Part shown: positions 1-64,000 of the stretch, one piece after another | How the letters are laid out: the number at the start of each line of letters is the position of its first letter | How positions within the stretch are numbered: position 1 is the stretch's first letter | NCBI RefSeq assembly: GCF_900156865.1 | Contig: NZ_LT732529.1 | Span: 2,027,804 to 2,091,803 of the forward strand | Source: Litchfieldia sinesaloumensis | Lineage (GTDB): Bacteria; Bacillota; Bacilli; Bacillales; Bacillaceae_L | Direction: 5' to 3' | DNA: 64,000 nt | Position numbers and translations under genes: made by a program | The notes under the pieces: generated by a model | What the model saw: the letters and a program-made list of their open reading frames with translations, nothing else | Told to the model about the DNA's origin: nothing | The model's database searches: none

Positions 1-722
1 TCATTTGTAGAAGTTTGTTCATTATTTTCTGGTGTCTGATTAGAACCTTCATCTGTTTCTTCTGAAGTTATTGTTTCAGGGTTTTCTACTTTCTCAGTTT
101 CTACTACCTCTTCCTTCGGTGGCTCTTCTTTTGGTGCTTCTTTTTGCTCATTGTTCGATTGACCATTGTTGCTCTTACATTTAACTTTTACTTTTACACT
201 CCAAACATCCTCAACGGATTTATTAGTTTGATACGCATAGAACGTATAAAAACCTTGCTCGGTATCTTTATTGGTAACAAAGCTAAGCTTAGTTTGTTCT
301 CCACTTGCTAAAGCAGGAATTATAGCCTGTTCTTCAGGGATATCTATTTTCTTACCTTGTTTTATCGGATTTCCTCCCTTATCTTTTCCAGGATCATTAT
401 CCTTATCAATATAGTAAACTTCGAATTTACTTGGAGATTCCATATCTTTATCACTAATATTTTTTATCGTAACCTCCGTTTTTGCTGGACAAGCTTTTAG
501 ATTAATATTCCCCTGATCCATAAACGCTAATTCACTCTTATCTGACCATGCAGTTAGTGTTACATTTGTTGATTTGCTTGAAGTGAAGTGGGCAGCAGTA
601 CTCGATGTCGCATATTTGATTGAAAAAATCATTAAATAAATCACAAGGGCTATTTTAAGAACAGTTAAGATTCGTTTTTTTCGTTCCTTTATCCCTCTTA
701 TCAATCTACTATCCTCTTGCAT
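1..722 (-). CDS. tapA: TapA-like amyloid fibre assembly/anchoring protein (3' end off the window)
   Basis: The frame is open from an ATG at 722 to the left edge, giving about 240 residues. The start is preceded by a GGGAGGA ribosome binding site. A basic N-terminus leads into one hydrophobic segment (about residues 20-36), then a beta-rich domain with cysteines near residue 78 and again before the tail, then a long Glu/Lys/Thr/Asn-rich low-complexity C-terminus. This is the layout of B. subtilis TapA (YqxM), which anchors and nucleates TasA fibres in the biofilm matrix. It lies 144 bp downstream of the tasA-like gene on the same strand and is probably co-transcribed; in B. subtilis tapA comes first. 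The signal peptidase gene sipW would be expected further left, but that is outside the window. The family call rests on architecture and position. Confidence 0.75.
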   Translation of the reverse strand, partial: MQEDSRLIRGIKERKKRILTVLKIALVIYLMIFSIKYATSSTAAHFTSSKSTNVTLTAWSDKSELAFMDQGNINLKACPAKTEVTIKNISDKDMESPSKFEVYYIDKDNDPGKDKGGNPIKQGKKIDIPEEQAIIPALASGEQTKLSFVTNKDTEQGFYTFYAYQTNKSVEDVWSVKVKVKCKSNNGQSNNEQKEAPKEEPPKEEVVETEKVENPETITSEETDEGSNQTPENNEQTSTN

Positions 723-819
723 ATTTTAAGTTCCTCCCTTCCCGCATAACACTTTTTATACATATTTATGAAAACAAAGGTTTCCATATGTGTTCATAAA
801 TATCTATAAAGCATGTAAT

Positions 820-848
820 CAAGGAAGGAGATAGAATCCCCTTCCCTT
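820..848 (-). terminator. Hairpin between tasA-like and tapA-like genes
   Basis: GGAAGG (823-828) pairs with CCTTCC (840-845) just after the tasA stop. There is no strong U-tract, so it looks like a partial terminator or 3' stabilising hairpin that could give more tasA than tapA mRNA. That role is inferred. Confidence 0.35.
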
Positions 849-866
849 TCAGTTAATTATTAACTA

Positions 867-1499
867 TTATCTTTCTTCTCCCTCAGTTTGGTGAGCAGTA
901 AATGTCCACTCAAGCTCTAAAGCGTCACCTTGGAATTCATTTTGATCAGCACCGTTGTCTACGAATTCAAATGCAACATACATTTGGTCGCTAGAACCGG
1001 CTGCTAAACCACTATCTTCACCGTTTAAACCTAGTAACCAAGTAATCCAATGTTGTAAGTTTTCAGCTGCATCTGGAGTCATATTCTGAAGATCATATAA
1101 AGTAGTTTCAGAGATTACATCGTTATAGTCTCCGATAACCCATCCAGCACCTGTTTTGTCTGCATTCTCAAGGAATAGTACTTTAATGTGCTTACCGAAG
1201 TCGTCTACGTTATCTCCTTTTGCATCTACAACGTTATAAGCAGTAGCTAGGTCAATTGTGGAAATATCAAGCGATCCATTGTTCTCTAATACGAATTCAC
1301 GAACCATAGTATCCCCAGGCTTCAAATTATCAACATCAATAACAACTGATGGGTTAACAGCTAAATCCAAAGTACCCGCTGCAAATGTATTGTTTGACAC
1401 CTCTGTATCACTGAAGTATGCAAATGTTCCTCCCCCGATTAATGATAAACCTAGTGCTGCTGATGCTACCCCTAAACCTAGTTTCTTTTTCAAACTCAT
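867..1499 (-). CDS. tasA: TasA/CalY (camelysin)-family amyloid matrix protein
   Basis: The 210-residue protein begins with a basic n-region and a hydrophobic stretch ending GGGTFAYFSDTE, the SipW-type signal typical of TasA and camelysin precursors. The mature protein should start near residue 27. The next segment (AAGTLDLAVNPSV, then DNLKPGDTM) is the conserved start of the family's jelly-roll fold. TasA forms the major protein fibres of the Bacillus biofilm matrix. The start has an AGGAGG site 9 bases upstream. It is the first gene of a leftward unit with the tapA-like gene and is divergent from sinR. SinR-type half sites lie upstream, so SinR repression is likely. It could equally be called calY; in-window data cannot separate these paralogues. 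Confidence 0.88.
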   Translation of the reverse strand: MSLKKKLGLGVASAALGLSLIGGGTFAYFSDTEVSNNTFAAGTLDLAVNPSVVIDVDNLKPGDTMVREFVLENNGSLDISTIDLATAYNVVDAKGDNVDDFGKHIKVLFLENADKTGAGWVIGDYNDVISETTLYDLQNMTPDAAENLQHWITWLLGLNGEDSGLAAGSSDQMYVAFEFVDNGADQNEFQGDALELEWTFTAHQTEGEER

Positions 1500-1534
1500 T
1501 TTTGTTTCCTCCTCTTTTTTCCTTATAAATATTT

Positions 1535-1562
1535 TTTATATTGAATCCTTATGTATTGATAA
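1535..1562 (-). promoter_or_regulatory. Candidate sigma-A promoter for tasA
   Basis: Read on the minus strand, TTATCA (1557-1562) and TATAAA (1535-1540) are separated by 16 bases and lie about 35 bases upstream of the tasA start codon. The -35 match is 4 of 6 and the -10 match 5 of 6. Confidence 0.45.
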
Positions 1563-1592
1563 GGAGATCAACCGAGATATGTACTTTGTAAC

Positions 1593-1757
1593 GTTCGTTT
1601 TCGTTCTCTGTAACGAACTTACAATGTGAGTATAATCCATAAGTCTTATATTTGAAAAACCTCAAAAACAGCCATTTTTTCTCAATAAAGAACGTTTATC
1701 GTTCTTTTTCTCGAATTAACTCTTGTTTTCTTACTATTTTGTAATTTTATTAAGAAC
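1593..1757. promoter_or_regulatory. Cluster of SinR-type half sites between tasA and sinR
   Basis: The B. subtilis SinR consensus is GTTCTYT. Exact matches are GTTCTCT at 1603-1609 and an inverted pair at 1687-1693 (AAAGAAC) and 1701-1707 (GTTCTTT) with a 7-base gap. Near matches are GTTCGTT at 1593-1599, AACGAAC at 1612-1618 and TAAGAAC at 1751-1757. The intergenic region is shared by the divergent tasA and sinR genes, so repression of tasA, autoregulation of sinR, or both are possible. Confidence 0.6.
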
Positions 1758-1768
1758 AGATTGTTTCT

Positions 1769-1774
1769 TATAAT
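1769..1774 (+). promoter_or_regulatory. Candidate -10 box for sinR
   Basis: A perfect TATAAT lies 41 bases upstream of the sinR ATG. No good -35 is visible at 17 bp, and a SinR-like half site (TAAGAAC, 1751-1757) sits in the spacer, which would fit autorepression. Confidence 0.4.
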
Positions 1775-1815
1775 GAACATATAGTGAATTTGAATTCGAA
1801 CAAAGGAGAAGGAAG

Positions 1816-2193
1816 ATGATTAGTTCTAGAATTAAGAAATTACGAAAGCAGAAAGGACTTACAATTACTGAGCTTGCTAAAAGAGCCGGAGTTTCAAAGT
1901 CATATTTAAGCTATATTGAAAGAGACGTGCAAAAGAATCCTTCTCTTCAATTCTTAAATAAGATAGCAAAGCCACTAGATACAAATATTGAATACTTATT
2001 AGGAGCTGATAACCCCAACCAAACTTCGTATGGCGAGCTTGATGAGGAATGGACAAAGCTTTTAAAGAAAGCAATCAATGATGGCATGAGTAAAGAAGAC
2101 TTTCGCCAAATTCAAGACTTTATTAAATTTAGAAATTGGGAAAATGATTACATAAATCATAAAGGGGGGAATACTAATGATAAAGTGACATAG
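1816..2193 (+). CDS. sinR: SinR-like biofilm master regulator
   Basis: The 125-residue protein has an XRE-type helix-turn-helix (about residues 6-60) containing ELAKRAGVSKSYLSYIER, very close to SinR, and a C-terminal two-helix dimerisation region (about 77-112; LDEEWTKLLKKAINDG then KEDFRQIQDFIKF) of the SinR/SinI type. B. subtilis SinR is 111 residues and represses the matrix operons. An AAAGGAG site precedes the ATG. It is transcribed away from tasA, with matching operator half sites between them. No sinI antagonist gene is visible in the window, so how its activity is released here is unknown. Confidence 0.9.
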   Translation: MISSRIKKLRKQKGLTITELAKRAGVSKSYLSYIERDVQKNPSLQFLNKIAKPLDTNIEYLLGADNPNQTSYGELDEEWTKLLKKAINDGMSKEDFRQIQDFIKFRNWENDYINHKGGNTNDKVT

Positions 2194-2293
2194 CAGTGAA
2201 ATATCTTATTTCGTGATGTAGACATTATTAAATAGTAAGGGTATCACTCTAAAAATACTTCAGGTTATAAAAAAAAGGAGAGACTAAATTTCT

Positions 2294-2899
2294 ATGAAAA
2301 AAAGAATTTTAATAGCTTGTTTAATAGGAGTCATCTGTTTGGGCTCCTCTCAATTATTACCAGTGTTCGCAAGTGGGGACGCTGGTAGCAGTAGCAGTCA
2401 GGAAAGAACAGTTTCTGTGCCCCCAAAAGATACGAAAGTAAAAGACTCTGAGCATAAAAATAATATAGCCGAAGATACAACTAAATCAGAAGCCACTAAT
2501 AATCTTCGTAGACCTCAAAGAAGCAGTAAAGAGCATGAGGACGCCCTAAATAATCTAGCAAAGGATTTAGATATATCCACTGAAGGAAAAGATTCTTCAA
2601 AAATAGAAACTGAAATTCGTTCCACTTTGCTTCAACAGAAGGCTAAAGAAGCCGGAATTGAAGTTGAAGGGAAATCAGAAGAAGAAATTATAACAGAACT
2701 CAAAGAGGAGTATGCTGAAAAACCAGAAGTAATTAATCCTTCGAGCAATAAGTATGAGGAACTTCGTATGAAACCCGAATCTAGACGTAATGACATCGTA
2801 AATAAAGCAAAACAATATGGTATTGAGACTGAAGGTAAAGAGTTCGATGAAATTGTTGAAGAATTAAAAAGCTCAATTCTAAAAAATAAAGGTGAATAA
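2294..2899 (+). CDS. Secreted protein with three charged helical repeats
   Basis: A 201-residue protein with a clear Sec signal peptide (MKKR, hydrophobic core, VFA-S cleavage near residue 27), then a Ser/Lys/Glu-rich linker. It ends in three imperfect repeats of about 30-40 residues built on the pattern K-x-x-G-I-x-x-E-G-K-x-x-x-E-I-x-x-E-L. Clear examples are KEAGIEVEGKSEEEI and KQYGIETEGKEFDEI. The repeats look like short helical pairs. It follows sinR by 100 bp on the same strand and ends at a bidirectional terminator, so a biofilm or cell-surface role is possible but only by context. Function not recognised. Confidence 0.7.
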   Translation: MKKRILIACLIGVICLGSSQLLPVFASGDAGSSSSQERTVSVPPKDTKVKDSEHKNNIAEDTTKSEATNNLRRPQRSSKEHEDALNNLAKDLDISTEGKDSSKIETEIRSTLLQQKAKEAGIEVEGKSEEEIITELKEEYAEKPEVINPSSNKYEELRMKPESRRNDIVNKAKQYGIETEGKEFDEIVEELKSSILKNKGE

Positions 2900-2902
2900 G
2901 CA

Positions 2903-2938
2903 AAAAACCTTGAAAGAATAAATCCTTTCAAGGTTTTT
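2903..2938. terminator. Bidirectional terminator
   Basis: A 14-bp stem (2903-2916 with 2925-2938), an 8-base loop, and A/T tracts on both sides, between convergent genes. Confidence 0.9.
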
Positions 2939-2944
2939 ACTTGT

Positions 2945-3553
2945 TTAGTCCCTCTTCTCAACCGCCGACAACACTAGCCCTCTTTCATTCTCCTCAGCCT
3001 TATACGTAATATTGTTTAGCGTTGCTTTTCCATTGATTTTTTTATCTTTATCACGAAGGAGTCCCAGTTTATATGTAGTGACTCCGATGTCTTGTTCTTT
3101 AACTGCTTCTTCTGTGTTTGTTACGGCAACAAGTAAGAAGAAGGCTGCAATGGTGTCCTCATATTTGTCTAGGGTTGTGTTCAGGTTATCAGATTCTATG
3201 TCCTTTTTGACGATTGATAACCGAACGACCTCGTTGGTCGCTTCATTTACGATACCTTCGAGAATCATGCCATCGTTGATATCGTGTTTAAATTCACCGT
3301 TTCTCACATTTATCTGATTAATTTTATCAGAGTCCTTCATTTCTGCCTGTGCTTCATTCCAATTCTTCACAAGGTCGTCTGTTGTAAATCCTAGTGAACC
3401 GAGAGTGATGATTTCTTCTTCTGCTTCTTGGATTTTCGTTGATTTAGGGTCCTCTTTTTTCGCTTTTTCTTTTGCTTTGTCGTCACCTTTACAGCTGACA
3501 AGCAAGGCTGTACTTAAAAGTATAATCGCAATAAAAAATAATCTCTTCCTCAT
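2945..3553 (-). CDS. Putative lipoprotein, function unknown
   Basis: The ATG at 3553 (MRKRLF) is chosen because it follows an AGGAGG site by 7 bases; the frame extends 7 codons upstream without one. The N-terminus is a lipoprotein signal with lipobox LVSC near residue 20, then a Lys/Glu/Asp-rich linker and a mixed alpha/beta domain to about residue 202. No family is recognised. Just after the linker it has a segment ITLGSLGFTTDD resembling IISSLGFDT in the next lipoprotein (3831-4460), so the two may be distant paralogues. Confidence 0.75.
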   Translation of the reverse strand: MRKRLFFIAIILLSTALLVSCKGDDKAKEKAKKEDPKSTKIQEAEEEIITLGSLGFTTDDLVKNWNEAQAEMKDSDKINQINVRNGEFKHDINDGMILEGIVNEATNEVVRLSIVKKDIESDNLNTTLDKYEDTIAAFFLLVAVTNTEEAVKEQDIGVTTYKLGLLRDKDKKINGKATLNNITYKAEENERGLVLSAVEKRD

Positions 3554-3630
3554 GACTTTTCCTCCTACACACAAAATTTCTCATAATGATAATATGTGCG
3601 CATAAAGAACAAATCATACAGCAAAAAACA

Positions 3631-3753
3631 AATGCGTAAGCGCCTTGATCAGTCCCGACAAGCATAAGACGATACGGCCAGAAGGTTGCTCTTTGACCTT
3701 CTTGACGGATTGGCTTATGACCTCGAGGGGCTAGGCGCTGGAGCTAGACGTAG
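3631..3753 (+). repeat. Structured dispersed repeat, copy A (short form)
   Basis: About 123 bp starting AATGCGTAAGCGCC and ending CTAGGCGCTGGAGCTAGACGTAG. It has outer arms AGCGCC/GGCGCT, a middle helix CATAAG/CTTATG and an inner hairpin AGAAGGT/ACCTTCT. It lacks the first hairpin pair of the long form. It lies between two leftward lipoprotein genes and matches the copies at 5368, 7048, 36572, 53250, 61921 and 63529. Confidence 0.85.
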
Positions 3754-3805
3754 ATAAATTAATTTAAATTCCAACAACAAGGTTGGATTAATTTCTGGTA
3801 AATAT

Positions 3806-3832
3806 CAAAAAACGACCCAAAACGGATCGTTT
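3806..3832 (-). terminator. Terminator of the 3831-4460 gene
   Basis: On the minus strand AAACGATCC pairs with GGGTCGTTT (one mismatch) and is followed by a T-run; it overlaps the gene's stop codon. Confidence 0.75.
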
Positions 3833-4460
3833 ACTCAGGATATTCGTCACTTTTACTTATCATGACCTTCACAACAAACGCTTCATCACTCTCTTTTATT
3901 GCGCTCTGGATAATCTCTTCATCAAGTCCAATTGGGACACCACTTCCATCATATCTTGCAAGTAAAGCTAGCGTAAATGGTTTCTCTGCCTCAAGGTTTA
4001 TTTTTTCATCCACCCATGTTGAACCCATTCCTAGTCTTTCTTTATCCTTTACTTCCAGTGGTAAAGATTCCATTGTTGATATTGCGGTACCATCCGAAAC
4101 CGAATACGTCCAACGTGTGTATGTAGTGTTCTCTTCTAGATTGAAATCGAGCTTAGAAGCAGCAATTGTCATTTTTTCTTTTGTAGAAGTTGCTCCCTTA
4201 ATAAAATCATCTTGTTTTTCACCATTCTTATAATGTTCAATCCAGTAGTGGATCATTTTTATGTCTTCGTCTTTTATGTCCAGTTCATACATAAGCAATG
4301 TATCGAAACCGAGTGAACTAATAATTTGTGTATTTCTTTCGTTTTGCTGAATTGGTTTTAGAACACCAGCTGTTTGTTTATCTGTTGTACTTACAGAACT
4401 GCACCCGATCAAACTTAACAGTACAACAACTACGATCCACTTTTTAATCATTCCTTTCAT
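3831..4460 (-). CDS. Putative lipoprotein, function unknown
   Basis: The ATG at 4460 follows a GGGGGGAG site; an in-frame GTG two codons upstream at 4466 is the alternative. The signal ends in lipobox LIGC around residue 20, followed by a Ser/Thr-rich linker and a soluble domain of about 180 residues. No family recognised. It resembles the neighbouring lipoprotein at 2945-3553 in size, lipobox position and an S-L-G-F motif after the linker. It ends at its own terminator. Confidence 0.72.
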   Translation of the reverse strand: MKGMIKKWIVVVVLLSLIGCSSVSTTDKQTAGVLKPIQQNERNTQIISSLGFDTLLMYELDIKDEDIKMIHYWIEHYKNGEKQDDFIKGATSTKEKMTIAASKLDFNLEENTTYTRWTYSVSDGTAISTMESLPLEVKDKERLGMGSTWVDEKINLEAEKPFTLALLARYDGSGVPIGLDEEIIQSAIKESDEAFVVKVMISKSDEYPE

Positions 4461-4562
4461 CAGCACTCCCCCCCTTTTTCACCATAATACCATGGTTTAC
4501 CAAAAATACAGTATAAATTTTCTAACTAAGGGAATTTCTAAGGTAAAAGTGAGGTGTTGTAT

Positions 4563-4910
4563 ATGTTACGAAACATATTGATTGGATGTTGTTGCTTTGG
4601 TTTGTTTTTAATCCCAACGATTGGTCTTATAAATGAGTCACCTATTGTAACTGCAGAACAAAAGAAACCTGTGCCTGAATACGCAAAATGGGGAAAATTG
4701 GCGATGGAAAAGACCAAAAATAAATATCCATCCGCTCAAATTATTGATTATTTACATGTAGGGAGAACTAAGAAAAATGGAATGTATATTGAACGCTTCA
4801 AGCTTTGGTTGAAGCAGGATAATAGGGAGTTTGGAGTTTTTGTGAATATCACCTTTGAAGCAGACACAGAAAGAGTAAAAAATATAACCATTGTGGAAAC
4901 GGATCGGTAA
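4563..4910 (+). CDS. yqzG: DUF3889 (YqzG-like) exported protein
   Basis: 115 residues with a signal peptide or N-terminal anchor (about residues 1-27), then a compact domain containing KWGKLAMEKTKNKYP and ending REFGVFVNITFEADTERV. This matches the B. subtilis YqzG/DUF3889 pattern (alpha-helix then beta-strands, with a conserved EFGVFV). Function is unknown. The ATG at 4563 is preferred over a GTG at 4554 because GAGGTG lies 6 bases upstream. In B. subtilis yqzG also lies between the tasA and comG operons. Confidence 0.75.
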   Translation: MLRNILIGCCCFGLFLIPTIGLINESPIVTAEQKKPVPEYAKWGKLAMEKTKNKYPSAQIIDYLHVGRTKKNGMYIERFKLWLKQDNREFGVFVNITFEADTERVKNITIVETDR

Positions 4911-4967
4911 TCGTTTTACATAGAAATATTACTTTTTGTAAAAAATACCGAAAAGGAGGTGTATATC

Positions 4968-5324
4968 ATGAGAAATCTACTTATGAAGATTATTCTATTG
5001 CCTTTAATTGTTGCCCTTTGTTCAGCTGTCTTTGACAATGTTGATTTAGTTGCATGGTATCAGCCAATCGGTATCGGTGTACTACTAGCCATTATCGGTC
5101 ACTTAATGGAAAAAGCGATACTAAGACGAAATACAACCGTAATGACTGATATTGCAGATTTTATAACTGCAGCACTTGTAGTATATTTTCTTTCCTTGTT
5201 TTACGATGGTGCAAGAGTAACGTTTGGAGGCGCAATCTTAACTGCGCTAGTCATTACACTAGTTGAAATTGCAATGCATCGCTGGTTAGTACGGTCAGGT
5301 AGAACTGAAAAATCTACAGCATGA
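4968..5324 (+). CDS. DUF2512 (YndM-like) integral membrane protein
   Basis: 118 residues forming four predicted transmembrane helices, with short polar ends and basic residues after helices 2 and 4. The length and composition fit the DUF2512/YndM family of Bacillaceae, whose function is unknown. AAGGAGGTG lies just upstream of the chosen ATG. It is followed by a strong terminator and a convergent moaA. Confidence 0.7.
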   Translation: MRNLLMKIILLPLIVALCSAVFDNVDLVAWYQPIGIGVLLAIIGHLMEKAILRRNTTVMTDIADFITAALVVYFLSLFYDGARVTFGGAILTALVITLVEIAMHRWLVRSGRTEKSTA

Positions 5325-5332
5325 TTTTATAC

Positions 5333-5358
5333 AAAAGAGGTGCAGCAGCACCTCTTTT
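5333..5358. terminator. Terminator after the DUF2512 gene
   Basis: An 11-bp perfect stem AAAAGAGGTGC/GCACCTCTTTT with a 4-base loop and a T-run. Confidence 0.9.
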
Positions 5359-5367
5359 TGTTTTCTA

Positions 5368-5487
5368 TGTCTAGCTCCAAGCGCCATCGGCTCGAGGTCA
5401 CAAGCCAATCACTTCTGAAGGCAAAGTACGCCTTCTATCAGTGCTTTTCTTGTGCTTGTCGCCGATAAGCTGGCGCCTTGCGCTTTT
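5368..5487 (-). repeat. Structured dispersed repeat, copy B (reverse orientation)
   Basis: About 120 bp in reverse orientation. In element orientation it has outer arms GGCGCC and ATCGGC matched by GCCGAT and GGCGC, a CACAAG/CTTGTG helix and an inner GAAGGC/GCCTTC hairpin. The inner arm differs from other copies but stays complementary. The element ends 4 bases from the moaA stop codon (5492-5494). Confidence 0.85.
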
Positions 5488-5491
5488 CAAA

Positions 5492-6514
5492 TTACCCACC
5501 AATATAAGACATTTCGATTTTCTTCCGTTTCTTCGCTGTTTCTTCTGTTCGTTCATCCGAATAACGATCTCTTCTTGCCTGCCATAAAGATGAAAGTGAT
5601 TCATCAATCTCGCTTTCAGATGCACCTGAACGAATTAAGTTTCGTAAATCATGACCTTCTGTCGCGAATAGGCACGTATAAAGCTTTCCATCTGCTGAGA
5701 TTCTCGCTCTTGTACAGCTTGAACAGAAGGATTCCGTAACAGACGAAATAAAGCCGATTTCCACATCGGTTCCTATGTAGCGATATCGTTTTGCCACTTC
5801 ACCGAAATAGTCTGGATCAACTGGTTCTAATGGCATTTCATTATGGATTAGATCGTGAATTGCTTTTTTAGAAACAACCTGGTCAAAATTCCACCCATTA
5901 GTCGTACCCACGTCCATAAACTCAATAAAACGTAGAGTAATGCCTTTCTCTTTGAAAAAACGAGCTACAGGTAAGATTTGCGAATCGTTAACAACTTTGC
6001 GAACAACCATATTCATTTTGACATGTAGCCCTGCTTCTTGTGCTGCTTCAATACCCGCTAATACAGGTTTCACGCCCACTCCACGGCCATTCATGTCCTT
6101 AAATATATCATTTTCGATTGCATCAAGACTTACGTTAACGCGCTGAAGTCCCGCTTCCTTCAATTGCTTTGCATACTTTGGTAAAAATACCCCATTCGTT
6201 GTAAGGGCAATGTCTTCAATACCATCTATATGAGTTAAACGCTCCACAAGCTCATGTACATTTTTTCTTACTAAAGGCTCTCCACCAGTTAAGCGAATCT
6301 TTTGCACACCTAGTTTGACAAAACTTCTAGTCAACGTTTCTATTTCAGAATAGGATAAGAGTTCTCCTTGCTTCAAGAATGGATAATCTTCCCCAAAGAT
6401 TTCTTTAGGCATACAATAAGAGCAACGGAAATTGCATTGATCTGTGACAGATATGCGCAAATCACGTAGAGGTCGATTCAACTGATCAACAATTTGTTCT
6501 TTTTTTGTAGTCAT
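5492..6514 (-). CDS. moaA: GTP 3',8-cyclase (molybdenum cofactor biosynthesis protein A)
   Basis: Radical-SAM enzyme that converts GTP to 3',8-cyclo-7,8-dihydro-GTP, the first step of molybdopterin synthesis. The 340-residue protein has the N-terminal CX3CX2C cluster (Cys27, Cys31, Cys34 in [10 protein letters not shown]). It also has TGGEPL, the C-terminal second-cluster cysteines in [14 protein letters not shown] and YTCLF, and the functionally important C-terminal Gly-Gly (YIGG). The ATG at 6514 fits family length and has AGGAGTG upstream; the frame is open 22 codons further. No other molybdopterin gene is nearby, so the rest of the pathway must be elsewhere. Confidence 0.95.
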
Positions 6515-6838
6515 TAAACCTGTCACTCCTACTTTTAAATGGACGTTCACAAAGAAGGGAGAAAAGAAATCCCTTTTCACCAGACCTAATAATCATCCTA
6601 TTTTTTGTACTATTACTCTATCATACTAGTTCACAACTGTGAATAGAAACAATAACCTCCGAAAGTTGACAAGAATAAATAAATTTTCATAAAAGGGACA
6701 AACGCCCACTACTTCTGGCCCCTGGTTACATATCCATGTTAGTGAGGCAAGAATAAGGAGCAATTCTAGCCTACACACGGTTAAAAAGAAAAAATTCCGT
6801 GCCCGTAAAAGGGAAATCAATATACAGGAGGTAATCAG
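6515..6838. other. Intergenic region with a promoter and hairpin leader for the 6839 gene
   Basis: A perfect -35 (TTGACA, 6666-6671) is followed after 16 bases by CATAAA (6688-6693), giving a leader of about 140 bases. A hairpin at 6745-6772 has arms AGGC-x-AGAAT/ATTCT-x-AGCCT and a second at 6776-6801 pairs CACGG with CCGTG. No known riboswitch class is recognised. Nothing else was seen between moaA and the small gene. Confidence 0.5.
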
Positions 6839-7042
6839 ATGGGACCATATAGAAGACCTTATGGCTATGGCAGACCGAGACGTCCATATTGGGGCGGACC
6901 ACTTATAGGAGGATTAGTTGGTGGGCTCGTTGGTAGCACACTTTTAAATCCATATTTCTATGGTGGTGGCTTTGGAGGAGGATATGGCTATCCTTATTAT
7001 CGTCCACCATATTATCCATATGGCGGAGGTTACTGGTACTAA
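6839..7042 (+). CDS. Small Gly/Tyr/Pro-rich protein
   Basis: 67 residues: a Tyr/Pro/Arg-rich start (GPYRRPYGYGRPRRPYWGG), a short Gly/Val/Leu hydrophobic core (about 22-36), then a Gly- and Tyr-rich tail with repeated PYY, GGG and YPYGGG. An AGGAGG site stands 7 bases before the ATG. Such composition is typical of small Bacillus surface or spore-coat-associated proteins, but no named family is recognised. The codon structure and signals are clean; the function is unknown. Confidence 0.7.
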   Translation: MGPYRRPYGYGRPRRPYWGGPLIGGLVGGLVGSTLLNPYFYGGGFGGGYGYPYYRPPYYPYGGGYWY

Positions 7043-7047
7043 TACCA

Positions 7048-7234
7048 AATGCGAAAGCGCCTCTAAGGAGGATCATCGACTAAAGACTGCCACGTCCTGT
7101 GGTAAACGTCGATGTCAGCACATCCCTGTGCAAGTCTGACCAGCACAAGACGAGGTGGCTAGAAGGTTGCTCTTTAACCTTCTTGACAGATTGGCTTGTG
7201 ACCTCGAAGGGCTAGGCGCTAGAGCTGGACGTAA
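7048..7234 (+). repeat. Structured dispersed repeat, copy C (long form)
   Basis: 187 bp beginning AATGCGAAAGCGCC and ending GGGCTAGGCGCTAGAGCTGGAC. Paired arms are AGCGCC/GGCGCT (outer), CATCGAC/GTCGATG enclosing CCAC/GTGG, GCACA/TGTGC, CACAAG/CTTGTG, and AGAAGGTT/AACCTTCT. It starts 6 bases after the stop of the 6839 gene and lies between convergent genes. Confidence 0.88.
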
Positions 7235-7241
7235 AGCAGAA

Positions 7242-7270
7242 GAGAGCCGACAACAATGTTGTCAGCTCTC
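7242..7270 (-). terminator. Terminator of yqzE/aroK
   Basis: GAGAGC-TGACAAC pairs with GTTGTC-GGCTCTC on the minus strand with a 2-base loop; it overlaps the last codons of yqzE. Confidence 0.7.
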
Positions 7271-7453
7271 TCCTTTTTTGTTCTTTTTGAACATAAGTTG
7301 GACAGCTAGCGGCATGACTCCAAACCACCTGTTTGACAATGGTGGAAGTTCTTCCTTACGTTGCTGCCTCGTAGCCTTTCGAACTTCTTTAGGCTGGTCT
7401 ATATAACTGACAATCTGCTGGGTCACAAATTTTACATAATCGTTTGTAGACAT
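7262..7453 (-). CDS. yqzE: YqzE-family protein
   Basis: 63 residues starting MSTNDYVKFVTQQIVSYIDQ, then a basic segment (KEVRKATRQQRKEE) and NRWFGVMPLAVQLMFKK. This matches the short YqzE family, encoded next to the comG operon in B. subtilis. Function unknown. The ATG at 7453 is chosen from family length; the open frame runs much further upstream, but that part overlaps aroK. It lies 13 bp after aroK and probably shares its transcript. Confidence 0.85.
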   Translation of the reverse strand: MSTNDYVKFVTQQIVSYIDQPKEVRKATRQQRKEELPPLSNRWFGVMPLAVQLMFKKNKKGES

Positions 7454-7466
7454 AATAACACCTACC

Positions 7467-7997
7467 TTATTTCCTTGTAGTGATATTATTTCCACCTTTT
7501 TGCAATTGTAACCATGAAAGTAGGTCATTGACCACTTCATCCAGATTTTTCTCAGTTGTATCAATCTTATAATGTGCTTCATTGTAAAATGGCATTCGCT
7601 CGTTATAAAGTTTAATCGTATTTTCTTTCTTCTCAGAATCAAACAATGGTCTTGTTGGGTCAATTTGAACACGCTCAAAAATCTTATCAATATCGCAATA
7701 TAAGAAAACAACATAGCCATTTTCCTTCATCCACCTGCGATTTTCCTCTTGAATCACGATTCCCCCACCAGTTGTAGTCACGATATTACGAGTCGGAATT
7801 TCCTTCAAATACGAACGCTCATATTTTCTAAAGGTTTGCTCCCCATCTTCCGAAAAAATATCTGCTATCCTCTTCCCTACTTTTTCTTCAATAAATTGGT
7901 CTGTATCAACCACTGGCACGTTTAAGGCTTGTCCCAATTTTTGCCCAATCGTTGTTTTTCCCGCTCCCATAAAACCCGTTAAATAAATGGCTTTCAT
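7467..7997 (-). CDS. aroK: Shikimate kinase
   Basis: Phosphorylates shikimate at the 3-OH with ATP in the chorismate pathway. 176 residues with Walker A GFMGAGKT (8-15), shikimate-binding residues in DTDQFIEE and the following FRKYE, the TGGG loop, and the lid/adenine region with PTRPLF. It lies between comGG and yqzE on the same strand with short gaps, so it may be transcribed from the comG operon or from its own promoter; none was identified. Confidence 0.93.
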   Translation of the reverse strand: MKAIYLTGFMGAGKTTIGQKLGQALNVPVVDTDQFIEEKVGKRIADIFSEDGEQTFRKYERSYLKEIPTRNIVTTTGGGIVIQEENRRWMKENGYVVFLYCDIDKIFERVQIDPTRPLFDSEKKENTIKLYNERMPFYNEAHYKIDTTEKNLDEVVNDLLSWLQLQKGGNNITTRK

Positions 7998-8055
7998 CTA
8001 TCTACACCCCGAACCTCACGTTTTCTAAATTATAACAAAAACATGAAAGTTTGTC

Positions 8056-8445
8056 TTAGCGTAATTCGATTAAATTAGTGATCTCTTTTGTTTCATAATG
8101 ATAATTAAATCGCAAACTATATTTACGTAATTCTTTAGTTGTGCAAGAAATAATTATTTGCGAAGATACCTGGTTTTGAGGAGTTATCGTGTACAAAATC
8201 GTACCAGCTGGATAAGTAATGCTTCCTGATGACTCTACACTCTCAACTACATCCTGCAACTTCATTTTTACATCGGCAATGCCAAGCTGCATTAAATTCT
8301 CCAACTTATAGATTTCCTCTGTTTCTTTTGCAAAAGCCTTTTCCGTCATATAGGCATTCACTTGGAAGGTAAATACGAGAAAAAATAAAAAGGAAATAGC
8401 AATCGTAACCGGAAGGATAAACCCTTGTTCATTTTTTATTATCAT
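8056..8445 (-). CDS. comGG: ComGG-like competence pseudopilin
   Basis: 129 residues with a short N-terminus (MIIKNEQGF), then a hydrophobic helix (about 10-30). This is the form of the last, atypical minor pseudopilin of the comG operon. It overlaps the comGF stop (8445) by one base and is the last com gene. The identification rests mainly on operon position and N-terminal pattern because ComGG sequences diverge strongly. Confidence 0.85.
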   Translation of the reverse strand: MIIKNEQGFILPVTIAISFLFFLVFTFQVNAYMTEKAFAKETEEIYKLENLMQLGIADVKMKLQDVVESVESSGSITYPAGTILYTITPQNQVSSQIIISCTTKELRKYSLRFNYHYETKEITNLIELR

Positions 8446-8879
8446 TAACTTACCTCCACTGGTGTAAATGCCGTAATAATGGCTTGATAGTTTTTTCCAT
8501 CAACAGTTAGGACTGAAATCAGAAAGCCATTTGGTTTTGGTTCAAATTTCACGTCCGTAATTTGTTGAAGCAGTACTTCATGCCCTTTACGATTGACTCT
8601 TCGTCTTATTTGATTGTTATACTTCTCAAAACTTACGCTATCACCTGCAATGTTATAAAAAGAAACGGAGTTATTATTGGAAATGGTAATGTCCCTTGCC
8701 TCGCGGATTTCCATTTTCATTTGCTGAACTAATATTTGCCACTCTAATTTGTTGAATTGTTCACTGTTCTCACGAAATACTACACTAAGGAATGGTGTAA
8801 TAAATGAAAGAATGACCAAAAGTATTGAAAAAGTGATTAACATTTCTACAAATGTAAAGCCCCTCTCACTCTTATTCAT
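8445..8879 (-). CDS. comGF: ComGF competence pseudopilin
   Basis: Type IV-like prepilin: MNKSERGF-TFVEM, with the prepilin-peptidase site G-F and Glu at +5, then a hydrophobic helix. About 144 residues. The later segment IRRRVNRKGHEVLLQQITDVKFE resembles B. subtilis ComGF (MIRKRVDGKGH). The ATG at 8879 gives a short 7-residue leader and overlaps comGE by 8 bases; another ATG at 8900 is possible. A minor component of the DNA-uptake pseudopilus. Confidence 0.88.
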   Translation of the reverse strand: MNKSERGFTFVEMLITFSILLVILSFITPFLSVVFRENSEQFNKLEWQILVQQMKMEIREARDITISNNNSVSFYNIAGDSVSFEKYNNQIRRRVNRKGHEVLLQQITDVKFEPKPNGFLISVLTVDGKNYQAIITAFTPVEVS

Positions 8880-9210
8880 TACTATACCCACATCTTTCAT
8901 ACCTCTTCGAAAGCTTGTCTTCCCATGCTACACAAAGCTCCCATTTATCCAGCATCACATTATATGATTTGAAAAATTGATAGGTAACGCCGTCTATAAC
9001 CTCTGTTGTTGCTTGTGAAGGCTCTCCATTAAATCCCTTCTGTAGCTCCTCAGCTAATAATTGATTTCCCATATTCAAGATGTCTGTGTTCTTTCGTTCT
9101 GTAACAAGGATCATTAATTGAGGTAGTAATGTCGCACAAAGCATCAGCCAAATGGATACTGATAAGAGCATCTCCACCAACGTAAATCCCCGCTTATCTC
9201 TTAGTAACAT
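8872..9210 (-). CDS. comGE: ComGE competence pseudopilin
   Basis: About 112 residues starting MLLRDKRGF-TLVEM, a standard prepilin cleavage site followed by a hydrophobic helix, then a short globular part with two cysteines near the end (ELCVAW and ERCGY). The ATG at 9210 follows a GGAAAGG site. The frame is open further upstream inside comGD, but that part has no prepilin sense. Overlaps comGD by 17 bases and comGF by 8. Confidence 0.88.
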   Translation of the reverse strand: MLLRDKRGFTLVEMLLSVSIWLMLCATLLPQLMILVTERKNTDILNMGNQLLAEELQKGFNGEPSQATTEVIDGVTYQFFKSYNVMLDKWELCVAWEDKLSKRYERCGYSNE

Positions 9211-9643
9211 AAAATCTACCCTTTCCAAGTAAAAACGTGACAACATAGGTGGTATCTCGGTATTTGAACCGAATCTCCCCAGCCCGATATACATTTCCAT
9301 TACTCGTAAAAGACAAGGTGGATCCTAATGTTGTAAGTTGGATTTGTATCGCCGGATCAACTCTTCTTATAAAAACTCCTTCATTGACCGTCCCCTTATT
9401 TAGTCGATAAAAGGACCCATTCACGTCAAAGTAAATCTTTGTTCGTTCATTATGACTTATCGAATATTGTTGGCTATAAAAAATATCGTTTTGTAGTTGC
9501 TCTAGAAATTGATCCATTTTTTTCGATTCGTGTAGTGGTCTAAGCTGGAGAAGACTTACTGAGGAAACAATGATGACGATGGAGAGGACAAGAAGAGCCT
9601 CGATTAAAGTGAAACCTTTATCATCAACTGGACGGATCAACAA
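9194..9643 (-). CDS. comGD: ComGD competence pseudopilin
   Basis: Prepilin with DDKGF-TLIEALLVLS and a following globular domain (DIFYSQQYSISHNERTKIYF) matching B. subtilis ComGD. The start is uncertain. ATG codons at 9682 and 9658 would lie deep inside comGC, whereas a TTG at 9643 follows GGAG by 9 bases and gives a short leader. A TTG at 9640 is also possible. Overlaps comGC by 20 bases, suggesting translational coupling. Confidence 0.85.
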   Translation of the reverse strand: MLIRPVDDKGFTLIEALLVLSIVIIVSSVSLLQLRPLHESKKMDQFLEQLQNDIFYSQQYSISHNERTKIYFDVNGSFYRLNKGTVNEGVFIRRVDPAIQIQLTTLGSTLSFTSNGNVYRAGEIRFKYRDTTYVVTFLLGKGRFYVTKR

Positions 9644-9941
9644 CTGATACAACTCCATTTGTAATTGTGATTGTATCACCATTCGGGCAAGCAGGTATTT
9701 TCCCCTCTTTAAAATACTCGTTGGTTGCTATGTTTTCTGTCGTTGGAGGACTACCCTTCTCCAACTCATAAGCCTGCACCTGTGCCTCAACCATTTTTAC
9801 AAGAGCATCACAGCCCTTGTTCTTTATTACACTATTATGCTTCGTCACATTTGGTATTGTGACCAATAGTAAGATAGAAACGACTAACAGTACAATTAGC
9901 ATTTCGACCAGAGTAAACCCGTTTTGATTTTTCAAATTCAT
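9624..9941 (-). CDS. comGC: ComGC major competence pseudopilin
   Basis: 105 residues: MNLKNQNGF-TLVEM, a long hydrophobic helix (10-30), and two cysteines (Cys44, Cys85) that form the intramolecular disulphide of ComGC. It is the main subunit of the transformation pseudopilus, processed by ComC and oxidised by BdbDC in B. subtilis. AAGGGTG precedes the ATG. Confidence 0.95.
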   Translation of the reverse strand: MNLKNQNGFTLVEMLIVLLVVSILLLVTIPNVTKHNSVIKNKGCDALVKMVEAQVQAYELEKGSPPTTENIATNEYFKEGKIPACPNGDTITITNGVVSVVDPSS

Positions 9942-9955
9942 TTACATCACCCTTT

Positions 9956-10999
9956 CTATATTCCGTTTAATAGTTGAAACATCGGCACCATAATTGCACC
10001 GTACATCAGCATAATGATGATCCCCACGAACGCAAAAAGAATAGGTTGCACAATTGTAAGTAATCTCGTTACTTTTTCTTCGGCTTTTTCCATGACATAC
10101 TGACTATAATGCTGGAGTTCACTAGGTAGATTACCGTTCGATTGACCATGTGAAATGATCATCGCCAAATCTGCCTCATAAAAGTCTCGCAATCTTAAAA
10201 TTTCATCCAAGCGGTTTCCTTCACGTAGAAGCTGTTTCATTTCTTTCGCTTCCTCTCGAAAAAAAGGCGAATGCAGTTGCTGTTCAAACATGGTTAACGC
10301 TTGAAATATGGATAAACCACCTTTTAACAAATTACTTAGCTGTACAGAAAAGAAATGGGAATTAAACATGATGGTTACACTTTTCAAGATGGGAATCTTT
10401 ACTAATAGTTTCATTTTTTCAACTGGAGTACGTTTCTGAAAATAAAGAAAATAATATGCGAGGCTAATAACGATTAGTAAACCGACGATGAGGAGGAAAA
10501 ATCGGTTTAGTTCTGGGAGCCTTAATAACACCTTAGATAGTAGAGTTTGTTCATAACTCATTGACATAAATAAACTTTCAAATTGTGGCAAGAGAATTTT
10601 TTCAATCATCGTAAACATGAAACCGACAAATACCAATAGAGCGAGCGGATAGCGAATTAATTTTTTTCCTTTTTCGAGATGGGTTAGCTTTTTTTGAAGC
10701 ATCGCACTTCCTTCACGAAGCGCAAATGAAATATCTCCATGCTGTTCGGCAAAATAAATATATCCAAGGATATCCTTGTGAAACCCCACCTGGCTAAAGG
10801 AGGTATATAAAGATTCACCTTGCCTACAACTTTCGATGATTGATTCAATATCACGACTATGCTTTTTCGGTAATTGAAACAATAAGAATTGAGATGCTTG
10901 TTCGAAAGAATAGCCTTGATCAAGTAGGTTACCAATTCGGCTTAGATATACGGATTGTTCTTTTAACGTCCAGTTTTCACTTCGTTTCCTTGTCATCAT
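9956..10999 (-). CDS. comGB: ComGB type II secretion F-domain membrane protein
   Basis: About 347 residues with a T2SSF domain pattern: an N-terminal cytoplasmic part (LSRIGNLLDQGYSFEQA), TM helices near 140-160, 190-210 and the C-terminus (ILFAFVGIIIMLMYGAIMVPMF). It is the polytopic platform protein of the competence pseudopilus, working with the ComGA ATPase. The ATG at 10999 overlaps the end of comGA by 23 bases; starts further upstream lie inside comGA. Confidence 0.92.
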   Translation of the reverse strand: MMTRKRSENWTLKEQSVYLSRIGNLLDQGYSFEQASQFLLFQLPKKHSRDIESIIESCRQGESLYTSFSQVGFHKDILGYIYFAEQHGDISFALREGSAMLQKKLTHLEKGKKLIRYPLALLVFVGFMFTMIEKILLPQFESLFMSMSYEQTLLSKVLLRLPELNRFFLLIVGLLIVISLAYYFLYFQKRTPVEKMKLLVKIPILKSVTIMFNSHFFSVQLSNLLKGGLSIFQALTMFEQQLHSPFFREEAKEMKQLLREGNRLDEILRLRDFYEADLAMIISHGQSNGNLPSELQHYSQYVMEKAEEKVTRLLTIVQPILFAFVGIIIMLMYGAIMVPMFQLLNGI

Positions 11000-12053
11000 T
11001 GATAACCCATCTTTCCATTGCATCAGGGTATAGATAACCAAGGGCAATTCCTTTCTTGATGACATCTCTCAATTTTTCATAGCGATAGTCAGCTTTGTCC
11101 CCTCTTGCTTCCTTCATGACCTCCGTTAAGGCATGTCCATTTAAAAGTTCATACACACCGACCCTTCTTACCTTTCGATATTTTTTACAGAGCGGTGAAC
11201 ACTTTCCTTCACAGTACGGACATGTAAGATCGACAAGCCTTTGGGCTGCAACAGCAATTAATGTTTGTTCAATTTCTTGTAAGGAAACATCGAATTCTAA
11301 CAGCCGATAAATCGCCCCCTTTGTATCTCGTGTGTGCATAGTTGTGAGAACTAAATGGCCCGTGAGAGCTGCTCGTACTGCGATTTTCGCGGTTTCTGAA
11401 TCCCGTATTTCACCCACCATAATGATATCGGGATCATGACGAAGGATAGCTTTTAATCCATGTGCGTAGGTAATACCAGCTTTTTCGTTTACCTGAACCT
11501 GTAAAACTTCTTCACTTCTTTTTTCAATTGGATCTTCTAGTGTAATGATATTTCGATTGAATAGCTTTTTGGTTGCATGCAACAAAGAATACAGGGTTGT
11601 TGTTTTGCCCGATCCAGTTGGACCCGTAAAAATAATCAAACCATGTGAATGCTTTAATAGTGATAGTAATTTCGTTGTCATAGTCGGGAAAAGCGATAGA
11701 TTTGCAAGAGAATAGGTTGGTGTTTCGGGAAGGATACGTATGACTAGACTTTCGTTGTAGGGTGTAGGTAATGTAGATAATCGAAGGTTGATGGTGATAC
11801 CTTTTAGAATTAATGAAATGGCACCGTTCTGGGGTCTTCTCCTTTCTCCAATATCCATTCCAGCCAGGAATTTATAATGGGATATTAATCGTTCACAGAC
11901 ATCCTTTGGGATTGTTTGCTTATTGAACAAATCACTGTCGAGCCGGTATTGAACGAGGGCATCATTGATTTTCGGAACAAAATGAATATCTGATGCGTTC
12001 ATTGACCAAGCATCTTCAACTAGTTGATCGCCTAGTTGCTCAATTTCACTCAA
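10977..12053 (-). CDS. comGA: ComGA competence pilus assembly ATPase
   Basis: GspE/PilB-type traffic ATPase that powers pseudopilus assembly for DNA uptake. 358 residues: N-domain with ASDIHFVP, Walker A GPTGSGKTTT, LEDPIE, Walker B region DPDIIMVGEIRD, TGHLVLTTMHT, and a zinc-type CPYC...C...C near the end. The start is taken as TTG at 12053 because AGAGGAG lies 8 bases upstream and the resulting N-terminus (SEIEQLGDQLVEDAW) aligns with B. subtilis ComGA. First gene of comGA-GG. No convincing ComK AT-box pair was found upstream. Confidence 0.95.
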   Translation of the reverse strand: MSEIEQLGDQLVEDAWSMNASDIHFVPKINDALVQYRLDSDLFNKQTIPKDVCERLISHYKFLAGMDIGERRRPQNGAISLILKGITINLRLSTLPTPYNESLVIRILPETPTYSLANLSLFPTMTTKLLSLLKHSHGLIIFTGPTGSGKTTTLYSLLHATKKLFNRNIITLEDPIEKRSEEVLQVQVNEKAGITYAHGLKAILRHDPDIIMVGEIRDSETAKIAVRAALTGHLVLTTMHTRDTKGAIYRLLEFDVSLQEIEQTLIAVAAQRLVDLTCPYCEGKCSPLCKKYRKVRRVGVYELLNGHALTEVMKEARGDKADYRYEKLRDVIKKGIALGYLYPDAMERWVINDDKETK

Positions 12054-12092
12054 ACACTTCACTCCTCTTTTGATGAAGTTCAAAAAGTGCGG

Positions 12093-12200
12093 TGAATATG
12101 ACACTTCGAATTTCTACGTTGGCTTGCTTCTCCGTTCCTCACGTATTAACTACATACGCTCCGGTACTCGAAGCTGTGCCGCCTTGAACTTCTTGGTCCT
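12093..12200. repeat. Possible second intergenic repeat family, copy 1
   Basis: A stretch richer in G+C than its surroundings, with the pattern TACGTTGGCTTGCT ... TACGCTCCGGTACTCGAAGC and then GCCGCC. A weakly similar stretch occurs at 15590-15705. It forms part of the 490-bp gap upstream of comGA. Confidence 0.35.
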
Positions 12201-12322
12201 CTTCATCCTCCTTTTTGAACTCTCATTAATATTTTTTTCTCTTGCAGGTAACATATTTCAACAAATATCTACAAATCCCTCTTTTTTTGAGAAATTATTT
12301 TGTGAACATTTTTTGAACAATG

Positions 12323-12357
12323 AAAAATACAACCCCTGCCATTAGGGTTGTATTTTT
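12323..12357. terminator. Strong bidirectional terminator with no adjacent upstream gene
   Basis: A 13-bp perfect stem AAAAATACAACCC/GGGTTGTATTTTT with a 9-base loop. It lies between two divergent genes, so it ends either an unrecognised short RNA or a leftward leader of comG (attenuation). Confidence 0.75.
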
Positions 12358-12467
12358 AGCAAGAATTTTATCTTTAGGAGGAATCAATACATTATATGAA
12401 GCTGTTTTGACTTGTATGACAGTTTATTTTAAAAACCTTTAGCTTATTTGTGAACAATTCCCTACAA

Positions 12468-12481
12468 GTGATAAATATCAC
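12468..12481. promoter_or_regulatory. Palindromic operator candidate for the SufR-like regulator
   Basis: GTGATA-AA-TATCAC has two 6-base inverted arms. It lies 24 bases upstream of a perfect -10 TATAAT (12505-12510), where it would cover the -35 region. Autoregulation is inferred. Confidence 0.5.
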
Positions 12482-12542
12482 ATATTGATGGTATTTATGT
12501 GTACTATAATTGAAGTATCAATTGGGCCGGGGAGAGATGACG

Positions 12543-13235
12543 GTGGAACAAACATTAAAAATAACGAATGTTTTAGCAGATCCAACACGTTATTATATTT
12601 ATCAATATATTATTAAACGAAATGAAGATGTCACAGTACAAGAAATTGCCGAAGAATTTGAAATTCACCCTAATGTCGCACGACTTCATTTAACAAAACT
12701 TGAAGACGTAAATATGCTTGTCTCTGAAGCAAAGAAAACGGGAAAAGGCGGAAGACCTAGTCGTCTATATCGACTTTCAAATGACCACATTCAAATCAAT
12801 TTTCCGTATCGTGATTACCAGTTGCTTTCTAAAATAGCTATTGAAACAATGGCGTCTCTTGGTGACGTTGGGAAACAAGCCCTCGAATTAACCGGTAGAC
12901 GGTTTGGTGAAGAATTGGTAAATCACCAAATTCCTGTATCAATCCATGAATTAACTTTTGATCAAAAGCTCGATATTTTAAAAAAGGCATCCACAGTTGC
13001 GGGTTTTTATCCAGAATTAGACCATAATAAAGATAAGACTAAAATCTTTTTAAAAATCAACAATTGTCCTTTTAAAGAGATTGCGCAAGAGAACTTTGAA
13101 GCTGTCTGTGGCATGCATCATGCCTTCCTAAGAGGTATGTTTAATCTATTATTCGACGATGTCGTGTTAGAAGAGTCAGAAAACATCATTTTAGGATGTA
13201 GTACTTGCAGTTATCACGCAATTGTCGCAAAGTAA
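12543..13235 (+). CDS. Helix-turn-helix regulator with C-terminal cysteines (SufR-like)
   Basis: 230 residues. The N-terminal winged helix-turn-helix (about 1-75) contains ADPTRYYIYQYI, the recognition helix region HPNVARLHLTKLE and a GRPSRLYRLS wing, as in DeoR/ArsR-type regulators. The C-terminus has four cysteines spaced as NNCPFKEI, EAVCGMHH and GCSTC, resembling the Fe-S cluster-binding region of SufR. An iron-sulphur or redox-sensing repressor is therefore plausible but unproven. The GTG at 12543 is chosen because GGGGAG lies 8 bases upstream; an ATG at 12537 is the alternative. A palindrome overlaps its promoter. Divergent from comG. Confidence 0.78.
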   Translation: MEQTLKITNVLADPTRYYIYQYIIKRNEDVTVQEIAEEFEIHPNVARLHLTKLEDVNMLVSEAKKTGKGGRPSRLYRLSNDHIQINFPYRDYQLLSKIAIETMASLGDVGKQALELTGRRFGEELVNHQIPVSIHELTFDQKLDILKKASTVAGFYPELDHNKDKTKIFLKINNCPFKEIAQENFEAVCGMHHAFLRGMFNLLFDDVVLEESENIILGCSTCSYHAIVAK

Positions 13236-13238
13236 GGT

Positions 13239-13267
13239 TTACTTTTATGTAATCGTTACATTATAAT
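13239..13267 (+). promoter_or_regulatory. Promoter of yqgY
   Basis: TATAAT (13262-13267) with a weak -35 TTACTT (13239-13244) at 17 bp, just after the regulator's stop codon. Confidence 0.5.
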
Positions 13268-13310
13268 AATAAAAGTGATGTTATCATGATTAAGGGGGGA
13301 AATTATACAT

Positions 13311-13553
13311 ATGGATCGTATGTACCGAGTTTTAGGTTTTTGGACAGGTATTTTTTCAGTAATGTTCTACGTGGGTGGTATGGACGTTCTAGCACTAATT
13401 TTCTTTGCTCAAACCGGATTTTTCGTCCTTTTAAGCTATTTAAAATTGTCTGAAAGAATGTACATTTACGTGTTTGGCGCATATTTAACAGTATTCTTCT
13501 GTGCCTTCTCTTATTACACCACATTTATGATGCCAATGGGTGTAGGTCACTAA
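13311..13553 (+). CDS. yqgY: DUF2626 (YqgY-like) small membrane protein
   Basis: 80 residues with three hydrophobic helices. The start MDRMYRVLGFWTGIFSVMFY and the length match the DUF2626/YqgY family. Function unknown. A GGGGGG ribosome binding site lies upstream. It ends in a terminator shared with the convergent methyltransferase gene. Confidence 0.85.
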   Translation: MDRMYRVLGFWTGIFSVMFYVGGMDVLALIFFAQTGFFVLLSYLKLSERMYIYVFGAYLTVFFCAFSYYTTFMMPMGVGH

Positions 13554-13581
13554 AAAAAGCGATGGAAACATCGCTTTTTTT
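13552..13581. terminator. Bidirectional terminator yqgY / methyltransferase
   Basis: Stem AAAAAAAGCGATG/CATCGCTTTTTTT with a 4-base loop. It overlaps both stop codons. Confidence 0.9.
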
Positions 13582-14698
13582 ATTTGTGTTGAAAAATAAG
13601 ATCCCAATCGATAGTTCTATTCTTTTGCTGAACTACCACATGAAATGCCAAACTCATACCACCATCCGTAATGAGAGAACGAATCGCTCGGTTTTGCTTA
13701 CTGGTCTCTGAAAAAGGATTAGGATCATAATTCTCTTCTAAAAAAGTAAGTATACCCGCTGCTAGCAGAAATTCATCCTGCCTCCACTTTTTCACGAATT
13801 CAAGCCCTAACTTTGACCCCAATGAAATAAGTGTATCAAACTGTATATGGGTTGTGAGGTCCATTTCACCAGGATGTTCGAGTGGGTTCTCAATTAATTG
13901 ATGCTTATAATACCCTCGTAGACTCCCGTTCCTTCGAACGGATTCTTTCCATTCAGCATTTGTATATCCATAATCCACTGTAAAAATAACAGCATTCCCA
14001 AGAAAAGCGCTTAGTTTCTCAAGATACAAAAGCATTTGAAGCGGTACTTCAAAACGTTGTCCATTTACAAGCTCAATTTTATAAGCGTTTAAATAGTGAA
14101 GTATTCGGTCGTCAGTTAATGGAGCAAGACATTCAGTGAGTTTCCCCTCAGGGGTTAACGTAATGTTCACTTCTTGAATTGAATTTTCCCTTTTTTCAAT
14201 TACTCGTACTGGAAATGCATCAAACAATTCATTTGAAAAAACAATGCCGTCAAAGACTGGATAATCTCGCTTTACCTCTTCCAGACTATGATACTGTACC
14301 ACTTTATTTCCTATTGGAAGTAGCTCCTGCTGTTTGCGCTGGTGGTATGGACTTGTTTCAATGATAAGATACGTTACCTGTTGATATGTATCATGATAGG
14401 TAGTCTCTAACTCGTCTAGAACCGCTTTTGCAAATCTACCATTTCCTCCACCTATTTCACAGATAAAGGGAGCCATCTTTTCATGTGTGATAAGCTTATG
14501 AAAAAGGGTTGCAAATAGTTTTCCGAAGGTGGTGGAGATATTGCTGCTGGTGATGAAATCTCCTTTTTTTCCTATCTTTTCTTCGTCCCTCATGTAATAG
14601 CCTTTCTCTTGATGATAGAGGACGGTATTCATATATTGTTCATATGTAATTTGATTGTTTGGCGTTGCTTTTATGACCTCTTTTAGTATGTTTAGCAT
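13580..14698 (-). CDS. MidA/NDUFAF7-family SAM-dependent methyltransferase (COG1565)
   Basis: 372 residues. The N-terminus (TYEQYMNTVLYHQEKGYY, then GKKGDFITSS) is the family's hallmark and is followed by the SAM-binding loop FICEIGGGNGRFA and a Rossmann core (FDGIVFSNELFDAFPV). In mitochondria the homologue methylates an arginine of complex I; the bacterial target is not known. GAGC and AGGTG precede the ATG. It stands alone on its strand, convergent with yqgY. The yqgX gene is the next upstream on the same strand. Confidence 0.88.
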   Translation of the reverse strand: MLNILKEVIKATPNNQITYEQYMNTVLYHQEKGYYMRDEEKIGKKGDFITSSNISTTFGKLFATLFHKLITHEKMAPFICEIGGGNGRFAKAVLDELETTYHDTYQQVTYLIIETSPYHQRKQQELLPIGNKVVQYHSLEEVKRDYPVFDGIVFSNELFDAFPVRVIEKRENSIQEVNITLTPEGKLTECLAPLTDDRILHYLNAYKIELVNGQRFEVPLQMLLYLEKLSAFLGNAVIFTVDYGYTNAEWKESVRRNGSLRGYYKHQLIENPLEHPGEMDLTTHIQFDTLISLGSKLGLEFVKKWRQDEFLLAAGILTFLEENYDPNPFSETSKQNRAIRSLITDGGMSLAFHVVVQQKNRTIDWDLIFQHK

Positions 14699-14839
14699 AT
14701 GCTCACCTTTTACTAATTTTCACCATTGACACAGTGTTTATATTATAATATTGTAAATTTAGTAGCTTACAATATCCCTCCCATTATACGGATATATAAG
14801 TATGCATTAGGACAGAATCCTAGTGCAAAACATCCCCCA

Positions 14840-14873
14840 GAAAAGGCCCGGCTCTTATGAGTCAGGCCTTTTC
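14840..14873 (-). terminator. Terminator of yqgX
   Basis: GAAAAGGCC/GGCCTTTTC arms with an inner GGCTC/GAGTC pairing, immediately downstream of the yqgX stop. Confidence 0.85.
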
Positions 14874-14883
14874 TTGTGGGTAA

Positions 14884-15519
14884 TTAAAAACCGTTTAGGA
14901 AAGGATTTGTATCCATCTCAGCTTCAATGGTTGTTTCAGGTCCATGGCCGGATAACACGATTGTATCTTCTGGTAATGATAGCAGTTTTTCATGAATACT
15001 ACTTAGTAAGCGCTCGTGACTTCCACCAGGTAGGTCTGTTCGTCCAATGCTTCCTTGGAATAAGGCATCTCCAGAAAAGACAACCCCAAGTTCTTTGCAA
15101 TAGTATGATACACTTCCTGGCGAATGTCCTGGTGTGTAAAAGAGGTCAAATGAAAACCCCACTACAGAAAACGCTCCTTCTTTCGGAAGGATTGTCACGT
15201 TTGCTTTTGATACGATTTCTTGCCCTGGTATAAAATAACCTGATCCATTAAGAGCAGGATCTTTCAGCCAATTTTTCTCTTTTTCATGAATAAACACTGG
15301 CACATCCCAATGAGCAAGTACATCATCTACAGCACCAATATGGTCAAAATGGGCGTGTGTTAACAGTATCCCCATTGGTGTAAGTCCTTGCTGCCGTAAA
15401 ACAGTCTGTAAACGGGCTCCATCACCGCCTGGATCAAAAATAACACATTCCTTGTTTGATTTAGATAGTATGTATGCGTTTGTTTGTAAAGGACCTAACG
15501 GAATCCTTTGCCATTTCAT
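14884..15519 (-). CDS. yqgX: MBL-fold metallohydrolase YqgX
   Basis: 211 residues of glyoxalase-II-like metallo-beta-lactamase fold. Metal ligands are visible in THAHFDHIGA, in TPGHSPGS, the bridging Asp in FSGDALF, and the final His in SGHGPET. The substrate is unknown; YqgX homologues are often annotated as hydroxyacylglutathione-hydrolase-like although Bacillus lacks glutathione. The ATG at 15519 follows GGAGGGG by 6 bases; the frame is open 8 codons more. Confidence 0.88.
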   Translation of the reverse strand: MKWQRIPLGPLQTNAYILSKSNKECVIFDPGGDGARLQTVLRQQGLTPMGILLTHAHFDHIGAVDDVLAHWDVPVFIHEKEKNWLKDPALNGSGYFIPGQEIVSKANVTILPKEGAFSVVGFSFDLFYTPGHSPGSVSYYCKELGVVFSGDALFQGSIGRTDLPGGSHERLLSSIHEKLLSLPEDTIVLSGHGPETTIEAEMDTNPFLNGF

Positions 15520-16036
15520 AAATTTCCCCTCCGCTCTTATCATAATCTACCATACATTGTACACCATACTAGACAGACGAAAAAGCTTAAAGCAACTCAG
15601 ACTGTTGACAAACGATCGCATACTTCGTTGCTTGCTACTCTCGTACGCTCATGAAGGCAACTTCTATTCGCGTCTCAATTAGCTGCGCGTCTTTTCTGTT
15701 AGGCGCTTTCAAGATAATCTGAGAAAAGTATTCCAGTTCAGTTATCCTTTAAAAACTTGTGTAAAATGTTAATTTACCCGACTCTTCACAATTAATTGTA
15801 TTTGCCTTGAAAGTGTCACTTTTTCCTCCTCGACAAATACGGATAAAACGATTAGAATATAAAATGAATCTATCTATTTCATTACATATAGAGTAATTTG
15901 GCCTTTCGAGCAACATCTTCTTGTAATTACACATTTGCGATGTTGTAATTTTTCATACTATGGGGAAAATAGTAATGAATAAAATTGTAGAGGCTCACTT
16001 TTACATGTACATTGATTATGCAAGGGGGTAAGTCAC
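15520..16036. other. Gene-free intergenic region yqgX / yqgW
   Basis: Contains a possible second-family repeat (15590-15705, G+C richer, ending TTAGGCGCTTTC) and then plain A/T-rich DNA. No open frame of more than 60 codons has coding character, and no RNA gene is recognised. Confidence 0.5.
15590..15705. repeat. Possible second intergenic repeat family, copy 2
   Basis: TACTTCGTTGCTTGCTACTC ... TTCGCGTCTCAATTAGCTGCGCGTC weakly aligns with the pattern at 12093-12200 (TACGTTGGCTTGCT ... ACTCGAAGCTGTGCCGCC). The relationship is seen by eye only. Confidence 0.35.
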
Positions 16037-16210
16037 ATGGGTCTAATGATTATCTTTTCATTAGTAGTAATTTTATCTGCATTTGGTATCATTCGTTCTT
16101 TACGTGAAAAGAACCTTTTAGCCTTATTTTTCTCAACAGGAACCTTTTTAGTAATTGGCTGGTTTACAATCATGACAATTTTGAAAGACGGTTTCCCATC
16201 TGCTCACTAA
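16037..16210 (+). CDS. yqgW: DUF2759 (YqgW-like) small membrane protein
   Basis: 57 residues, MGLMIIFSLVVILSAFGIIR..., with two hydrophobic helices joined by a basic loop (SLREKN) and ending GFPSAH. Size, form and place next to yqgX fit YqgW/DUF2759. Function unknown. AAGGGGG lies 9 bases before the ATG, and a perfect-palindrome terminator follows the TAA directly. Confidence 0.8.
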   Translation: MGLMIIFSLVVILSAFGIIRSLREKNLLALFFSTGTFLVIGWFTIMTILKDGFPSAH

Positions 16211-16221
16211 TTATGAAATGT

Positions 16222-16249
16222 AAAGCCATCGGTGTACACCGATGGCTTT
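16222..16249. terminator. Terminator of yqgW
   Basis: A 14-bp perfect inverted repeat, AAAGCCATCGGTGT/ACACCGATGGCTTT, followed by a T-run. Confidence 0.92.
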
Positions 16250-16300
16250 TTCTATTCCCCTCAATAAATGACTATTTCTATTCCCCTCAATAAATGACTA
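16249..16300. repeat. Tandem 26-bp duplication at the 3' end of yqgU
   Basis: The unit beginning TTTCTATTCCCCTCAATAAA occurs twice back to back. The right-hand copy contains the last codons and stop of yqgU; the left-hand copy lies in the space after it. Confidence 0.8.
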
Positions 16301-17414
16301 AATCAGTAATACTTTTGGTCCTCATGTCAATGATTTTCTCAAATTGGAATCCGTATAAACATAGAATTCCATTTGGTGAGAAATTTAGTGGTTGATCATC
16401 CACTTTTTCTAGAATTATCTCTTCCTTCCCTGTACGCACGTCAAAGGAAATCAACTCAAATTTCTCTCCATACGTATCAAAGGCACCCGTGGAATAGGGT
16501 TTAAAGGAATAAAACTTTTTTTGTTCTGGAACATAATTTGCCGATGGAATATACCATTTCGAATAGTCACTTAAGAGCGGCATTTTAAATTCATGTAGCT
16601 TTTGATTTTTCTCCGGATGATAAAATCCTACTTTCGCAAATGGTTCTTTGTCTTGAATTAATTCGTAAGTAACTAGTAAATTTTTATACGACATAAATGA
16701 GATAATGTTCTCAAACAAAAGCGCCTCTGTTTTTGTATCTAGATGGTATGAATAGAGAGGTGCAAAGAAATCAAGCTCATTTTGGTCCCATTTTAAATAC
16801 GAAATTGTGTTGGAGTTAACCCATTGAATGAATGGCTGAAATACTTCAAATTTTGTAGTTTTTTGAGTAGAAATATCAAGTAGATGAGTTTGAAACGACC
16901 AATCCTCTAAAAACGAGGTAACGAAGATTTGATTCGTATGGTAGGGATTCCAACTATAAAATAAATCAAACGAACTCACTTCCCACTCAAATTTTATATT
17001 TCCTTGTTTGTCGATTACCGTTAATTTTGCTTTATTCTCTGAATTTGCCGTATGTAATAAAAACAGGGAATGGTCTTCATTTGCTTCTAAGGTCAGTACT
17101 GGATCGGGCATTTTTAAGAATACTTCTTTTTCACCAGTAAACAGCTGATATCTGTATATTGTAGAACTTGAGTCTTCATCAATAACATATAAGATGCTTT
17201 CGTCGTCAAACCATTCGCTAACACGGTTAAATTGCTCTCCACGGAGGTCTATTGGTACCACCTGCTGACTATCTCCAAAGAATTCAGATGGTACAGGACC
17301 TTTTGTAACATTCTTATGCCTACTATTCGGAGCATCGCTTATATCAAACGGTTGATGAGAGTTACAAGCAGCTAGTAGAATAAGAAACAAGAATAAAAAT
17401 AATAATTTCCTCAT
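16287..17414 (-). CDS. yqgU: YqgU-like lipoprotein
   Basis: About 375 residues. The start MRKLLFLFLFLILLAAC gives a lipobox (LAAC) at Cys17, so the protein is anchored on the outer face of the membrane. The rest is beta-strand-rich with repeated short strands (for example DESILYVIDEDSSSTIYRYQLF and FELISFDVRTGKEEIILEKV), suggesting a beta-propeller. The locus matches B. subtilis yqgU between yqgT and yqgW. Function unknown. The ATG at 17414 is chosen for the lipoprotein signal; the frame is open 18 codons upstream. Confidence 0.82.
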   Translation of the reverse strand: MRKLLFLFLFLILLAACNSHQPFDISDAPNSRHKNVTKGPVPSEFFGDSQQVVPIDLRGEQFNRVSEWFDDESILYVIDEDSSSTIYRYQLFTGEKEVFLKMPDPVLTLEANEDHSLFLLHTANSENKAKLTVIDKQGNIKFEWEVSSFDLFYSWNPYHTNQIFVTSFLEDWSFQTHLLDISTQKTTKFEVFQPFIQWVNSNTISYLKWDQNELDFFAPLYSYHLDTKTEALLFENIISFMSYKNLLVTYELIQDKEPFAKVGFYHPEKNQKLHEFKMPLLSDYSKWYIPSANYVPEQKKFYSFKPYSTGAFDTYGEKFELISFDVRTGKEEIILEKVDDQPLNFSPNGILCLYGFQFEKIIDMRTKSITDLVIY

Positions 17415-17613
17415 CAACTCGATAATCACCTCTTTACACTCAACAAAGAACAATCGGAGTAGTTTCATTCCTATTGTTACCCTTAACAGATAATACGATT
17501 ATGCACGTTAAAAAGTTTCAAAGCAAGCAAAAAAACTGTGCTTAATCAAACGTTTTTTCGTGCATTTGCTCCCAGATATCTTCAGGCGGGCTCATAAATA
17601 GTTGGCAGCGATT

Positions 17614-18807
17614 TCACATATACAAAGAGGCCAAAAATGCTCCTAAGGTTTCTTGATAAATCTCATCAAATTGAGTTAGAGGCAATGGATTAACCCCTTC
17701 ACCTAACTCGAATGTGAAGCCCGGTCGTCTGAACTCTTGGATAAACCAGTCCTTGTAACCTGCATGGCTATCTACATAGCGAACAGCTCTATACCCGCTA
17801 ACCCTTGAGAATTCATTAACAAGGATTTGTGCCTCTGGTGGCTCTAATCCCTCATATCCCCAAAAGATGACTTCACCTTGTGTATGGAAGGCTAACACTC
17901 GGTCAAAATCAGAGGATCTTGTTAGTTCTTCAATCGCAGTTACTTCCGGTTCAGTTAATGGTGCATCACCAGGGTAATCTCGTGGTGCTGGTGCCTTTGG
18001 CTCCTTCCTCTTCTTTTCAATATCCCAGTTGGCCGGAAACTGATTATTTAAATCAATACCACGAATATTAGCTTTCCAATCCTTAAAGTCAAGATTCCCA
18101 TTATTAATATCAATGACTTCTTGTCTGTATGGTTCCTGTTCAGGTGGTCCTTCCAAAACCAAATCGACTCCATCAGGATTTACCATCGGGACAATGGAGA
18201 GAAACGCTTCAAAATAAAACGGTTCTACATAAAACCCTCTAATTGGTGTCGCATTAGTGAGCGCAAGCAGATACTCATTTAAAAATGTCATGATGACATT
18301 GGTTGTAATCCATTCATTTGCATGAAAAGAGCCATTCCAATGAACTCTTTTGGTTCCTCTGCCTATTCGTATCTCTGGTAGGTCTTTTCCTAAAACACTT
18401 TTTCCTATAGAACCAGTTTGTAAAAACGGATAAATGGCTTTTAAGCTTGCAATATCCGCCATCATATCAGCAAATGTGTATTTACGATTCCCGTTCACTA
18501 TTGGTTGCACAATCCTCTCTGGGAGCAGAATTGTTTGCCCCACCTGGAGGTTAGCTGCATCAATTCCCGGATTCACCAAGAATAAGGCATCCGTAACAAG
18601 TGTGCGCGATCTTGCTAACTTCCATAATGTATCACCATTAGTTACTTCATATTGATTTAAGGTAAACCCAGGTATATTCACTTCTGTTCCAACTTGTAAA
18701 TTCGTGCTATTTACATGTAAATTGGAATCAATGAGTAAATGCATAGGGATCGCAAACAACTGACTATAGTGCCAAAACGTGTCTCCTGGACGGACTGTTA
18801 CCTTCAC
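17614..18807 (-). CDS. yqgT: LysM-containing M14 peptidase (YqgT-like, gamma-D-glutamyl-diamino acid endopeptidase type)
   Basis: 397 residues: two LysM peptidoglycan-binding modules (about 1-45 with VRPGDTFWHYSQLFAIP and 50-95 with VTNGDTLWKLA) and a zinc carboxypeptidase domain. Zinc ligands are in SFHANEW (His...Glu) and LAFHTQGE, and the catalytic Glu in GFTFELGEG. This is the architecture of endopeptidase I, which cuts the D-gamma-Glu-diaminopimelate bond in cell-wall peptides. The start is GTG at 18807, 7 bases after AAGGAGG; an ATG at 18828 is possible. No signal peptide is seen, as in the known sporulation enzyme. Confidence 0.88.
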   Translation of the reverse strand: MKVTVRPGDTFWHYSQLFAIPMHLLIDSNLHVNSTNLQVGTEVNIPGFTLNQYEVTNGDTLWKLARSRTLVTDALFLVNPGIDAANLQVGQTILLPERIVQPIVNGNRKYTFADMMADIASLKAIYPFLQTGSIGKSVLGKDLPEIRIGRGTKRVHWNGSFHANEWITTNVIMTFLNEYLLALTNATPIRGFYVEPFYFEAFLSIVPMVNPDGVDLVLEGPPEQEPYRQEVIDINNGNLDFKDWKANIRGIDLNNQFPANWDIEKKRKEPKAPAPRDYPGDAPLTEPEVTAIEELTRSSDFDRVLAFHTQGEVIFWGYEGLEPPEAQILVNEFSRVSGYRAVRYVDSHAGYKDWFIQEFRRPGFTFELGEGVNPLPLTQFDEIYQETLGAFLASLYM

Positions 18808-18875
18808 TACAAAACCTCCTTGTAACATTCTCCTACCATCCTATGAATGAAGGGATGTACATCATGCGAAAAAGT

Positions 18876-18905
18876 AAAAGCCCTAACCGCATAGGTTAAG
18901 GCTTC
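18876..18905 (-). terminator. Terminator of the LTA synthase gene
   Basis: GAAGCCTTAACC/GGTTAGGGCTTTT on the minus strand, followed by T-rich sequence. Confidence 0.8.
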
Positions 18906-18910
18906 AATAA

Positions 18911-20809
18911 TTATTCCTTAAATTCTTCAGGAATTGGTTCAGTATAGGATGTTCCATTGTAGAAACGAAGAAGGTCTCCATAGATTATTTCATCAGAATA
19001 ATCTAGTTCTAATCCTGCTTTCTCCATATAAGGTTCACAGAAACTACTCTCTGTCTCTTCACCAGTTGTACGATCATAACAGGTATTTTTTGTGAATACA
19101 TATTTTTCAGTTATGAAGCTTCCATCCCGCAGAACAGTGAATGGCAATCGGTCCTTAGAAAATAAATCATGACCGAAATGCACATCATTTTTTAAATCCA
19201 TTCCTAAAAGACTTAGTATAGTTGGTTTTAAATCAATTTGCCCTGATACATCAGAAACCACTTGCGGATTCACATCTGTTACTCCAGGGATGTGAATGAT
19301 TAAAGGTACCCTTTGCAATTGAATCGAATCAAAGGGAGTGATTTCTTCTTTCCCTAAGAATTGAGCCATTGCTTTATTATGATTCTCGGAGATACCGTAA
19401 TGGTCTCCGTATAGGACGAATATTGTATTTTCATACATTCCTTCTTCTTTTAGACGATCAAAAAAGAGTTTAATCGACTCATCCATATAACGAACCGTTG
19501 GGAAATAGCGGTTCAACGTTCTTGAATTTGAAGTATATTCATTTACCATTTTGTCCTCTTCTTCAAGTTCAAAAGGGAAATGATTTGTTAACGTAATAAA
19601 CTTCGAATAGTATGGTTGTGGCTGAGACTTTAATAAGTCAATTGATTGTTCAAAGAAATCAATGTCCTTTAAGCCCCATCCAATTGAATTTTCTTCTGTA
19701 ACTTCATAGCTTTCAATATCATAGAATTGATCGTACCCTAAGGAGTCATACATGATGTCACGGTTCCAGAACGTCTTATTGTTCGCATGAAGTACAGATG
19801 AATAGTAACCATGTTCTTTGATAATTTCAGGTGTCGCCGTATATTCATTAGATGCATGAGTGAAAAAAACTGCCCCACGACCTAATGGATACAATGAATT
19901 TTCTAATAAAAATTCAGAGTCAGATGTTTTACCTTGACCTGTTTGGTGGTAAAAATTATCAAAGTAATAGCTTTCCTTAATAAACTCATTTAAAAATGGG
20001 GTGATTTCCTCTCCATCAATGGTTTCGTTTATTACAAAACTTTGAAGTGACTCCATTGAAATAACGACAACGTTTTTCCCTTCAGCAATTCCAAAATTCT
20101 CACCAGGGTCCTTCTGATTTGCTTTCAAATAGTTTTCGATATCTATGAATGAACTGCTATCAGCTAACGCACGTTGTGCTGAAGACTTGGATTGTAGCAC
20201 AATATCATAGATTTGATAATTGTAGGTTCCAATGTTTTTTACAAGCATTTCACGGTCGAATGTTCTTGTTAATAACTGTGGTCGCTGTGCTTCCGCTAAC
20301 CCTAAGTTTAAGAAGAAAATGACTGCGACTAGGATGAAGTATGATCTTCTTTCCTTCTTTGTAATGACTTCAGCAATCGTAAAGCTCGGCTTATATTTAT
20401 TTAGCAAGATTAGAATAACCACATCAATAAACAATAGTGGATCTGTAATCTTTAGGTTTCCAGTGATACTTGTTCCTAAATCCCCCATATTACTCGTTTG
20501 GAAAAGAACAGGAAGAGTCAGAAAGTCGTTAAAGAACCTATAGAAAACAACGTTGGCAAATAAAACAAACGAAGATAGTAAACTAGCAAATATAATAAAC
20601 TTATTTCGCTTTTTCGGCTTCATAAAAAAAGAAATACCAAAGAACAACAATAAGAAACTTAATGGGTTTATGAGTAAAATAAACTCTTGCATCAAGTTTT
20701 CTATTTTAATATCAAAGCTAGTTTTATATACAATATATGTTTTTATCCAAAGCATTACTGCAGCTACAAAGATGAACTTTGACTTGGATATGGTTGATGA
20801 CTTAATCAT
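18911..20809 (-). CDS. yqgS: LtaS-family lipoteichoic acid synthase (YqgS-like)
   Basis: 632 residues: five N-terminal TM helices (about 12-170), then an extracellular sulphatase-fold domain. Catalytic features are visible: Thr295 in [10 protein letters not shown] (nucleophile), Glu253 in SMESLQ, and the metal-binding YGDHYG. LtaS enzymes transfer glycerol-phosphate from phosphatidylglycerol to the LTA chain. B. subtilis has four paralogues; position next to yqgT and glcK indicates YqgS. The ATG at 20809 follows AGGAGG by 7 bases; a TTG one codon upstream is also in frame. Confidence 0.93.
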
Positions 20810-21147
20810 CAAAATACCTCCTTGTATTCAAGACGGCGGAGAAAAAAATCCATGTTTTCAAATACCATTTTTTAGAAATTCACAAAAACCTAAACATAAT
20901 CTTAATACGTTTTTTATTAAAAATCAATCATCTATACAACCAAATTTTATAGATTGAGATAGATGTACATTTATGTATATACTTATAAGACGTTTAGTTG
21001 ACTAGAAAGTTTCATAGTTAATAAAAGTAATAATCTTTTAAATATTCTAACAAGAATGTAAAAAAAGAGATTTCAAGATGAAATCTCTTTTTTCTATTTG
21101 TAATTATACTTTAAGAATTGTTTCTTTATCTTAATATTCCTTAACTC
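20810..21147. other. Intergenic region between glcK and the LTA synthase gene
   Basis: Holds the glcK terminator (21061-21093). The rest is very A/T-rich and must carry the promoter of the LTA synthase gene; no feature could be assigned with confidence. Confidence 0.5.
21061..21093 (-). terminator. Terminator of glcK
   Basis: A 14-bp stem AAAAAAGAGATTTC/GAAATCTCTTTTTT with a 5-base loop. Confidence 0.92.
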
Positions 21148-22119
21148 TTAAGGGAGTGTTGTTTTCGCAAGGTACGCAGCACCAATCACACCTGCATCAT
21201 TTCCCAATGTGGCAATGGTGAATTCTGCAGCCTCAGCAGCTCTCGGAAACGTAAATCGTTCAAATTGTTTTCGTAAGGGGATTAATAATTGTTCACCAGC
21301 TTTAGAGACGCCACCACCAACAACGATTTTTTCAGGATTTAATCCGTTTGCCACATGACTTATAGCTAAACCTAGATGAAATGTTATGAAGTTAATTATC
21401 TCCTTGGCTAATTCATCACCCTTGTCCGCAGCCTCAAATACATCCCTTGAGGTCACTTCTCCTATTTTTTCGAATTGGTCACGGAGGAGACTTGGCTTGT
21501 TTTGATCTTGAAGGGCCTCTTTTGCCAATCGAGCAATACCTGTAGCTGATGCGATTGTTTCAATACAACCTGTCTTTCCACAACCACATAAAGCCCCACC
21601 TTCAGGTATGGAGGTAATATGTCCGATTTCTCCACCTGCTCCATTAGCACCGCGAACAATTTCACCATTAGAGATGATTCCTCCGCCTACTCCAGTGCCC
21701 AATGTTACACAAAGTAAGTTCTTTGCGCCATCACCAGCGCCTTTCCACATCTCGCCAATAGCTGCGATGTTTGCATCGTTTTCAACGACTGCAGGTAATC
21801 CAATCGTTGCTTCAAGCTCTGCTTTTAAAGGATACATTTCCTTCAAGCCTAAATTGGTTGCTTTGTAGAGATAACCTTCCTCAGAATTAACGGGTCCTGG
21901 TGCACCCATCCCTACTCCCGCAAATTGATTTTTTGAAAGACTAAGTTCGTTCATTTTAACCTCAATTGCTTCGGCAATGTCTGGTATAATTTTTTCTCCT
22001 GATTTATCAGTTGGAATTTCCCACTTGCTAACAATTTCACCTTCTTGTGTAATAAATGCAAGCTTGACGGTTGTTCCCCCTAAATCGATTCCAATAAATA
22101 AGTTTTCCATAAAAAACAT
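21148..22119 (-). CDS. glcK: ROK-family glucokinase
   Basis: Phosphorylates glucose to glucose-6-phosphate. 323 residues: ATP phosphate loop [10 protein letters not shown], catalytic Asp in [22 protein letters not shown] signature [12 protein letters not shown], and the zinc site His in EIGHI with CGCGKTGC. Very close to B. subtilis GlcK (YqgR) over its whole length. The ATG at 22119 has AAAGGA upstream; an ATG three codons later is also possible. Downstream of yqgQ by 12 bp, so co-transcribed. Confidence 0.95.
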
Positions 22120-22131
22120 TCCATTCCTTTG

Positions 22132-22344
22132 TTATTGTTTTTTGGCTCTTTTTTCTGTTTCCCACACGATTTCTTGGCGAAGTAGGAATAAAGCGGTTTG
22201 ATAATCCATCTTTTCAATGAGCTGTGAGTTATAAAGTTCTTGTATTTCAGTTTCCATTAATTGTAGATCCGCAACTCGGTCACCAACATAAATAATGGTA
22301 CCGTACTTTTTTAGAAATTGCTGAATATCATAGATTGTTTTCAC
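22132..22344 (-). CDS. yqgQ: YqgQ-family protein
   Basis: 70 residues, MKTIYDIQQFLKKYGTIIYVG... then DRVADLQLMETEIQELY, the typical three-helix YqgQ (DUF910) sequence. Function unknown; the family is almost always encoded just before glcK, as here. Confidence 0.92.
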   Translation of the reverse strand: MKTIYDIQQFLKKYGTIIYVGDRVADLQLMETEIQELYNSQLIEKMDYQTALFLLRQEIVWETEKRAKKQ

Positions 22345-22436
22345 ATTTTCACCTTCTACATTTCACGATATATCCCTAGCTTATTTAAAAATGGACAATC
22401 ACGCAAGTCTTTCTCGGGTATTGTTCATCAAAATGT

Positions 22437-22467
22437 AAAAAGAGTCTTCGCCTATATGCGAAAACTC
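22437..22467 (-). terminator. Terminator of the SpoVAF-like gene
   Basis: GAGTTTTCGC/GCGAAGACTC on the minus strand, a 6-base loop, then a T-run. Confidence 0.85.
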
Positions 22468-22479
22468 CTGTGTTTTTTA

Positions 22480-23949
22480 TTATTTGTCCGGATCCTGTGG
22501 ATTTAATACCTTTGGTCGACTCCGCTTTAATGGAATTGGTGCTCGGAATAAAACATCCTTTAATCCTTTGAAAGAAAATGGAATAAAAGGCCATAAGTAT
22601 GGTACGTCAAATGATTTCATTCGAGCTAAATAAAGAATCCAAAGTGTGAACCCACCAACAAATCCTATAACTCCAAAAATACTCGTTGTTAATAAGAGAA
22701 ATAGTCGTGCTAAGCGATTTGCTAGGCTCATTTCATAACTCGGTGTTGAGAAGGTACCAATTGCCGCAATCGCTAAATACAAAATAACCTCGTTGGTGAA
22801 TAAACCAACCTCAACCGCTACTTGTCCGATCATCATGGCGGCTACAAGACCTAACGCTGTAGCAAGGGAGGTCGGGGTGTGAATAGCTGCCATTCGCAAC
22901 AGATCAATTCCAATTTCAATGAGAAAGAACTGTAAAATCAATGGTAATCTGCCATCATCATTTGGACCGATAAATTTAAGACTTTCTGGCAATAGATCAG
23001 GATGAACAGCAAATAAATACCAAAGCGGCAACAAAAACAATGATGCCCATACACCAATATAGCGAACCAGACGTAGGTATAACCCTGTCACTGGGCTGTT
23101 ACGATATTCCTCTGCATGCTGCATATGGTGCCAAAATGTTGTCGGTGTGATAAGAACACTTGGTGAACCATCGACCATGATTATAATATGGCCTTCATAT
23201 AAATGCGCAGCTGCTGTATCAGGTCTTTCCGTGTATCTTACAACTGGGTATGGGTTATAATGTCGTCCAGAGATATATTCCTCTATTGTCTTTTCCCCCA
23301 TCGGTAGACCATCTGTATCAATTTTCGATATGGCGTCTTTTACCTCTTTTACATGATTCGGGTCAGCGATATCTTCAATATAACTAACTACAATATCTGT
23401 TTTTGAACGCCTACCTACCTGCAGATATTCCATTCGAAGGGATTTATCCCTTACTCTTCGTCTTGTCAAAGCTGTATTAAAAACAATTGTTTCAACAAAA
23501 CCGTCCCTTGAACCGCGTACAACTCGTTCTGTATCCGGCTCTTCCGGTCCTCTAACAGGATAGGTTCTTGCATCAATTAAAATGACCTTATCTAGTCCGT
23601 CTATGACAAGAGCCGTTGGACCCGCTAGAACCATATCTACAACCTTATCAAGGTCGTCTACACTTTCAACCTCTACGTATGGAATATAGGTTTTTAATAG
23701 TTTTTCTAATGCATCTACCTTAAAAATACTTTCATCCTGTTTGATGAGGAACTTTTGTAGTAAATGTAAAATATCGTCTTTAATGAGGCCATCTATTAAA
23801 TACATAGACATGTCTTTTCCAATGTATTCAACATCAAGTTGAATGACATCAAAGCTCTTATCTACACCAAGCGCTTCTCTCAGATAACTCCGATTTTCTT
23901 CTATACTCGTTGAGACAGGATGTATTGGCTTTTCTTTTTCATTTCCCAT
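22480..23949 (-). CDS. SpoVAF/GerA-family spore germination membrane protein
   Basis: 489 residues. A large N-terminal cytoplasmic domain (about 1-285; includes LGVDKSFDVIQLDVEYIGKD, GPEEPDTERVVRGSRDGFVE and RRSKTDIVVSYI) leads to four or five C-terminal TM helices. This is the GerA A-subunit fold; the length and PYPVVRYTERPD motif are closer to SpoVAF (493 residues in B. subtilis) than to germinant-receptor subunits. Such proteins act in the spore inner membrane during germination. The ATG at 23949 follows GGAGTGA. It is a single gene between gluP and yqgQ, without B and C partners. Confidence 0.85.
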   Translation of the reverse strand: MGNEKEKPIHPVSTSIEENRSYLREALGVDKSFDVIQLDVEYIGKDMSMYLIDGLIKDDILHLLQKFLIKQDESIFKVDALEKLLKTYIPYVEVESVDDLDKVVDMVLAGPTALVIDGLDKVILIDARTYPVRGPEEPDTERVVRGSRDGFVETIVFNTALTRRRVRDKSLRMEYLQVGRRSKTDIVVSYIEDIADPNHVKEVKDAISKIDTDGLPMGEKTIEEYISGRHYNPYPVVRYTERPDTAAAHLYEGHIIIMVDGSPSVLITPTTFWHHMQHAEEYRNSPVTGLYLRLVRYIGVWASLFLLPLWYLFAVHPDLLPESLKFIGPNDDGRLPLILQFFLIEIGIDLLRMAAIHTPTSLATALGLVAAMMIGQVAVEVGLFTNEVILYLAIAAIGTFSTPSYEMSLANRLARLFLLLTTSIFGVIGFVGGFTLWILYLARMKSFDVPYLWPFIPFSFKGLKDVLFRAPIPLKRSRPKVLNPQDPDK

Positions 23950-24058
23950 CAGAATCACTCCAATCACGTGCAAAGGTAGCTTGAATATGTATGTTAAGGC
24001 TACTAATCCATCTTTGACGTAAAATTGGTAAAACATACTTATTAAGGGAAAATAAAGA

Positions 24059-24086
24059 AAAAGTGCCTTTTTAAAAAGACACTTTT
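24059..24086 (-). terminator. Terminator of gluP
   Basis: AAAGTG-x-CTTTTT pairs with AAAAAG-x-CACTTT immediately at the gluP stop. Confidence 0.75.
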
Positions 24087-25632
24087 ACATCGGATCCGTT
24101 TCAATGGCGTTTATTTCGTCCATTAGTTTTTGATAGTTTTCATTGTCTGGGTCCGCCTCGATTGCCTGTTCAGCAGCCTTTTTCGCATTTTCAAACTCCT
24201 GCAATTGGACATAGACAAGCGCAAGATTATAATGTGCTTCGGAAATAGCTGGCGCTCTTTTCGTAACGATTTCTAAATGTTCCCTCGCATCTTCTGTTTT
24301 CCCAAGCTTTATTTCTGCATAGGATAAATAAAAATATACTTCTGGTGCATCTACACCTTTCTCCTCTGCACTTTTCAATAGCTCATATGCTTCAAGTACC
24401 TTATCCGATTCAATAAATTCTTGAGCCGTTTGAACGATAAACCGCGGATTATCGGAATGGGGTTGAAGGACATATCCAGTGTAGAGAAGTGCACCGACAG
24501 CCACAAGTGTTACAACAAGGCCACCTAACCGTTTCCCGTACTCTTTTCGTTTTGGTAAATGAACAACACTTGCCGCTAAAAATCCTCCAACTAATCCACC
24601 AATATGCCCTGAATTATCAATTCCCGGAATCATAAAACCGAGAACTAGGTTAATAATGATAATCCCAATTACATTTGGTCCCATTGTTCGAAAGAAGATT
24701 GACGGATAAGCAATACCAAAAAACAACAAAGCTCCAAAACAACCAAAAATCGCTCCGGAAGCTCCTGCAGAAATATTTGCATTAAATACAAAGCTTGCAA
24801 GGCTACCTATGAATCCGGCAAACACATAGATTGTTAAAAACCTTAGTTTACCGTAAAGGCGTTCAACCTCTGTTCCCAAATAGTACAATGCGAAAGTATT
24901 CATTAATAAATGAAGAAAGCCGATATGTAAAATCATAGGCGAGAAAAAGCGCCACCATTCACCATTTAGAATCCGGAAGTTTTCTTTTGCACCGTATTTC
25001 ACCAGGTTCTCCGTATTCGTGCTTCCACCATTAAATTCTAAAAAAGCAAACATAATCAGTTGAATCGCAATTAAGATATATGTAAAAAATGGCTTACCAT
25101 TCTGAAGTATCTGCTTTTCACTTGATATCCTTTGATTAGCAACCGTAATAACATCACGCTTAAGGTTTTCAATTGTTTCTAGATCAATATAGAGTGAATC
25201 ATTCAGTTCAATGTCAGTATGTACAAAATTTGATACTTCTTGAATCCCTGTCTCTATTTGTTCTGACTCAATTAAAACGGTATGTAATGTAGTTAAGCCT
25301 TTTGCCCCAGCTTTCAATGGTTGTTCGAGCCGATATTTCCAATCATCAACAGGTGGATATGTTGTAATATAAATATTAAGAGCATCCAATTTACGAGCAA
25401 ATAGTCGCTTTCTAAGTTGCTCTAGACGTTTTGCGGTTAATTCCATATCACGCTGCATCCAATTTCCCCAATCCAAATCATGGCGTAAGATGCGTATAAT
25501 CCTGGGCTTATTTTTCTGCGTTGTTTCCAACCAAATTTCGTTATTTGTCTTTGATAATTGGAGAATTCGATAGCCACCTTCCGCCTGGAGACCCTGAATC
25601 ATTTTCCAATAAAGATAATCTTGTTTGAACAC
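24085..25632 (-). CDS. gluP: Rhomboid intramembrane serine protease GluP (YqgP)
   Basis: 515 residues in three parts: an N-terminal cytosolic domain (about 1-180), a seven-TM rhomboid core with catalytic Ser in SAGASGAIFG and His in NSGHIGG, and C-terminal TPR-like repeats (about 400-510; DAPEVYFYLSYAEIKLGK, SEAHYNLALVYVQLQEFENA). In B. subtilis YqgP cleaves the MgtE magnesium transporter with FtsH. The start is GTG at 25632, preceded by AGGGGGG. It has its own terminator. Confidence 0.93.
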   Translation of the reverse strand: MFKQDYLYWKMIQGLQAEGGYRILQLSKTNNEIWLETTQKNKPRIIRILRHDLDWGNWMQRDMELTAKRLEQLRKRLFARKLDALNIYITTYPPVDDWKYRLEQPLKAGAKGLTTLHTVLIESEQIETGIQEVSNFVHTDIELNDSLYIDLETIENLKRDVITVANQRISSEKQILQNGKPFFTYILIAIQLIMFAFLEFNGGSTNTENLVKYGAKENFRILNGEWWRFFSPMILHIGFLHLLMNTFALYYLGTEVERLYGKLRFLTIYVFAGFIGSLASFVFNANISAGASGAIFGCFGALLFFGIAYPSIFFRTMGPNVIGIIIINLVLGFMIPGIDNSGHIGGLVGGFLAASVVHLPKRKEYGKRLGGLVVTLVAVGALLYTGYVLQPHSDNPRFIVQTAQEFIESDKVLEAYELLKSAEEKGVDAPEVYFYLSYAEIKLGKTEDAREHLEIVTKRAPAISEAHYNLALVYVQLQEFENAKKAAEQAIEADPDNENYQKLMDEINAIETDPM

Positions 25633-25717
25633 CTAATCCCCCCTGTTCCAATGGGCTTATACATTTATTATAAACGTTTTTCTATACCAGTTACCAAATT
25701 TCTGTTTAATAAAATGA

Positions 25718-25745
25718 AAAACCTGTTGAAGGCATCAACAGGTTT
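25718..25745 (-). terminator. Terminator of the yqgO-like gene
   Basis: AAACCTGTTGA/TCAACAGGTTT with a 5-base loop. Confidence 0.88.
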
Positions 25746-25751
25746 CTTTCA

Positions 25752-25931
25752 TCATCGGAAGGCTTGTTGCATCATTTTATTTCGAATAAATGGGATATTC
25801 ATTGATGTACTAATGGCAAAACGACGAATTGTAGGATTGCCGAAAACGCGATTAAAAATGCGATAACGGTACCTGTAAATTGCATATATCCCACCAATAA
25901 ATAAAGCTATTCGGGTTAATGAACTTAACAT
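25752..25931 (-). CDS. yqgO: Small membrane protein (YqgO-like)
   Basis: 59 residues: one N-terminal hydrophobic helix, then the basic segment YRYRYRIFNRVFGNPTIRRF and a C-terminal amphipathic part. Position between yqgP and yqgN and the length fit B. subtilis YqgO; function unknown. The ATG at 25931 is preferred because AGGAGGG then lies 6 bases upstream; another ATG two codons earlier directly abuts that site. Confidence 0.65.
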   Translation of the reverse strand: MLSSLTRIALFIGGIYAIYRYRYRIFNRVFGNPTIRRFAISTSMNIPFIRNKMMQQAFR

Positions 25932-25982
25932 AATCATCCCTCCTAGCTATACTTTTTGTTTTTCACTTTCGTTTTATCCTCA

Positions 25983-26768
25983 TTAAGTCGAAAGGAAGTA
26001 ACTCCCAAGTATTGCCGCCAACAGAATTGACAAAAAATTAACACTATCATTGTTGCATAGACGTAGCCCTTTTAAATATGACGTGCGCTTTCCACAATGA
26101 GCCTTTTTTTCCGTCTCAATTCCACATACATTGCATTGATACACTACTTGAATTGTTGCACCCATAACTGTATCAATAAAATTACCACAGAATCCGATAA
26201 GTGTGAGTCCTATAAATAGACCATAGGTAAGTTCTGGCCACACTAGGAATGCAATAAAACTGATGAGCAATGAGCCCGAGAAACCTGCAAACGTTCCTAG
26301 CATGGAAACTGCTCCTGATGTTCCAGCGTCCACCCGCTTCATTTTCATTAACAATATTGGCTTTTTCTTACTAAGTGTTCCGATTTCTGATGCCCACGTA
26401 TCAGCATTTGCAGCCGCGATTGAGGCAATAAAAACAATCAGCCAAAATAAAGAATTCGTCCATTCAAACATGACGCTTGCAAATGCTGCAACACCACCGT
26501 TGGCAAGGACTTGGATAATGTCTCGTTGCTCTCCTTTTTCAACTGTATTTTTGAGACTGTCCTTATTTCCAGCCTTTATTTTACTCCATAAACTTGAGCT
26601 CACAAAGAAGATGCCTAATAACAGTAAGCCACGATATCCAAAACCAATTGCTACCGCACATCCTACAATTATCGTTCCGATTGCCCCACTACTTGTTAAG
26701 GATTTAGTTTTATATCCTCCTACAGCAACAATGACAGAAGCTACTACTTGAATTAATAAATCAATCAT
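25983..26768 (-). CDS. DUF92 family membrane protein
   Basis: 261 residues with about six TM helices. Family features include the start (KTKSLTSSGAIGTIIVG), ANADTWASEIGTLS, KRVDAGTSGAVSMLGT and GNFIDTVMGATIQ. DUF92 relatives include plant phytyl-phosphate kinase VTE6, so a lipid or prenyl phosphate substrate is conceivable but unproven. Its ATG overlaps the end of the 5-formyl-THF cyclo-ligase gene by 8 bases, so the two are co-translated. Confidence 0.85.
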   Translation of the reverse strand: MIDLLIQVVASVIVAVGGYKTKSLTSSGAIGTIIVGCAVAIGFGYRGLLLLGIFFVSSSLWSKIKAGNKDSLKNTVEKGEQRDIIQVLANGGVAAFASVMFEWTNSLFWLIVFIASIAAANADTWASEIGTLSKKKPILLMKMKRVDAGTSGAVSMLGTFAGFSGSLLISFIAFLVWPELTYGLFIGLTLIGFCGNFIDTVMGATIQVVYQCNVCGIETEKKAHCGKRTSYLKGLRLCNNDSVNFLSILLAAILGSYFLST

Positions 26769-27330
26769 GGGTTAGGATGACCCTTTCATTTGTCACAATT
26801 TTTTGCACAGGAATATCAAACGGTTCAATTGGCATCTGGGCAATTAACTGTATGGGAAATGCTAACGATAGTGTATTTCCTTTAAAGTCCCTTAAGTAAC
26901 GATCATAATACCCTCCACCATGGCCAAGTCTGTAACCGCTTGGTACAAAACTTAAACCTGGAACAAATAATAAATCGATTTCGTTATGTATTACTTCTCT
27001 TGTTTCTGCCTCAATTGGTTCTTGCAGGCCATAGTAAACAACCTCTAACTGAGAAAATGCAGTTATTTCTCGAAACGTCATTGTTTTTGTCTTCGGGTGA
27101 CATTTTGGCACTGCGACACGTTTACCAAGTTCCCAAGCTTTTTCAATTAAATAGGTAGTATTGACCTCATATGCCCCTGAGATGGTAATTCCAATCATAT
27201 GTGCATCCATCCACTCAGGCAAGGTAAGGATTTGTTCCGTAATTTCTTGAGACCATCTATGTAATCTTTCCTTATCAAATGATTGTAAGGTTTCTTTCAT
27301 TTCTTTTCTCAATTCCCGTTTGGTCTTAAT
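26761..27330 (-). CDS. yqgN: 5-formyltetrahydrofolate cyclo-ligase (probable ATT start)
   Basis: Converts 5-formyl-THF to 5,10-methenyl-THF with ATP. The C-terminal half carries the family signatures LLFVPGLSFVPSGYRLGHGGGYYDRYL. The first ATG, GTG or TTG in frame is a TTG at 27312, but the conserved N-terminal Lys-Arg-x-Leu-Arg (KRELRKEMK) begins upstream of it. The only codon with a well-spaced Shine-Dalgarno (GGGGGGAG, 7 bases) is ATT at 27328-27330. I therefore start there, giving 189 residues. A conservative annotation would start at 27312. Followed by the DUF92 gene. Confidence 0.88.
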   Translation of the reverse strand: MKTKRELRKEMKETLQSFDKERLHRWSQEITEQILTLPEWMDAHMIGITISGAYEVNTTYLIEKAWELGKRVAVPKCHPKTKTMTFREITAFSQLEVVYYGLQEPIEAETREVIHNEIDLLFVPGLSFVPSGYRLGHGGGYYDRYLRDFKGNTLSLAFPIQLIAQMPIEPFDIPVQKIVTNERVILTHD

Positions 27331-27374
27331 TGAGTTCTCCCCCCTTCTATTATTTTACATAAGGGTATAAAAAA

Positions 27375-27402
27375 AACAGCAGGAAATTGCTTTCCTACTG
27401 TT
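27375..27402 (-). terminator. Terminator of rpmG
   Basis: AACAGTAGGAAA/TTTCCTGCTGTT on the minus strand followed by seven T's; it overlaps the rpmG stop codon. Confidence 0.88.
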
Positions 27403-27550
27403 ACTTTGTTTCGCGGTGTAGAGTAACTTTCTTAAGTCTTGGGCTATATTTCTTAACTTCAAGACGGTCAGGGTTGTTACGCTTATTTTTAGTTGTAATA
27501 TAATTACGATCACCAGTTTCAGTGCAAGCTAAAGTGATTTTTACACGCAT
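27401..27550 (-). CDS. rpmG: 50S ribosomal protein L33, zinc-free type
   Basis: 49 residues, [20 protein letters not shown] ... LHRETK, close to B. subtilis RpmGA. GGAGGG precedes the ATG by 7 bases. The zinc-ribbon is broken: only Cys9 remains; the second position of the first pair is Thr12 and the second pair (KKYCPR in RpmGA) is YSPR. It is thus a 'C-minus' form that should not bind zinc. No Zur-box was seen upstream. Same locus as B. subtilis rpmGA. Confidence 0.95.
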
Positions 27551-27739
27551 GTTATTTCCCTCCAAACATTAAAGCTTTAATCAGACTTACCTATCATACC
27601 ATTTAACTTCTTAAAATTCCAGTCCTTTTTTCGGTAAAGATAATTTTGAATACTATACCAAAATACAAATTCTCAGGTGTACAATATTGTCCGTACTATC
27701 AAGTTACGTTATGATAAGTATTGAAATGGAGTGAAGGGT

Positions 27740-28105
27740 ATGGAATATGCAATAATCATCCTATTAGCTATCGCGGTCCTTCTACTTGTCATCTCCTTTT
27801 ATGGCAAGGATCGGGTAAAAATATTGCAAGAAGAAATTGATCAACTTTCCCTTTCTGTTGTACAGGAGACATATCTGATAAAGAAAAAAGTAAAAGTGCT
27901 TGAAGAAGAGCTTCTAACAAATGATATCGATTATGATATGGGACCTCCAAAAACAAGTGCCTTCGACTTATCAAATTCCTCAATATTGTCTCTATATGAT
28001 CAAGACTTTAGCTATGAAGAAATAGGGAAAAGAACAAACTTACCAGTTGAAGAAGTACGACTCATTATTGAACAGGCAAAGAAAATGGGGCTAATCGATG
28101 GATAA
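27740..28105 (+). CDS. Membrane-anchored coiled-coil protein with a C-terminal helix-turn-helix-like segment
   Basis: 121 residues: one N-terminal TM helix (3-20), a coiled coil (about 28-60), a linker, then SLYDQDFSYEEIGKRTNLPVEEVRLIIEQAKKMG, which resembles a resolvase-type helix-turn-helix. The ATG at 27740 has GGAG 8 bases upstream. Its last codons overlap a 29-codon reading frame. Function not recognised; B. subtilis carries small genes (yqzC/yqzD) at the equivalent place. Confidence 0.75.
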   Translation: MEYAIIILLAIAVLLLVISFYGKDRVKILQEEIDQLSLSVVQETYLIKKKVKVLEEELLTNDIDYDMGPPKTSAFDLSNSSILSLYDQDFSYEEIGKRTNLPVEEVRLIIEQAKKMGLIDG

Positions 28106-28187
28106 ATATTTATTACGTGGAATCGCAATCGGTATAATCCTATCCACCATTGTATATGGATTGGTTTATTATTTGACGGTGAAATAA
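28098..28187 (+). CDS. 29-residue single-TM microprotein
   Basis: MDKYLLRGIAIGIILSTIVY then GLVYYLTVK: a basic start, one TM helix and a basic end. The ATG overlaps the last 8 bases of the upstream gene (translational coupling) and the TAA is followed at once by a strong terminator, so the frame lies inside a defined transcript. Too short for homology from memory; coding status is inferred from these signals. Confidence 0.55.
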   Translation: MDKYLLRGIAIGIILSTIVYGLVYYLTVK

Positions 28188-28218
28188 AAAACTCAAGCCT
28201 TGTTTGGCTTGAGTCTTT
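28187..28218. terminator. Bidirectional terminator
   Basis: ACTCAAGCC/GGCTTGAGT stem with flanking A and T tracts, between convergent units. Confidence 0.9.
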
Positions 28219-28220
28219 CA

Positions 28221-28880
28221 TTAGGCATTCAAATCAATATTTTTACCTTTGACCATATAAATGATATGCTCAGACATATTTGTTGTATGGTCAGCTATCC
28301 GTTCAAAATGGCGGCAAATGAAAGATAATTGCGTGATTTGATTGATTGATTCAGGTTTGGTTGGCATCAATTCAAGTAGTTCTTTAACGATTTTTCCGTA
28401 TAGAGCATCTACCTTATCATCGTCCTTAGCAGTCTGAATCGCAAGCTCAATATCTCTTTCAATATAGGCTTTGATTACGTTATTCAACATCTCGATAGAC
28501 ATTTCAGCCATTCTTGGAATATCCACAATTGGCTTAATGAGTGGACCGTCACCAATATGCAGAATCGATTTTGCAATATTTACGGCTAAATCACCGATTC
28601 TCTCAACATCGTTTGAAATTTTTAACCCTGCAATAATAGCACGGAGGTCAGATGCGACTGGTTGTTGTTGAGCAATTAATTGAATAATTAAGTTGTTGAT
28701 TTGTTCTTCAAGCTCGTTAATCTTTTGGTCTTCTTCAATGATTTGTTTAGCCAATTCAGTATTTTGATGTGCAAGTGATTGAACTGATTTTTCAACTGCT
28801 GTTTTTGAAAGGTTTACCATTTCAATCAATAATTCTTTAAGGCGTTCCAAGTCTTTATCTAAATGCGTACGTACCGACAT
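28221..28880 (-). CDS. phoU: Phosphate transport regulator PhoU
   Basis: 219 residues, two repeats of the three-helix PhoU bundle with metal-binding motifs (ISNDVERIGDLAVNIA near 75-90 and ICRHFERIADHTTNM near 180-195). PhoU links the PstSCAB transporter to phosphate signalling. Last gene of the pst operon, 29 bp after pstB; GAGGAG lies before its ATG. Confidence 0.95.
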   Translation of the reverse strand: MSVRTHLDKDLERLKELLIEMVNLSKTAVEKSVQSLAHQNTELAKQIIEEDQKINELEEQINNLIIQLIAQQQPVASDLRAIIAGLKISNDVERIGDLAVNIAKSILHIGDGPLIKPIVDIPRMAEMSIEMLNNVIKAYIERDIELAIQTAKDDDKVDALYGKIVKELLELMPTKPESINQITQLSFICRHFERIADHTTNMSEHIIYMVKGKNIDLNA

Positions 28881-28909
28881 ACTTGCTCCTCTTCCTCTCT
28901 ACTATTGTA

Positions 28910-29713
28910 TTATCCAAAACGACCAGTGATGTAGTCTTCTGTGCGCTTGTCAGATGGATTTGAAAACATTTTATCTGTTTTTGCATATTCAATGACCTCT
29001 CCACTTAGGAAGAAAGCAGTTCGGTCCGAAATACGTGCTGCTTGCTGCATGTTATGTGTAACAATGATAATGCTAAAGTCTTTCTTAAGTTCTTGAACAA
29101 GCTCTTCAATTTTCAATGTTGAAATTGGGTCAAGTGCAGAGGTTGGCTCATCCATTAAAATGACATCTGGTTCGATTGCAAGACATCTCGCAATACAGAT
29201 TCTTTGTTGCTGACCACCTGAAAGACCATATGCATTCTCATGAAGGCGATCCTTTACTTCATCCCAGATTGCGGCTCCTCGTAAACTTTTTTCCACAATT
29301 TCATCTAATACCTTTTTGCTTCTTATGCCATGGATACGAGGTCCATAAGCAATGTTGTCATAAATTGATTTTGGGAACGGATTTGGCTTCTGGAAAACCA
29401 TTCCGACTCGAGTTCGAAGCTCTTCTTCTTTATATGACTTGTCAAAAATATTTTTCCCTCTATATAAAATCTCACCTGAAATACGGACAATCGGAACTAG
29501 TTCAACCATTCTGTTTAATGTTTTAATATAGGTTGATTTCCCACACCCTGATGGTCCAATGATTGCCGTTACTTCATTTTCATAGATTGGAAAATTAATA
29601 TTTTTTAATGCTTGATCCTCACCATACCAGAGGTTTAAGTCCTTTGTATCATATACAATTTTTTTATCTGCATTCTCTATATTTTCATTTTTATAAGCTG
29701 TTTGAATTGCCAT
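28910..29713 (-). CDS. pstB: Phosphate ABC transporter ATP-binding protein PstB
   Basis: 267 residues: Walker [12 protein letters not shown]-loop [11 protein letters not shown], signature LSGGQQQR, Walker [14 protein letters not shown] and the switch His in IIVTHNM. Energises high-affinity phosphate import through PstCA. 49 bp downstream of pstA. Confidence 0.97.
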
Positions 29714-29761
29714 GTTGAATTCCTCTCCTTTTTTAAGATCGCCTTACCGACGTTTTCCAGT

Positions 29762-30646
29762 TTAAAATCTTCTTTGGAATTTATTTCGGATGATAATTGC
29801 GATTGAATTCATTAAAAATAATATCAGTAACAGGATTACAATGGTTGCTGCAGCTAGGTTTGCATATTCGGCAACTAGTGCAGAATCAAGTGTCCAGTAA
29901 TAAATCTGCATCGGTAGTACTGTAAATTTGTCAAAAATGCTATCTGGAAGTGGAATCAATAAAGCTGGAATTCCAATCACAACAAGAGGAGCTGTTTCTC
30001 CAATTGCCCTTGATAGCGCTAAGATAACGCCTGTTAGTATCCCTGGTAACGATGCTGGCATTACGACATTCTTTATCGTCTGCCATTTTGTTGCTCCCAT
30101 TCCGTACGAAGCTTCACGTAAGTAACCAGGTACTGCACGAATTGCTTCCTGACTCGCCACTACAACAATCGGAAGAACCAATAGTGACATTGTAAGTCCA
30201 CCTGCTAAAACGATATTTCCTAAATCTAACCCACGAACGAAAACAGTTAACCCTAAAATTCCAAATACAATTGACGGAACACCCGCAAGGTTTGAAATAT
30301 TGGTTTGAATAAAACGTTGAAGCCGTCCTTTTTTTGCATATTCCTCAAGGTAAATGGCTGTTCCAACACCTAAGAATAATGTGATTGGCGCCACTACAAG
30401 CATTAACCAAAGGGTTCCTAGAATGGCACCCATAATGCCGGCATTCTCAGCTACTGTTGAAAGCTTACTCGTAAGAAATTGGATGTCTATCCAACCAAGA
30501 CTTTGAGAGATAACTCGATAAAAGAGTACTAGCAAAACAACTAAACTAAATATAATGGAGATAAAAAATATGTTTTTTGCCATTTGATTCGTAAATAAGC
30601 GCGTATTTAGTTTCTTTTGCACTTGTTCTGTGTTTACATATTTCAT
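29762..30646 (-). CDS. pstA: Phosphate ABC transporter permease PstA
   Basis: About 294 residues with six TM helices and the cytoplasmic EAA loop (REASYGMGATKWQTIKNVVMP). The ATG at 30646 follows AAGGAGG; the frame is open 14 codons further, inside pstC. It begins directly after pstC. The start of the protein has a longer soluble N-terminus than E. coli PstA. Confidence 0.95.
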   Translation of the reverse strand: MKYVNTEQVQKKLNTRLFTNQMAKNIFFISIIFSLVVLLVLFYRVISQSLGWIDIQFLTSKLSTVAENAGIMGAILGTLWLMLVVAPITLFLGVGTAIYLEEYAKKGRLQRFIQTNISNLAGVPSIVFGILGLTVFVRGLDLGNIVLAGGLTMSLLVLPIVVVASQEAIRAVPGYLREASYGMGATKWQTIKNVVMPASLPGILTGVILALSRAIGETAPLVVIGIPALLIPLPDSIFDKFTVLPMQIYYWTLDSALVAEYANLAAATIVILLLILFLMNSIAIIIRNKFQRRF

Positions 30647-30647
30647 T

Positions 30648-31589
30648 TTAATATTCCTCCTTAAACTTGCGAGAAATATATTGAGCAAGTATGTTCATAA
30701 TTAATGTAAAGACGAATAATGTCATTGCTACTGCATATAAGCTGTAATAAAGGGTCGAACCAGCAGGTGCATCTCCACCCGTAACTTCAACAATATAAGC
30801 AGTCATTGTTTGCATGGATTGGGTAATATCAAATGTAAAATTCTTTGAGCTTCCACTTGCAATCGTAACGATCATTGTTTCACCGATTGCTCTAGAGATT
30901 CCTAGAACAAAGGAAGCAATAATTCCAGACATTGCTGCAGGAATAACAACTTTCCAGGTCACTTCAAGCTTTGTTGAGCCAAGACCAAGCGCCCCTTCTC
31001 TCATAGAATTCGGGACTGAACTCATCGCATCCTCTGAAAGAGATGCAACCATTGGAATAATCATGATTCCCATTACAATACCTGGACTAAGAATATTTGT
31101 CGGTTCTAGACCAGGGAAGATTGATCGTAAAAGAGGGGTCACGAACGTTAAAGCAAAGAAACCATAAACAATCGTCGGAATTCCTGCTAGAATTTCAAGG
31201 ATTGGTTTTAAAATCCTTCTAACTCGATCTGATGCATATTCACTTAAATAAATAGCTGACATCAAACCTATAGGAATTGCGACTAGCATTGCTATAGCCG
31301 ATGAAATAATCGTTCCTGTTAATAGAGGTAATACCCCAAACTCAGCATTATCACCGAGGGGTTTTAATACGGTACCGGTGAAAAAGTCGAGAAATGGTAC
31401 ACGTTTAAAAAACTCGAATGTTTCAAAAAGAAGAGTAAAGACGATACCAATTGTTGTTAAAATGGAGATAACCGCAATTAAAAGCAAGCCTTTTGGAATG
31501 ACTTTTTCAATCAATGTATTCATGCTTTTACTGCTTTTATTCTGAGCAATCAGCTCACGCACATTTAAATCCTTAGAACCTTCCTTCAT
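30648..31589 (-). CDS. pstC: Phosphate ABC transporter permease PstC
   Basis: 313 residues, six TM helices, with the EAA-type loop REGALGLGSTKLEVTWKVVIP and the substrate-side region ILEILAGIPTIVYGFFAL. AGGGAG precedes the ATG. Between pstS (115 bp upstream) and pstA. Confidence 0.96.
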   Translation of the reverse strand: MKEGSKDLNVRELIAQNKSSKSMNTLIEKVIPKGLLLIAVISILTTIGIVFTLLFETFEFFKRVPFLDFFTGTVLKPLGDNAEFGVLPLLTGTIISSAIAMLVAIPIGLMSAIYLSEYASDRVRRILKPILEILAGIPTIVYGFFALTFVTPLLRSIFPGLEPTNILSPGIVMGIMIIPMVASLSEDAMSSVPNSMREGALGLGSTKLEVTWKVVIPAAMSGIIASFVLGISRAIGETMIVTIASGSSKNFTFDITQSMQTMTAYIVEVTGGDAPAGSTLYYSLYAVAMTLFVFTLIMNILAQYISRKFKEEY

Positions 31590-31704
31590 GATAAACTCCC
31601 TTCAATCTATTTCATTTATCGAGACCATAGTTTTATTTTTTATCTATTTGGTAGATTGAAGATGAGATGCATGGAGCGACCTCACCTTCAATTTTAAAAC
31701 TCTA

Positions 31705-32691
31705 TTATTTTAAAGCTTCTAATTCGCCTACTACTTTTTCTAACTCATCTTCTGGAAGTGGAGCGAATCCAGTTTCTGCTGCTACATCAGCTGCATTCTT
31801 CATTGTGTAGATTGCATAATCTAGTACTTGTGGCTTTTCTTTTGCCATATTTACATTTAGATAAGAAAATACCGGTCTTGTGAATGGAGCATAGTCTCCA
31901 TCTTCACTGATTGTATCTAGATTTGGTTCAACAGGTCCGTTACCGAAGTCAATTTTAACTACCTTCACTTTATCCTTGTTGTTAACTGCATAACCATATC
32001 CGAAGAATCCAATTGCATTTTCATCCTTAGAAATTAAATCTACTAAAGCAGAGTATTCTTGTTGAAGATTAGCATCTTCTCTTAAGTCTTGCTCCTCTAG
32101 AATGTTTTCCCAGAAGAATTCATACGTACCATGGTTTTCGTTAGGTCCATAAGCTTTGATTGGTTCATTCGGGAAATCTGCACGAACATCTGACCAATTT
32201 GTCTTACCAGTGCTTGCAAGGAAAATATCAATTACTTCTTGTTGAGTTAATTCCTCTGCCCAATCATTGTCAGGGTGTACTACAAATGTTAATCCATCAA
32301 GTGCAACCTTTAGTTCTTTAACTTCAATACCAAGCTCATCAGCAGTTGCTTTTTCTTCGTCTTTGATATGACGAGATGCATCATTAAAATCTGTTCCGCC
32401 TTCTTCAACTAAGAACTTCTTGAATCCAGCACTTGTTCCTGCGCGGCTAACTTCTACTGATACATTTTCTTGTTCGTTTAACATATAATTTTCAGCCATT
32501 TTGGCCATGAAAGGATAAACTGTTCCAGAACCATCAATTACAACGCTGCCCTCTAATTCAGCACTTGCGTTTTCGTTATCGTTTTTGTTTTCTTTTTCAC
32601 CTTCACCTGTACTACTTTCGTTACCACAAGCAGCTAGTACAAGCATTGTGATTGTGATCATTGCTAAACCTAAGAACTTCAAGCGTTTCAT
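31705..32691 (-). CDS. pstS: Phosphate-binding lipoprotein PstS
   Basis: 328 residues: lipoprotein signal with LAAC (Cys21), an Asn/Glu/Lys-rich linker, then the periplasmic-binding fold with phosphate-loop residues (DGSGTVYPF, SRAGTSAGFKKF, DFNDASR). Captures phosphate at the cell surface for PstCA. First gene of pstSCAB-phoU and preceded by a PhoP box. Confidence 0.97.
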   Translation of the reverse strand: MKRLKFLGLAMITITMLVLAACGNESSTGEGEKENKNDNENASAELEGSVVIDGSGTVYPFMAKMAENYMLNEQENVSVEVSRAGTSAGFKKFLVEEGGTDFNDASRHIKDEEKATADELGIEVKELKVALDGLTFVVHPDNDWAEELTQQEVIDIFLASTGKTNWSDVRADFPNEPIKAYGPNENHGTYEFFWENILEEQDLREDANLQQEYSALVDLISKDENAIGFFGYGYAVNNKDKVKVVKIDFGNGPVEPNLDTISEDGDYAPFTRPVFSYLNVNMAKEKPQVLDYAIYTMKNAADVAAETGFAPLPEDELEKVVGELEALK

Positions 32692-32752
32692 TCCTTAATT
32701 CCCCCTAAGAGTGAGTTTGTTTTGCTTTGTCTTACATTCTTAGAATAATCGT

Positions 32753-32795
32753 ATTCTATTAATCTCGTATGAAGTGAATGTAAATGTTTTGTAAA
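32753..32795 (-). promoter_or_regulatory. PhoP box and -10 of the pst operon
   Basis: On the minus strand three PhoP-type hexamers, TTTACA (32790-32795), TTTACA (32779-32784) and TTCATA (32768-32773), are spaced exactly 11 bp apart. A TAGAAT -10 (32753-32758) follows 9 bp further on. This is the B. subtilis PhoP-activated promoter layout, so induction by phosphate starvation through PhoPR is expected. Confidence 0.85.
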
Positions 32796-32858
32796 TTTAC
32801 GTTTTTCAACAAAATTCGCCGGAGTATTGTCGAGGATATTAAACTATTAAACGCAAAG

Positions 32859-32890
32859 AAAAAAACCTAACGATAATCCGTTAGGCTTTT
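32859..32890 (-). terminator. Terminator of pbpA
   Basis: GCCTAACG/CGTTAGGT arms followed by a T-run on the minus strand, just after the pbpA stop. Confidence 0.85.
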
Positions 32891-32912
32891 GCACATCTCT
32901 ATTTAAGATTAC

Positions 32913-35027
32913 TTACTCTCCAGTTTCATCTTCTTGTGTATCTTCCTGGCCATCTGTAATTGTACCTTGTTTATTTTGAGGATTTAAAGCTCTTTGTTCC
33001 TTTAACTCAAAATATTTGTCAAGAATTGCTCCTCCTACTTGAAGGTTCATATTATGTGAGGAATTCCCATAATAAGCGTATGGAATAACAACAGCAAATG
33101 CAACTTCTGGATTGTCAAATGGCGCATATCCAACAAGCGTACTATTTATTGCCTCTACACCATTAATAAAGGATTGAGCAGATCCTGTTTTACCCGCTGC
33201 ATCATATGGTTTTTTCGCAAATACGCCTCGAGCAGTTCCACTTGACCCTTGAAATACTAATCTGAACCCTTGTTGAACTCGGTCGAAATATTTTTGATCA
33301 ATATCAACTTTATTCATTACAGTTGGTTCAAAGGGTTGCTGAATCGGACCTAGCTCATTTTCATTCATCGTTGGTTGATGGATTTGTCTGACAATCTTAG
33401 GCTGCATTCGATAACCATCATTGGCGATCGTTGAAACGTACTGTGCCAACTGTAAAGTGGTATACGTATCATATTGTCCTATCGATAAGTCCATAAGTAG
33501 ACCTGGGTTCAGTAAGGACCCTGGAAAACCTGTTGCTTCACCCGGTAAATCAATGCCTGTCTTCACACCTAAACCAAATTGACCAAAGTAATTTCTAGCT
33601 GTCTGAAATGCGTCATAATCAATTGATATTGATTTTCCGTAAACATAATTCCCACCCGCTAAATCAAGGAATGTCCTAAACATATATACGTTCGAAGACA
33701 TTTCGAGTGCTTTAAGGTCATTCGTTGGACCTAATGGTTTCCATGACTTTTTAAGGGGTGTGTCTTTAATTTTAACCGGTGAATCATAGTACATTGAACC
33801 AATGTCAATAACACCTGTATCATAACCAGTTAACATGGTTGCACCTTTGACAGAAGAACCCATTTCATATGCCGCATTCATTGTACCTAGTGCATAATCC
33901 TGGAAGCCCATTTTTCCATCATCCCCTCTTGTATAGACTTTACCAGCCATACTTAGGAGTTCACCAGTTTTAGGATTCATCATAACGACAAATGCACGGT
34001 CTAAATATTGTGTGCCTGGCTTTTGTTTGTGGGCTATGATTTGTTCTTCAAGAATTTGTTCAACCGCTTGTTGTAGTTCCATATCAATGGTTAGAACAAG
34101 GTCACTGCCTCGTTGACCTTCAGATTTTACAATTGTTTCTTGAACAGCATTACCTTTAATAACATATTCAACTTTCGCTTTTTGACCATGTAATACAGAT
34201 TCGTATTGTTCTTCTAAGTAACTTAATCCAACTCGATCATTCCGGTTATAACCGCGTGCTAAGTAGTAATCAAGTTTATCACTTGGAAGTCCTTCATCTG
34301 TATCAGAAATTCTACCGAGGATTGATTTTAGAGTATTTTCGTATTTATAATCTCGTACCCAGTCTGTTGTAGTGTTAACACCTGGTAAATTTTCAAGATT
34401 TTCACTTACAGCGGCATATTCTTCAGGTGTTACATCTTCATTTTTCACAATCTGAGGGGTGAGTGCGTAGCCTTTAGTCATTTCCCTGAAGATTGCTGCT
34501 ACCTCTAACTCTTCTTCTGTGATACTATTAAGGTCGTTTTCGGTAATCCGATCGATTTGAAGCTTATAAATTTCTTTACTAGATAATTCTAGTTCTCCAG
34601 CTTCAATTTTCTCCAATTCTTGCTTAACCTTTTCTTTTGCTTCTTCTGGGTTTTTAAGCATCCAAAAGTCCTTCAAATCACGCTCTGTTACTTTGTCTGT
34701 CTTCTTATCAATGAGTTTTGCAAGATTCTCAGCAACTTCTAGTACTTTTTCCTGCTTAGTATCTCTTGTTCGTGTATATGTGATAGCATTTAGGGCTTTA
34801 TTATCAACTATCACATTGCCATTATTGTCAATAATCTTACCGCGTGGTACGGGAAGGTTTACTGTATCATTTTCAGTCTTCTCCACTTCCTTTTGATACT
34901 TCTCCCCGTGAACAATTTGTACTACACCCAACCTTAGGATAAGTCCAGAAAAAAGCAAAAAGACGATAAAAAATAACGCATTTAGACGAAATGGGACATG
35001 TGACTTTTTCTTTTTAATCATTAACAT
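32913..35027 (-). CDS. pbpA: Class B penicillin-binding protein PBP2A
   Basis: 704 residues: a short cytoplasmic tail, one TM anchor (about 15-37), an N-terminal dimerisation domain with PRGKIIDNNG, and a transpeptidase domain with active-site Ser in SSVKG, the SSN motif (SSNVYM) and AGKTGSAQS. B. subtilis PbpA (YqgF) at this locus is a rod-shape and spore-outgrowth transpeptidase. The C-terminus is acidic and disordered. The ATG at 35027 has AAAGG at suitable spacing; ATG 35021 is the alternative. Confidence 0.95.
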   Translation of the reverse strand: MLMIKKKKSHVPFRLNALFFIVFLLFSGLILRLGVVQIVHGEKYQKEVEKTENDTVNLPVPRGKIIDNNGNVIVDNKALNAITYTRTRDTKQEKVLEVAENLAKLIDKKTDKVTERDLKDFWMLKNPEEAKEKVKQELEKIEAGELELSSKEIYKLQIDRITENDLNSITEEELEVAAIFREMTKGYALTPQIVKNEDVTPEEYAAVSENLENLPGVNTTTDWVRDYKYENTLKSILGRISDTDEGLPSDKLDYYLARGYNRNDRVGLSYLEEQYESVLHGQKAKVEYVIKGNAVQETIVKSEGQRGSDLVLTIDMELQQAVEQILEEQIIAHKQKPGTQYLDRAFVVMMNPKTGELLSMAGKVYTRGDDGKMGFQDYALGTMNAAYEMGSSVKGATMLTGYDTGVIDIGSMYYDSPVKIKDTPLKKSWKPLGPTNDLKALEMSSNVYMFRTFLDLAGGNYVYGKSISIDYDAFQTARNYFGQFGLGVKTGIDLPGEATGFPGSLLNPGLLMDLSIGQYDTYTTLQLAQYVSTIANDGYRMQPKIVRQIHQPTMNENELGPIQQPFEPTVMNKVDIDQKYFDRVQQGFRLVFQGSSGTARGVFAKKPYDAAGKTGSAQSFINGVEAINSTLVGYAPFDNPEVAFAVVIPYAYYGNSSHNMNLQVGGAILDKYFELKEQRALNPQNKQGTITDGQEDTQEDETGE

Positions 35028-35089
35028 CAACTACCTTTATATTTTAGGCTTAGTACTAATTTTATCATAAGAGTCTATTCTTATGAATG

Positions 35090-35128
35090 AAAAAGACACC
35101 TAGCGAGGCCAGGTGCCCTTCTTTTTTA
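35090..35128 (-). terminator. Terminator of yqgE
   Basis: On the minus strand GGGCACCT pairs with AGGTGTC and is followed by TTTTT. Confidence 0.8.
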
Positions 35129-35221
35129 TTGTAAAAGAAATTCACGTCTTTTTCCATGATTAAATATTTCTATATTAAATATACACAGTCTTTTTATAAT
35201 TGTTATTACTGGTGACTAGAG

Positions 35222-36508
35222 TCAAGCGGTTGATCCTCCCTCGCCCTCCATCAGTTTGCGGTTTGCAGCTGATTTTGATTGCACTGGACCTGCAGCCTCA
35301 GGAGTTGCAATTTTCCTAATTGGAAAGTAAAGAAGTAAATGACCTGCCCCAATGATGGCAAGAAGAATTGGAATGCTCTGTTTCTCATCAAAGAATATGA
35401 CGGCAACCAAGAACAATAGTATTGAAAGAACTCGTCCAAGATTTAGAAAAAGTTCTCTAACAACTACATATTCAATTCGCATCTCTTTCACATTCCAGGC
35501 TTTTCCGATTATATCGTACGTTAACGAATTATACGGAACAAGCAATATTGGATATGCGGCCCCAATAATAACACCGTATATAATCAACCTTGCATAGGTT
35601 ACATCAAAAAGAATCGCAAAAATAGCTAGATAAACCATCAATCCACCAACAAGAATTGCCTTTTTGCGCATTTTCTTTTTGATTAACCTCGTTGCTAGGA
35701 AGTAAAACAAAAACGATACGGCTGAATTGATGAGACCGAATTTACCTAAGGCAAGTTCACTGCCTGTTGCAACGAAAACAAAAACTGAAATAACAAATAC
35801 AAATGTTCCTTCACGAATTCCTTGTAAAAAATGAGCATTGAGGATATTCTTCCAGTTCGGGTTATTTTTCCGCTCCGTTATAATTCTCCTAAAATCAAAA
35901 GTCCCTTCTGCACTCCGCCTTTTAATAAAAAAGCTTAAAACAACAGCACTCGCAAACAACCCTAATGAAATGCCAAATATAACGGTATAACCTGTAAAAC
36001 TCTCCATCGAAGAAATGATAATCCCTGCAGCAATTGGACCAATCATACCCGCAAATGAACCAAGCAAGCCAAGAAAGCCGTTAAAAAAATCACGCGTCTC
36101 AGGTTCTGTAATTTCAAAGGTTAGGACATTAAAGGCTAGCCAGTAAAAGCCATAACCGATACCAAGCAATGCCCCTAAAACCAATAAATATTGCGAGGCA
36201 TTTTCACCAATCCATAAAACAGTGATATAAAAAATAGCTAAGAAGGAAACTCCAAGCCTAAGTACGATAACCCTATCTATTTTCTTTGCCCACTTTCCAG
36301 CAAGGATAAAGGTGAGTGGTTGTAAGACGACAACCGCTAAATTATATAAGCCCAAATCTTTAAAATCACCGGATTGTTTCCATAAATACACATTTACAAA
36401 GGTATTTGACAAAGCAATACTTAATGCATACAAGCCACCAATTAGTAGTAACAAAATTAAATCTTTGTGAATCGGTACATCACCTAGCACCTTTTTAAAA
36501 CGAAACAT
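35222..36508 (-). CDS. yqgE: MFS transporter (YqgE-like)
   Basis: 428 residues with about twelve TM helices; the loop after helix 2 (LAGKWAKKIDRVIVLRLG) is the usual MFS basic motif. The start (DVPIHKDLILLLLIGGLYALSIALS) and position between sodA and pbpA fit YqgE. The substrate is unknown. AGGGGAG precedes the ATG, and a truncated repeat (copy D) lies just upstream. Confidence 0.85.
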   Translation of the reverse strand: MFRFKKVLGDVPIHKDLILLLLIGGLYALSIALSNTFVNVYLWKQSGDFKDLGLYNLAVVVLQPLTFILAGKWAKKIDRVIVLRLGVSFLAIFYITVLWIGENASQYLLVLGALLGIGYGFYWLAFNVLTFEITEPETRDFFNGFLGLLGSFAGMIGPIAAGIIISSMESFTGYTVIFGISLGLFASAVVLSFFIKRRSAEGTFDFRRIITERKNNPNWKNILNAHFLQGIREGTFVFVISVFVFVATGSELALGKFGLINSAVSFLFYFLATRLIKKKMRKKAILVGGLMVYLAIFAILFDVTYARLIIYGVIIGAAYPILLVPYNSLTYDIIGKAWNVKEMRIEYVVVRELFLNLGRVLSILLFLVAVIFFDEKQSIPILLAIIGAGHLLLYFPIRKIATPEAAGPVQSKSAANRKLMEGEGGSTA

Positions 36509-36571
36509 TAGCTGACTCCCCTTTTTTATCTACATTCATATTGTGTGATAAATAAAAGGAGATATACAAAG

Positions 36572-36666
36572 AAAAGCTCAAGCATCTTGAAAGAGGAGCA
36601 TCGACTAACTACTCCCACGTCCTGTGGCAAACGTCGATGTCGGCACTTCCTGCAAGTCCGATAAAC
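36572..36666 (+). repeat. Structured dispersed repeat, copy D (5' half only)
   Basis: Contains the CATCGAC/GTCGATG helix enclosing CCAC-GTCC-TGTGG and the reduced GCA/TGC hairpin, then stops at GTCCGATAAAC, where the sodA terminator begins. The 3' half of the element, including the GGCGCT arm, is missing. Confidence 0.75.
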
Positions 36667-36671
36667 AAAAA

Positions 36672-36699
36672 AAAGCCAGTGGCATCGCCCACTGGCTTT
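36672..36699 (-). terminator. Terminator of sodA
   Basis: AAAGCCAGTGG/CCACTGGCTTT stem followed by a T-run on the minus strand. Confidence 0.92.
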
Positions 36700-36707
36700 A
36701 ATCAACA

Positions 36708-37316
36708 TTATTTTGCTGAGTTGTAACGGTTTGATACTTCTTCCCAATTCACTACATTGAAGAATGCAGAGATGTAATCAGGACGACGGTTTTGGTAGTT
36801 TAGGTAGTACGCGTGCTCCCAAACATCAAGACCTAGAACTGGAGTTTTACCTTCCATTAATGGAGAGTCTTGGTTTGGAGTGCTAGTTACTTCTAATTCA
36901 CCGTTATTAACAACTAACCAAGCCCAACCAGAACCGAAACGAGTTGTAGCAGCTTTTGCAAACTCATCTTTGAATGCTTGGAAGCTACCGAATTTGCTGT
37001 TGATTGCGTCAGCTAATTCACCAGTTGGCTCTCCGCCACCGTTTGGAGATAGAATAGTCCAGAATAAGCTATGGTTAGCGTGTCCACCACCATTGTTTCT
37101 TACTGCTGTACGGATATCTTCTGGAACAGCATCAAGATTTGAAACTAATTCTTCTACTGATTTACCTTCTAGATCAGCTTTACCAGCAATAGCGTTGTTT
37201 ACGTTAGTAATGTACGTATTGTGGTGCTTAGTGTGGTGAATATTCATAGTTTCTTTGTCGATGTGTGGTTCTAATGCATCATAAGCATAAGGTAATTGTG
37301 GTAATTCGTATGCCAT
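36708..37316 (-). CDS. sodA: Manganese superoxide dismutase
   Basis: 202 residues, [20 protein letters not shown], with metal ligands His27 (MNIHHTKHH), a His in [11 protein letters not shown], Asp in [10 protein letters not shown] and the following His. The Gly-Gly-Gly-His and DVWEHAYY pattern is that of Mn/Fe SODs of Bacillus. Cytosolic protection against superoxide. The ATG at 37316 follows AGGAGG; the longer frame upstream is not coding. Single-gene unit. Confidence 0.97.
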
Positions 37317-37511
37317 TGTTTTATTCCTCCTAAAAGATATATGTAATTTTTGAACCCTCTTGAAAACGATTTCGTCTTCTGTAGTCCTCACTTGTAAGAT
37401 TACCAAAATAAGTATAACCTTTCAAATAAAAAGCACTACTAATTCACTAAATCTTTTTACAAATAATCTAGCACCAGAGTTAAAGTTCCCTCGAAACCAG
37501 ATATCTATACA

Positions 37512-37994
37512 TTAAAAAACTACAATTAAAAAATAGATAATCATTATCGCCTGTATTACACCTTTTGCGAGTACACCACTTAAAAAGCCTATCAATGATC
37601 CGAGCCCACTTCTTAACGCATCCTTCAGCCCTTTTTTATGTACGAGTAGTTCGGCAACAACTGCTCCAAGAAATGGACCAAGAATAATACCGAAAATAGG
37701 AATTATAAACGGTCCAATTAACAACCCAATGGTACTCCCCCAAACGGCCGCCTTACTTCCCCCATACTTTTTTACCCCAAGTAGGTTTGTTGCATAATCA
37801 GCACCTAGCAACAACAGTAGAAATAACCCTTCAATTACCCAGAACCATACTGATAGTGATTCAAAGCCTTGAAAGAGACCATAGACTAAAAAGCCACCTG
37901 CTATAAATAACACACTTGGAATAATCGGATAAATTAGACCAATAAACGCAATCACAAACAATGCAATAATAATTATCCACATTAAAACACTCAT
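37512..37994 (-). CDS. yqgC: DUF456 membrane protein (YqgC-like)
   Basis: 160 residues, four or five TM helices, Gly/Pro-rich ([24 protein letters not shown]). This is the DUF456 family found next to sodA in B. subtilis (yqgC). Function unknown. The ATG at 37994 follows AGGAGG; the frame is open 9 codons more. Confidence 0.88.
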
Positions 37995-38014
37995 CTGATT
38001 ACCTCCTTCTAAAA

Positions 38015-38044
38015 AAAACAAGGCATTTCAATATGCCTTGTTTT
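38015..38044. terminator. Terminator between the Na/Pi cotransporter gene and yqgC
   Basis: AAAACAAGGCAT/ATGCCTTGTTTT, 12-bp stem, 6-base loop. Confidence 0.9.
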
Positions 38045-38052
38045 AAAAAATA

Positions 38053-39687
38053 TTAAAGTTGTCGTTCTCCTAGAACTGCTTCTGCAATGTTAACGGCATG
38101 GTCACCGATTCGTTCTAAGTTGCTAATGATGTCAACAAAAACGATTCCTGCTTGTCCAGAACATTGTCCTTCATTTAATCGAAGAATATGTTTTTTACGT
38201 AAGGATCGTTCCATTGCATCAATTTTTTCCTCTTGTTTCACAACATCAATTGCTAACGTCCGATCGTTCTTTTGAAGAGACTGAACAGCTTCATTAACTG
38301 TGTATATTGTTAATTTAAACATTTCATTTAAATCGTTCATTGCATCTTCTGTCAATTTCACTTTATTTGAAAGCTGATAGTCAACTAATTCAACCACATT
38401 TTCAAAATGATCCCCAATTCTTTCAATATCACGAACTGTGTTCACAAGTACAGAGTGTATTGCGGATTCCTGGGCAGACAGTGATCTTGATGAGATCTTG
38501 ATTAAATAATCCGTGATCTTTTTATCAAGATTATTGATTGCATCCTCAATCTGCATAGTTGTATCGGCATATCTTTGTGATTTTTCATTTAAGTACGTAT
38601 TAGATTCTTCTAATCCCTTAACAGCAAATTCACCCATACGAACAACTTCTTCCTTCGCTTGCCCCAAAGCAATAGCTGGAGATTGTTCAATAAAAACTGG
38701 ATCAAGATGTTTTGCTTTGTACTCAATTAGCGAATCCTCTCCAGGAATAAGCTTTGTTACGATATAAGCTAAAACGGCAATAAACGGAAACTGAATAATC
38801 GTATTGGTAATGTTAAATGTACCATGTGCAAAAGCGATAGTCATTTCAGGATTTAAATTTAATGCAGTCTGTAAATAACCAATAAGCTTTGTAAATGGCG
38901 CAAGCAATAACATAAAGACAATGGTTCCAATAATATTAAACATAACATGGGTTAAAGCTGCTCGTTTGGCTGCAACAGAGGCACCAATGGAAGCTAAAAC
39001 AGCAGTAATCGTTGTTCCAATATTATCCCCAAATAGAACAGGGATTGCTGCCTTAAGGTCCAGTAGCCCTTCGCCAAATAATCCTTGCAGGATCCCAATA
39101 GTAGCACTTGAGCTTTGAACAATAACCGTAAATACTGTACCAATGACAACACCTAGAACAGGATTATCACTCATACTTACTGTCAAATCGCGGAATGCCT
39201 CAAGGGAGCGTAATGGTTTCATTCCATCGCCCATTAACTCTAAACCTAAGAATAAGGCACCAAAACCAAATACGATTTGTCCGAAATTATGTATTCTTTT
39301 GTTTTTAAAGAAAAACAGTAGGATTGCACCGGCCGCAATAATAGGAAGTGCGTAATCAGAAATTTTTATACCAATGATAAATGCTGTGATCGTTGTTCCG
39401 ATATTCGCACCCATGATAACGCCAATGGCTTGTCGTAATGTCATGAATCCAGCACTAACTAGTCCTACGACGATAACTGTTGTACCCGAACTACTCTGTA
39501 TTAAACATGTTACAAAAATACCAGCAAGCACACCCATAAATGGATTGGTTGTAAACTTATCTAGTATATCTCTTAGCTTATCTCCGGCAGATTTTTGCAG
39601 TCCATCTCCCATGTACTTGATACCAAATAGAAAGATACCAAGACCACCTATAAACTGAAATATCATACTTTGTACGTCTAGTTCCAC
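38053..39687 (-). CDS. Na+/phosphate cotransporter family protein with PhoU-like tail
   Basis: 544 residues: two NaPi-II repeats with the QSSS signatures (CLIQSSSGTTVI and VIVQSSSATIG) and GANIGTT/GDNIGTT, eight or so TM helices, and a C-terminal PhoU-like four-helix domain (about 350-540; VRDIERIGDHFENVVELV, NLERIGDHAVNIAEAVLG). Likely exports or imports phosphate with sodium; the direction is unknown. The GTG at 39687 is preferred because AGGAG lies 8 bases upstream; an ATG at 39732 lacks a ribosome binding site. Confidence 0.88.
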   Translation of the reverse strand: MELDVQSMIFQFIGGLGIFLFGIKYMGDGLQKSAGDKLRDILDKFTTNPFMGVLAGIFVTCLIQSSSGTTVIVVGLVSAGFMTLRQAIGVIMGANIGTTITAFIIGIKISDYALPIIAAGAILLFFFKNKRIHNFGQIVFGFGALFLGLELMGDGMKPLRSLEAFRDLTVSMSDNPVLGVVIGTVFTVIVQSSSATIGILQGLFGEGLLDLKAAIPVLFGDNIGTTITAVLASIGASVAAKRAALTHVMFNIIGTIVFMLLLAPFTKLIGYLQTALNLNPEMTIAFAHGTFNITNTIIQFPFIAVLAYIVTKLIPGEDSLIEYKAKHLDPVFIEQSPAIALGQAKEEVVRMGEFAVKGLEESNTYLNEKSQRYADTTMQIEDAINNLDKKITDYLIKISSRSLSAQESAIHSVLVNTVRDIERIGDHFENVVELVDYQLSNKVKLTEDAMNDLNEMFKLTIYTVNEAVQSLQKNDRTLAIDVVKQEEKIDAMERSLRKKHILRLNEGQCSGQAGIVFVDIISNLERIGDHAVNIAEAVLGERQL

Positions 39688-39962
39688 AATGCCAACTCCT
39701 AAAAAGATAATCGAATTTTGTAGTAAATCCATAAAAAATAGTACCCTAGTCCATTTTTAATGTAAAGATTTATTAAGCAAATTTACAATACTGTAACATA
39801 AGGGTTCACTTTACTCACCTGTCGTTCTATTTTTTACTCGATAGACAAAATTATGTATGCCTACCTTCCCTATTAATTTTCTCTCCTTTTTCTATTAATT
39901 TTTGGTATATCCTGGTGAACCTAGCATATTCTGTAGTAAGTAGAATTAATGGAGGTTTTAAT

Positions 39963-40298
39963 ATGAAACGACTATTCACATTTCTAGCAATTGTCTTTCT
40001 TTTATATATAATTTATTACGACGTTAAAATTGGAACTCTACCATCTGCAAAAGACGAAAAGATAGAGACGATAGAAGTGATTTCCCAGACACCACAAACG
40101 CAAAGCAGTCCTTATAAAGAAGTCAAAGTAAAGGCCGGCGATACTTTACTATCCATTGTTGAATCATTAAACGAAGGGAAACCCATCTCATCTATTGAAT
40201 CCGTAATTGAGGATTTTGAAGAGCTAAATCCTGATAGTGAAGCAGCTCTTCTTAAAATTGGTGAAAGCTATAAATTCCCAATATACACAAAAGAATAA
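39963..40298 (+). CDS. yqfZ: LysM-like membrane-anchored protein YqfZ
   Basis: 111 residues: N-terminal TM anchor (3-20), a Ser/Thr/Gln linker, and a LysM-type domain (VKVKAGDTLLSIVESLNEG ... LKIGESYKFPIY). Faces the cell wall. Same place as yqfZ next to ispG in B. subtilis; function not established. GGAGG precedes the ATG. Confidence 0.85.
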   Translation: MKRLFTFLAIVFLLYIIYYDVKIGTLPSAKDEKIETIEVISQTPQTQSSPYKEVKVKAGDTLLSIVESLNEGKPISSIESVIEDFEELNPDSEAALLKIGESYKFPIYTKE

Positions 40299-40434
40299 GG
40301 GGTATTTCTTGTCATTTTTTTGTTTCAACTGTAAAATAGGCAGGTAAATGATTCTTTAGACTAGATATTTTTGAAATAAAGGATTACTCTTATAGAAGTG
40401 ATAAATAAGCTTTAACTTAAAAGGAGCGATATTC

Positions 40435-41544
40435 GTGAGTGAAATCATCCATCGTACTAAAACACGTCCTGTAAAGGTTGGTAATTTAACGATTGGTGGT
40501 AATAATGAAGTTATTATTCAAAGTATGACCACTACAAAGACACATGATGTAGAAGCAACTGTTGCAGAAATTAAACGACTTGAAGAAGCAGGATGCCAAA
40601 TTGTTCGTGTAGCATGTCCAGATGAGCGTGCGGCAAATGCAATTTCAGAAATCAAAAAAAGAATTTCAATTCCACTTGTAGTTGATATACATTTTGATTA
40701 TAAATTAGCCTTAAAAGCGATCGAGGGAGGAGCCGATAAAATTCGGATTAACCCTGGTAATATCGGTCGTAAAGAGAAGGTCGAGGCTGTTGTAAAAGCT
40801 GCGAAGGAAAAAGGCATACCTATTCGAATAGGTGTCAATGCGGGTTCATTAGAGAAGCGTATCCTTGATAAATACGGATACCCGACAGCTGACGGTATGG
40901 TTGAAAGTGCATTACATCACATTAAGATCTTAGAAGATTTAGATTTCCACGATATTATTGTGTCAATGAAGGCATCAACTGTTACCCTAGCAATTGAAGC
41001 TTATGAAAAAGCAGCAAAAGCATTCGATTATCCACTTCATTTAGGAATCACTGAATCGGGAACACTTTTCACTGGTACAGTCAAAAGTGCTGCAGGTTTA
41101 GGTGCCATTTTAAGTAAAGGTATCGGAAATACGCTACGCGTTTCACTAAGTGCTGACCCAGTTGAAGAAGTTAAAGTTGCCCGTGAATTATTAAAATCAT
41201 TTGGTTTAATATCTAATGCAGCAACTTTAATTTCATGCCCAACATGTGGAAGAATTGAAATCGACCTGATTAAAATTGCAAACGAAGTTGAAGAGTATAT
41301 TTCAACTATTAAAGCGCCAATTAAAGTTTCTGTATTAGGCTGTGCCGTAAACGGTCCAGGAGAAGCCAAAGAGGCTGATATCGGTATCGCCGGAGCACGA
41401 GGAGAAGGTTTACTTTTCCGACATGGTAAAACAGTTCGAAAAGTGCCTGAGGAAACCATGGTAGAAGAATTGAAAAAAGAAATTGACAAGCTTGCTGAAG
41501 AGTATTATGCAAAACAAGCTGCCGAGGCAGCAGAAACAAAATAA
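40435..41544 (+). CDS. ispG: 4-hydroxy-3-methylbut-2-enyl-diphosphate synthase
   Basis: Penultimate enzyme of the MEP isoprenoid pathway, a [4Fe-4S] protein. 369 residues: TIM barrel ([55 protein letters not shown]) and C-terminal cluster domain with ISCPTCGR and [12 protein letters not shown]. The start is GTG, 7 bases after AAGGAG. The Ala-rich C-terminal tail is poorly conserved. ispH is 6 kb further right. Confidence 0.97.
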
Positions 41545-41545
41545 A

Positions 41546-41583
41546 AACAAGCCCGAACACGATTGTGTCGGGCTTATTTTTAT
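41546..41583. terminator. Terminator of ispG
   Basis: AAGCCCGA-x-CAC/GTG-TCGGGCTT stem, then T-rich. Confidence 0.88.
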
Positions 41584-41598
41584 TATTTTAATTACTTG

Positions 41599-42000
41599 TT
41601 AAAAGAATGGGAGGATAAAGATGCCAACGATAATCGATACAGCACCAATCCCGATTGCCCATGCTCCTAAACCAGTCGCTCCACGCTTGCGTGCGATAAA
41701 TCCAATGATAATACCTGCTGCTCCCATCAATACAGGCATTACAAATAAGGAAATAATTGATAGAGCAAGAGCAAGCCAGCCCAGTCCAGCACCACTTGCT
41801 GCATTATCACCGGTAGTATCCCCAGTATTATTACCTGCTCTGTTCGCATCACGGTTTGTGGCTCCATAATTAATTGGAGCGGCAACCTCTGCTGCCGTTT
41901 CCTCATTATAGCTTGAGTCAGCATTTGCACCTAAGTTTGGATCAACGTATTCAAAATCGTCATCTCGAATCTTTCTTACGTTTGTCTCTTCGTTTGCCAT
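41599..42000 (-). CDS. yqfX: YqfX-like membrane protein
   Basis: 133 residues: an acidic, Asn/Ala-rich N-terminal half (about 1-75), then two Gly/Ala-rich TM helices (WLALALSIISLFVMPVLMGA; GLGAWAIGIGAVSIIVGIFI) linked by FIARKRG. This DUF4190-like layout and the place between ispG and zur fit YqfX. Function unknown. The ATG at 42000 has GAGGGA upstream. Confidence 0.78.
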   Translation of the reverse strand: MANEETNVRKIRDDDFEYVDPNLGANADSSYNEETAAEVAAPINYGATNRDANRAGNNTGDTTGDNAASGAGLGWLALALSIISLFVMPVLMGAAGIIIGFIARKRGATGLGAWAIGIGAVSIIVGIFILPFF

Positions 42001-42110
42001 ATGCTTATCCCTCGCTTTCCTTATGGTAAGGAGCATTTATAGTATAAGTTAAGGAGGCGAGAAATATAATTGTCAATCATTGTCTGTAATGCCAACAGGA
42101 AGAAAGTCCT

Positions 42111-42524
42111 TTAAACTCTACACTCCGGACACGAACCATAAATTTCAAATTTATGGCCCGTAACATCATACCCTGCTAAGTTCTCATTTATTTTATCCAT
42201 CGGACAAGATTCGATTTCCTTCGTTTTCCCACATTCTAAGCAAATAAAATGATGGTGATGGTGACTTCCACCACAAGTAAAACGGAAATGCTTCTCTCCA
42301 GAAAGCTCTGTCATTTCCAAGATATTAAGTTCAACAAATAACGAGAGGTTTCTGTAGATTGTATCAAAACTTAGTCCCGGATAGTTTTCCTTTAATCCGT
42401 CTAAAACATCCTTAGCTGTTAAATATTTATCAGAAATAGAGAATAACTCAAGCATTTCCTGCCTTTTGCCTGTATGCTTAAATCCCTTTTCCTTCATTAA
42501 CTGCATTGCTTCAGAAACATTCAT
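42111..42524 (-). CDS. zur: Zinc uptake repressor Zur (Fur family)
   Basis: 137 residues: Fur winged helix ([23 protein letters not shown]) and the C-terminal domain with the regulatory His-rich segment ([17 protein letters not shown]) and two CxxC pairs (CLEC, CPEC) of the structural zinc site. Represses zinc uptake when zinc is replete. Its ATG overlaps the permease stop (ATGA), so it is translationally coupled and the last gene of znuC-znuB-zur. In B. subtilis zur is at the same place but the znu genes are elsewhere. Confidence 0.92.
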
Positions 42525-43363
42525 GCTCTTCTCCCTTTCCTCCACTTTTTCCAACTAATCGCACCTAAAAGGATAATGATTGCTAATATAACGATGGTTC
42601 CACCTGGAGCTAAGTCCAGATAATATGAAAGCACGAGACCGAAAATGACGGATAATTCCCCAAACACCACTGAAAGTATGATTGTCTGTTTAAACCCTTT
42701 TGCAATCCGGATGCTTGCCGCAACAGGTAATGTCATGAGTGATGATACTAATAAAATGCCGACAATTCTCATTGATGCAGCAATAACTAATGCTACTGTC
42801 ACAATAAAAATAAAATGGATCGTTTTTGAATGTATACCTGAAACTGCTGCATGCTCTTCATCGAAAGATAACAAAAATAATTCCTTATATAAAAAGGTAA
42901 CAATCAAAATTACAATGATTGATATCGCAAGAATGGTCCATAAATCAGTACGACTAATTGCGCTCACGCTACCAAATAAATAATTAAATAAATCTGTATT
43001 AAACCCGTCCGCAAGCGATATAAAAATAACCCCTAAACCGATTCCTCCAGATAAGATAATAGGAATAGCAAGTTCTTGATAATGCTTGTATACCGTTCTC
43101 AAACGTTCAATAAAAAGAGAGCCCACTACAGAAAAAGTCATCCCCATATAAATTGGATTAATCGGGCCTGCAAGACCCAGTTTCTTTTCCAGCAAAAGAC
43201 TTGCAGCTATTCCCGCAAGTGTCACGTGGCTAAGGGCGTCTGCGATTAGCGATAGCTTTCTAACTACGATAAAAACACCAAGCAATGGTGCAATAAACCC
43301 AATCAACAAACCACTGAGGAATGCATTTTGTAAAAACTCATATTGTAATATATCTGAAAGCAT
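42521..43363 (-). CDS. znuB: Zinc ABC transporter permease ZnuB
   Basis: 280 residues, eight or so TM helices of the ABC-3 metal permease family ([25 protein letters not shown] then [12 protein letters not shown]; later [19 protein letters not shown]). Zinc rather than manganese is inferred from the linked zur gene and the operator upstream. Confidence 0.9.
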
Positions 43364-43383
43364 TGTTTCACCTTCCTAGAGGG

Positions 43384-44142
43384 TTAATCATGGGTAATTA
43401 ATTGAAGTGAATGCCCATAAAATTGAGATAGATCATCGTCTTTAACATGCTCAAATTCATCTGCACTTCCATGAAAATGAAGGTTTTTATTTAAACATGC
43501 TACATGTGACACTTTTTCAGATACCGTCCCAACATCATGGGTAACTAAAATCAATGTAATTCCCTTATTCTTATTTATGTCTTCAAGCATATTGTAAAAA
43601 GCTTGAACCGTTTGAGCATCCACCCCAACTGTTGGTTCATCAAGAATTAAAAGTTCAGGCTCGCTAACTAGTGCCCGAGCGATAAAAACTCGTTGCTGTT
43701 GTCCTCCTGAAAGCTCACCAATGTTTCGATTTAAAAATTCTTCCATCCCTACAGATTGAAGAGCTTTAATCACTTTTTTCCTATGTTCATGCTTTAAAAA
43801 TCGAAACAAACCAAGTTTTGCAGTGAGTCCGCTTGAAACAACCTCAAACACAGTGGCCGGAAAGCCTGAATTAAAACTGTTCGCCTTTTGAGAAACGAAT
43901 CCAATTTTAGGCCATTCTCTGAATTTTGAAATCGGTGTTCCAAATAGTTCAATGGAACCACTTTGAAGTTTAACAAGACCAAGAATACTCTTTAACAGAG
44001 TAGTTTTACCCGAACCATTAGGTCCAACAATTGCTAAAAATGAACCTTTTGGAACAAGTAAATGGATGTCTTCTAATACGGTTTGCTCATCGTATCGAAA
44101 AGAGAGATCCTTTATCGTTAATACCGAATTTGATTGTGCCAA
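43384..44142 (-). CDS. znuC: Zinc ABC transporter ATP-binding protein ZnuC
   Basis: 252 residues: Walker A VGPNGSGKTTL, Q-loop FVSQKANSF, signature [11 protein letters not shown], Walker B LLILDEPTVGVD, switch His in LVTHDVG. 20 bp before znuB. No zinc-binding lipoprotein (znuA) gene is in the window. Confidence 0.93.
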   Translation of the reverse strand: MAQSNSVLTIKDLSFRYDEQTVLEDIHLLVPKGSFLAIVGPNGSGKTTLLKSILGLVKLQSGSIELFGTPISKFREWPKIGFVSQKANSFNSGFPATVFEVVSSGLTAKLGLFRFLKHEHRKKVIKALQSVGMEEFLNRNIGELSGGQQQRVFIARALVSEPELLILDEPTVGVDAQTVQAFYNMLEDINKNKGITLILVTHDVGTVSEKVSHVACLNKNLHFHGSADEFEHVKDDDLSQFYGHSLQLITHD

Positions 44143-44258
44143 ATTATCACCTTATTTTTTATTGGCTGTCTTCTAAGAGTTTGTTGTAGCGAAAAGCTAA
44201 CGGGTTAATAGACAACAAAGCATGTGAAAACAGCCTTTATTTAATTAATATAACTTAT

Positions 44259-44273
44259 TAAGAATCATTACGA
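44259..44273 (-). promoter_or_regulatory. Zur-box-like operator upstream of znuC
   Basis: On the minus strand TCGTAATGATTCTTA matches the Bacillus Zur box TCGTAATNATTACGA perfectly in the left half and partly in the right half. It lies 117 bp upstream of znuC in an A/T-rich promoter region. Confidence 0.65.
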
Positions 44274-44422
44274 TTTATACTTTATGAAGTATACAGGATG
44301 GTGCATATAAAGTAAAGCGTTACTCCTCCACTTTGAAAATGAGTAACTTTTCTTGTTTTAATTTATGCACATACCATTTCCTTATGAAATAAACTAACGT
44401 GAGGATGGTGAAGAACAGGAAA

Positions 44423-44680
44423 ATGAATATTTATCAGCAGATTGTTAATCAAAAATTAAAAACCTTAACTCCAGATGACTTACTGAAATATGGAAAACAA
44501 TATAATATACATGTAACAAAGGAACAAGCAACAAATGTTCTACATTTAATTCGTAAAAAGACACATATAAATATATTCAACCCCGATGAAAAAAATCAAC
44601 TATTGAGAGAGATTGCCCAAATCACAAGTCCTGAGGTTGCTAGAAAATTAAATCAATTATTTATCAAATTTACAAATTAA
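44423..44680 (+). CDS. yqfT: DUF2624 (YqfT-like) protein
   Basis: 85 residues, all-helical, MNIYQQIVNQKLKTLTPDDL, with KYGKQYNIHVTKEQA and EVARKLNQLF. This is the DUF2624/YqfT family. Function unknown. ACAGGA lies before the ATG; the frame is open 8 codons upstream. Divergent from znuC and convergent with nfo. Confidence 0.85.
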   Translation: MNIYQQIVNQKLKTLTPDDLLKYGKQYNIHVTKEQATNVLHLIRKKTHINIFNPDEKNQLLREIAQITSPEVARKLNQLFIKFTN

Positions 44681-44708
44681 AAAGCTGTCTGCATTAGACA
44701 GCTTTTTT
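44678..44708. terminator. Bidirectional terminator yqfT / nfo
   Basis: AAAAAGCTGTCT/AGACAGCTTTTT, 12-bp stem, 5-base loop. Confidence 0.92.
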
Positions 44709-44712
44709 CACT

Positions 44713-45606
44713 TTACTGATTCATAATTTTTTCTAGTAAGCCCTCATCAAAAGACTCTTGGCGAATCATCTCAATTTCATACTTGTATGGAGCCTTTTTG
44801 TTGTTTTTATCCTCGCCAACATATGGAGTTTCCAGTATCTTAGGAACACTTCCGAGTGATGGGTGATGAGCAATATAATTAAGTGCCTTGAATCCTATTT
44901 TTCCAAATCCAATATTTTCGTGGCGATCCTTGCTCGCACCTTTTTCATTCTTACTGTCATTGACATGAAGGACCTTAATGCGATCAATTCCGATTAGCTT
45001 ATCAAATTGTTCCAAAACTCCATCAAAATCATTCACAATATCATATCCAGCATCGTGTGTATGACAAGTATCAAAGCAAACAGAAAGCTTTTCGTTATGT
45101 GTAACACCATCAATAATCTGCGCGATTTCCTCAAATGATCTTCCACATTCGGTGCCCTTTCCGGCCATCGTTTCTAATGCAATCTGTACTTTATGATCTT
45201 TTGTTAATACCTCATTTAAACCTTCAATGATTTTCTTTATTCCCGCTTCTGCACCAGCACCAACGTGTGCTCCAGGATGAAGAACAATTTGATTTGCTCC
45301 TAGTGCTTCTGTTCTCTCAATTTCAGAACGTAAAAAGTTAACTCCCAGTTCGAATGTAGCAGGATTCGATGTATTTCCAATGTTAATAATATATGGAGCA
45401 TGGACAACAATTTCATCTATCCCATTTTCTTTCATATGGGCATGACCTGCTTCTATATTTAGGTCCTCAATCTTTTTGCGTCTTGTATTTTGTGGTGCTC
45501 CCGTATAAATCATAAACGTATTTGCACCATAAGAGACAGCTTCTTCACTAGCGGCAAGAAGCATATTCTTTCCACTCATCGAAACATGTGAGCCTATTTT
45601 AAGCAT
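44713..45606 (-). CDS. nfo: Deoxyribonuclease IV (AP endonuclease)
   Basis: 297 residues, [19 protein letters not shown]-barrel AP endonuclease 2 family. Metal ligands are visible in [60 protein letters not shown] and ILETPY. Cuts DNA 5' of abasic sites in base-excision repair; spore DNA repair role in B. subtilis (YqfS). Confidence 0.96.
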
Positions 45607-45664
45607 TTTTATACACTCCTATCTCCCCAAAAAATAACATAGAACATATTATCATAAAAATAAT

Positions 45665-46972
45665 TTATTTTCTTTTTAAGCGTCTTTGACGTTTTTTGAA
45701 GTCTTCCATTTCTCTATTCATCTTTTTCTTATAACCTGGTTTTACCTCTTTCGGCTTTTTCACTTTACTTTGTGCCATTTTATCAATTTCATCTACTTGT
45801 TTTTTTCGTTCTTTACGCTTATTTCGCTCACCAATTTTAGTCAATTCACCTTTTTCAAGGTCCATATTCACAAAGGTAACACCCATTTTTTCTAGTCGTG
45901 CAAGTGCATCTTCATCACTTAGTTCATAAATGCTTGCTGCTATTCCTGAGTTGCCCGCTCTTGCAGTTCGACCAACACGGTGGATATAGAAATCTAAATC
46001 ACTAGGTAGTTCATAGTTAATAACATGACTAACACCCTCAATGTCAATTCCTCTTGCAGCTAAATCCGTTGCAACAACATATTGGAACTCTAGTGAATTA
46101 ATTTGCTTCATAACCTTCTTTCGTTCACGTGGAGGAAGGTCACCGTGAATTCTTCCAACCTTCAATCCTTTTTCGATTAAACGATCGGCTACTTCGTCTG
46201 CCATTTTCTTCGTATTCGTAAAGATAATCGCTAAATATGGGTTATATACCTCTAGCATTGACTTTAGTAGATTTATCTTATTTCGATGGCGCAGTGGAAT
46301 TAAAATATGTTCAACCTTAGCAGCCGTTGCCTGTTCAGGTGCGACATGAGTGTACCTAGGGTTTTCCATATATTTTTTTAGAAATGGCTTAAGTTTTTCA
46401 GGAATAGTTGCCGAAAACACAAGAATTTGCAGGTTTTCTGGCATTCTTGATGCTATCTGATCAACATCCTCAATAAACCCCATATCCAGCATTAAATCAG
46501 CTTCATCAACGACGATTTGATCAGCTGTATAAACTTGTAAAGCCTGCTCCTTAATAAGGTCATTGATTCTTCCCGGCGTACCCACAACAATATGTGGTTG
46601 TGTTTTTAATTTTTCAATGGCACGTACCTTGTCGGTCCCACCAACAAATAATTTAGCTGTAATTGGGTTGTCTATACTAAATTTACTAATTTTCACTATT
46701 TCTTTATGAATTTGTGTCGCAAGCTCTCGTGTAGGTGCAGTTATTACAGCTTGTACCTCTTGTTTAGCAGGGTCAATTTTATTAATGATTGGCAATAAAT
46801 ACGCATGTGTTTTACCTGTACCTGTTTGTGATTGGCCAATTGCGCTTTCGCCTCGCTGTATACTTGGTATTAACCGTTCCTGAATCTCTGTTGGTTTTGT
46901 AAATTTAATTTCACGTAAAGCCTCTAGTATAAATGGCTGTAACTGAAAACGTTCAAAATCTTGTACTGTCAT
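45665..46972 (-). CDS. cshB: DEAD-box RNA helicase CshB
   Basis: 435 residues: Q motif (FILEALREIKFTKPTEIQ), I GQSQTGTGKTHA, Ia PTRELATQ, II VDEADLMLD, III FSATIP, V VATDLAARGID, VI HRVGRTARAG, and a basic Lys/Arg-rich tail (about 375-435). Cold-shock and RNA-decay helicase; the locus next to nfo is that of B. subtilis cshB (yqfR). GAGGGA precedes the ATG. Confidence 0.94.
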   Translation of the reverse strand: MTVQDFERFQLQPFILEALREIKFTKPTEIQERLIPSIQRGESAIGQSQTGTGKTHAYLLPIINKIDPAKQEVQAVITAPTRELATQIHKEIVKISKFSIDNPITAKLFVGGTDKVRAIEKLKTQPHIVVGTPGRINDLIKEQALQVYTADQIVVDEADLMLDMGFIEDVDQIASRMPENLQILVFSATIPEKLKPFLKKYMENPRYTHVAPEQATAAKVEHILIPLRHRNKINLLKSMLEVYNPYLAIIFTNTKKMADEVADRLIEKGLKVGRIHGDLPPRERKKVMKQINSLEFQYVVATDLAARGIDIEGVSHVINYELPSDLDFYIHRVGRTARAGNSGIAASIYELSDEDALARLEKMGVTFVNMDLEKGELTKIGERNKRKERKKQVDEIDKMAQSKVKKPKEVKPGYKKKMNREMEDFKKRQRRLKRK

Positions 46973-47200
46973 TACGATCCCTCATTTATTTAAGCAAATT
47001 TTTCTGTAAGGTTTGGTCCATATACATCTATTATTAATAACCTAACAATTAATTATAATGGAAAGTAGTTAAAAACACCAATCAAGCCCAATCTGAGATT
47101 AGGTAAAACATTTAAAATCTTTTCGCATATTCTAAAAATAAGGTATTATCACTATATTTTTTTACTTATCTTAGTGCAATTTGAAAGGAGGATAAGTACA

Positions 47201-47776
47201 TTGTTTTATCCAAGACAGCCAATGAATCAGATGAGATCAATGGGACGTATGAGACCACCTTCTGGCTTTGGGAACCCTTATGGATTTCAGCCACCCAGAA
47301 TGCCTGGTAGAATGCCCGGTATGCAAGGAATGCCTGGAAGATCCGGTGGAATAGGTGGATTATTGAAACGATTAATCCCAGGCATGGGACAGTCAAATCC
47401 AATGCAGGGAATGGGAGGAATGCCTGGTTTCTTAAATTCCACTGGAATGCAGGGAATGAATTCAGGTACTCTACAAAATTTAGCCAATCCCTCAAATCTC
47501 AGTGCAATTATGGGAAATGTACAAAAATCATTAAAAATGGCAGAATCCGTTGTTCCAATGGTTCAGCAATATGGACCACTGATGAAAAACATACCGTCAA
47601 TGATTAAAATGTATAACGCTATTAAAAATGCAGGAAATGATGAAAATGAAGAGAATGATGAAAACGAGACGATTTCACTTTCTGATGTAACTTCAGATGG
47701 TGATGAACTTGAAATAGCAGAAGAAAAACCAAAGGCAAGTGGTACAGGAAAATCAGTACCAAAGCTTTACATTTAA
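47201..47776 (+). CDS. yqfQ: YqfQ-family Met/Gly/Pro-rich protein
   Basis: 191 residues: N-terminal half rich in Met, Gly, Pro and Arg with repeats of MPGRMPGMQGMPG type, then a helical segment with SAIMGNVQKSLKMAESVVPMVQQYGPLMKNIPSM, the conserved VrrA/YqfQ core, and an acidic tail ending KSVPKLYI. The start is TTG at 47201, 9 bases after AAAGGAGG; a GTG at 47174 lies upstream. Possibly spore or surface associated; function not established. Confidence 0.82.
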   Translation: MFYPRQPMNQMRSMGRMRPPSGFGNPYGFQPPRMPGRMPGMQGMPGRSGGIGGLLKRLIPGMGQSNPMQGMGGMPGFLNSTGMQGMNSGTLQNLANPSNLSAIMGNVQKSLKMAESVVPMVQQYGPLMKNIPSMIKMYNAIKNAGNDENEENDENETISLSDVTSDGDELEIAEEKPKASGTGKSVPKLYI

Positions 47777-47879
47777 AAGACTTTGTAATATCATCCATAC
47801 TCAGATATAATAAATACGAGATTACGAGAGTACCAGAAGGTATTAGCTATCCGATTTATTAGCTGAGGAGGAGAAGTGA

Positions 47880-48827
47880 ATGGAAGTAATCAAAATCGCA
47901 CCACGAGGTTATTGCTATGGTGTAGTTGATGCGATGGTTATTGCGAAAAATGCCGCTTTAGATAAAACATTACCAAGACCCATTTATATATTAGGAATGA
48001 TCGTTCACAATAAACATGTAACAGATGCCTTTGAGGAAGAAGGAATTATTACACTTGATGGACCTAATCGTTTAGACATCCTAAATCAGGTTAAGGAAGG
48101 TACTGTTATCTTCACAGCCCATGGTGTTTCACCTGAAGTGAAGAAGCTAGCACGTGACAAAGGCTTAGTTACCCTTGATGCGACCTGCCCTGATGTTACA
48201 AGAACACATGACTTAATCGAGGAAAAAACGGCCGAAGGCTTCGATATTATTTATATCGGTAAAAAAGGTCATCCCGAGCCAGAAGGTGCGTTAGGTGTTG
48301 CACCACGATATGTTCACCTGGTTGAAACAATTGAAGATGTGGAAAATTTAGTGCTTAGTAACGATAAAATAGTTGTAACAAACCAAACAACAATGAGCCA
48401 ATGGGATGTTCTTCATGTAATGGAAAAAGTACAAGAAAAGTTTCCACACGCTGAGGCCCATAAGGAAATTTGTTTAGCAACCCAGGTACGTCAAGAAGCA
48501 GTTGCAGAGCAAGCAACTGTGGCAGACCTAACAATTGTAGTCGGAGATCCAAAAAGTAATAACTCTAATCGTCTTGCACAGGTTTCTGAAGAAATTGCAG
48601 GCACAAGAGCTTATCGTGTAGCTGACGTAAGCGATATCCAGCTTGAATGGCTTGAAGGAGTAGAAAAGGTAGCTGTTACAGCAGGCGCTTCAACTCCAAC
48701 ACCTATTACAAAAGAAGTGATTAACTTCTTAGAACAATATGATCCAGAAAAAGAAGAAACGTGGGAACGCGTCCGTAAAGTTCCACTTATGAAAGTATTA
48801 CCAAAAGTGAAAGCTGCTAAAAAATAA
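47880..48827 (+). CDS. ispH: 4-hydroxy-3-methylbut-2-enyl diphosphate reductase
   Basis: Last MEP-pathway enzyme, making IPP and DMAPP. 315 residues; cluster cysteines Cys12 (GYCYGV), [11 protein letters not shown] and [13 protein letters not shown], with substrate His in FTAHGVSP and the catalytic Glu region in GHPEPEG. GAGGAG precedes the ATG. Followed by a strong terminator. Confidence 0.97.
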
Positions 48828-48830
48828 ATC

Positions 48831-48866
48831 AAAAGGTACTCCAGTAATAAAAGTGGAGTACCTTTT
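48831..48866. terminator. Bidirectional terminator ispH / yqfO
   Basis: AAAAGGTACTCCA/TGGAGTACCTTTT, 13-bp stem. Confidence 0.92.
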
Positions 48867-48873
48867 TATCTGT

Positions 48874-50001
48874 TTATAAGAATGTAAATGGGTCAGTATT
48901 TATCTCTGATGGAATAACAGAAACCTCGAATTTCTTTTTCTGGAATAATGCTGTTAGTACATGCGTTACCCCTTTTTTCATGACCTTTTCAATATGATGA
49001 CCAGGGTCAACAATATTTAGCCCCATCATCATTGCATCATGTGCAACATGATAATACATATCACCCGTTACATACACATCGGCTCCAGCTCTTTTTGCAT
49101 GTGAAATATATTTATTGCCATCACCACCAAGCACGGCTACCTTCTTCACTTTATCTGTAAGCGTTCCTACAACCCGTAATCCCTCTACATCTAATCTCTC
49201 TTTCACATGTTGTGCAAATTGCTCAAGTGTCATCTCTGTTTTAAGATATCCGACTCGACCGAGCCCAAGCACATTACCCTCATTTTCAAGTGGATAAATA
49301 TCAAATGCAACCTCTTCATATGGATGCGCCTTTAGCATAGCTGATACTACTCTTTTTTGTAGACCACTTGGAAAAACTGTTTCAATTTTAATCTCATCTA
49401 CTTCTTCCAATCTACCTACTTCCCCTATATGCGGACTAGTACCTTCACGAGGTAAAAACGTCCCGGTTCCAGAGCTATTAAACGTACAGTGACTATAGTC
49501 CCCGATAAATCCAGCACCAGCATCACCTAAAGCTGCGCGAACATCATTGGCAGACTCCCTAGGCACATAGACGGCAAGTTTTTTTAGTTTTTCTTCAAAT
49601 GTTGGAGCAAGCAACTCTGTATTTGTTAATTCTAATGCACTTGCTAATAGATCATTTACTCCGCCAACAGCCACATCTAAGTTAGTATGTGCTGCATAAA
49701 CCGCAACATTATGTACGATGCATTTCTCAATAATTCTTCCTGAAGGTGTATCTGTTTGTAATGATTTTAACGGACGAAAGATGGGCGGGTGATGCGCAAT
49801 AATTAAATCCACTTCATTTGCTATGGCTTCATCAACGACAGATTCTAGTACATCAAGCGCCACCATGATTTTTTTTATCGGTTTATTTAAAGTACCAATT
49901 TGAAGACCGTTTTTTTCTCTATCTCCCTCAACCGCTAAATGCTTTGGAGAAAATTGCTCAAACACTTGGATCACTTCGTATCCATTTGGTATTTTACTCA
50001 A
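48874..50001 (-). CDS. yqfO: Nif3-like dinuclear metal-centre protein YqfO
   Basis: 375 residues. Nif3/DUF34 fold with metal motifs (DLIIAHHPPIFRPL, AAHTNLDVAVGGVNDLLA; C-terminal VTGDMYYHVAHDA) interrupted by a CutA/PII-like insert (about 130-230; KLAVYVPRESANDVRAALGDAGAG), as in the Bacillus form. Possibly GTP cyclohydrolase-like or cofactor-repair related; unproven. The start is TTG at 50001, 7 bases after AGGAGG, overlapping the trmK stop (TTGA). Confidence 0.92.
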   Translation of the reverse strand: MSKIPNGYEVIQVFEQFSPKHLAVEGDREKNGLQIGTLNKPIKKIMVALDVLESVVDEAIANEVDLIIAHHPPIFRPLKSLQTDTPSGRIIEKCIVHNVAVYAAHTNLDVAVGGVNDLLASALELTNTELLAPTFEEKLKKLAVYVPRESANDVRAALGDAGAGFIGDYSHCTFNSSGTGTFLPREGTSPHIGEVGRLEEVDEIKIETVFPSGLQKRVVSAMLKAHPYEEVAFDIYPLENEGNVLGLGRVGYLKTEMTLEQFAQHVKERLDVEGLRVVGTLTDKVKKVAVLGGDGNKYISHAKRAGADVYVTGDMYYHVAHDAMMMGLNIVDPGHHIEKVMKKGVTHVLTALFQKKKFEVSVIPSEINTDPFTFL

Positions 50002-50702
50002 TTTACAGCCTCCTTTACTATTGTAATCTTTTTTTGGAGCTCTTGTTTCCGAGAAAGGTTTTCAGGGGATTCCTCAGCTATTTCTAATTGACTCATTATA
50101 TTTTCCCAGTGTTTTAATTCATGTGACCATTTTTTCTTAAATACTGCGTTTTTCTCTTTAACTAAGAACGGACCAAGCAAAATTTCTTGTTCTTTATTTT
50201 CATAAGGGTTGAGAGGATCTCCGTTTTCTGCAACGAGGACTTCATATATTTTTTTATCCTCCTCAAGGATTTCTTCAGCTATGAGTTCCCAACCGTTTTC
50301 AATTAGCCATTCTCTAATCGTAGAGGCGCCAATATTTGGCTGAAGAACGAGTCGTTCGACACCTTGAAGCTTATCCTTACCATTGTCTAGTATAGATCGA
50401 ATAAGTGAACCTCCCATACCTGCAATGGTAATACATGTTACCTCATTTGGTTGAATAACCTCTAAACCGTCTCCCTTACGCGCTTCGATTTTTAAATCTA
50501 AATTATTTTTTTTGATTTGTTTTTTAGCTGATTGCAGGGGCCCTTCTGCTACTTCGCCAGCAACACCTCTTGTGATTATCCCATTTAGGAATGCATAACA
50601 AGGAAGATACGCGTGATCAGAGCCAATATCGGCTAAAATAGCGCCTTTTGGTATGTATGATGCGACTGTTTCAAGCCGTTTTGATAGCTTTTCTTCATTC
50701 AT
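49998..50702 (-). CDS. trmK: tRNA (adenine(22)-N(1))-methyltransferase TrmK
   Basis: 234 residues: Rossmann SAM site LADIGSDHAYLPCYAF, CITIAGMGGSLIRSIL and LQPNIGASTIREWL, then a helical C-terminus. Methylates A22 in tRNA. The ATG at 50702 has a weak GTGGTG site. Coupled to yqfO. Confidence 0.93.
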   Translation of the reverse strand: MNEEKLSKRLETVASYIPKGAILADIGSDHAYLPCYAFLNGIITRGVAGEVAEGPLQSAKKQIKKNNLDLKIEARKGDGLEVIQPNEVTCITIAGMGGSLIRSILDNGKDKLQGVERLVLQPNIGASTIREWLIENGWELIAEEILEEDKKIYEVLVAENGDPLNPYENKEQEILLGPFLVKEKNAVFKKKWSHELKHWENIMSQLEIAEESPENLSRKQELQKKITIVKEAVN

Positions 50703-50791
50703 TAAAAACACCACATTTACTTTAATTTAATTAGTTTTCATTATACAAGAAGTGAAAAGAAACTTCCATTAGGCTTGATATAGGCAGAAAA

Positions 50792-50820
50792 AAACCCTTT
50801 ACATTTTGTGCAAAGGGTTT
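50792..50820 (-). terminator. Terminator of cccA
   Basis: AAACCCTTT/AAAGGGTTT stem with an 11-base loop and a T-run on the minus strand. Confidence 0.82.
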
Positions 50821-50829
50821 ATTAGTTAT

Positions 50830-51180
50830 TTATTTTTGTTCGGTTAACCAAGTAGCTAGTTCTTCAAGTTGTGCTGGATCTGAAACTAAATTAGGTGGCA
50901 TTATACCTTTACCATTTGTAACGACATTTTCGATTTCTTCAACAGAAAGTTCAGTGCCTTTTAATGCAGGTCCTGCACCACCACTTAAATCTGCACCATG
51001 ACATGATGAACATTTACCTTGGTAAAGCTCTTCTGGGGAAGCAGCAGCTGTTTCTGGAGCTTCTTCACCTGCGTTTGCCATTTCGTCCATATTACCTAGT
51101 CCAATAAAGCCCAGTAGGAATATAAGTCCGATACCGAACACTGCAATCAAAGCAAATGGTATTAATGGATTCTTTTTCAT
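50830..51180 (-). CDS. cccA: Membrane-anchored cytochrome c-550
   Basis: 116 residues: N-terminal TM anchor (8-30), an Ala/Glu linker, then a small class I cytochrome c with heme site CSSCHGADL (about 57-61) and distal Met in GIMPPNL. Electron carrier on the outer membrane face. GGGAGG precedes the ATG. Same locus as cccA near sigA in B. subtilis. Confidence 0.93.
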   Translation of the reverse strand: MKKNPLIPFALIAVFGIGLIFLLGFIGLGNMDEMANAGEEAPETAAASPEELYQGKCSSCHGADLSGGAGPALKGTELSVEEIENVVTNGKGIMPPNLVSDPAQLEELATWLTEQK

Positions 51181-51365
51181 TTTCTGACCTCCCTTACACT
51201 ATGTACATCATAAATGTTAATATAATTGTTATTCTATACAAACACTCTCTATTTTACTTGAAAAATGATAGAAGTTAAAGTCTAATTTGTACAAGAACAC
51301 AATTAACGTATTATTGTAAAATTTTTTTACACAAAAATGTCATAAAAATGTCATAAAAACACCAA

Positions 51366-51393
51366 AACCTCCTTACAAACATGTAAGAAGGTT
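51366..51393 (-). terminator. Terminator of the acyl-CoA dehydrogenase gene
   Basis: AACCT-x-CTTACA/TGTAAG-x-AGGTT stem followed by T-rich sequence on the minus strand. Confidence 0.75.
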
Positions 51394-51412
51394 CAATGCT
51401 AAAAGTTTTATA

Positions 51413-52552
51413 CTAACATCCTAGTGAACGTGCTATGACCATTCGTTGAATTTCAGATGTTCCTTCTCCAATTTCTAGTAACTTCGCATCGCGCATCATT
51501 CGTTCAACCTGATATTCCTTCATATAGCCATACCCACCGTGTATTTGAACAGCTTGATTTGTAACTTCCATACAGATTTCGGATGCATAGAGTTTTGCCA
51601 TTGATGCTTCTTTAGAAAATTGGCGACCCTGATCTTTCAACCAAGCAGCTTTATACACCATATTCCTTGCTAACTCTATTTTCATCGCCATATCGGCTAA
51701 CTTAAATTGAATGGCTTGAAAGCCTGATAATGATTTACCGAATTGCTTACGCTCTTTGGCATAAGCTAATGCCTTCTCATATGCACCTTGTGCTATTCCA
51801 ACAGCCATTGCTCCAATGCCAATTCTGCCACCATCTAGGGTAATTAGAAACTGTCTGAAGCCTTCTCCCGGTTTTCCTAGTAGATTATCTTCCGGAACAC
51901 AAACGTCCTCTAGAACTAATTCAGTGGTGTTTGAAGCATTGAGCCCCATTTTCTCATAATTATCAATTATCGTAAATCCTTCGGCATCGGTAGGGACAAT
52001 AATAGCACTTATTTCTTTTTTTGTTCCATCTCGGCCAGTGATTGCCGTGAGAGCTAAATGCTTAGCATAGCTTGCATTTGTAATAAAGCACTTATTTCCA
52101 TTAATGATAAATTCATGATTTTTCAGAACGGCCTCGGTTTGGGTTCCTCCCGCGTCAGAACCTGCATTTGGTTCGGTCAATCCAAACGCCCCGAGAGATT
52201 CACCTGTACAGATAGGTGTTAAGTATTTTTGTTTTTGCTCTTCAGTTCCAAATAGATAAAGAGGCGCACCACCAAGTGAGATATGAGCAGAATATGTAAT
52301 TCCGGTTGAACCACAGGCACGACTTAGTTCTTCAACAACGATGGCAAAACTGATTGTGTCTGAACCGGCTCCACCATAATCCTCTGGAAACGGCAAACCC
52401 ATCATCCCTAATTCACTAAGCTTATCAAAAACTTCTCTGGGGAAGCGTTTATCTTTATCTCGCTGCTCAGCACCTGGAGCAACTTCTTCCTCAGAAAATT
52501 CCCTAATGGTCTTTTGAATCAACTTTTGCTCTGTCGTTAAATCGAAATTCAT
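51413..52552 (-). CDS. Acyl-CoA dehydrogenase
   Basis: 379 residues of FAD-dependent acyl-CoA dehydrogenase: GLPFPEDYGG, FGLTEPNAGSDAGG, ITNASYAKHL, RKQFGKSLSGFQ, QIHGGYGYMKEYQVERMMRDAK and the catalytic Glu region IGEGTSEIQRMVIAR. Short/branched-chain type by length, like B. subtilis MmgC or AcdA; exact substrate not determinable. It is not part of the B. subtilis sigA-cccA locus, so this is a local insertion or relocation. Confidence 0.93.
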   Translation of the reverse strand: MNFDLTTEQKLIQKTIREFSEEEVAPGAEQRDKDKRFPREVFDKLSELGMMGLPFPEDYGGAGSDTISFAIVVEELSRACGSTGITYSAHISLGGAPLYLFGTEEQKQKYLTPICTGESLGAFGLTEPNAGSDAGGTQTEAVLKNHEFIINGNKCFITNASYAKHLALTAITGRDGTKKEISAIIVPTDAEGFTIIDNYEKMGLNASNTTELVLEDVCVPEDNLLGKPGEGFRQFLITLDGGRIGIGAMAVGIAQGAYEKALAYAKERKQFGKSLSGFQAIQFKLADMAMKIELARNMVYKAAWLKDQGRQFSKEASMAKLYASEICMEVTNQAVQIHGGYGYMKEYQVERMMRDAKLLEIGEGTSEIQRMVIARSLGC

Positions 52553-52620
52553 TTATACCCCTCCCATTGTATGCGTTTTCACACTCTATTATATAGGGAG
52601 TTTCCGAATTTTAAAACAGT

Positions 52621-53154
52621 TTAAATATTTAGCATAATTAGGATTGAGGCAATGCTTCCAAGGATACCAGCAATTAAAAAATATTTCTTCCTAGAAAAAA
52701 CACCAATCAGAACCCAACTAATACAGTTCGATAAAATAATTCCAAACAAATAAAATCCTTGACCATTAAAGAAATGTTCACTTACATTCACTGAAAAAAG
52801 AAGGATTAGAAGCGCTAGAATAATGGAACCGATATGAATGAGTAATGAATTTTTGCGATTAATTACGAGACCTAAAATGCAGACAATTAAAAAAATAAAG
52901 TTGATTACCATTTGCAATATAGGAGATATTTCAGTAAAATAAGTGACAAGAAATAAAACTGGTAAAAGTAAACCAATTCCCAGTATCGTAAAAAAAGTTT
53001 TTCTAGTTGGTGTTGATTTTGTTGCTGGTGGAGTAATTCCCTCCCCTTCTGTATATAAGGAGAGTAGGAAATTGCAATAAGCTTCTGGCAGTAAGCGATT
53101 CTCACGCCAATATAAGATTTCGTTAACAATGATTTTTTTTCTGTCTTGATTCAT
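52621..53154 (-). CDS. Hypothetical multi-pass membrane protein
   Basis: 177 residues. The cytoplasmic N-terminus (about 1-50; IIVNEILYWRENRLLPEAYCNFLLSLYTEG) resembles the small helical domain found in front of many Bacillus membrane proteins. About six TM helices follow in three pairs. The ATG at 53154 follows AGGTGA; the frame is open 11 codons more. Not recognised as a named family; another locus difference from B. subtilis. Confidence 0.7.
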   Translation of the reverse strand: MNQDRKKIIVNEILYWRENRLLPEAYCNFLLSLYTEGEGITPPATKSTPTRKTFFTILGIGLLLPVLFLVTYFTEISPILQMVINFIFLIVCILGLVINRKNSLLIHIGSIILALLILLFSVNVSEHFFNGQGFYLFGIILSNCISWVLIGVFSRKKYFLIAGILGSIASILIMLNI

Positions 53155-53202
53155 GAAAGCGTTCACCTGTTCTTTAAGAATAATCAAATGGCATAAAAAA
53201 AA

Positions 53203-53232
53203 TAGTTTACTTCAATTTTATGAAGTAAACTA
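53203..53232 (-). terminator. Terminator downstream of sigA
   Basis: TAGTTTACTTCA/TGAAGTAAACTA, 12-bp stem, 6-base loop, T-run on the minus strand. The repeat copy E lies between it and sigA. Confidence 0.88.
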
Positions 53233-53249
53233 CGAAATGTAAAGAACAG

Positions 53250-53429
53250 AATGCGCAAGCGCCTTTAGGTCGAACGTCTACTAAAACTTGCCACGTCCTG
53301 TGGCAAACATGACGTCAGCACATCCTGTGCAAGTCCGACAAGCATAAGAAAAGCCGGCGAGAAGGATGCATTTTATCCTTCTTGACGGATCGGCTAGACC
53401 CGAGAGGGGCTAGGCGCTGGAGCTGGACT
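53250..53429 (+). repeat. Structured dispersed repeat, copy E (long form)
   Basis: 180 bp starting AATGCGCAAGCGCC and ending GGCGCTGGAGCTGGAC. Arms: AGCGCC/GGCGCT, ACGTC/GACGT around GCCAC/GTGGC, GCACA/TGTGC, and AGAAGGAT/ATCCTTCT, where both strands of the inner stem differ from the GGTT/AACC of other copies yet still pair. It ends 13 bases from the sigA stop. Confidence 0.88.
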
Positions 53430-53441
53430 AATGAAAATATT

Positions 53442-54578
53442 CTATTCTAAGAAATCCTTAAGTCTCTTACTACGGCTTGGATGACGGAGTTTACGTAGTG
53501 CTTTCGCCTCAATCTGACGAATACGCTCACGAGTAACACCAAATACTTTGCCGACCTCTTCAAGGGTACGAGTACGTCCATCGTCTAACCCGAAACGCAG
53601 ACGTAAGACGTTTTCTTCTCGATCTGTTAGGGTATCTAGAACATCTTCAAGCTGTTCTTTCAATAACTCATATGCAGCATGCTCAGATGGAGACGTGGCA
53701 TCCTGATCTTCAATAAAGTCACCAAGGTGTGAATCGTCTTCTTCACCAATAGGTGTTTCTAATGAAACAGGCTCTTGAGCAATCTTTAAGATTTCTCTTA
53801 CCTTTTCAGGTGTTAAATCCATATCTTCAGCAATCTCTTCAGGTGATGGTTCACGGCCAAGATCCTGGAGTAACTGACGCTGTACACGGATTAGTTTATT
53901 AATTGTTTCTACCATATGAACTGGAATACGGATTGTTCTTGCTTGGTCTGCTATCGCACGTGTAATCGCTTGGCGAATCCACCATGTTGCATACGTACTA
54001 AACTTGAAACCTTTTCGGTAATCAAATTTTTCAACAGCTTTAATAAGTCCCATATTACCTTCTTGAATTAAATCTAGGAAAAGCATACCACGACCTACGT
54101 AACGCTTCGCGATACTTACAACAAGACGTAAATTCGCTTCAGCAAGTCGGCGTTTTGCTTCTTCATCACCTTGTTCAATTCTTTCAGCCAATTGAATTTC
54201 ATCGTCCGCTGAAAGTAAATCAACACGGCCAATTTCCTTTAAGTACATACGTACTGGATCATTAATCTTTACACCTGGAGGAACACTTAAATCATTTAAA
54301 TCAAATTCTTCTTCCTTGGATAAATCCTGGATATTTGGATCATCCTCTGTATCTGCAACGGCACCATGTTCATCACCATCACCTATAAGTTCAATCCCCT
54401 GCTCTCCAAGGAACTCATAATATTCATCAAGATGGTCAGATTCTACTTCGAAACCGGACATACGCTCAGCAATTTCTTCGTAAGTTAAGACACCGCGCTT
54501 CTTTCCGAGTTCTGTTAATTTTTCTTTTACTTGTTCCAATGTTAAATCTGTCTCAACTGCTTTAGACTTTTCAGCCAT
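53442..54578 (-). CDS. sigA: RNA polymerase primary sigma factor SigA
   Basis: 378 residues: region 1.1-like acidic N-terminus, region 1.2 ([11 protein letters not shown]), region 2 ([40 protein letters not shown]), region 3 and region 4 with the -35 helix-turn-helix ([21 protein letters not shown]). The housekeeping sigma factor. The ATG at 54578 follows AAGGAGGGG. 52 bp downstream of dnaG, the conserved macromolecular-synthesis arrangement. Confidence 0.98.
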
Positions 54579-54630
54579 TTGTTCCCCTCCTTCCAAACTA
54601 ATACGACATAGAGGTTACACAACCTAATGG

Positions 54631-56439
54631 TTAATGTAATGCTTTTTTCATTTGAATAATTTCATTTGCGATTGTAGCAGCCTTCAAATAATCCCTACTA
54701 CGTTCTGCGTCAAGCTGTTCAGATTCTTTTTCTTTTATCATTGACATTTTTTTGTGATTCAACACCTGTTTGATATAATCTGATAAAACCGAATCTGTTA
54801 CTTCTTCTTCAATTGACATCATTGCGATATCTGTTACAATTCTTTTTATATTTTCATCTTGTATTCTTGTTAGAAATGTACTGATATCTGGTTCATGCCC
54901 TTCTTCATAAAATGCATATAAATACATTAAAATTGCTCGATGCTCTTCAATATTAAATTCGGCCTGGAGCTGATCTTGTACTTTATCAGCAATTTCCCGA
55001 TCTCGTAACATATAAGCAATTAAATATCGTTCTGCATTATGATAGGCTTTAAGTAAATGTTTTGATACGGTAGGTTTCGCTTTCGTATTATTTCTATTCT
55101 CAGAGAAATTATCCCTTTTTTTCCGTTCAGATTTATAATACTGAAGCTGTTGCTGCTTAAGTGCATCAAGAGAGATTGAAAACTCACTTGATAACTGGCG
55201 CAAATAATGGTCTCTTTCGACAGCTTTTTCTAAAGAGGAGATTTCTTTAAGTACATCTTCTATATAACGGATACGTTCTCCTTCATCTTGAAGATTTTTT
55301 CCTCTTCGTAAGTACTGCATTTTAAATGCCATTATTGTAAGACTTGCCCCTATTACATCATTTTTAAACTTCTCTGCGCCATATTTCTTAATGTAGTCAT
55401 CAGGGTCCATACCATTTGGCATGGTTGAAATTCTCACATAACAGCCCGCATTAGTAAGCATGGTGGAGGCTCTTAACGCCGCTTCCAACCCTGCATTATC
55501 AGAGTCATAACAGATAACAACAGATTCCACATTTCTTCTAATAATTTTTACATGTTCATCTGTTAAGGATGTACCCATTGTACCTATTGCATTTGGAACA
55601 TCTGCTGTATCAGCTGCTATCACATCCGCAAATCCTTCAAACAGGACAACTTGCTGCTGCTTTCGAATAGCAAGTCTTGCTTGGTGGAAATTATAAAGGG
55701 TCTTACTTTTATTAAAAATAAGCGTTTCAGGACTGTTTAAATACTTAGGCTCTTGCCCTTTATCAAGCACCCTACCTGAAAATGCAATTGTCTTGCCCTG
55801 ATGATCCCAAATCGGGAACATAATGCGGTTTCGAAATCTATCAAAAAATGTTCCGGTATCCTCTTTTTTCACGAGTAATCCGGCACGTTCCATCATTTCT
55901 GGCCGAAAGCCTCTTTTTTGGAGAAATTTTGTGGCAAAGTCCCATGAGTCCAGGGAATAGCCAATTTCAAACTTTTCGATAATTTCTCTGGTGAAGCCCC
56001 TATTTGTTAAATACTCTAGTGCTCGCTCGCCTTCTTTTGTATTAAGCAATAAATGGTGATAGAATTTCTTTAATAACTCGTGGGCTTCTTGCATTTTTGA
56101 TACATCAGTGTTTTTTTCAGCAACAGCTGATGGCTGTTCGAAATCTGATAAATCTATGTTCGCCTTTTTAGCAAGTGTAGATGCAGCCTCTGAGAAGGAG
56201 TACCCTTCTAAGTCCATTAAAAAAGAAAATACATTTCCACCTGCTCCACACCCAAAACAATGAAAGATTTGTTTATCTGGTGCTACAGAGAATGAAGGGG
56301 TATTTTCACCGTGAAATGGACACAGACCAAAATAATTTCTTCCTTGCTTCTTCAATTGAACATATTCACTAATAACATCAACAATGTCAACAGAAGAACG
56401 AATTTTTTCGATTGTTTCTTCGGGAATTCGATATCCCAT
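54631..56439 (-). CDS. dnaG: DNA primase
   Basis: 602 residues: N-terminal zinc-binding domain (CPFHGENTPSF ... FHCFGCGAGG, about 40-65), TOPRIM domain (VVLFEGFADVIAAD; SVVICYDSDNAGLEAA), and a C-terminal helicase-binding domain. Makes RNA primers for replication. The ATG at 56439 has GGGGA upstream; a TTG five codons earlier is in frame. Precedes sigA. Confidence 0.97.
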   Translation of the reverse strand: MGYRIPEETIEKIRSSVDIVDVISEYVQLKKQGRNYFGLCPFHGENTPSFSVAPDKQIFHCFGCGAGGNVFSFLMDLEGYSFSEAASTLAKKANIDLSDFEQPSAVAEKNTDVSKMQEAHELLKKFYHHLLLNTKEGERALEYLTNRGFTREIIEKFEIGYSLDSWDFATKFLQKRGFRPEMMERAGLLVKKEDTGTFFDRFRNRIMFPIWDHQGKTIAFSGRVLDKGQEPKYLNSPETLIFNKSKTLYNFHQARLAIRKQQQVVLFEGFADVIAADTADVPNAIGTMGTSLTDEHVKIIRRNVESVVICYDSDNAGLEAALRASTMLTNAGCYVRISTMPNGMDPDDYIKKYGAEKFKNDVIGASLTIMAFKMQYLRRGKNLQDEGERIRYIEDVLKEISSLEKAVERDHYLRQLSSEFSISLDALKQQQLQYYKSERKKRDNFSENRNNTKAKPTVSKHLLKAYHNAERYLIAYMLRDREIADKVQDQLQAEFNIEEHRAILMYLYAFYEEGHEPDISTFLTRIQDENIKRIVTDIAMMSIEEEVTDSVLSDYIKQVLNHKKMSMIKEKESEQLDAERSRDYLKAATIANEIIQMKKALH

Positions 56440-56479
56440 GTTTAACATCCCCAAGTACTAAGATATTCGATGTTTAGAG

Positions 56480-56940
56480 TTAAAATCCTGCAAGATTCGA
56501 CAAACTTTCTTTAAAAACTTTGATAAAATGTTGTCTGTCGTCATCAGTAAAGGGTTTTGGTCCTTTCGAATATGTGCCACTACGTCTCTCCTTTGCAGAT
56601 AAAAAGCGAAAATGGAGGATTTGCTCCATGTCCTCTTCCCTAAACTTTTTACCACGGGGTGATAGTACAGTTACACCTCTATTAACTAAAATACTTGTTA
56701 AGCCAGTGTCCTGGGTAATGACAATGTCTTTTTTAAATGCATGATTCATAATATAAAGATCTGCCGCCTCTTTATCTGCATCTACATACACCAATTTACC
56801 ATCCATAGGATTTGACATAACATGCGCATAAGAAGCTACAAACACAACATTGATATTATATGTACCTGCTATGCTAAGTATTTCTTCCTTGACAGGACAT
56901 GCATCCTCATCAACAAATATTTTATTCTTTTTTTCGTCAT
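56480..56940 (-). CDS. yqxD: YqxD/YaiI-family (UPF0178) protein, frame interrupted near the start
   Basis: The family's conserved body is clear (VYVDADKEAADLYIMNHA, DIVITQDTGLTS, RSGTYSKGPKPFTDDDRQHF) and the frame continues upstream through IFVDEDACPVKEEI, the conserved N-terminal Asp motif. That frame has no ATG, GTG or TTG there. The only plausible start, ATG at 56938-56940, is in another frame; adding one A to the run of seven at 56928-56934 restores MTKKKNKIFVDEDACPVK. So the gene is frameshifted, read by slippage, or carries a sequencing indel. An internal GTG at 56845 would lose the N-terminal motif. Just upstream of dnaG, as in B. subtilis. Confidence 0.75.
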
Positions 56941-57308
56941 ATTTCTCTATTCTACATCACTCCAAAGAATCCTTCTTTTACGAGAAAAGATTTGAAATAT
57001 GTTCAAGAATCTGTGACTTACTACTCTTTAGGTGAGGAACCTTCTAGATATTTCAATGCACTTTTTGTAAAGGAAAATTCAAAATGAGAAAATAATGTCG
57101 AAAATTAAATTACATATTTCCTTAACTTACCCTTGACAACCTTCAATACATAGTTTATTCTATCCAATCGAACTCTAAACCTAAAAATATGTATTTTTAT
57201 CACAATTTTTTATTATAATATAAAAATCATTTTAGCGCTATAAAAAAAACATATCTTTTTCAGATATGTTTTCGCATATAATCAAGGTTGTTAGACCTTG
57301 TTTATTGC
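56941..57308. other. Intergenic region between yqxD and ppsR
   Basis: Very A/T-rich. Contains two hairpins after ppsR (57246-57272 and 57283-57300) and must hold the yqxD-dnaG-sigA promoter, which I could not place. No other gene was seen. Confidence 0.5.
57246..57300 (-). terminator. Terminator (two hairpins) of ccpN-ppsR
   Basis: AAAACATATCT/AGATATGTTTT (57246-57272), and CAAGGT/ACCTTG (57283-57300) nearer the gene. Confidence 0.82.
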
Positions 57309-58121
57309 CTAATTTGTTTTTCGTTTATTAATACTATTTAAAATAATATTTGCCGTTTCTTCCACAGCCTTATTGGAAACATCTACAACATCGCAGCCAA
57401 TTCTTGTTACAATTGACTCAAAATGATCTAGTTCTTCTTTAATTCGGTTAATATTTGCATAGATTGCTTGGTCATCAAGACCTAATGATTTTAATCGTTC
57501 ACGTCTAATATGGTTTAATTTCTCAGGGCTGATTTTTAATCCGAAACATTTATTCGGTGACACCTTGAAAAGTTCTTCCGGCGGATCAACCTCAGGAACT
57601 ATTGGTACATTTGCAACTTTGTAACGCTTATGTGCAAGATATTGAGATAAAGGAGTTTTTGACGTTCTTGATACACCGATGAGGATGATGTCTGCACGAA
57701 GAATGCCTCTTGGATCGCGACCATCATCATATTTAACAGCAAATTCGATTGCTTCAATCTTTTTAAAGTAATCTTCATCTAATTTTCTAACAAGACCCGC
57801 TTCAAATCTAGGGTTGCTATCATAAAGTCCTGACATTTTTTCAATTAATGGTCCAATGATATCATTTACAACTACCCCTTCACGTGCCGCTTCCTCTACA
57901 AGAAAGTCTCTTAATTCAGGAACAACAAGTGTAAATGCAATGATTGCATTATTAAGTTTAGCCAATGCCACAACCTCAGCTAAAGTAGCTGTATCTTCAA
58001 CATAAGGGATGCGCTTAATCTCCGTATGTGAACCGTTGAATTGACTTACTGCCGCTTTTACAACTAATTCTGCTGTTTCCCCAACCGAGTCTGACACTAC
58101 GTAAACTACGCGAATACTCAT
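57309..58121 (-). CDS. ppsR: Pyruvate, water dikinase / PPDK regulatory protein (DUF299, YqfL)
   Basis: 270 residues: [20 protein letters not shown] at the start, ADP/P-loop-like [15 protein letters not shown] (about 150-164) and the C-terminal [16 protein letters not shown]299 enzymes are bifunctional kinase/phosphorylases acting on PEP synthase or PPDK; in B. subtilis YqfL modulates CcpN activity. It follows ccpN by 34 bp, the same pair as in B. subtilis. Confidence 0.94.
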
Positions 58122-58155
58122 CTGTTATCTCCATCTCCTTACTTTTGAATACGCC

Positions 58156-58800
58156 TTAGAGGATCTCATCACCCGCGAGTGCTACCAAGGCTTTTGTCAT
58201 ATTTGTCTTTGTAATCCTTCCAATAACCTCTATACCTCGTTCAGTATGCTTCACGACCGGTAATGCGTCGATTTGTTTCTCAATCAATTTATGAGCAACA
58301 TCTAGTAAAAGCTCATCTTTTTCACACATTGTAATATTAGGCATACGTGTCATTATAATTGTAACTGGAATCGATTTTAAGTCTTGGTTTCCGAGGCTAG
58401 CCCGCAATAAATCTTTTCTCGATAATACTCCTACAAGTAATGAGGAGTTATCCACTACAAATAAGGTTCCGATATCTTCTAAAAACATGGTTACAATTGC
58501 ATCATATACAGAGATACTCTCATTGATTACTACTGGGATGGATTGATAATCCTTCACTTGAATCTTCTTAATTTTATCTGCAAGTAATTGCTGACCAGTC
58601 TTTCCGGTATAGAAATAGCCGACACGAGGCCTAGCCTCTAAGTAGCCTGCCATCGTTAAAATGGCAAGGTCCGGACGTAGGGTTGCTCTCGTCAAGTTTA
58701 ATCGCTCCGCAATGGCTTCACCGGTAATTGGACCATTATCCTTTACAATTTGCACAATTTGTTCTTGCCGGTTATTCAGTTCTATTTTACTCACCACCAT
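58156..58800 (-). CDS. ccpN: Gluconeogenesis repressor CcpN
   Basis: 214 residues: N-terminal HTH (NNRQEQIVQIVKDNGPITGEAIAERLNLTRATLRPDLAILT) and two CBS domains (about 80-210) that bind nucleotides. CcpN represses gapB and pckA on glycolytic carbon in B. subtilis. The start region has ATG GTG GTG without a strong ribosome binding site, so the exact start (58800) is uncertain by a few codons. Confidence 0.94.
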   Translation of the reverse strand: MVVSKIELNNRQEQIVQIVKDNGPITGEAIAERLNLTRATLRPDLAILTMAGYLEARPRVGYFYTGKTGQQLLADKIKKIQVKDYQSIPVVINESISVYDAIVTMFLEDIGTLFVVDNSSLLVGVLSRKDLLRASLGNQDLKSIPVTIIMTRMPNITMCEKDELLLDVAHKLIEKQIDALPVVKHTERGIEVIGRITKTNMTKALVALAGDEIL

Positions 58801-58896
58801 TCATAAAATCTATAGTTTTATGTACTCATTCAATAAGGGTTATACTAATTAGAATTATTATATCCTAATTGCCTACTAACGTATAGTAGATAGAAA

Positions 58897-58926
58897 AAAA
58901 CTAGGAGTTATAAGGCTCCTAGTTTT
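58897..58926 (-). terminator. Terminator of glyQS
   Basis: AAAACTAGGAG/CTCCTAGTTTT, 11-bp stem. Confidence 0.92.
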
Positions 58927-58933
58927 CACATTT

Positions 58934-61012
58934 TCATTTTACAATAATTGCATTCATATCACCGATGAGGTAGATAAGGCTTGCTAGTTGCACCATTTGT
59001 GCTAAACGATTGCTTTTTACTGCAGGATCTTCTGCCATAACCATTGTATTGTCAAAATAGCGGTCGATTAGCTCTCTTAATGATGCTAATAAACGGAAAG
59101 CCTCTGCTACATCATGGTTTTTAAGACTTTCGATTACCTGAGGTTTGACCTCGGTAAACTTTTCATAAAGATGTTTTTCTTCATCCGATTCAAATAGGCT
59201 AGGATCAATTTCAGTGTCTTCACCTTTTTTGCTGATGTTTAACACTCTACCTAGAGACTCTATCGTTGGCTTAAAGTCTTGATGACTCTTATTTGCTTCA
59301 AGCATTTCTGCTTTTTTAATAATCAGTCCAATATTACCAATCTTCGCACCAAGTACAGCATCAATTATGTCATAGTGGACATTTCTAGTGTTTAGTTCAT
59401 GTTTAATACGTAACTTAAAGAATTGAACGAGTTGTTTTTCGATTTCTTTTCCTTCAAGCTTTGCAATGTTCTCTTCTACAAATAGCCTCAAAACAAATTC
59501 GAAGACTTCTTCAAGGCTAATATCCCAACCTTTGTCTAGCAAGATCTGTACAACACCTGATGCCATGCGACGTAATGCGTATGGATCCTGAGAGCCTGTT
59601 GGAATAATACCGATGGAGAAACAACCAACGATTGTATCAAGTTTATCGGCTAAACTAATTAAAGCACCGATGGTTGAGGCAGGACTTTCATCCTCAGCGT
59701 GCCTAGGCATATAATGCTCATTAATAGCTACTGCCACTTCCGTGTCTTCACCACTTAATCGTGCATATCTTTCACCCATTACGCCTTGAAGTTCAGGAAA
59801 TTCATAAACCATGTTAGTGACAAGGTCAAATTTACAGATTTGAGCTGCTCTGTTTGCCTTTTCTTTCGTTTGGCTATCAACACCCACTAGCTCTGAAAGA
59901 TGTTTTGTTATTTGCTGGATTCTTCTAACTTTGTCACCAATTGAACCAATTTCTTCATGATAGATGATTTTATCAAGCTTTTGAATCAAGTTATCAATTT
60001 TTAACTTTTGGTCTTCTTTGTAGAAGAAATCGGCGTCTGAAAGACGAGCACGGAGTACTTTCTCGTTACCTCTTGCTACAGTATCAAGGTGCTTGTGATC
60101 ACCATTACGTATTGCAACAAAGTAAGGAAGCAGTTCTCCATTATTGTCTTTAACAGGGAAGTATCGTTGATGCTCTCTCATACTTGTAACCAATACTTCT
60201 TCAGGTAAATTTAGAAACTCTTCTTCGAATTTTCCTGAAAAAGCCGTCGGATATTCAACAAGATTGGTTACTTCTTCAAGTAAATCCGCATCAATTGGCA
60301 CTTTCCAATTGTTATCTTCTTCTAATATTTTAATTTGGTTTGTAATTGCTTCTTTACGTTCGAGATAATCTGCAATAACATACTGAGACATCAGAAGCTT
60401 TTCATAGTCTTTTGGAGACGAAATCTCAACCTGAGACCCTAAGAAACGGTGTCCCCATGTTTTATTACTGGACTCTACATTTGTAATCGAGATTGGGATA
60501 ATTTCATTGCCAAATAATGCAACTATCCATTGAATCGGACGTACATACCGAAGTTCTTTATCACCCCAACGCATGTTTTTAGGAAACGATAGATGTGTAA
60601 TAACTTCCTCAAGCTCCCCTAAAATTTCTTTTGTATCTTTTCCTTTTATAAACTTATTAATATGAGCGTATTCTACACCATTAATTTCTTTAAAAAAGAT
60701 ATCTTCTACTGATGCGCCCTGGCCCCTAGTGAAGCCCATTGCAGCTTTTGACCAATTGCCATCCTGATCTAAAGCAATCTTTTTAGCTGGACCTTTTGCT
60801 TCCAACTCAACATCTTGTTGTTTTTCAGCAACATCATGTACAAGAACTGCTAATCTTCGTGGTGATGAAAAATGTTCAACCTGCTCAAATGAGATATTAT
60901 GTTCATGCATCCAGTTTGTTATTTTGTCGGATAGCTGATTCATAGCATTCGTTACAAACCGTGCTGGCATTTCTTCTAAACCAACTTCAATCAATAAATC
61001 TCGATTACTCAT
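58934..61012 (-). CDS. glyS: Glycyl-tRNA synthetase beta subunit
   Basis: 692 residues, [20 protein letters not shown], with [10 protein letters not shown], the HD-like region and the C-terminal DALR-type anticodon domain ([16 protein letters not shown]). Pairs with GlyQ as the alpha2-beta2 enzyme. Its ATG overlaps the end of glyQ by 8 bases. Confidence 0.97.
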
Positions 61013-61895
61013 TGCTTTCGTCTCCTTTTGCCTTCAGCATTGGGAAGCCTAATTTTTCCCGCTCTTCATAAAACGTTTTAGCTACTTTTCGGGCTAAATT
61101 TCGAACTCTACCGATATAACCTGTTCTTTCAGTAACTGAAATTGCTCCCCTTGCATCTAACTGGTTAAAAGTATGTGAGCATTTTAATACATAGTCATAT
61201 GCCGGATGAACAAGCCCTTCATCCATCTGACGATGTGCTTCCTTTTCATAAATGCTGAATAGGTTAAACAGCATATCCGTATCAGACGTTTCAAACGTAT
61301 ATTTTGAATGTTCATATTCTGGTTGATGGAAAATATCACGAACGGTAAAACCTTTTGTCCATTCAAGATCAAATACATTTTCTTTATCCTGGATATATGA
61401 AGCTAAACGTTCAATTCCGTATGTGATTTCAACGGAAACAGGTTTACATTCTATGCCTCCAACCTGTTGGAAATATGTAAATTGTGTCACTTCCATTCCA
61501 TCTAACCAAACTTCCCAACCTAACCCAGCTGCCCCAAGAGTCGGAGCCTCCCAGTTGTCTTCAACAAACCGAATATCATGCTCTAGTGGATTGATTCCTA
61601 ATGCTTTTAAGGAATCAAGATAAAGCTCCTGAATATTATCAGGTGATGGCTTCATGATAACCTGGAATTGATGATGTTGATAGAGTCGGTTTGGATTTTC
61701 GCCATAACGGCCATCAACCGGTCTTCTAGATGGCTCAACATAAGCCACATTCCATGGCTCTGGACCTAAGCTTCTAAGGAATGTATAAGGGCTCATCGTC
61801 CCTGCCCCTTTTTCAACATCATAAGCTTGCATAAGAATACAGCCTTGATCTGACCAATGCTTTTGTAAAGTGAGTATCATTTCTTGAATATTCAT
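61005..61895 (-). CDS. glyQ: Glycyl-tRNA synthetase alpha subunit
   Basis: 296 residues with [52 protein letters not shown] and [22 protein letters not shown]-type class II motifs. Catalytic subunit of the heterotetrameric GlyRS. GGAGG precedes the ATG. Regulated by a T-box leader about 230 bp upstream; a dispersed repeat lies between. Confidence 0.97.
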
Positions 61896-61920
61896 TTATT
61901 GGCACCTCCAAAATTATAAA

Positions 61921-62097
61921 GCGATAGCGCCTAGCCGTTGAACGTCTACTGAGTACTGCCACGTCCTGTGGCAAACGTAGACGTCAGCACATCCTGTGCA
62001 AGTCCGACAAGCACAAGACGATACAGCAAGAAGGTTGCTCTTTAACCTTCTTGATGGATTGGCTTGTGACCTCGAGGGGCTAGGCGCTGAAGCTGGA
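61921..62097 (+). repeat. Structured dispersed repeat, copy F (long form), inside the glyQS leader
   Basis: 177 bp starting GCGATAGCGCCTAG and ending GGCTAGGCGCTGAAGCTGGA. Arms: AGCGCC/GGCGCT, ACGTCTAC/GTAGACGT around GCCAC/GTGGC, GCACA/TGTGC, CACAAG/CTTGTG and AAGAAGGTT/AACCTTCTT. It lies 23 bp downstream of the T-box terminator and 25 bp before the glyQ ATG, so it is transcribed (as its complement) in every readthrough mRNA. Confidence 0.9.
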
Positions 62098-62120
62098 TTT
62101 AAAAAACGATTTTACAAAAT

Positions 62121-62170
62121 AAAAAAACTCCCCCCTCTATGCCTAACTATAGACATAGGGACGAGAGTTT
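62121..62170 (-). terminator. T-box intrinsic terminator
   Basis: AACTC...CCCTATG pairs with CATAGAGGGGGGAGTT and is followed by TTTTTT on the minus strand. Confidence 0.88.
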
Positions 62171-62376
62171 ACCCGCGGTTCCACCCTATTTGCAAATAAC
62201 CCTGACGGTTATTCACCTCTTTCACTGATACACTCTGGAACGCCTTCCTTACTTGTTCATACCCTAGCTTCCACCGCCCTAGGTTCGCTTTTATGAACGA
62301 CAATAAGTACTACTTTCCTTCACCGTGCGTTATGTTGTTCAAAGCGTTTTAGATACATCTCTTTGAACACAATTTT
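62121..62376 (-). promoter_or_regulatory. T-box riboswitch leader of glyQS
   Basis: On the minus strand the T-box core TGGAACCGCGG (62173-62183) is followed by a terminator whose stem pairs the CTC...CCCTATG side with CATAGAGGGGGGAG, then a T-run. Upstream are a TTCAAAG/CTTTGAA stem and a GGAAAGTAGTA motif typical of Bacillus T-boxes. Uncharged tRNA-Gly should favour the antiterminator and allow glyQS transcription. The glycine specifier codon was not placed with confidence. Confidence 0.92.
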
Positions 62377-62382
62377 AATTGC

Positions 62383-62411
62383 ACTATAATCCAAATTCAT
62401 TACCTTGTCAA
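62383..62411 (-). promoter_or_regulatory. Sigma-A promoter of glyQS
   Basis: Perfect -35 TTGACA (62406-62411), a 17-bp spacer and -10 TATAGT (62383-62388) on the minus strand, just ahead of the T-box leader. Confidence 0.92.
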
Positions 62412-62424
62412 GAGCTGTCTCACA

Positions 62425-63171
62425 TTAGGGGCGTAAATTCTCGAGTTGATCTAAAAATCGCTTCGACTTCAGATATAAACCCGAGTACTCCTCATAAAAA
62501 GCATCAATAACCATTTTCAACTCTTTCTTCGTCTCATCCTTAACAGCAATACTTCCCAACCGACTTAAATCGAAATAGTAAAACAAGCGTAATAGTCGTA
62601 TTGTCGCCTGTGATACCCGTAGATGATATTTCTCTTTTTCAAAGCAGCGGTGGCAAAGAAGACCTCCTTCTCTAATAGAAAAGGCAAACTCACCCTCCGT
62701 ACTTTTACAGAGAGTACATTCATCGAGTCGAGGATACAAGCCAAGTAAGGGAAGGATTTTTAACTTATAAATATACAGTAGTATATCAGGGTCAAACCCC
62801 TCATTTAAATAATTTAATGTTTGAAACAGCATCTCAAATAAGAAAGGATTTGATTTTTTTTCTTCTGTACATTTATCGGTTAATTCAATTACATATGATG
62901 CATATGCTGTCAAGAAAATATCCTCTCGAATGGAGCGAAAAGTAGAAATGGCTTCACCCTGTTGTAAGACACCCAAACCAGAAGTTTTTTGAAATAAAAA
63001 CTGTCCATATGTAAAGATTTGGGTAATAGCAGCAAGGCGACTACTTGGTTTTTTAGCGCCTCTTGCCATTACCCCAATTTTCCCGGCTTCACGGGTATAC
63101 AAAGTCACGATTTTATTCGTTTCACCATAATCATTTGTTCTTATGATAATACCTTCGCATTTTTGAAGCAT
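62425..63171 (-). CDS. recO: DNA repair protein RecO
   Basis: 248 residues: N-terminal OB fold ([42 protein letters not shown]), helical middle, and a zinc-type motif CTLC...CHRC (about 150-175). Helps load RecA in RecFOR recombination repair. The ATG at 63171 follows GGATGGTGA; the frame is open 7 codons upstream. Confidence 0.95.
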
Positions 63172-63249
63172 CTTGTCACCATCCATTGGCAACTAGGCAA
63201 ATCAATCACCATGTTACTAAATTAAGGTCTTCGACGCTTTTTAGGATGG

Positions 63250-63393
63250 TCAAGTAATTGGAAAATCTATTTCTGCTAGCTCCTCACTTGATGACTCGGG
63301 TCTCTCAGTCTTCTCTTGTTCCAATTCCTTAAAAAGAAGATACGTATCAACATTACCTGTTTGACTAAACACTTTCCAGGTAAAATCTAACAT
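63250..63393 (-). CDS. yqzL: YqzL-family protein
   Basis: 47 residues, MLDFTWKVFSQTGNVDTYLL then FKELEQEK, ending EELAEIDFPIT; nearly the same as B. subtilis YqzL, which also sits between era and recO. Function unknown. The ATG at 63393 has AAAGGTGGGG upstream; the frame is open 19 codons further. Confidence 0.92.
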   Translation of the reverse strand: MLDFTWKVFSQTGNVDTYLLFKELEQEKTERPESSSEELAEIDFPIT

Positions 63394-63528
63394 AGTAACC
63401 CCACCTTTCTGTTTTTTAAAACTAGCAAAGACGATTCCAATATCATTCACTTGTAAGAATATCTTGACCGAAAACCCTAAAAAACATGTTACATAAATTT
63501 TGCTAATCCACGTATTTTTTTCTTATCT

Positions 63529-63640
63529 AGGTCAAGGTGATGTCGGCTCGGGTCACAATCCATTTACTTCTGAAGTAAAAAGCTTCATCTGTCAGCTTTT
63601 GTCTGTGCTTTTCACCGAGAGTCCGGGCACCTTACGCTTT
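63529..63640 (-). repeat. Structured dispersed repeat, copy G (reverse, diverged)
   Basis: About 112 bp aligning with copy B (GGCTCG-GGTCACAA-CC, TCTGAAG, TGTGCTTTTCACCGA, CACCTTACGCTTTT). The inner hairpin is GAAG/CTTC in element orientation. It ends 4 bases from the era stop codon, the same spacing as copy B to moaA. More diverged and probably older. Confidence 0.7.
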
Positions 63641-63644
63641 TAAA

Positions 63645-64000
63645 TTAATATTCATCTTCCCTAAAACCATAGTCACGGAGCTGGGACATTTTATTACGCC
63701 AATCTTTTTGAACTTTCACCCAAAGCTCTAAGTAAACCTTAGAACCCAGTAACGCTTCTATATCAGCTCTCGCGCGTTTCCCTACTTCTTTCAGCATGCT
63801 ACCCTGCTTTCCAATCACAATCCCTTTTTGTGAACTTCGTTCAACAATTATAGTGGCACCAATATAAACTGTATTGTTGCCTTCTCTTCGTTCTAGTGAG
63901 TCCATGACTACGGCAATCGAGTGTGGAATTTCCTCTCTTGTAAGATGAAGAACTTTCTCACGGATTAACTCCGTAATAATAAATCGCTCAGGATGATCGG
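63645..64000 (-). CDS. era: GTPase Era, C-terminal part (5' end off the window)
   Basis: The frame is open to the right edge; about 117 residues are visible. They form the KH RNA-binding domain of Era: [20 protein letters not shown], then [25 protein letters not shown], and the end [19 protein letters not shown]. Era assists 16S rRNA maturation and 30S assembly. The GTPase domain lies outside the window. Confidence 0.96.

What the first reader, a model, noticed from the sequence alone, without database searches (positions are those of the whole stretch)
7048..7234. Seven-copy intergenic repeat with compensatory base changes in its stems
Copies lie at 3631 (+), 5368 (-), 7048 (+), 36572 (+, half), 53250 (+), 61921 (+) and 63529 (-). 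Seen directly: the same order of paired segments, with arms that change together. One helix is ACGTCTAC/GTAGACGT at 61921 but CATCGAC/GTCGATG at 7048 and 36572. Another is CACAAG/CTTGTG at 7048 and 61921 but CATAAG/CTTATG at 3631. The inner hairpin is GGTT/AACC, GGAT/ATCC or GGC/GCC in different copies. Such covariation implies selection on, or copying of, a folded structure (RNA or single-stranded DNA), not just drift of a dead repeat. Similar GC-rich intergenic repeats are familiar in Bacillaceae genomes, but I know of no assigned function. Long (177-187 bp) and short (about 120 bp) forms differ by the presence of the first hairpin pair.
Basis: partly seen in the sequence, partly recalled or inferred. 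Interest (0 to 1): 0.75.

Follow-up and report, generated by a model that had tools for sequence, protein, structure and literature searches.

The report
Mobile DNA hairpins filed as RNA
The repeated element in this Bacillaceae genome is a small mobile DNA element, and its longer form carries a second, even smaller hairpin module that databases list as an RNA family but that behaves like a piece of DNA hopping between hairpins of other repeats.

Summary
In detail: seven related intergenic copies whose arms change together. It is two nested things. The short form (A1) inserts cleanly: beside rpoD one relative has it, another lacks it (128 nt). The long form is A1 plus Rfam RF01690 'Bacillaceae-1 RNA'. 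That module (B1) sits in at least five different repeat families and in rRNA operons, at several positions, in both orientations. One species carries a clean 58-nt insertion where its relative has the empty repeat. In one genus copy number runs from at least 69 to none found. B1 stems covary almost only Watson-Crick to Watson-Crick: on Rfam's strand G-T 15, A-C 49, Watson-Crick 3354; a riboswitch control gives 38, 1 and 753. Orthologous copies at one locus decay. I conclude that B1 is a mobile DNA hairpin module, not a conserved RNA of Rfam's strand. The mobilising enzyme is unknown; IS200/RAYT, IS110 and reverse transcriptases are each missing from some B1-rich genomes. A published CsrA-binding proposal for the opposite strand stays open.

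The parts
3631..3749 (+). A1 element, short form without B1
5369..5488 (-). A1 element, short form (GAAAAGCGCAAGGCGCC subtype)
7047..7230 (+). A1 element, long form (A1 with B1)
7064..7132 (+). B1 module (RF01690, 58.0 bits) nested in the A1 at 7047
36572..36670 (+). truncated A1 with B1; the right half of A1 is missing. Orthologous site beside a superoxide dismutase gene: A1 without B1 in G001, A1 with B1 in G002
36589..36652 (+). B1 module (RF01690, 46.6 bits)
53250..53428 (+). A1 long form downstream of rpoD; orthologous site holds A1 short in G001 and no A1 in G002-G004
53265..53331 (+). B1 module (RF01690, 45.5 bits)
61918..62097 (+). A1 long form upstream of glyQ; orthologous site holds A1 short in G002, a related element without B1 in G003, the same with a B1 type II insertion in G004, nothing in G001
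61933..62000 (+). B1 module (RF01690, 60.2 bits)
63526..63640 (-). degenerate A1-like copy, no B1
   Evidence: read directly; not among the matches

Best explanation
The repeat is a nest of non-autonomous mobile DNA elements. A1 (about 120-128 nt) is an intergenic element that inserts without loss of target bases. The extra hairpin pair of the long form is B1, an independent module (a 56-nt core in its type II form; about 65 nt in type I) that has inserted many times into A1 and into other hairpin repeats. Inferred mechanism: an enzyme supplied in trans recognises the module as a folded single strand (paired arms free to vary, unpaired CTAA and RTCCT nearly fixed) and pastes it into exposed single-stranded DNA, often in hairpin regions. 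Selection on the fold acts only when a copy moves, so the arms covary between active lineages while resident copies decay. Shown: nesting, several insertion sites, both orientations, clean filled and empty sites, patchy copy number, Watson-Crick-only covariation of B1, decay at one orthologous site. Inferred: the single-stranded intermediate and the enzyme.
For: Clean insertions between species: A1, 128 nt, G001 against G003, with one letter of ambiguity and no target letter lost; B1 type II, 58 nt, G004 against G003. Type II B1: 22 copies found, core 56 nt in 21 and 55 in one; 21 of 22 have G on both sides and 9 of 22 GG on both sides; 8 of 22 match an empty site with one GG (core ends were set by the search pattern). 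Same hosts with and without B1 in A, B, C and D elements, with different arms lost in different lineages. Opposite orientations in one slot of one genome (L041 against L043-L045, L047-L049, L078, L079). B1 nested in B1 (L127, L130, L163, L164); another insert in B1's RTCC^TGT loop (L028, L093, L111, L136, L177). Patchiness: G016 at least 69, none found in G010, G012, G014 of the same genus; 102 of 199 genomes of the order have a match. Wobble test. Decay. Neighbour orientation without clear bias: of 156 copies 35 same/same, 48 opposite/opposite, 32 convergent, 19 divergent, 22 at locus edges (48 against 35 gives p = 0.19).
Against: No mobilising enzyme and no autonomous copy was found. In type I pairs the empty site usually has some 5-13 letters that the filled one lacks, when B1 is taken as 68 nt (output cut; these bounds were mine), which fits imprecise events or later deletion. 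GG flanks could be module ends and not a target duplication. Sequence comparison cannot tell single-stranded DNA from opposite-strand RNA: A-C excess on Rfam's strand equals G-U excess on the other. By distinct helices the excess is 24 to 13, p = 0.10. The decay test rests on one locus in four species. The A1 stems, on a poor alignment, do not show the depletion of G-T.
Confidence: 0.68

Rival explanations
1. Opposite-strand RNA: the reverse complement of B1 is a CsrA-binding RNA (two hairpins with GGA in the loop), spread as mobile copies that act as CsrA decoys.
For: Proposed in print for the reverse complement of RF01690, and the discoverers were not confident of the strand (PMC4333381, passages read). 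A-C exceeds G-T on Rfam's strand, so wobble is on the other strand. csrA is found in 58 of 60 genomes, own included.
Against: The three rRNA-linked copies checked carry Rfam's strand in sense (L002, L058, L059). Orientation to genes shows no clear bias. Orthologous copies beside rpoD lose loop and arms. csrA is as common in genomes without B1, and one genome with 2 B1 matches has no csrA match (G049). Wobble on that strand (49 against 3354 Watson-Crick) is still rarer than in the riboswitch control (38 against 753).
Confidence: 0.17
2. A functional RNA of the Rfam strand, for example in rRNA processing; the intergenic copies are its dead duplicates.
For: RF01690 was found as a candidate RNA (PMC2864571, one table passage). 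B1 directly abuts the 16S start in two loci of G058 and lies in the 16S-23S spacer in the own genome, in sense; a B. subtilis atlas reports 8 newly annotated copies (PMC8208703, one passage).
Against: G-T rarer than A-C, the reverse of the control. No match in 97 of 199 genomes of the order (stricter filters). Of 30 own-genome copies with about 1.5 kb on each side, only L002 has an rRNA match.
Confidence: 0.06
3. No dedicated enzyme: hairpins spread by replication template switching at stalled hairpins, with GG as microhomology.
For: Type I insertions go with loss of a few letters or of one hairpin arm. No tested transposase family is in every B1-rich genome. Arm copying would give Watson-Crick-only covariation.
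Against: Fixed core length of type II and clean insertions of A1 and B1 between species; conserved unpaired letters; runs of copies with equal scores in G047, nearly identical where read.
Confidence: 0.2
4. REP-like elements moved by a RAYT or IS200-type Y1 transposase, since lost in some genomes.
For: Paired hairpins with conserved short tags; Y1 matches in 52 of 60 genomes, own included.
Against: No Y1 match in G003 (at least 69 B1), G008 (13) or G058 (3); only a weak one in G023 (66 B1, many with equal scores); Y1 present in G010, G012, G014, where no B1 was found.
Confidence: 0.1

Closest known systems
Rfam RF01690 Bacillaceae-1
   Same: The B1 module is this family; the four window copies score 45.5-60.2 bits
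   Different: Here it is a mobile module nested in several repeats, with wobble statistics against RNA of the listed strand
bcr1-bcr3 repeats of the Bacillus cereus group (MITE-like)
   Same: Short structured intergenic mobile repeats of Bacillus; movement linked to a site-specific-recombination-like process at TTTAT (PMC6542083, passages); host family D here also ends in TTTAT-like letters
   Different: The A1 insertion has no TTTAT ends; family D matched no B. cereus group plasmid in PLSDB; nesting of one module in several families does not appear in the passages I read
REP elements (GTAG- or CGTC-tagged palindromes)
   Same: Small palindromic high-copy repeats; the CGTC class has no dedicated transposase (PMC3733652, passages); B1 type II hairpins are followed by CGTC
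   Different: A longer, two-hairpin unit inserted inside other repeats; tag orientation and tail were not matched; no RAYT link
ERIC-like repeats with internal insertions (recalled, no call)
   Same: Small repeats carrying insertions at set positions
   Different: Not compared here

Membership tests
Rfam RF01690 Bacillaceae-1 | covariance model score over the gathering score | tested here: met
   4 window copies; 36 of 37 matches listed in the own genome
Rfam RF01690 Bacillaceae-1 | an RNA of the listed strand with wobble-tolerant pairing | tested here: not met
   G-T 15, A-C 49, WC 3354, other 30; control G-U 38, A-C 1, WC 753, other 18
RAYT-mobilised REP | Y1 transposase in genomes with many copies | tested here: not met
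   no match in G003, G008, G058
RAYT-mobilised REP | GTAG tag at the hairpin foot | tested here: not met
   conserved letters are CTAA/CTAG and CGTC
MITE | no coding capacity, many copies, patchy | tested here: met
MITE | terminal inverted repeats and target duplication | tested here: inconclusive
   type II: CCGAC..GTCGG or a 2-bp GG duplication; A1: at most one ambiguous letter
MITE | transposase of a related autonomous element | tested here: inconclusive
   no split copy with a gene inside among the fetched loci; Y1, IS110 and RVT_1 each missing from some B1-rich genomes; other families not tested
CsrA-binding sRNA (reverse complement) | GGA in hairpin loops | tested here: met
   RTCCT loops read AGGAY on the other strand; published match
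CsrA-binding sRNA (reverse complement) | that strand is transcribed and binds CsrA | not testable with these tools
   indirect signs against:
bcr1 group | TTTAT at the ends | tested here: not met
   the A1 insertion lies between GTAAA and TGAAAAT

The most novel reading that the evidence does not exclude
Bacillaceae carry an undescribed transposition system that moves hairpins as folded single strands into the hairpins of other repeats, building nested hairpins from interchangeable modules of roughly 56-128 nt; an Rfam RNA family is one of its modules, and some modules may also act as mobile decoys for CsrA.
Probability: 0.3. Interest if true: 0.82.

Novelty: new variant of a known kind. Interest (0 to 1): 0.62.

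Why it matters
A family filed as a structured RNA (named in papers on RNA tools and in a B. subtilis atlas: listings, passages) looks like a very small mobile DNA module. The wobble test (G-T against A-C) is a cheap general check that could sort other Rfam families into RNA and mobile DNA, and into the right strand. The nested sites give a ready system for finding an enzyme that inserts hairpins into hairpins, and the published CsrA idea becomes testable with a clear strand prediction.

Tried and rejected
RNA of the Rfam strand: rejected on wobble counts. Y1/RAYT, IS110 and RVT_1 as the common mobiliser: none is found in every B1-rich genome (IS110 no match in G000, G005, G030, G047, G048, G051; RVT_1 no match in G001, G006, G007, G025, G048, G051; Y1 no match in G003, G008, G058). 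Autonomous version split by a gene: 19 left halves found in the loci then held, several of them chance matches, none paired with a right half within 3.5 kb. Plasmid relatives: family D hit 2 of 72,556 records, neither of the B. cereus group; a Peribacillus A1 with two B1 hit none. Wobble count on the A1 host stems was set aside because the alignment misplaced the inner hairpin (WC 382, G-T 48, A-C 23, other 15); at face value it does not share B1's pattern. csrA presence does not discriminate. Of my paper searches only PMC4333381 held Bacillaceae-1 together with transposition and repeat, and its passages do not call it mobile. That family D is bcr1 is a recalled resemblance and is not claimed. 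That Bacillaceae-1 lies near rRNA operons is recalled; I scanned 30 own-genome loci and two of G058.

Full report
What is there. The genus is probably Fredinandcohnia: a contig of the same-genus genome G008 has the length (296,104) of a named F. quinoae contig. Four of the copies contain an Rfam RF01690 'Bacillaceae-1 RNA' match. I call the short form A1 and the RF01690 module B1; the long form is A1 with B1 inside. The own genome has 37 listed B1 matches (150 of 393 candidates scored) and 29 matches to A1, several partial.

B1 is not part of A1. Of the own-genome copies whose surroundings I read (30 loci), some lie in A1 and others in different repeats, and one (L002) between 16S and 23S rRNA; none of the other 29 loci has an rRNA match. 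Over all records then held, B1 lies in family A (two subtypes with the same ends), B (..GCCTCCGGCGGATGCC..AATACGCCAAGGCGCATTTGAT), C (GTTCAAAAAGGAGGA..ACTTTTTGAAC) and D (CCCGCATTAACGGGCAGTAA..GAAGTTTCACTTTAT), and in further repeats of Alkalibacillus and Halobacillus. I did not test whether these families share ancestry. In the terminal hairpin of B the left arm is lost in one lineage (L032, L052) and the right arm in another (L005, L034, L038, L073 and others), and a different site is used in L031, L036 and L065; copies of B without B1 in that hairpin are in L003, L031, L065 and L094. In D it sits either beside or at the tip of the second hairpin, and at both in L075 (in L112 and L181 with a truncated or degenerate second one). 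In G047 the same slot of family A2 holds B1 in opposite orientations (L041 against L043-L045, L047-L049, L078, L079). Nesting goes further: D in B (L036), A1 in A2 (L110), A1 in A1 (L113, L139), B1 in B1 (L127, L130, L163, L164), and a third mini-module in B1's RTCC^TGT loop (L028, L093, L111, L136, L177).

Clean insertions. Beside rpoD (gene named) G003 has no A1; G001 has A1 without B1, 128 extra letters, with one letter of ambiguity and no target letter lost; the window genome has A1 with B1 at the same place. Upstream of glyQ G002 has A1 without B1, G003 a related element without B1, and G004 that element with a 58-nt B1 inserted at CTGG^AGACTCC; G001 has nothing there. Beside a superoxide dismutase gene (best NCBIfam score below its cut-off) G001 has an A1 without B1, G002 one with B1, and the window genome a truncated one with B1. 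In long A1 copies the orphan GGGGCT arm remains while its partner is gone, so I read short as ancestral (inference). The type II form of B1 has a core of 56 nt in 21 of 22 copies and 55 in one; 21 of 22 have G on both sides and 9 of 22 GG on both sides; 13 of 22 gave at least one empty-site candidate at up to 4 mismatches in 24 letters, 8 of them with a single GG. The ends were set by my search pattern. In type I pairs the empty site usually has 5-13 letters that the filled one lacks (output cut; module taken as 68 nt).

Distribution. 33 of 60 genomes (own included) and 102 of 199 genomes of the order have a B1 match (both runs use stricter filters, lose weak matches and cap the count per genome). 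Within one genus G016 has at least 69, and none was found in G010, G012 and G014; G047 has runs of copies with equal scores. Of 156 copies, 22 lie at locus edges; the rest show 35 same/same, 48 opposite/opposite, 32 convergent and 19 divergent neighbours; 14 of 156 fall in an open frame of a naive caller.

What the covariation means. In 121 distinct sequences 95.1% of cells pair and 16 of 18 pairs show changes on both sides; none of 500 shuffles reaches this. But the changes are almost only between Watson-Crick pairs. Over 233 distinct sequences (two searches of 100 loci each) and 15 interior pairs, counts on Rfam's strand are WC 3354, G-T 15, A-C 49, other 30. I left out the outermost pair of P1 (WC 155, A-C 36, G-T 1, other 38) and the two loop-closing pairs, which have many G-T cells (179 and 55). 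SAM riboswitches of 12 genomes (30 sequences of 146 matches) give WC 753, G-U 38, A-C 1, other 18; the G-U difference to B1 (121-row set: WC 1836, G-T 6, A-C 42, other 38) has Fisher p = 7e-15, or 3e-8 without the one riboswitch pair with most G-U. Cells are not independent: by distinct helices with one mismatch A-C is 24 and G-T 13, p = 0.10; for the first hairpin alone 19 and 7, p = 0.03. So the fold is not kept as an RNA of Rfam's strand. It may be kept as single-stranded DNA, as the opposite strand, or by copying of one arm from the other. If the left-out loop-closing pairs are real pairs of Rfam's strand, their G-T cells would count the other way; I take them as loop (RTCCT) because the letters there are conserved as single bases. 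The A1 host stems, counted on a poor alignment, do not show the same depletion (WC 382, G-T 48, A-C 23), so the conclusion is for B1 only.

Decay in place. A lone B1 beside rpoD is shared by G001-G004. Of 18 model pairs, 2 (G001), 4 (G002), 5 (G003) and 5 (G004) are not standard, gaps included; with letters on both sides it is 14 of 70, and without the two loop-closing pairs 11 of 64, with 2 T-G cells. The same stem pairs in the wider set are non-standard in 80 of 1922 cells. Loops have changed and G+C is 0.39 (copies: 0.41-0.66). I see no compensated change there. This is what a mobile element does once resident, and not what a gene-like RNA does. It is one locus, and the wider set favours well-scoring copies.

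Mechanism. The anatomy (variable arms, nearly fixed unpaired CTAA and RTCCT, fixed core in type II, insertion in hairpin regions) points to recognition of a folded strand by an enzyme acting in trans. I could not find it. Y1 (IS200/RAYT), IS110 and RVT_1 families are each missing from some B1-rich genomes. Template switching without an enzyme remains possible, above all for type I.

Known work. Weinberg et al. list Bacillaceae-1 as an RNA, probably without cis-regulatory role (PMC2864571; one table passage). PMC4333381 matches its reverse complement to CsrA-binding sites and reports that the discoverers were not confident of the strand (passages). The wobble counts here fit that strand, but the rRNA-linked copies (L002, L058, L059) carry the other strand in sense and csrA is nearly universal (58 of 60), so they neither prove nor exclude the idea. 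BSGatlas reports 8 newly annotated copies in B. subtilis (PMC8208703; one passage). bcr1-bcr3 of B. cereus are called MITE-like, and 84 of 165 and 62 of 155 bcr copies in two strains were found in mRNA (PMC3446304, passages; PMC6542083, passages). In the held library I found no paper that treats Bacillaceae-1 as mobile DNA.

Verdict. A real and strong observation, re-read: nested mobile DNA hairpins, one of them an Rfam RNA family. Small palindromic mobile repeats are a known kind; nesting of one hairpin module through several families and the loss of RNA status make it a new variant. The mover is the open question.

Noticed in passing
window about 12070-12220 (-): A copy of host repeat family C (GTTCAAAAAGGAGGA..ACTTTTTGAAC), without B1.
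   Followed up: partly
L028, L030, L093, L111, L123, L136, L177: A further mini-module (TCCCAAAAGC..GCTTTTGGTCGTGCGATG..CTTCCTTG and variants) sits inside B1's RTCC^TGT loop in several records, and in L123 also in the right end of A1.
   Followed up: partly
L058:1022-1088, L059:1044-1110: In G058, whose three B1 matches have equal scores, the two copies read directly abut the 5' end of 16S rRNA, in sense.
   Followed up: partly
L002:1501-1567: B1 lies between 16S and 23S rRNA of one rRNA operon of the own genome; no other of the 30 own-genome loci read has an rRNA match.
   Followed up: yes
L127, L130, L163, L164: B1 inserted in the first loop of B1 in Amphibacillus cookii (L127, L130) and in two records whose names I did not see.
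   Followed up: no
L081, L096, L147: Another GC-rich hairpin repeat (GGGCACGGCTCGAGCCTCCTCGG..) of Alkalibacillus: empty copies in L081 and L096, one with B1 in L147.
   Followed up: no
L030:1046-1277: An SR1 sRNA match lies next to a B1 copy of the own genome.
   Followed up: no
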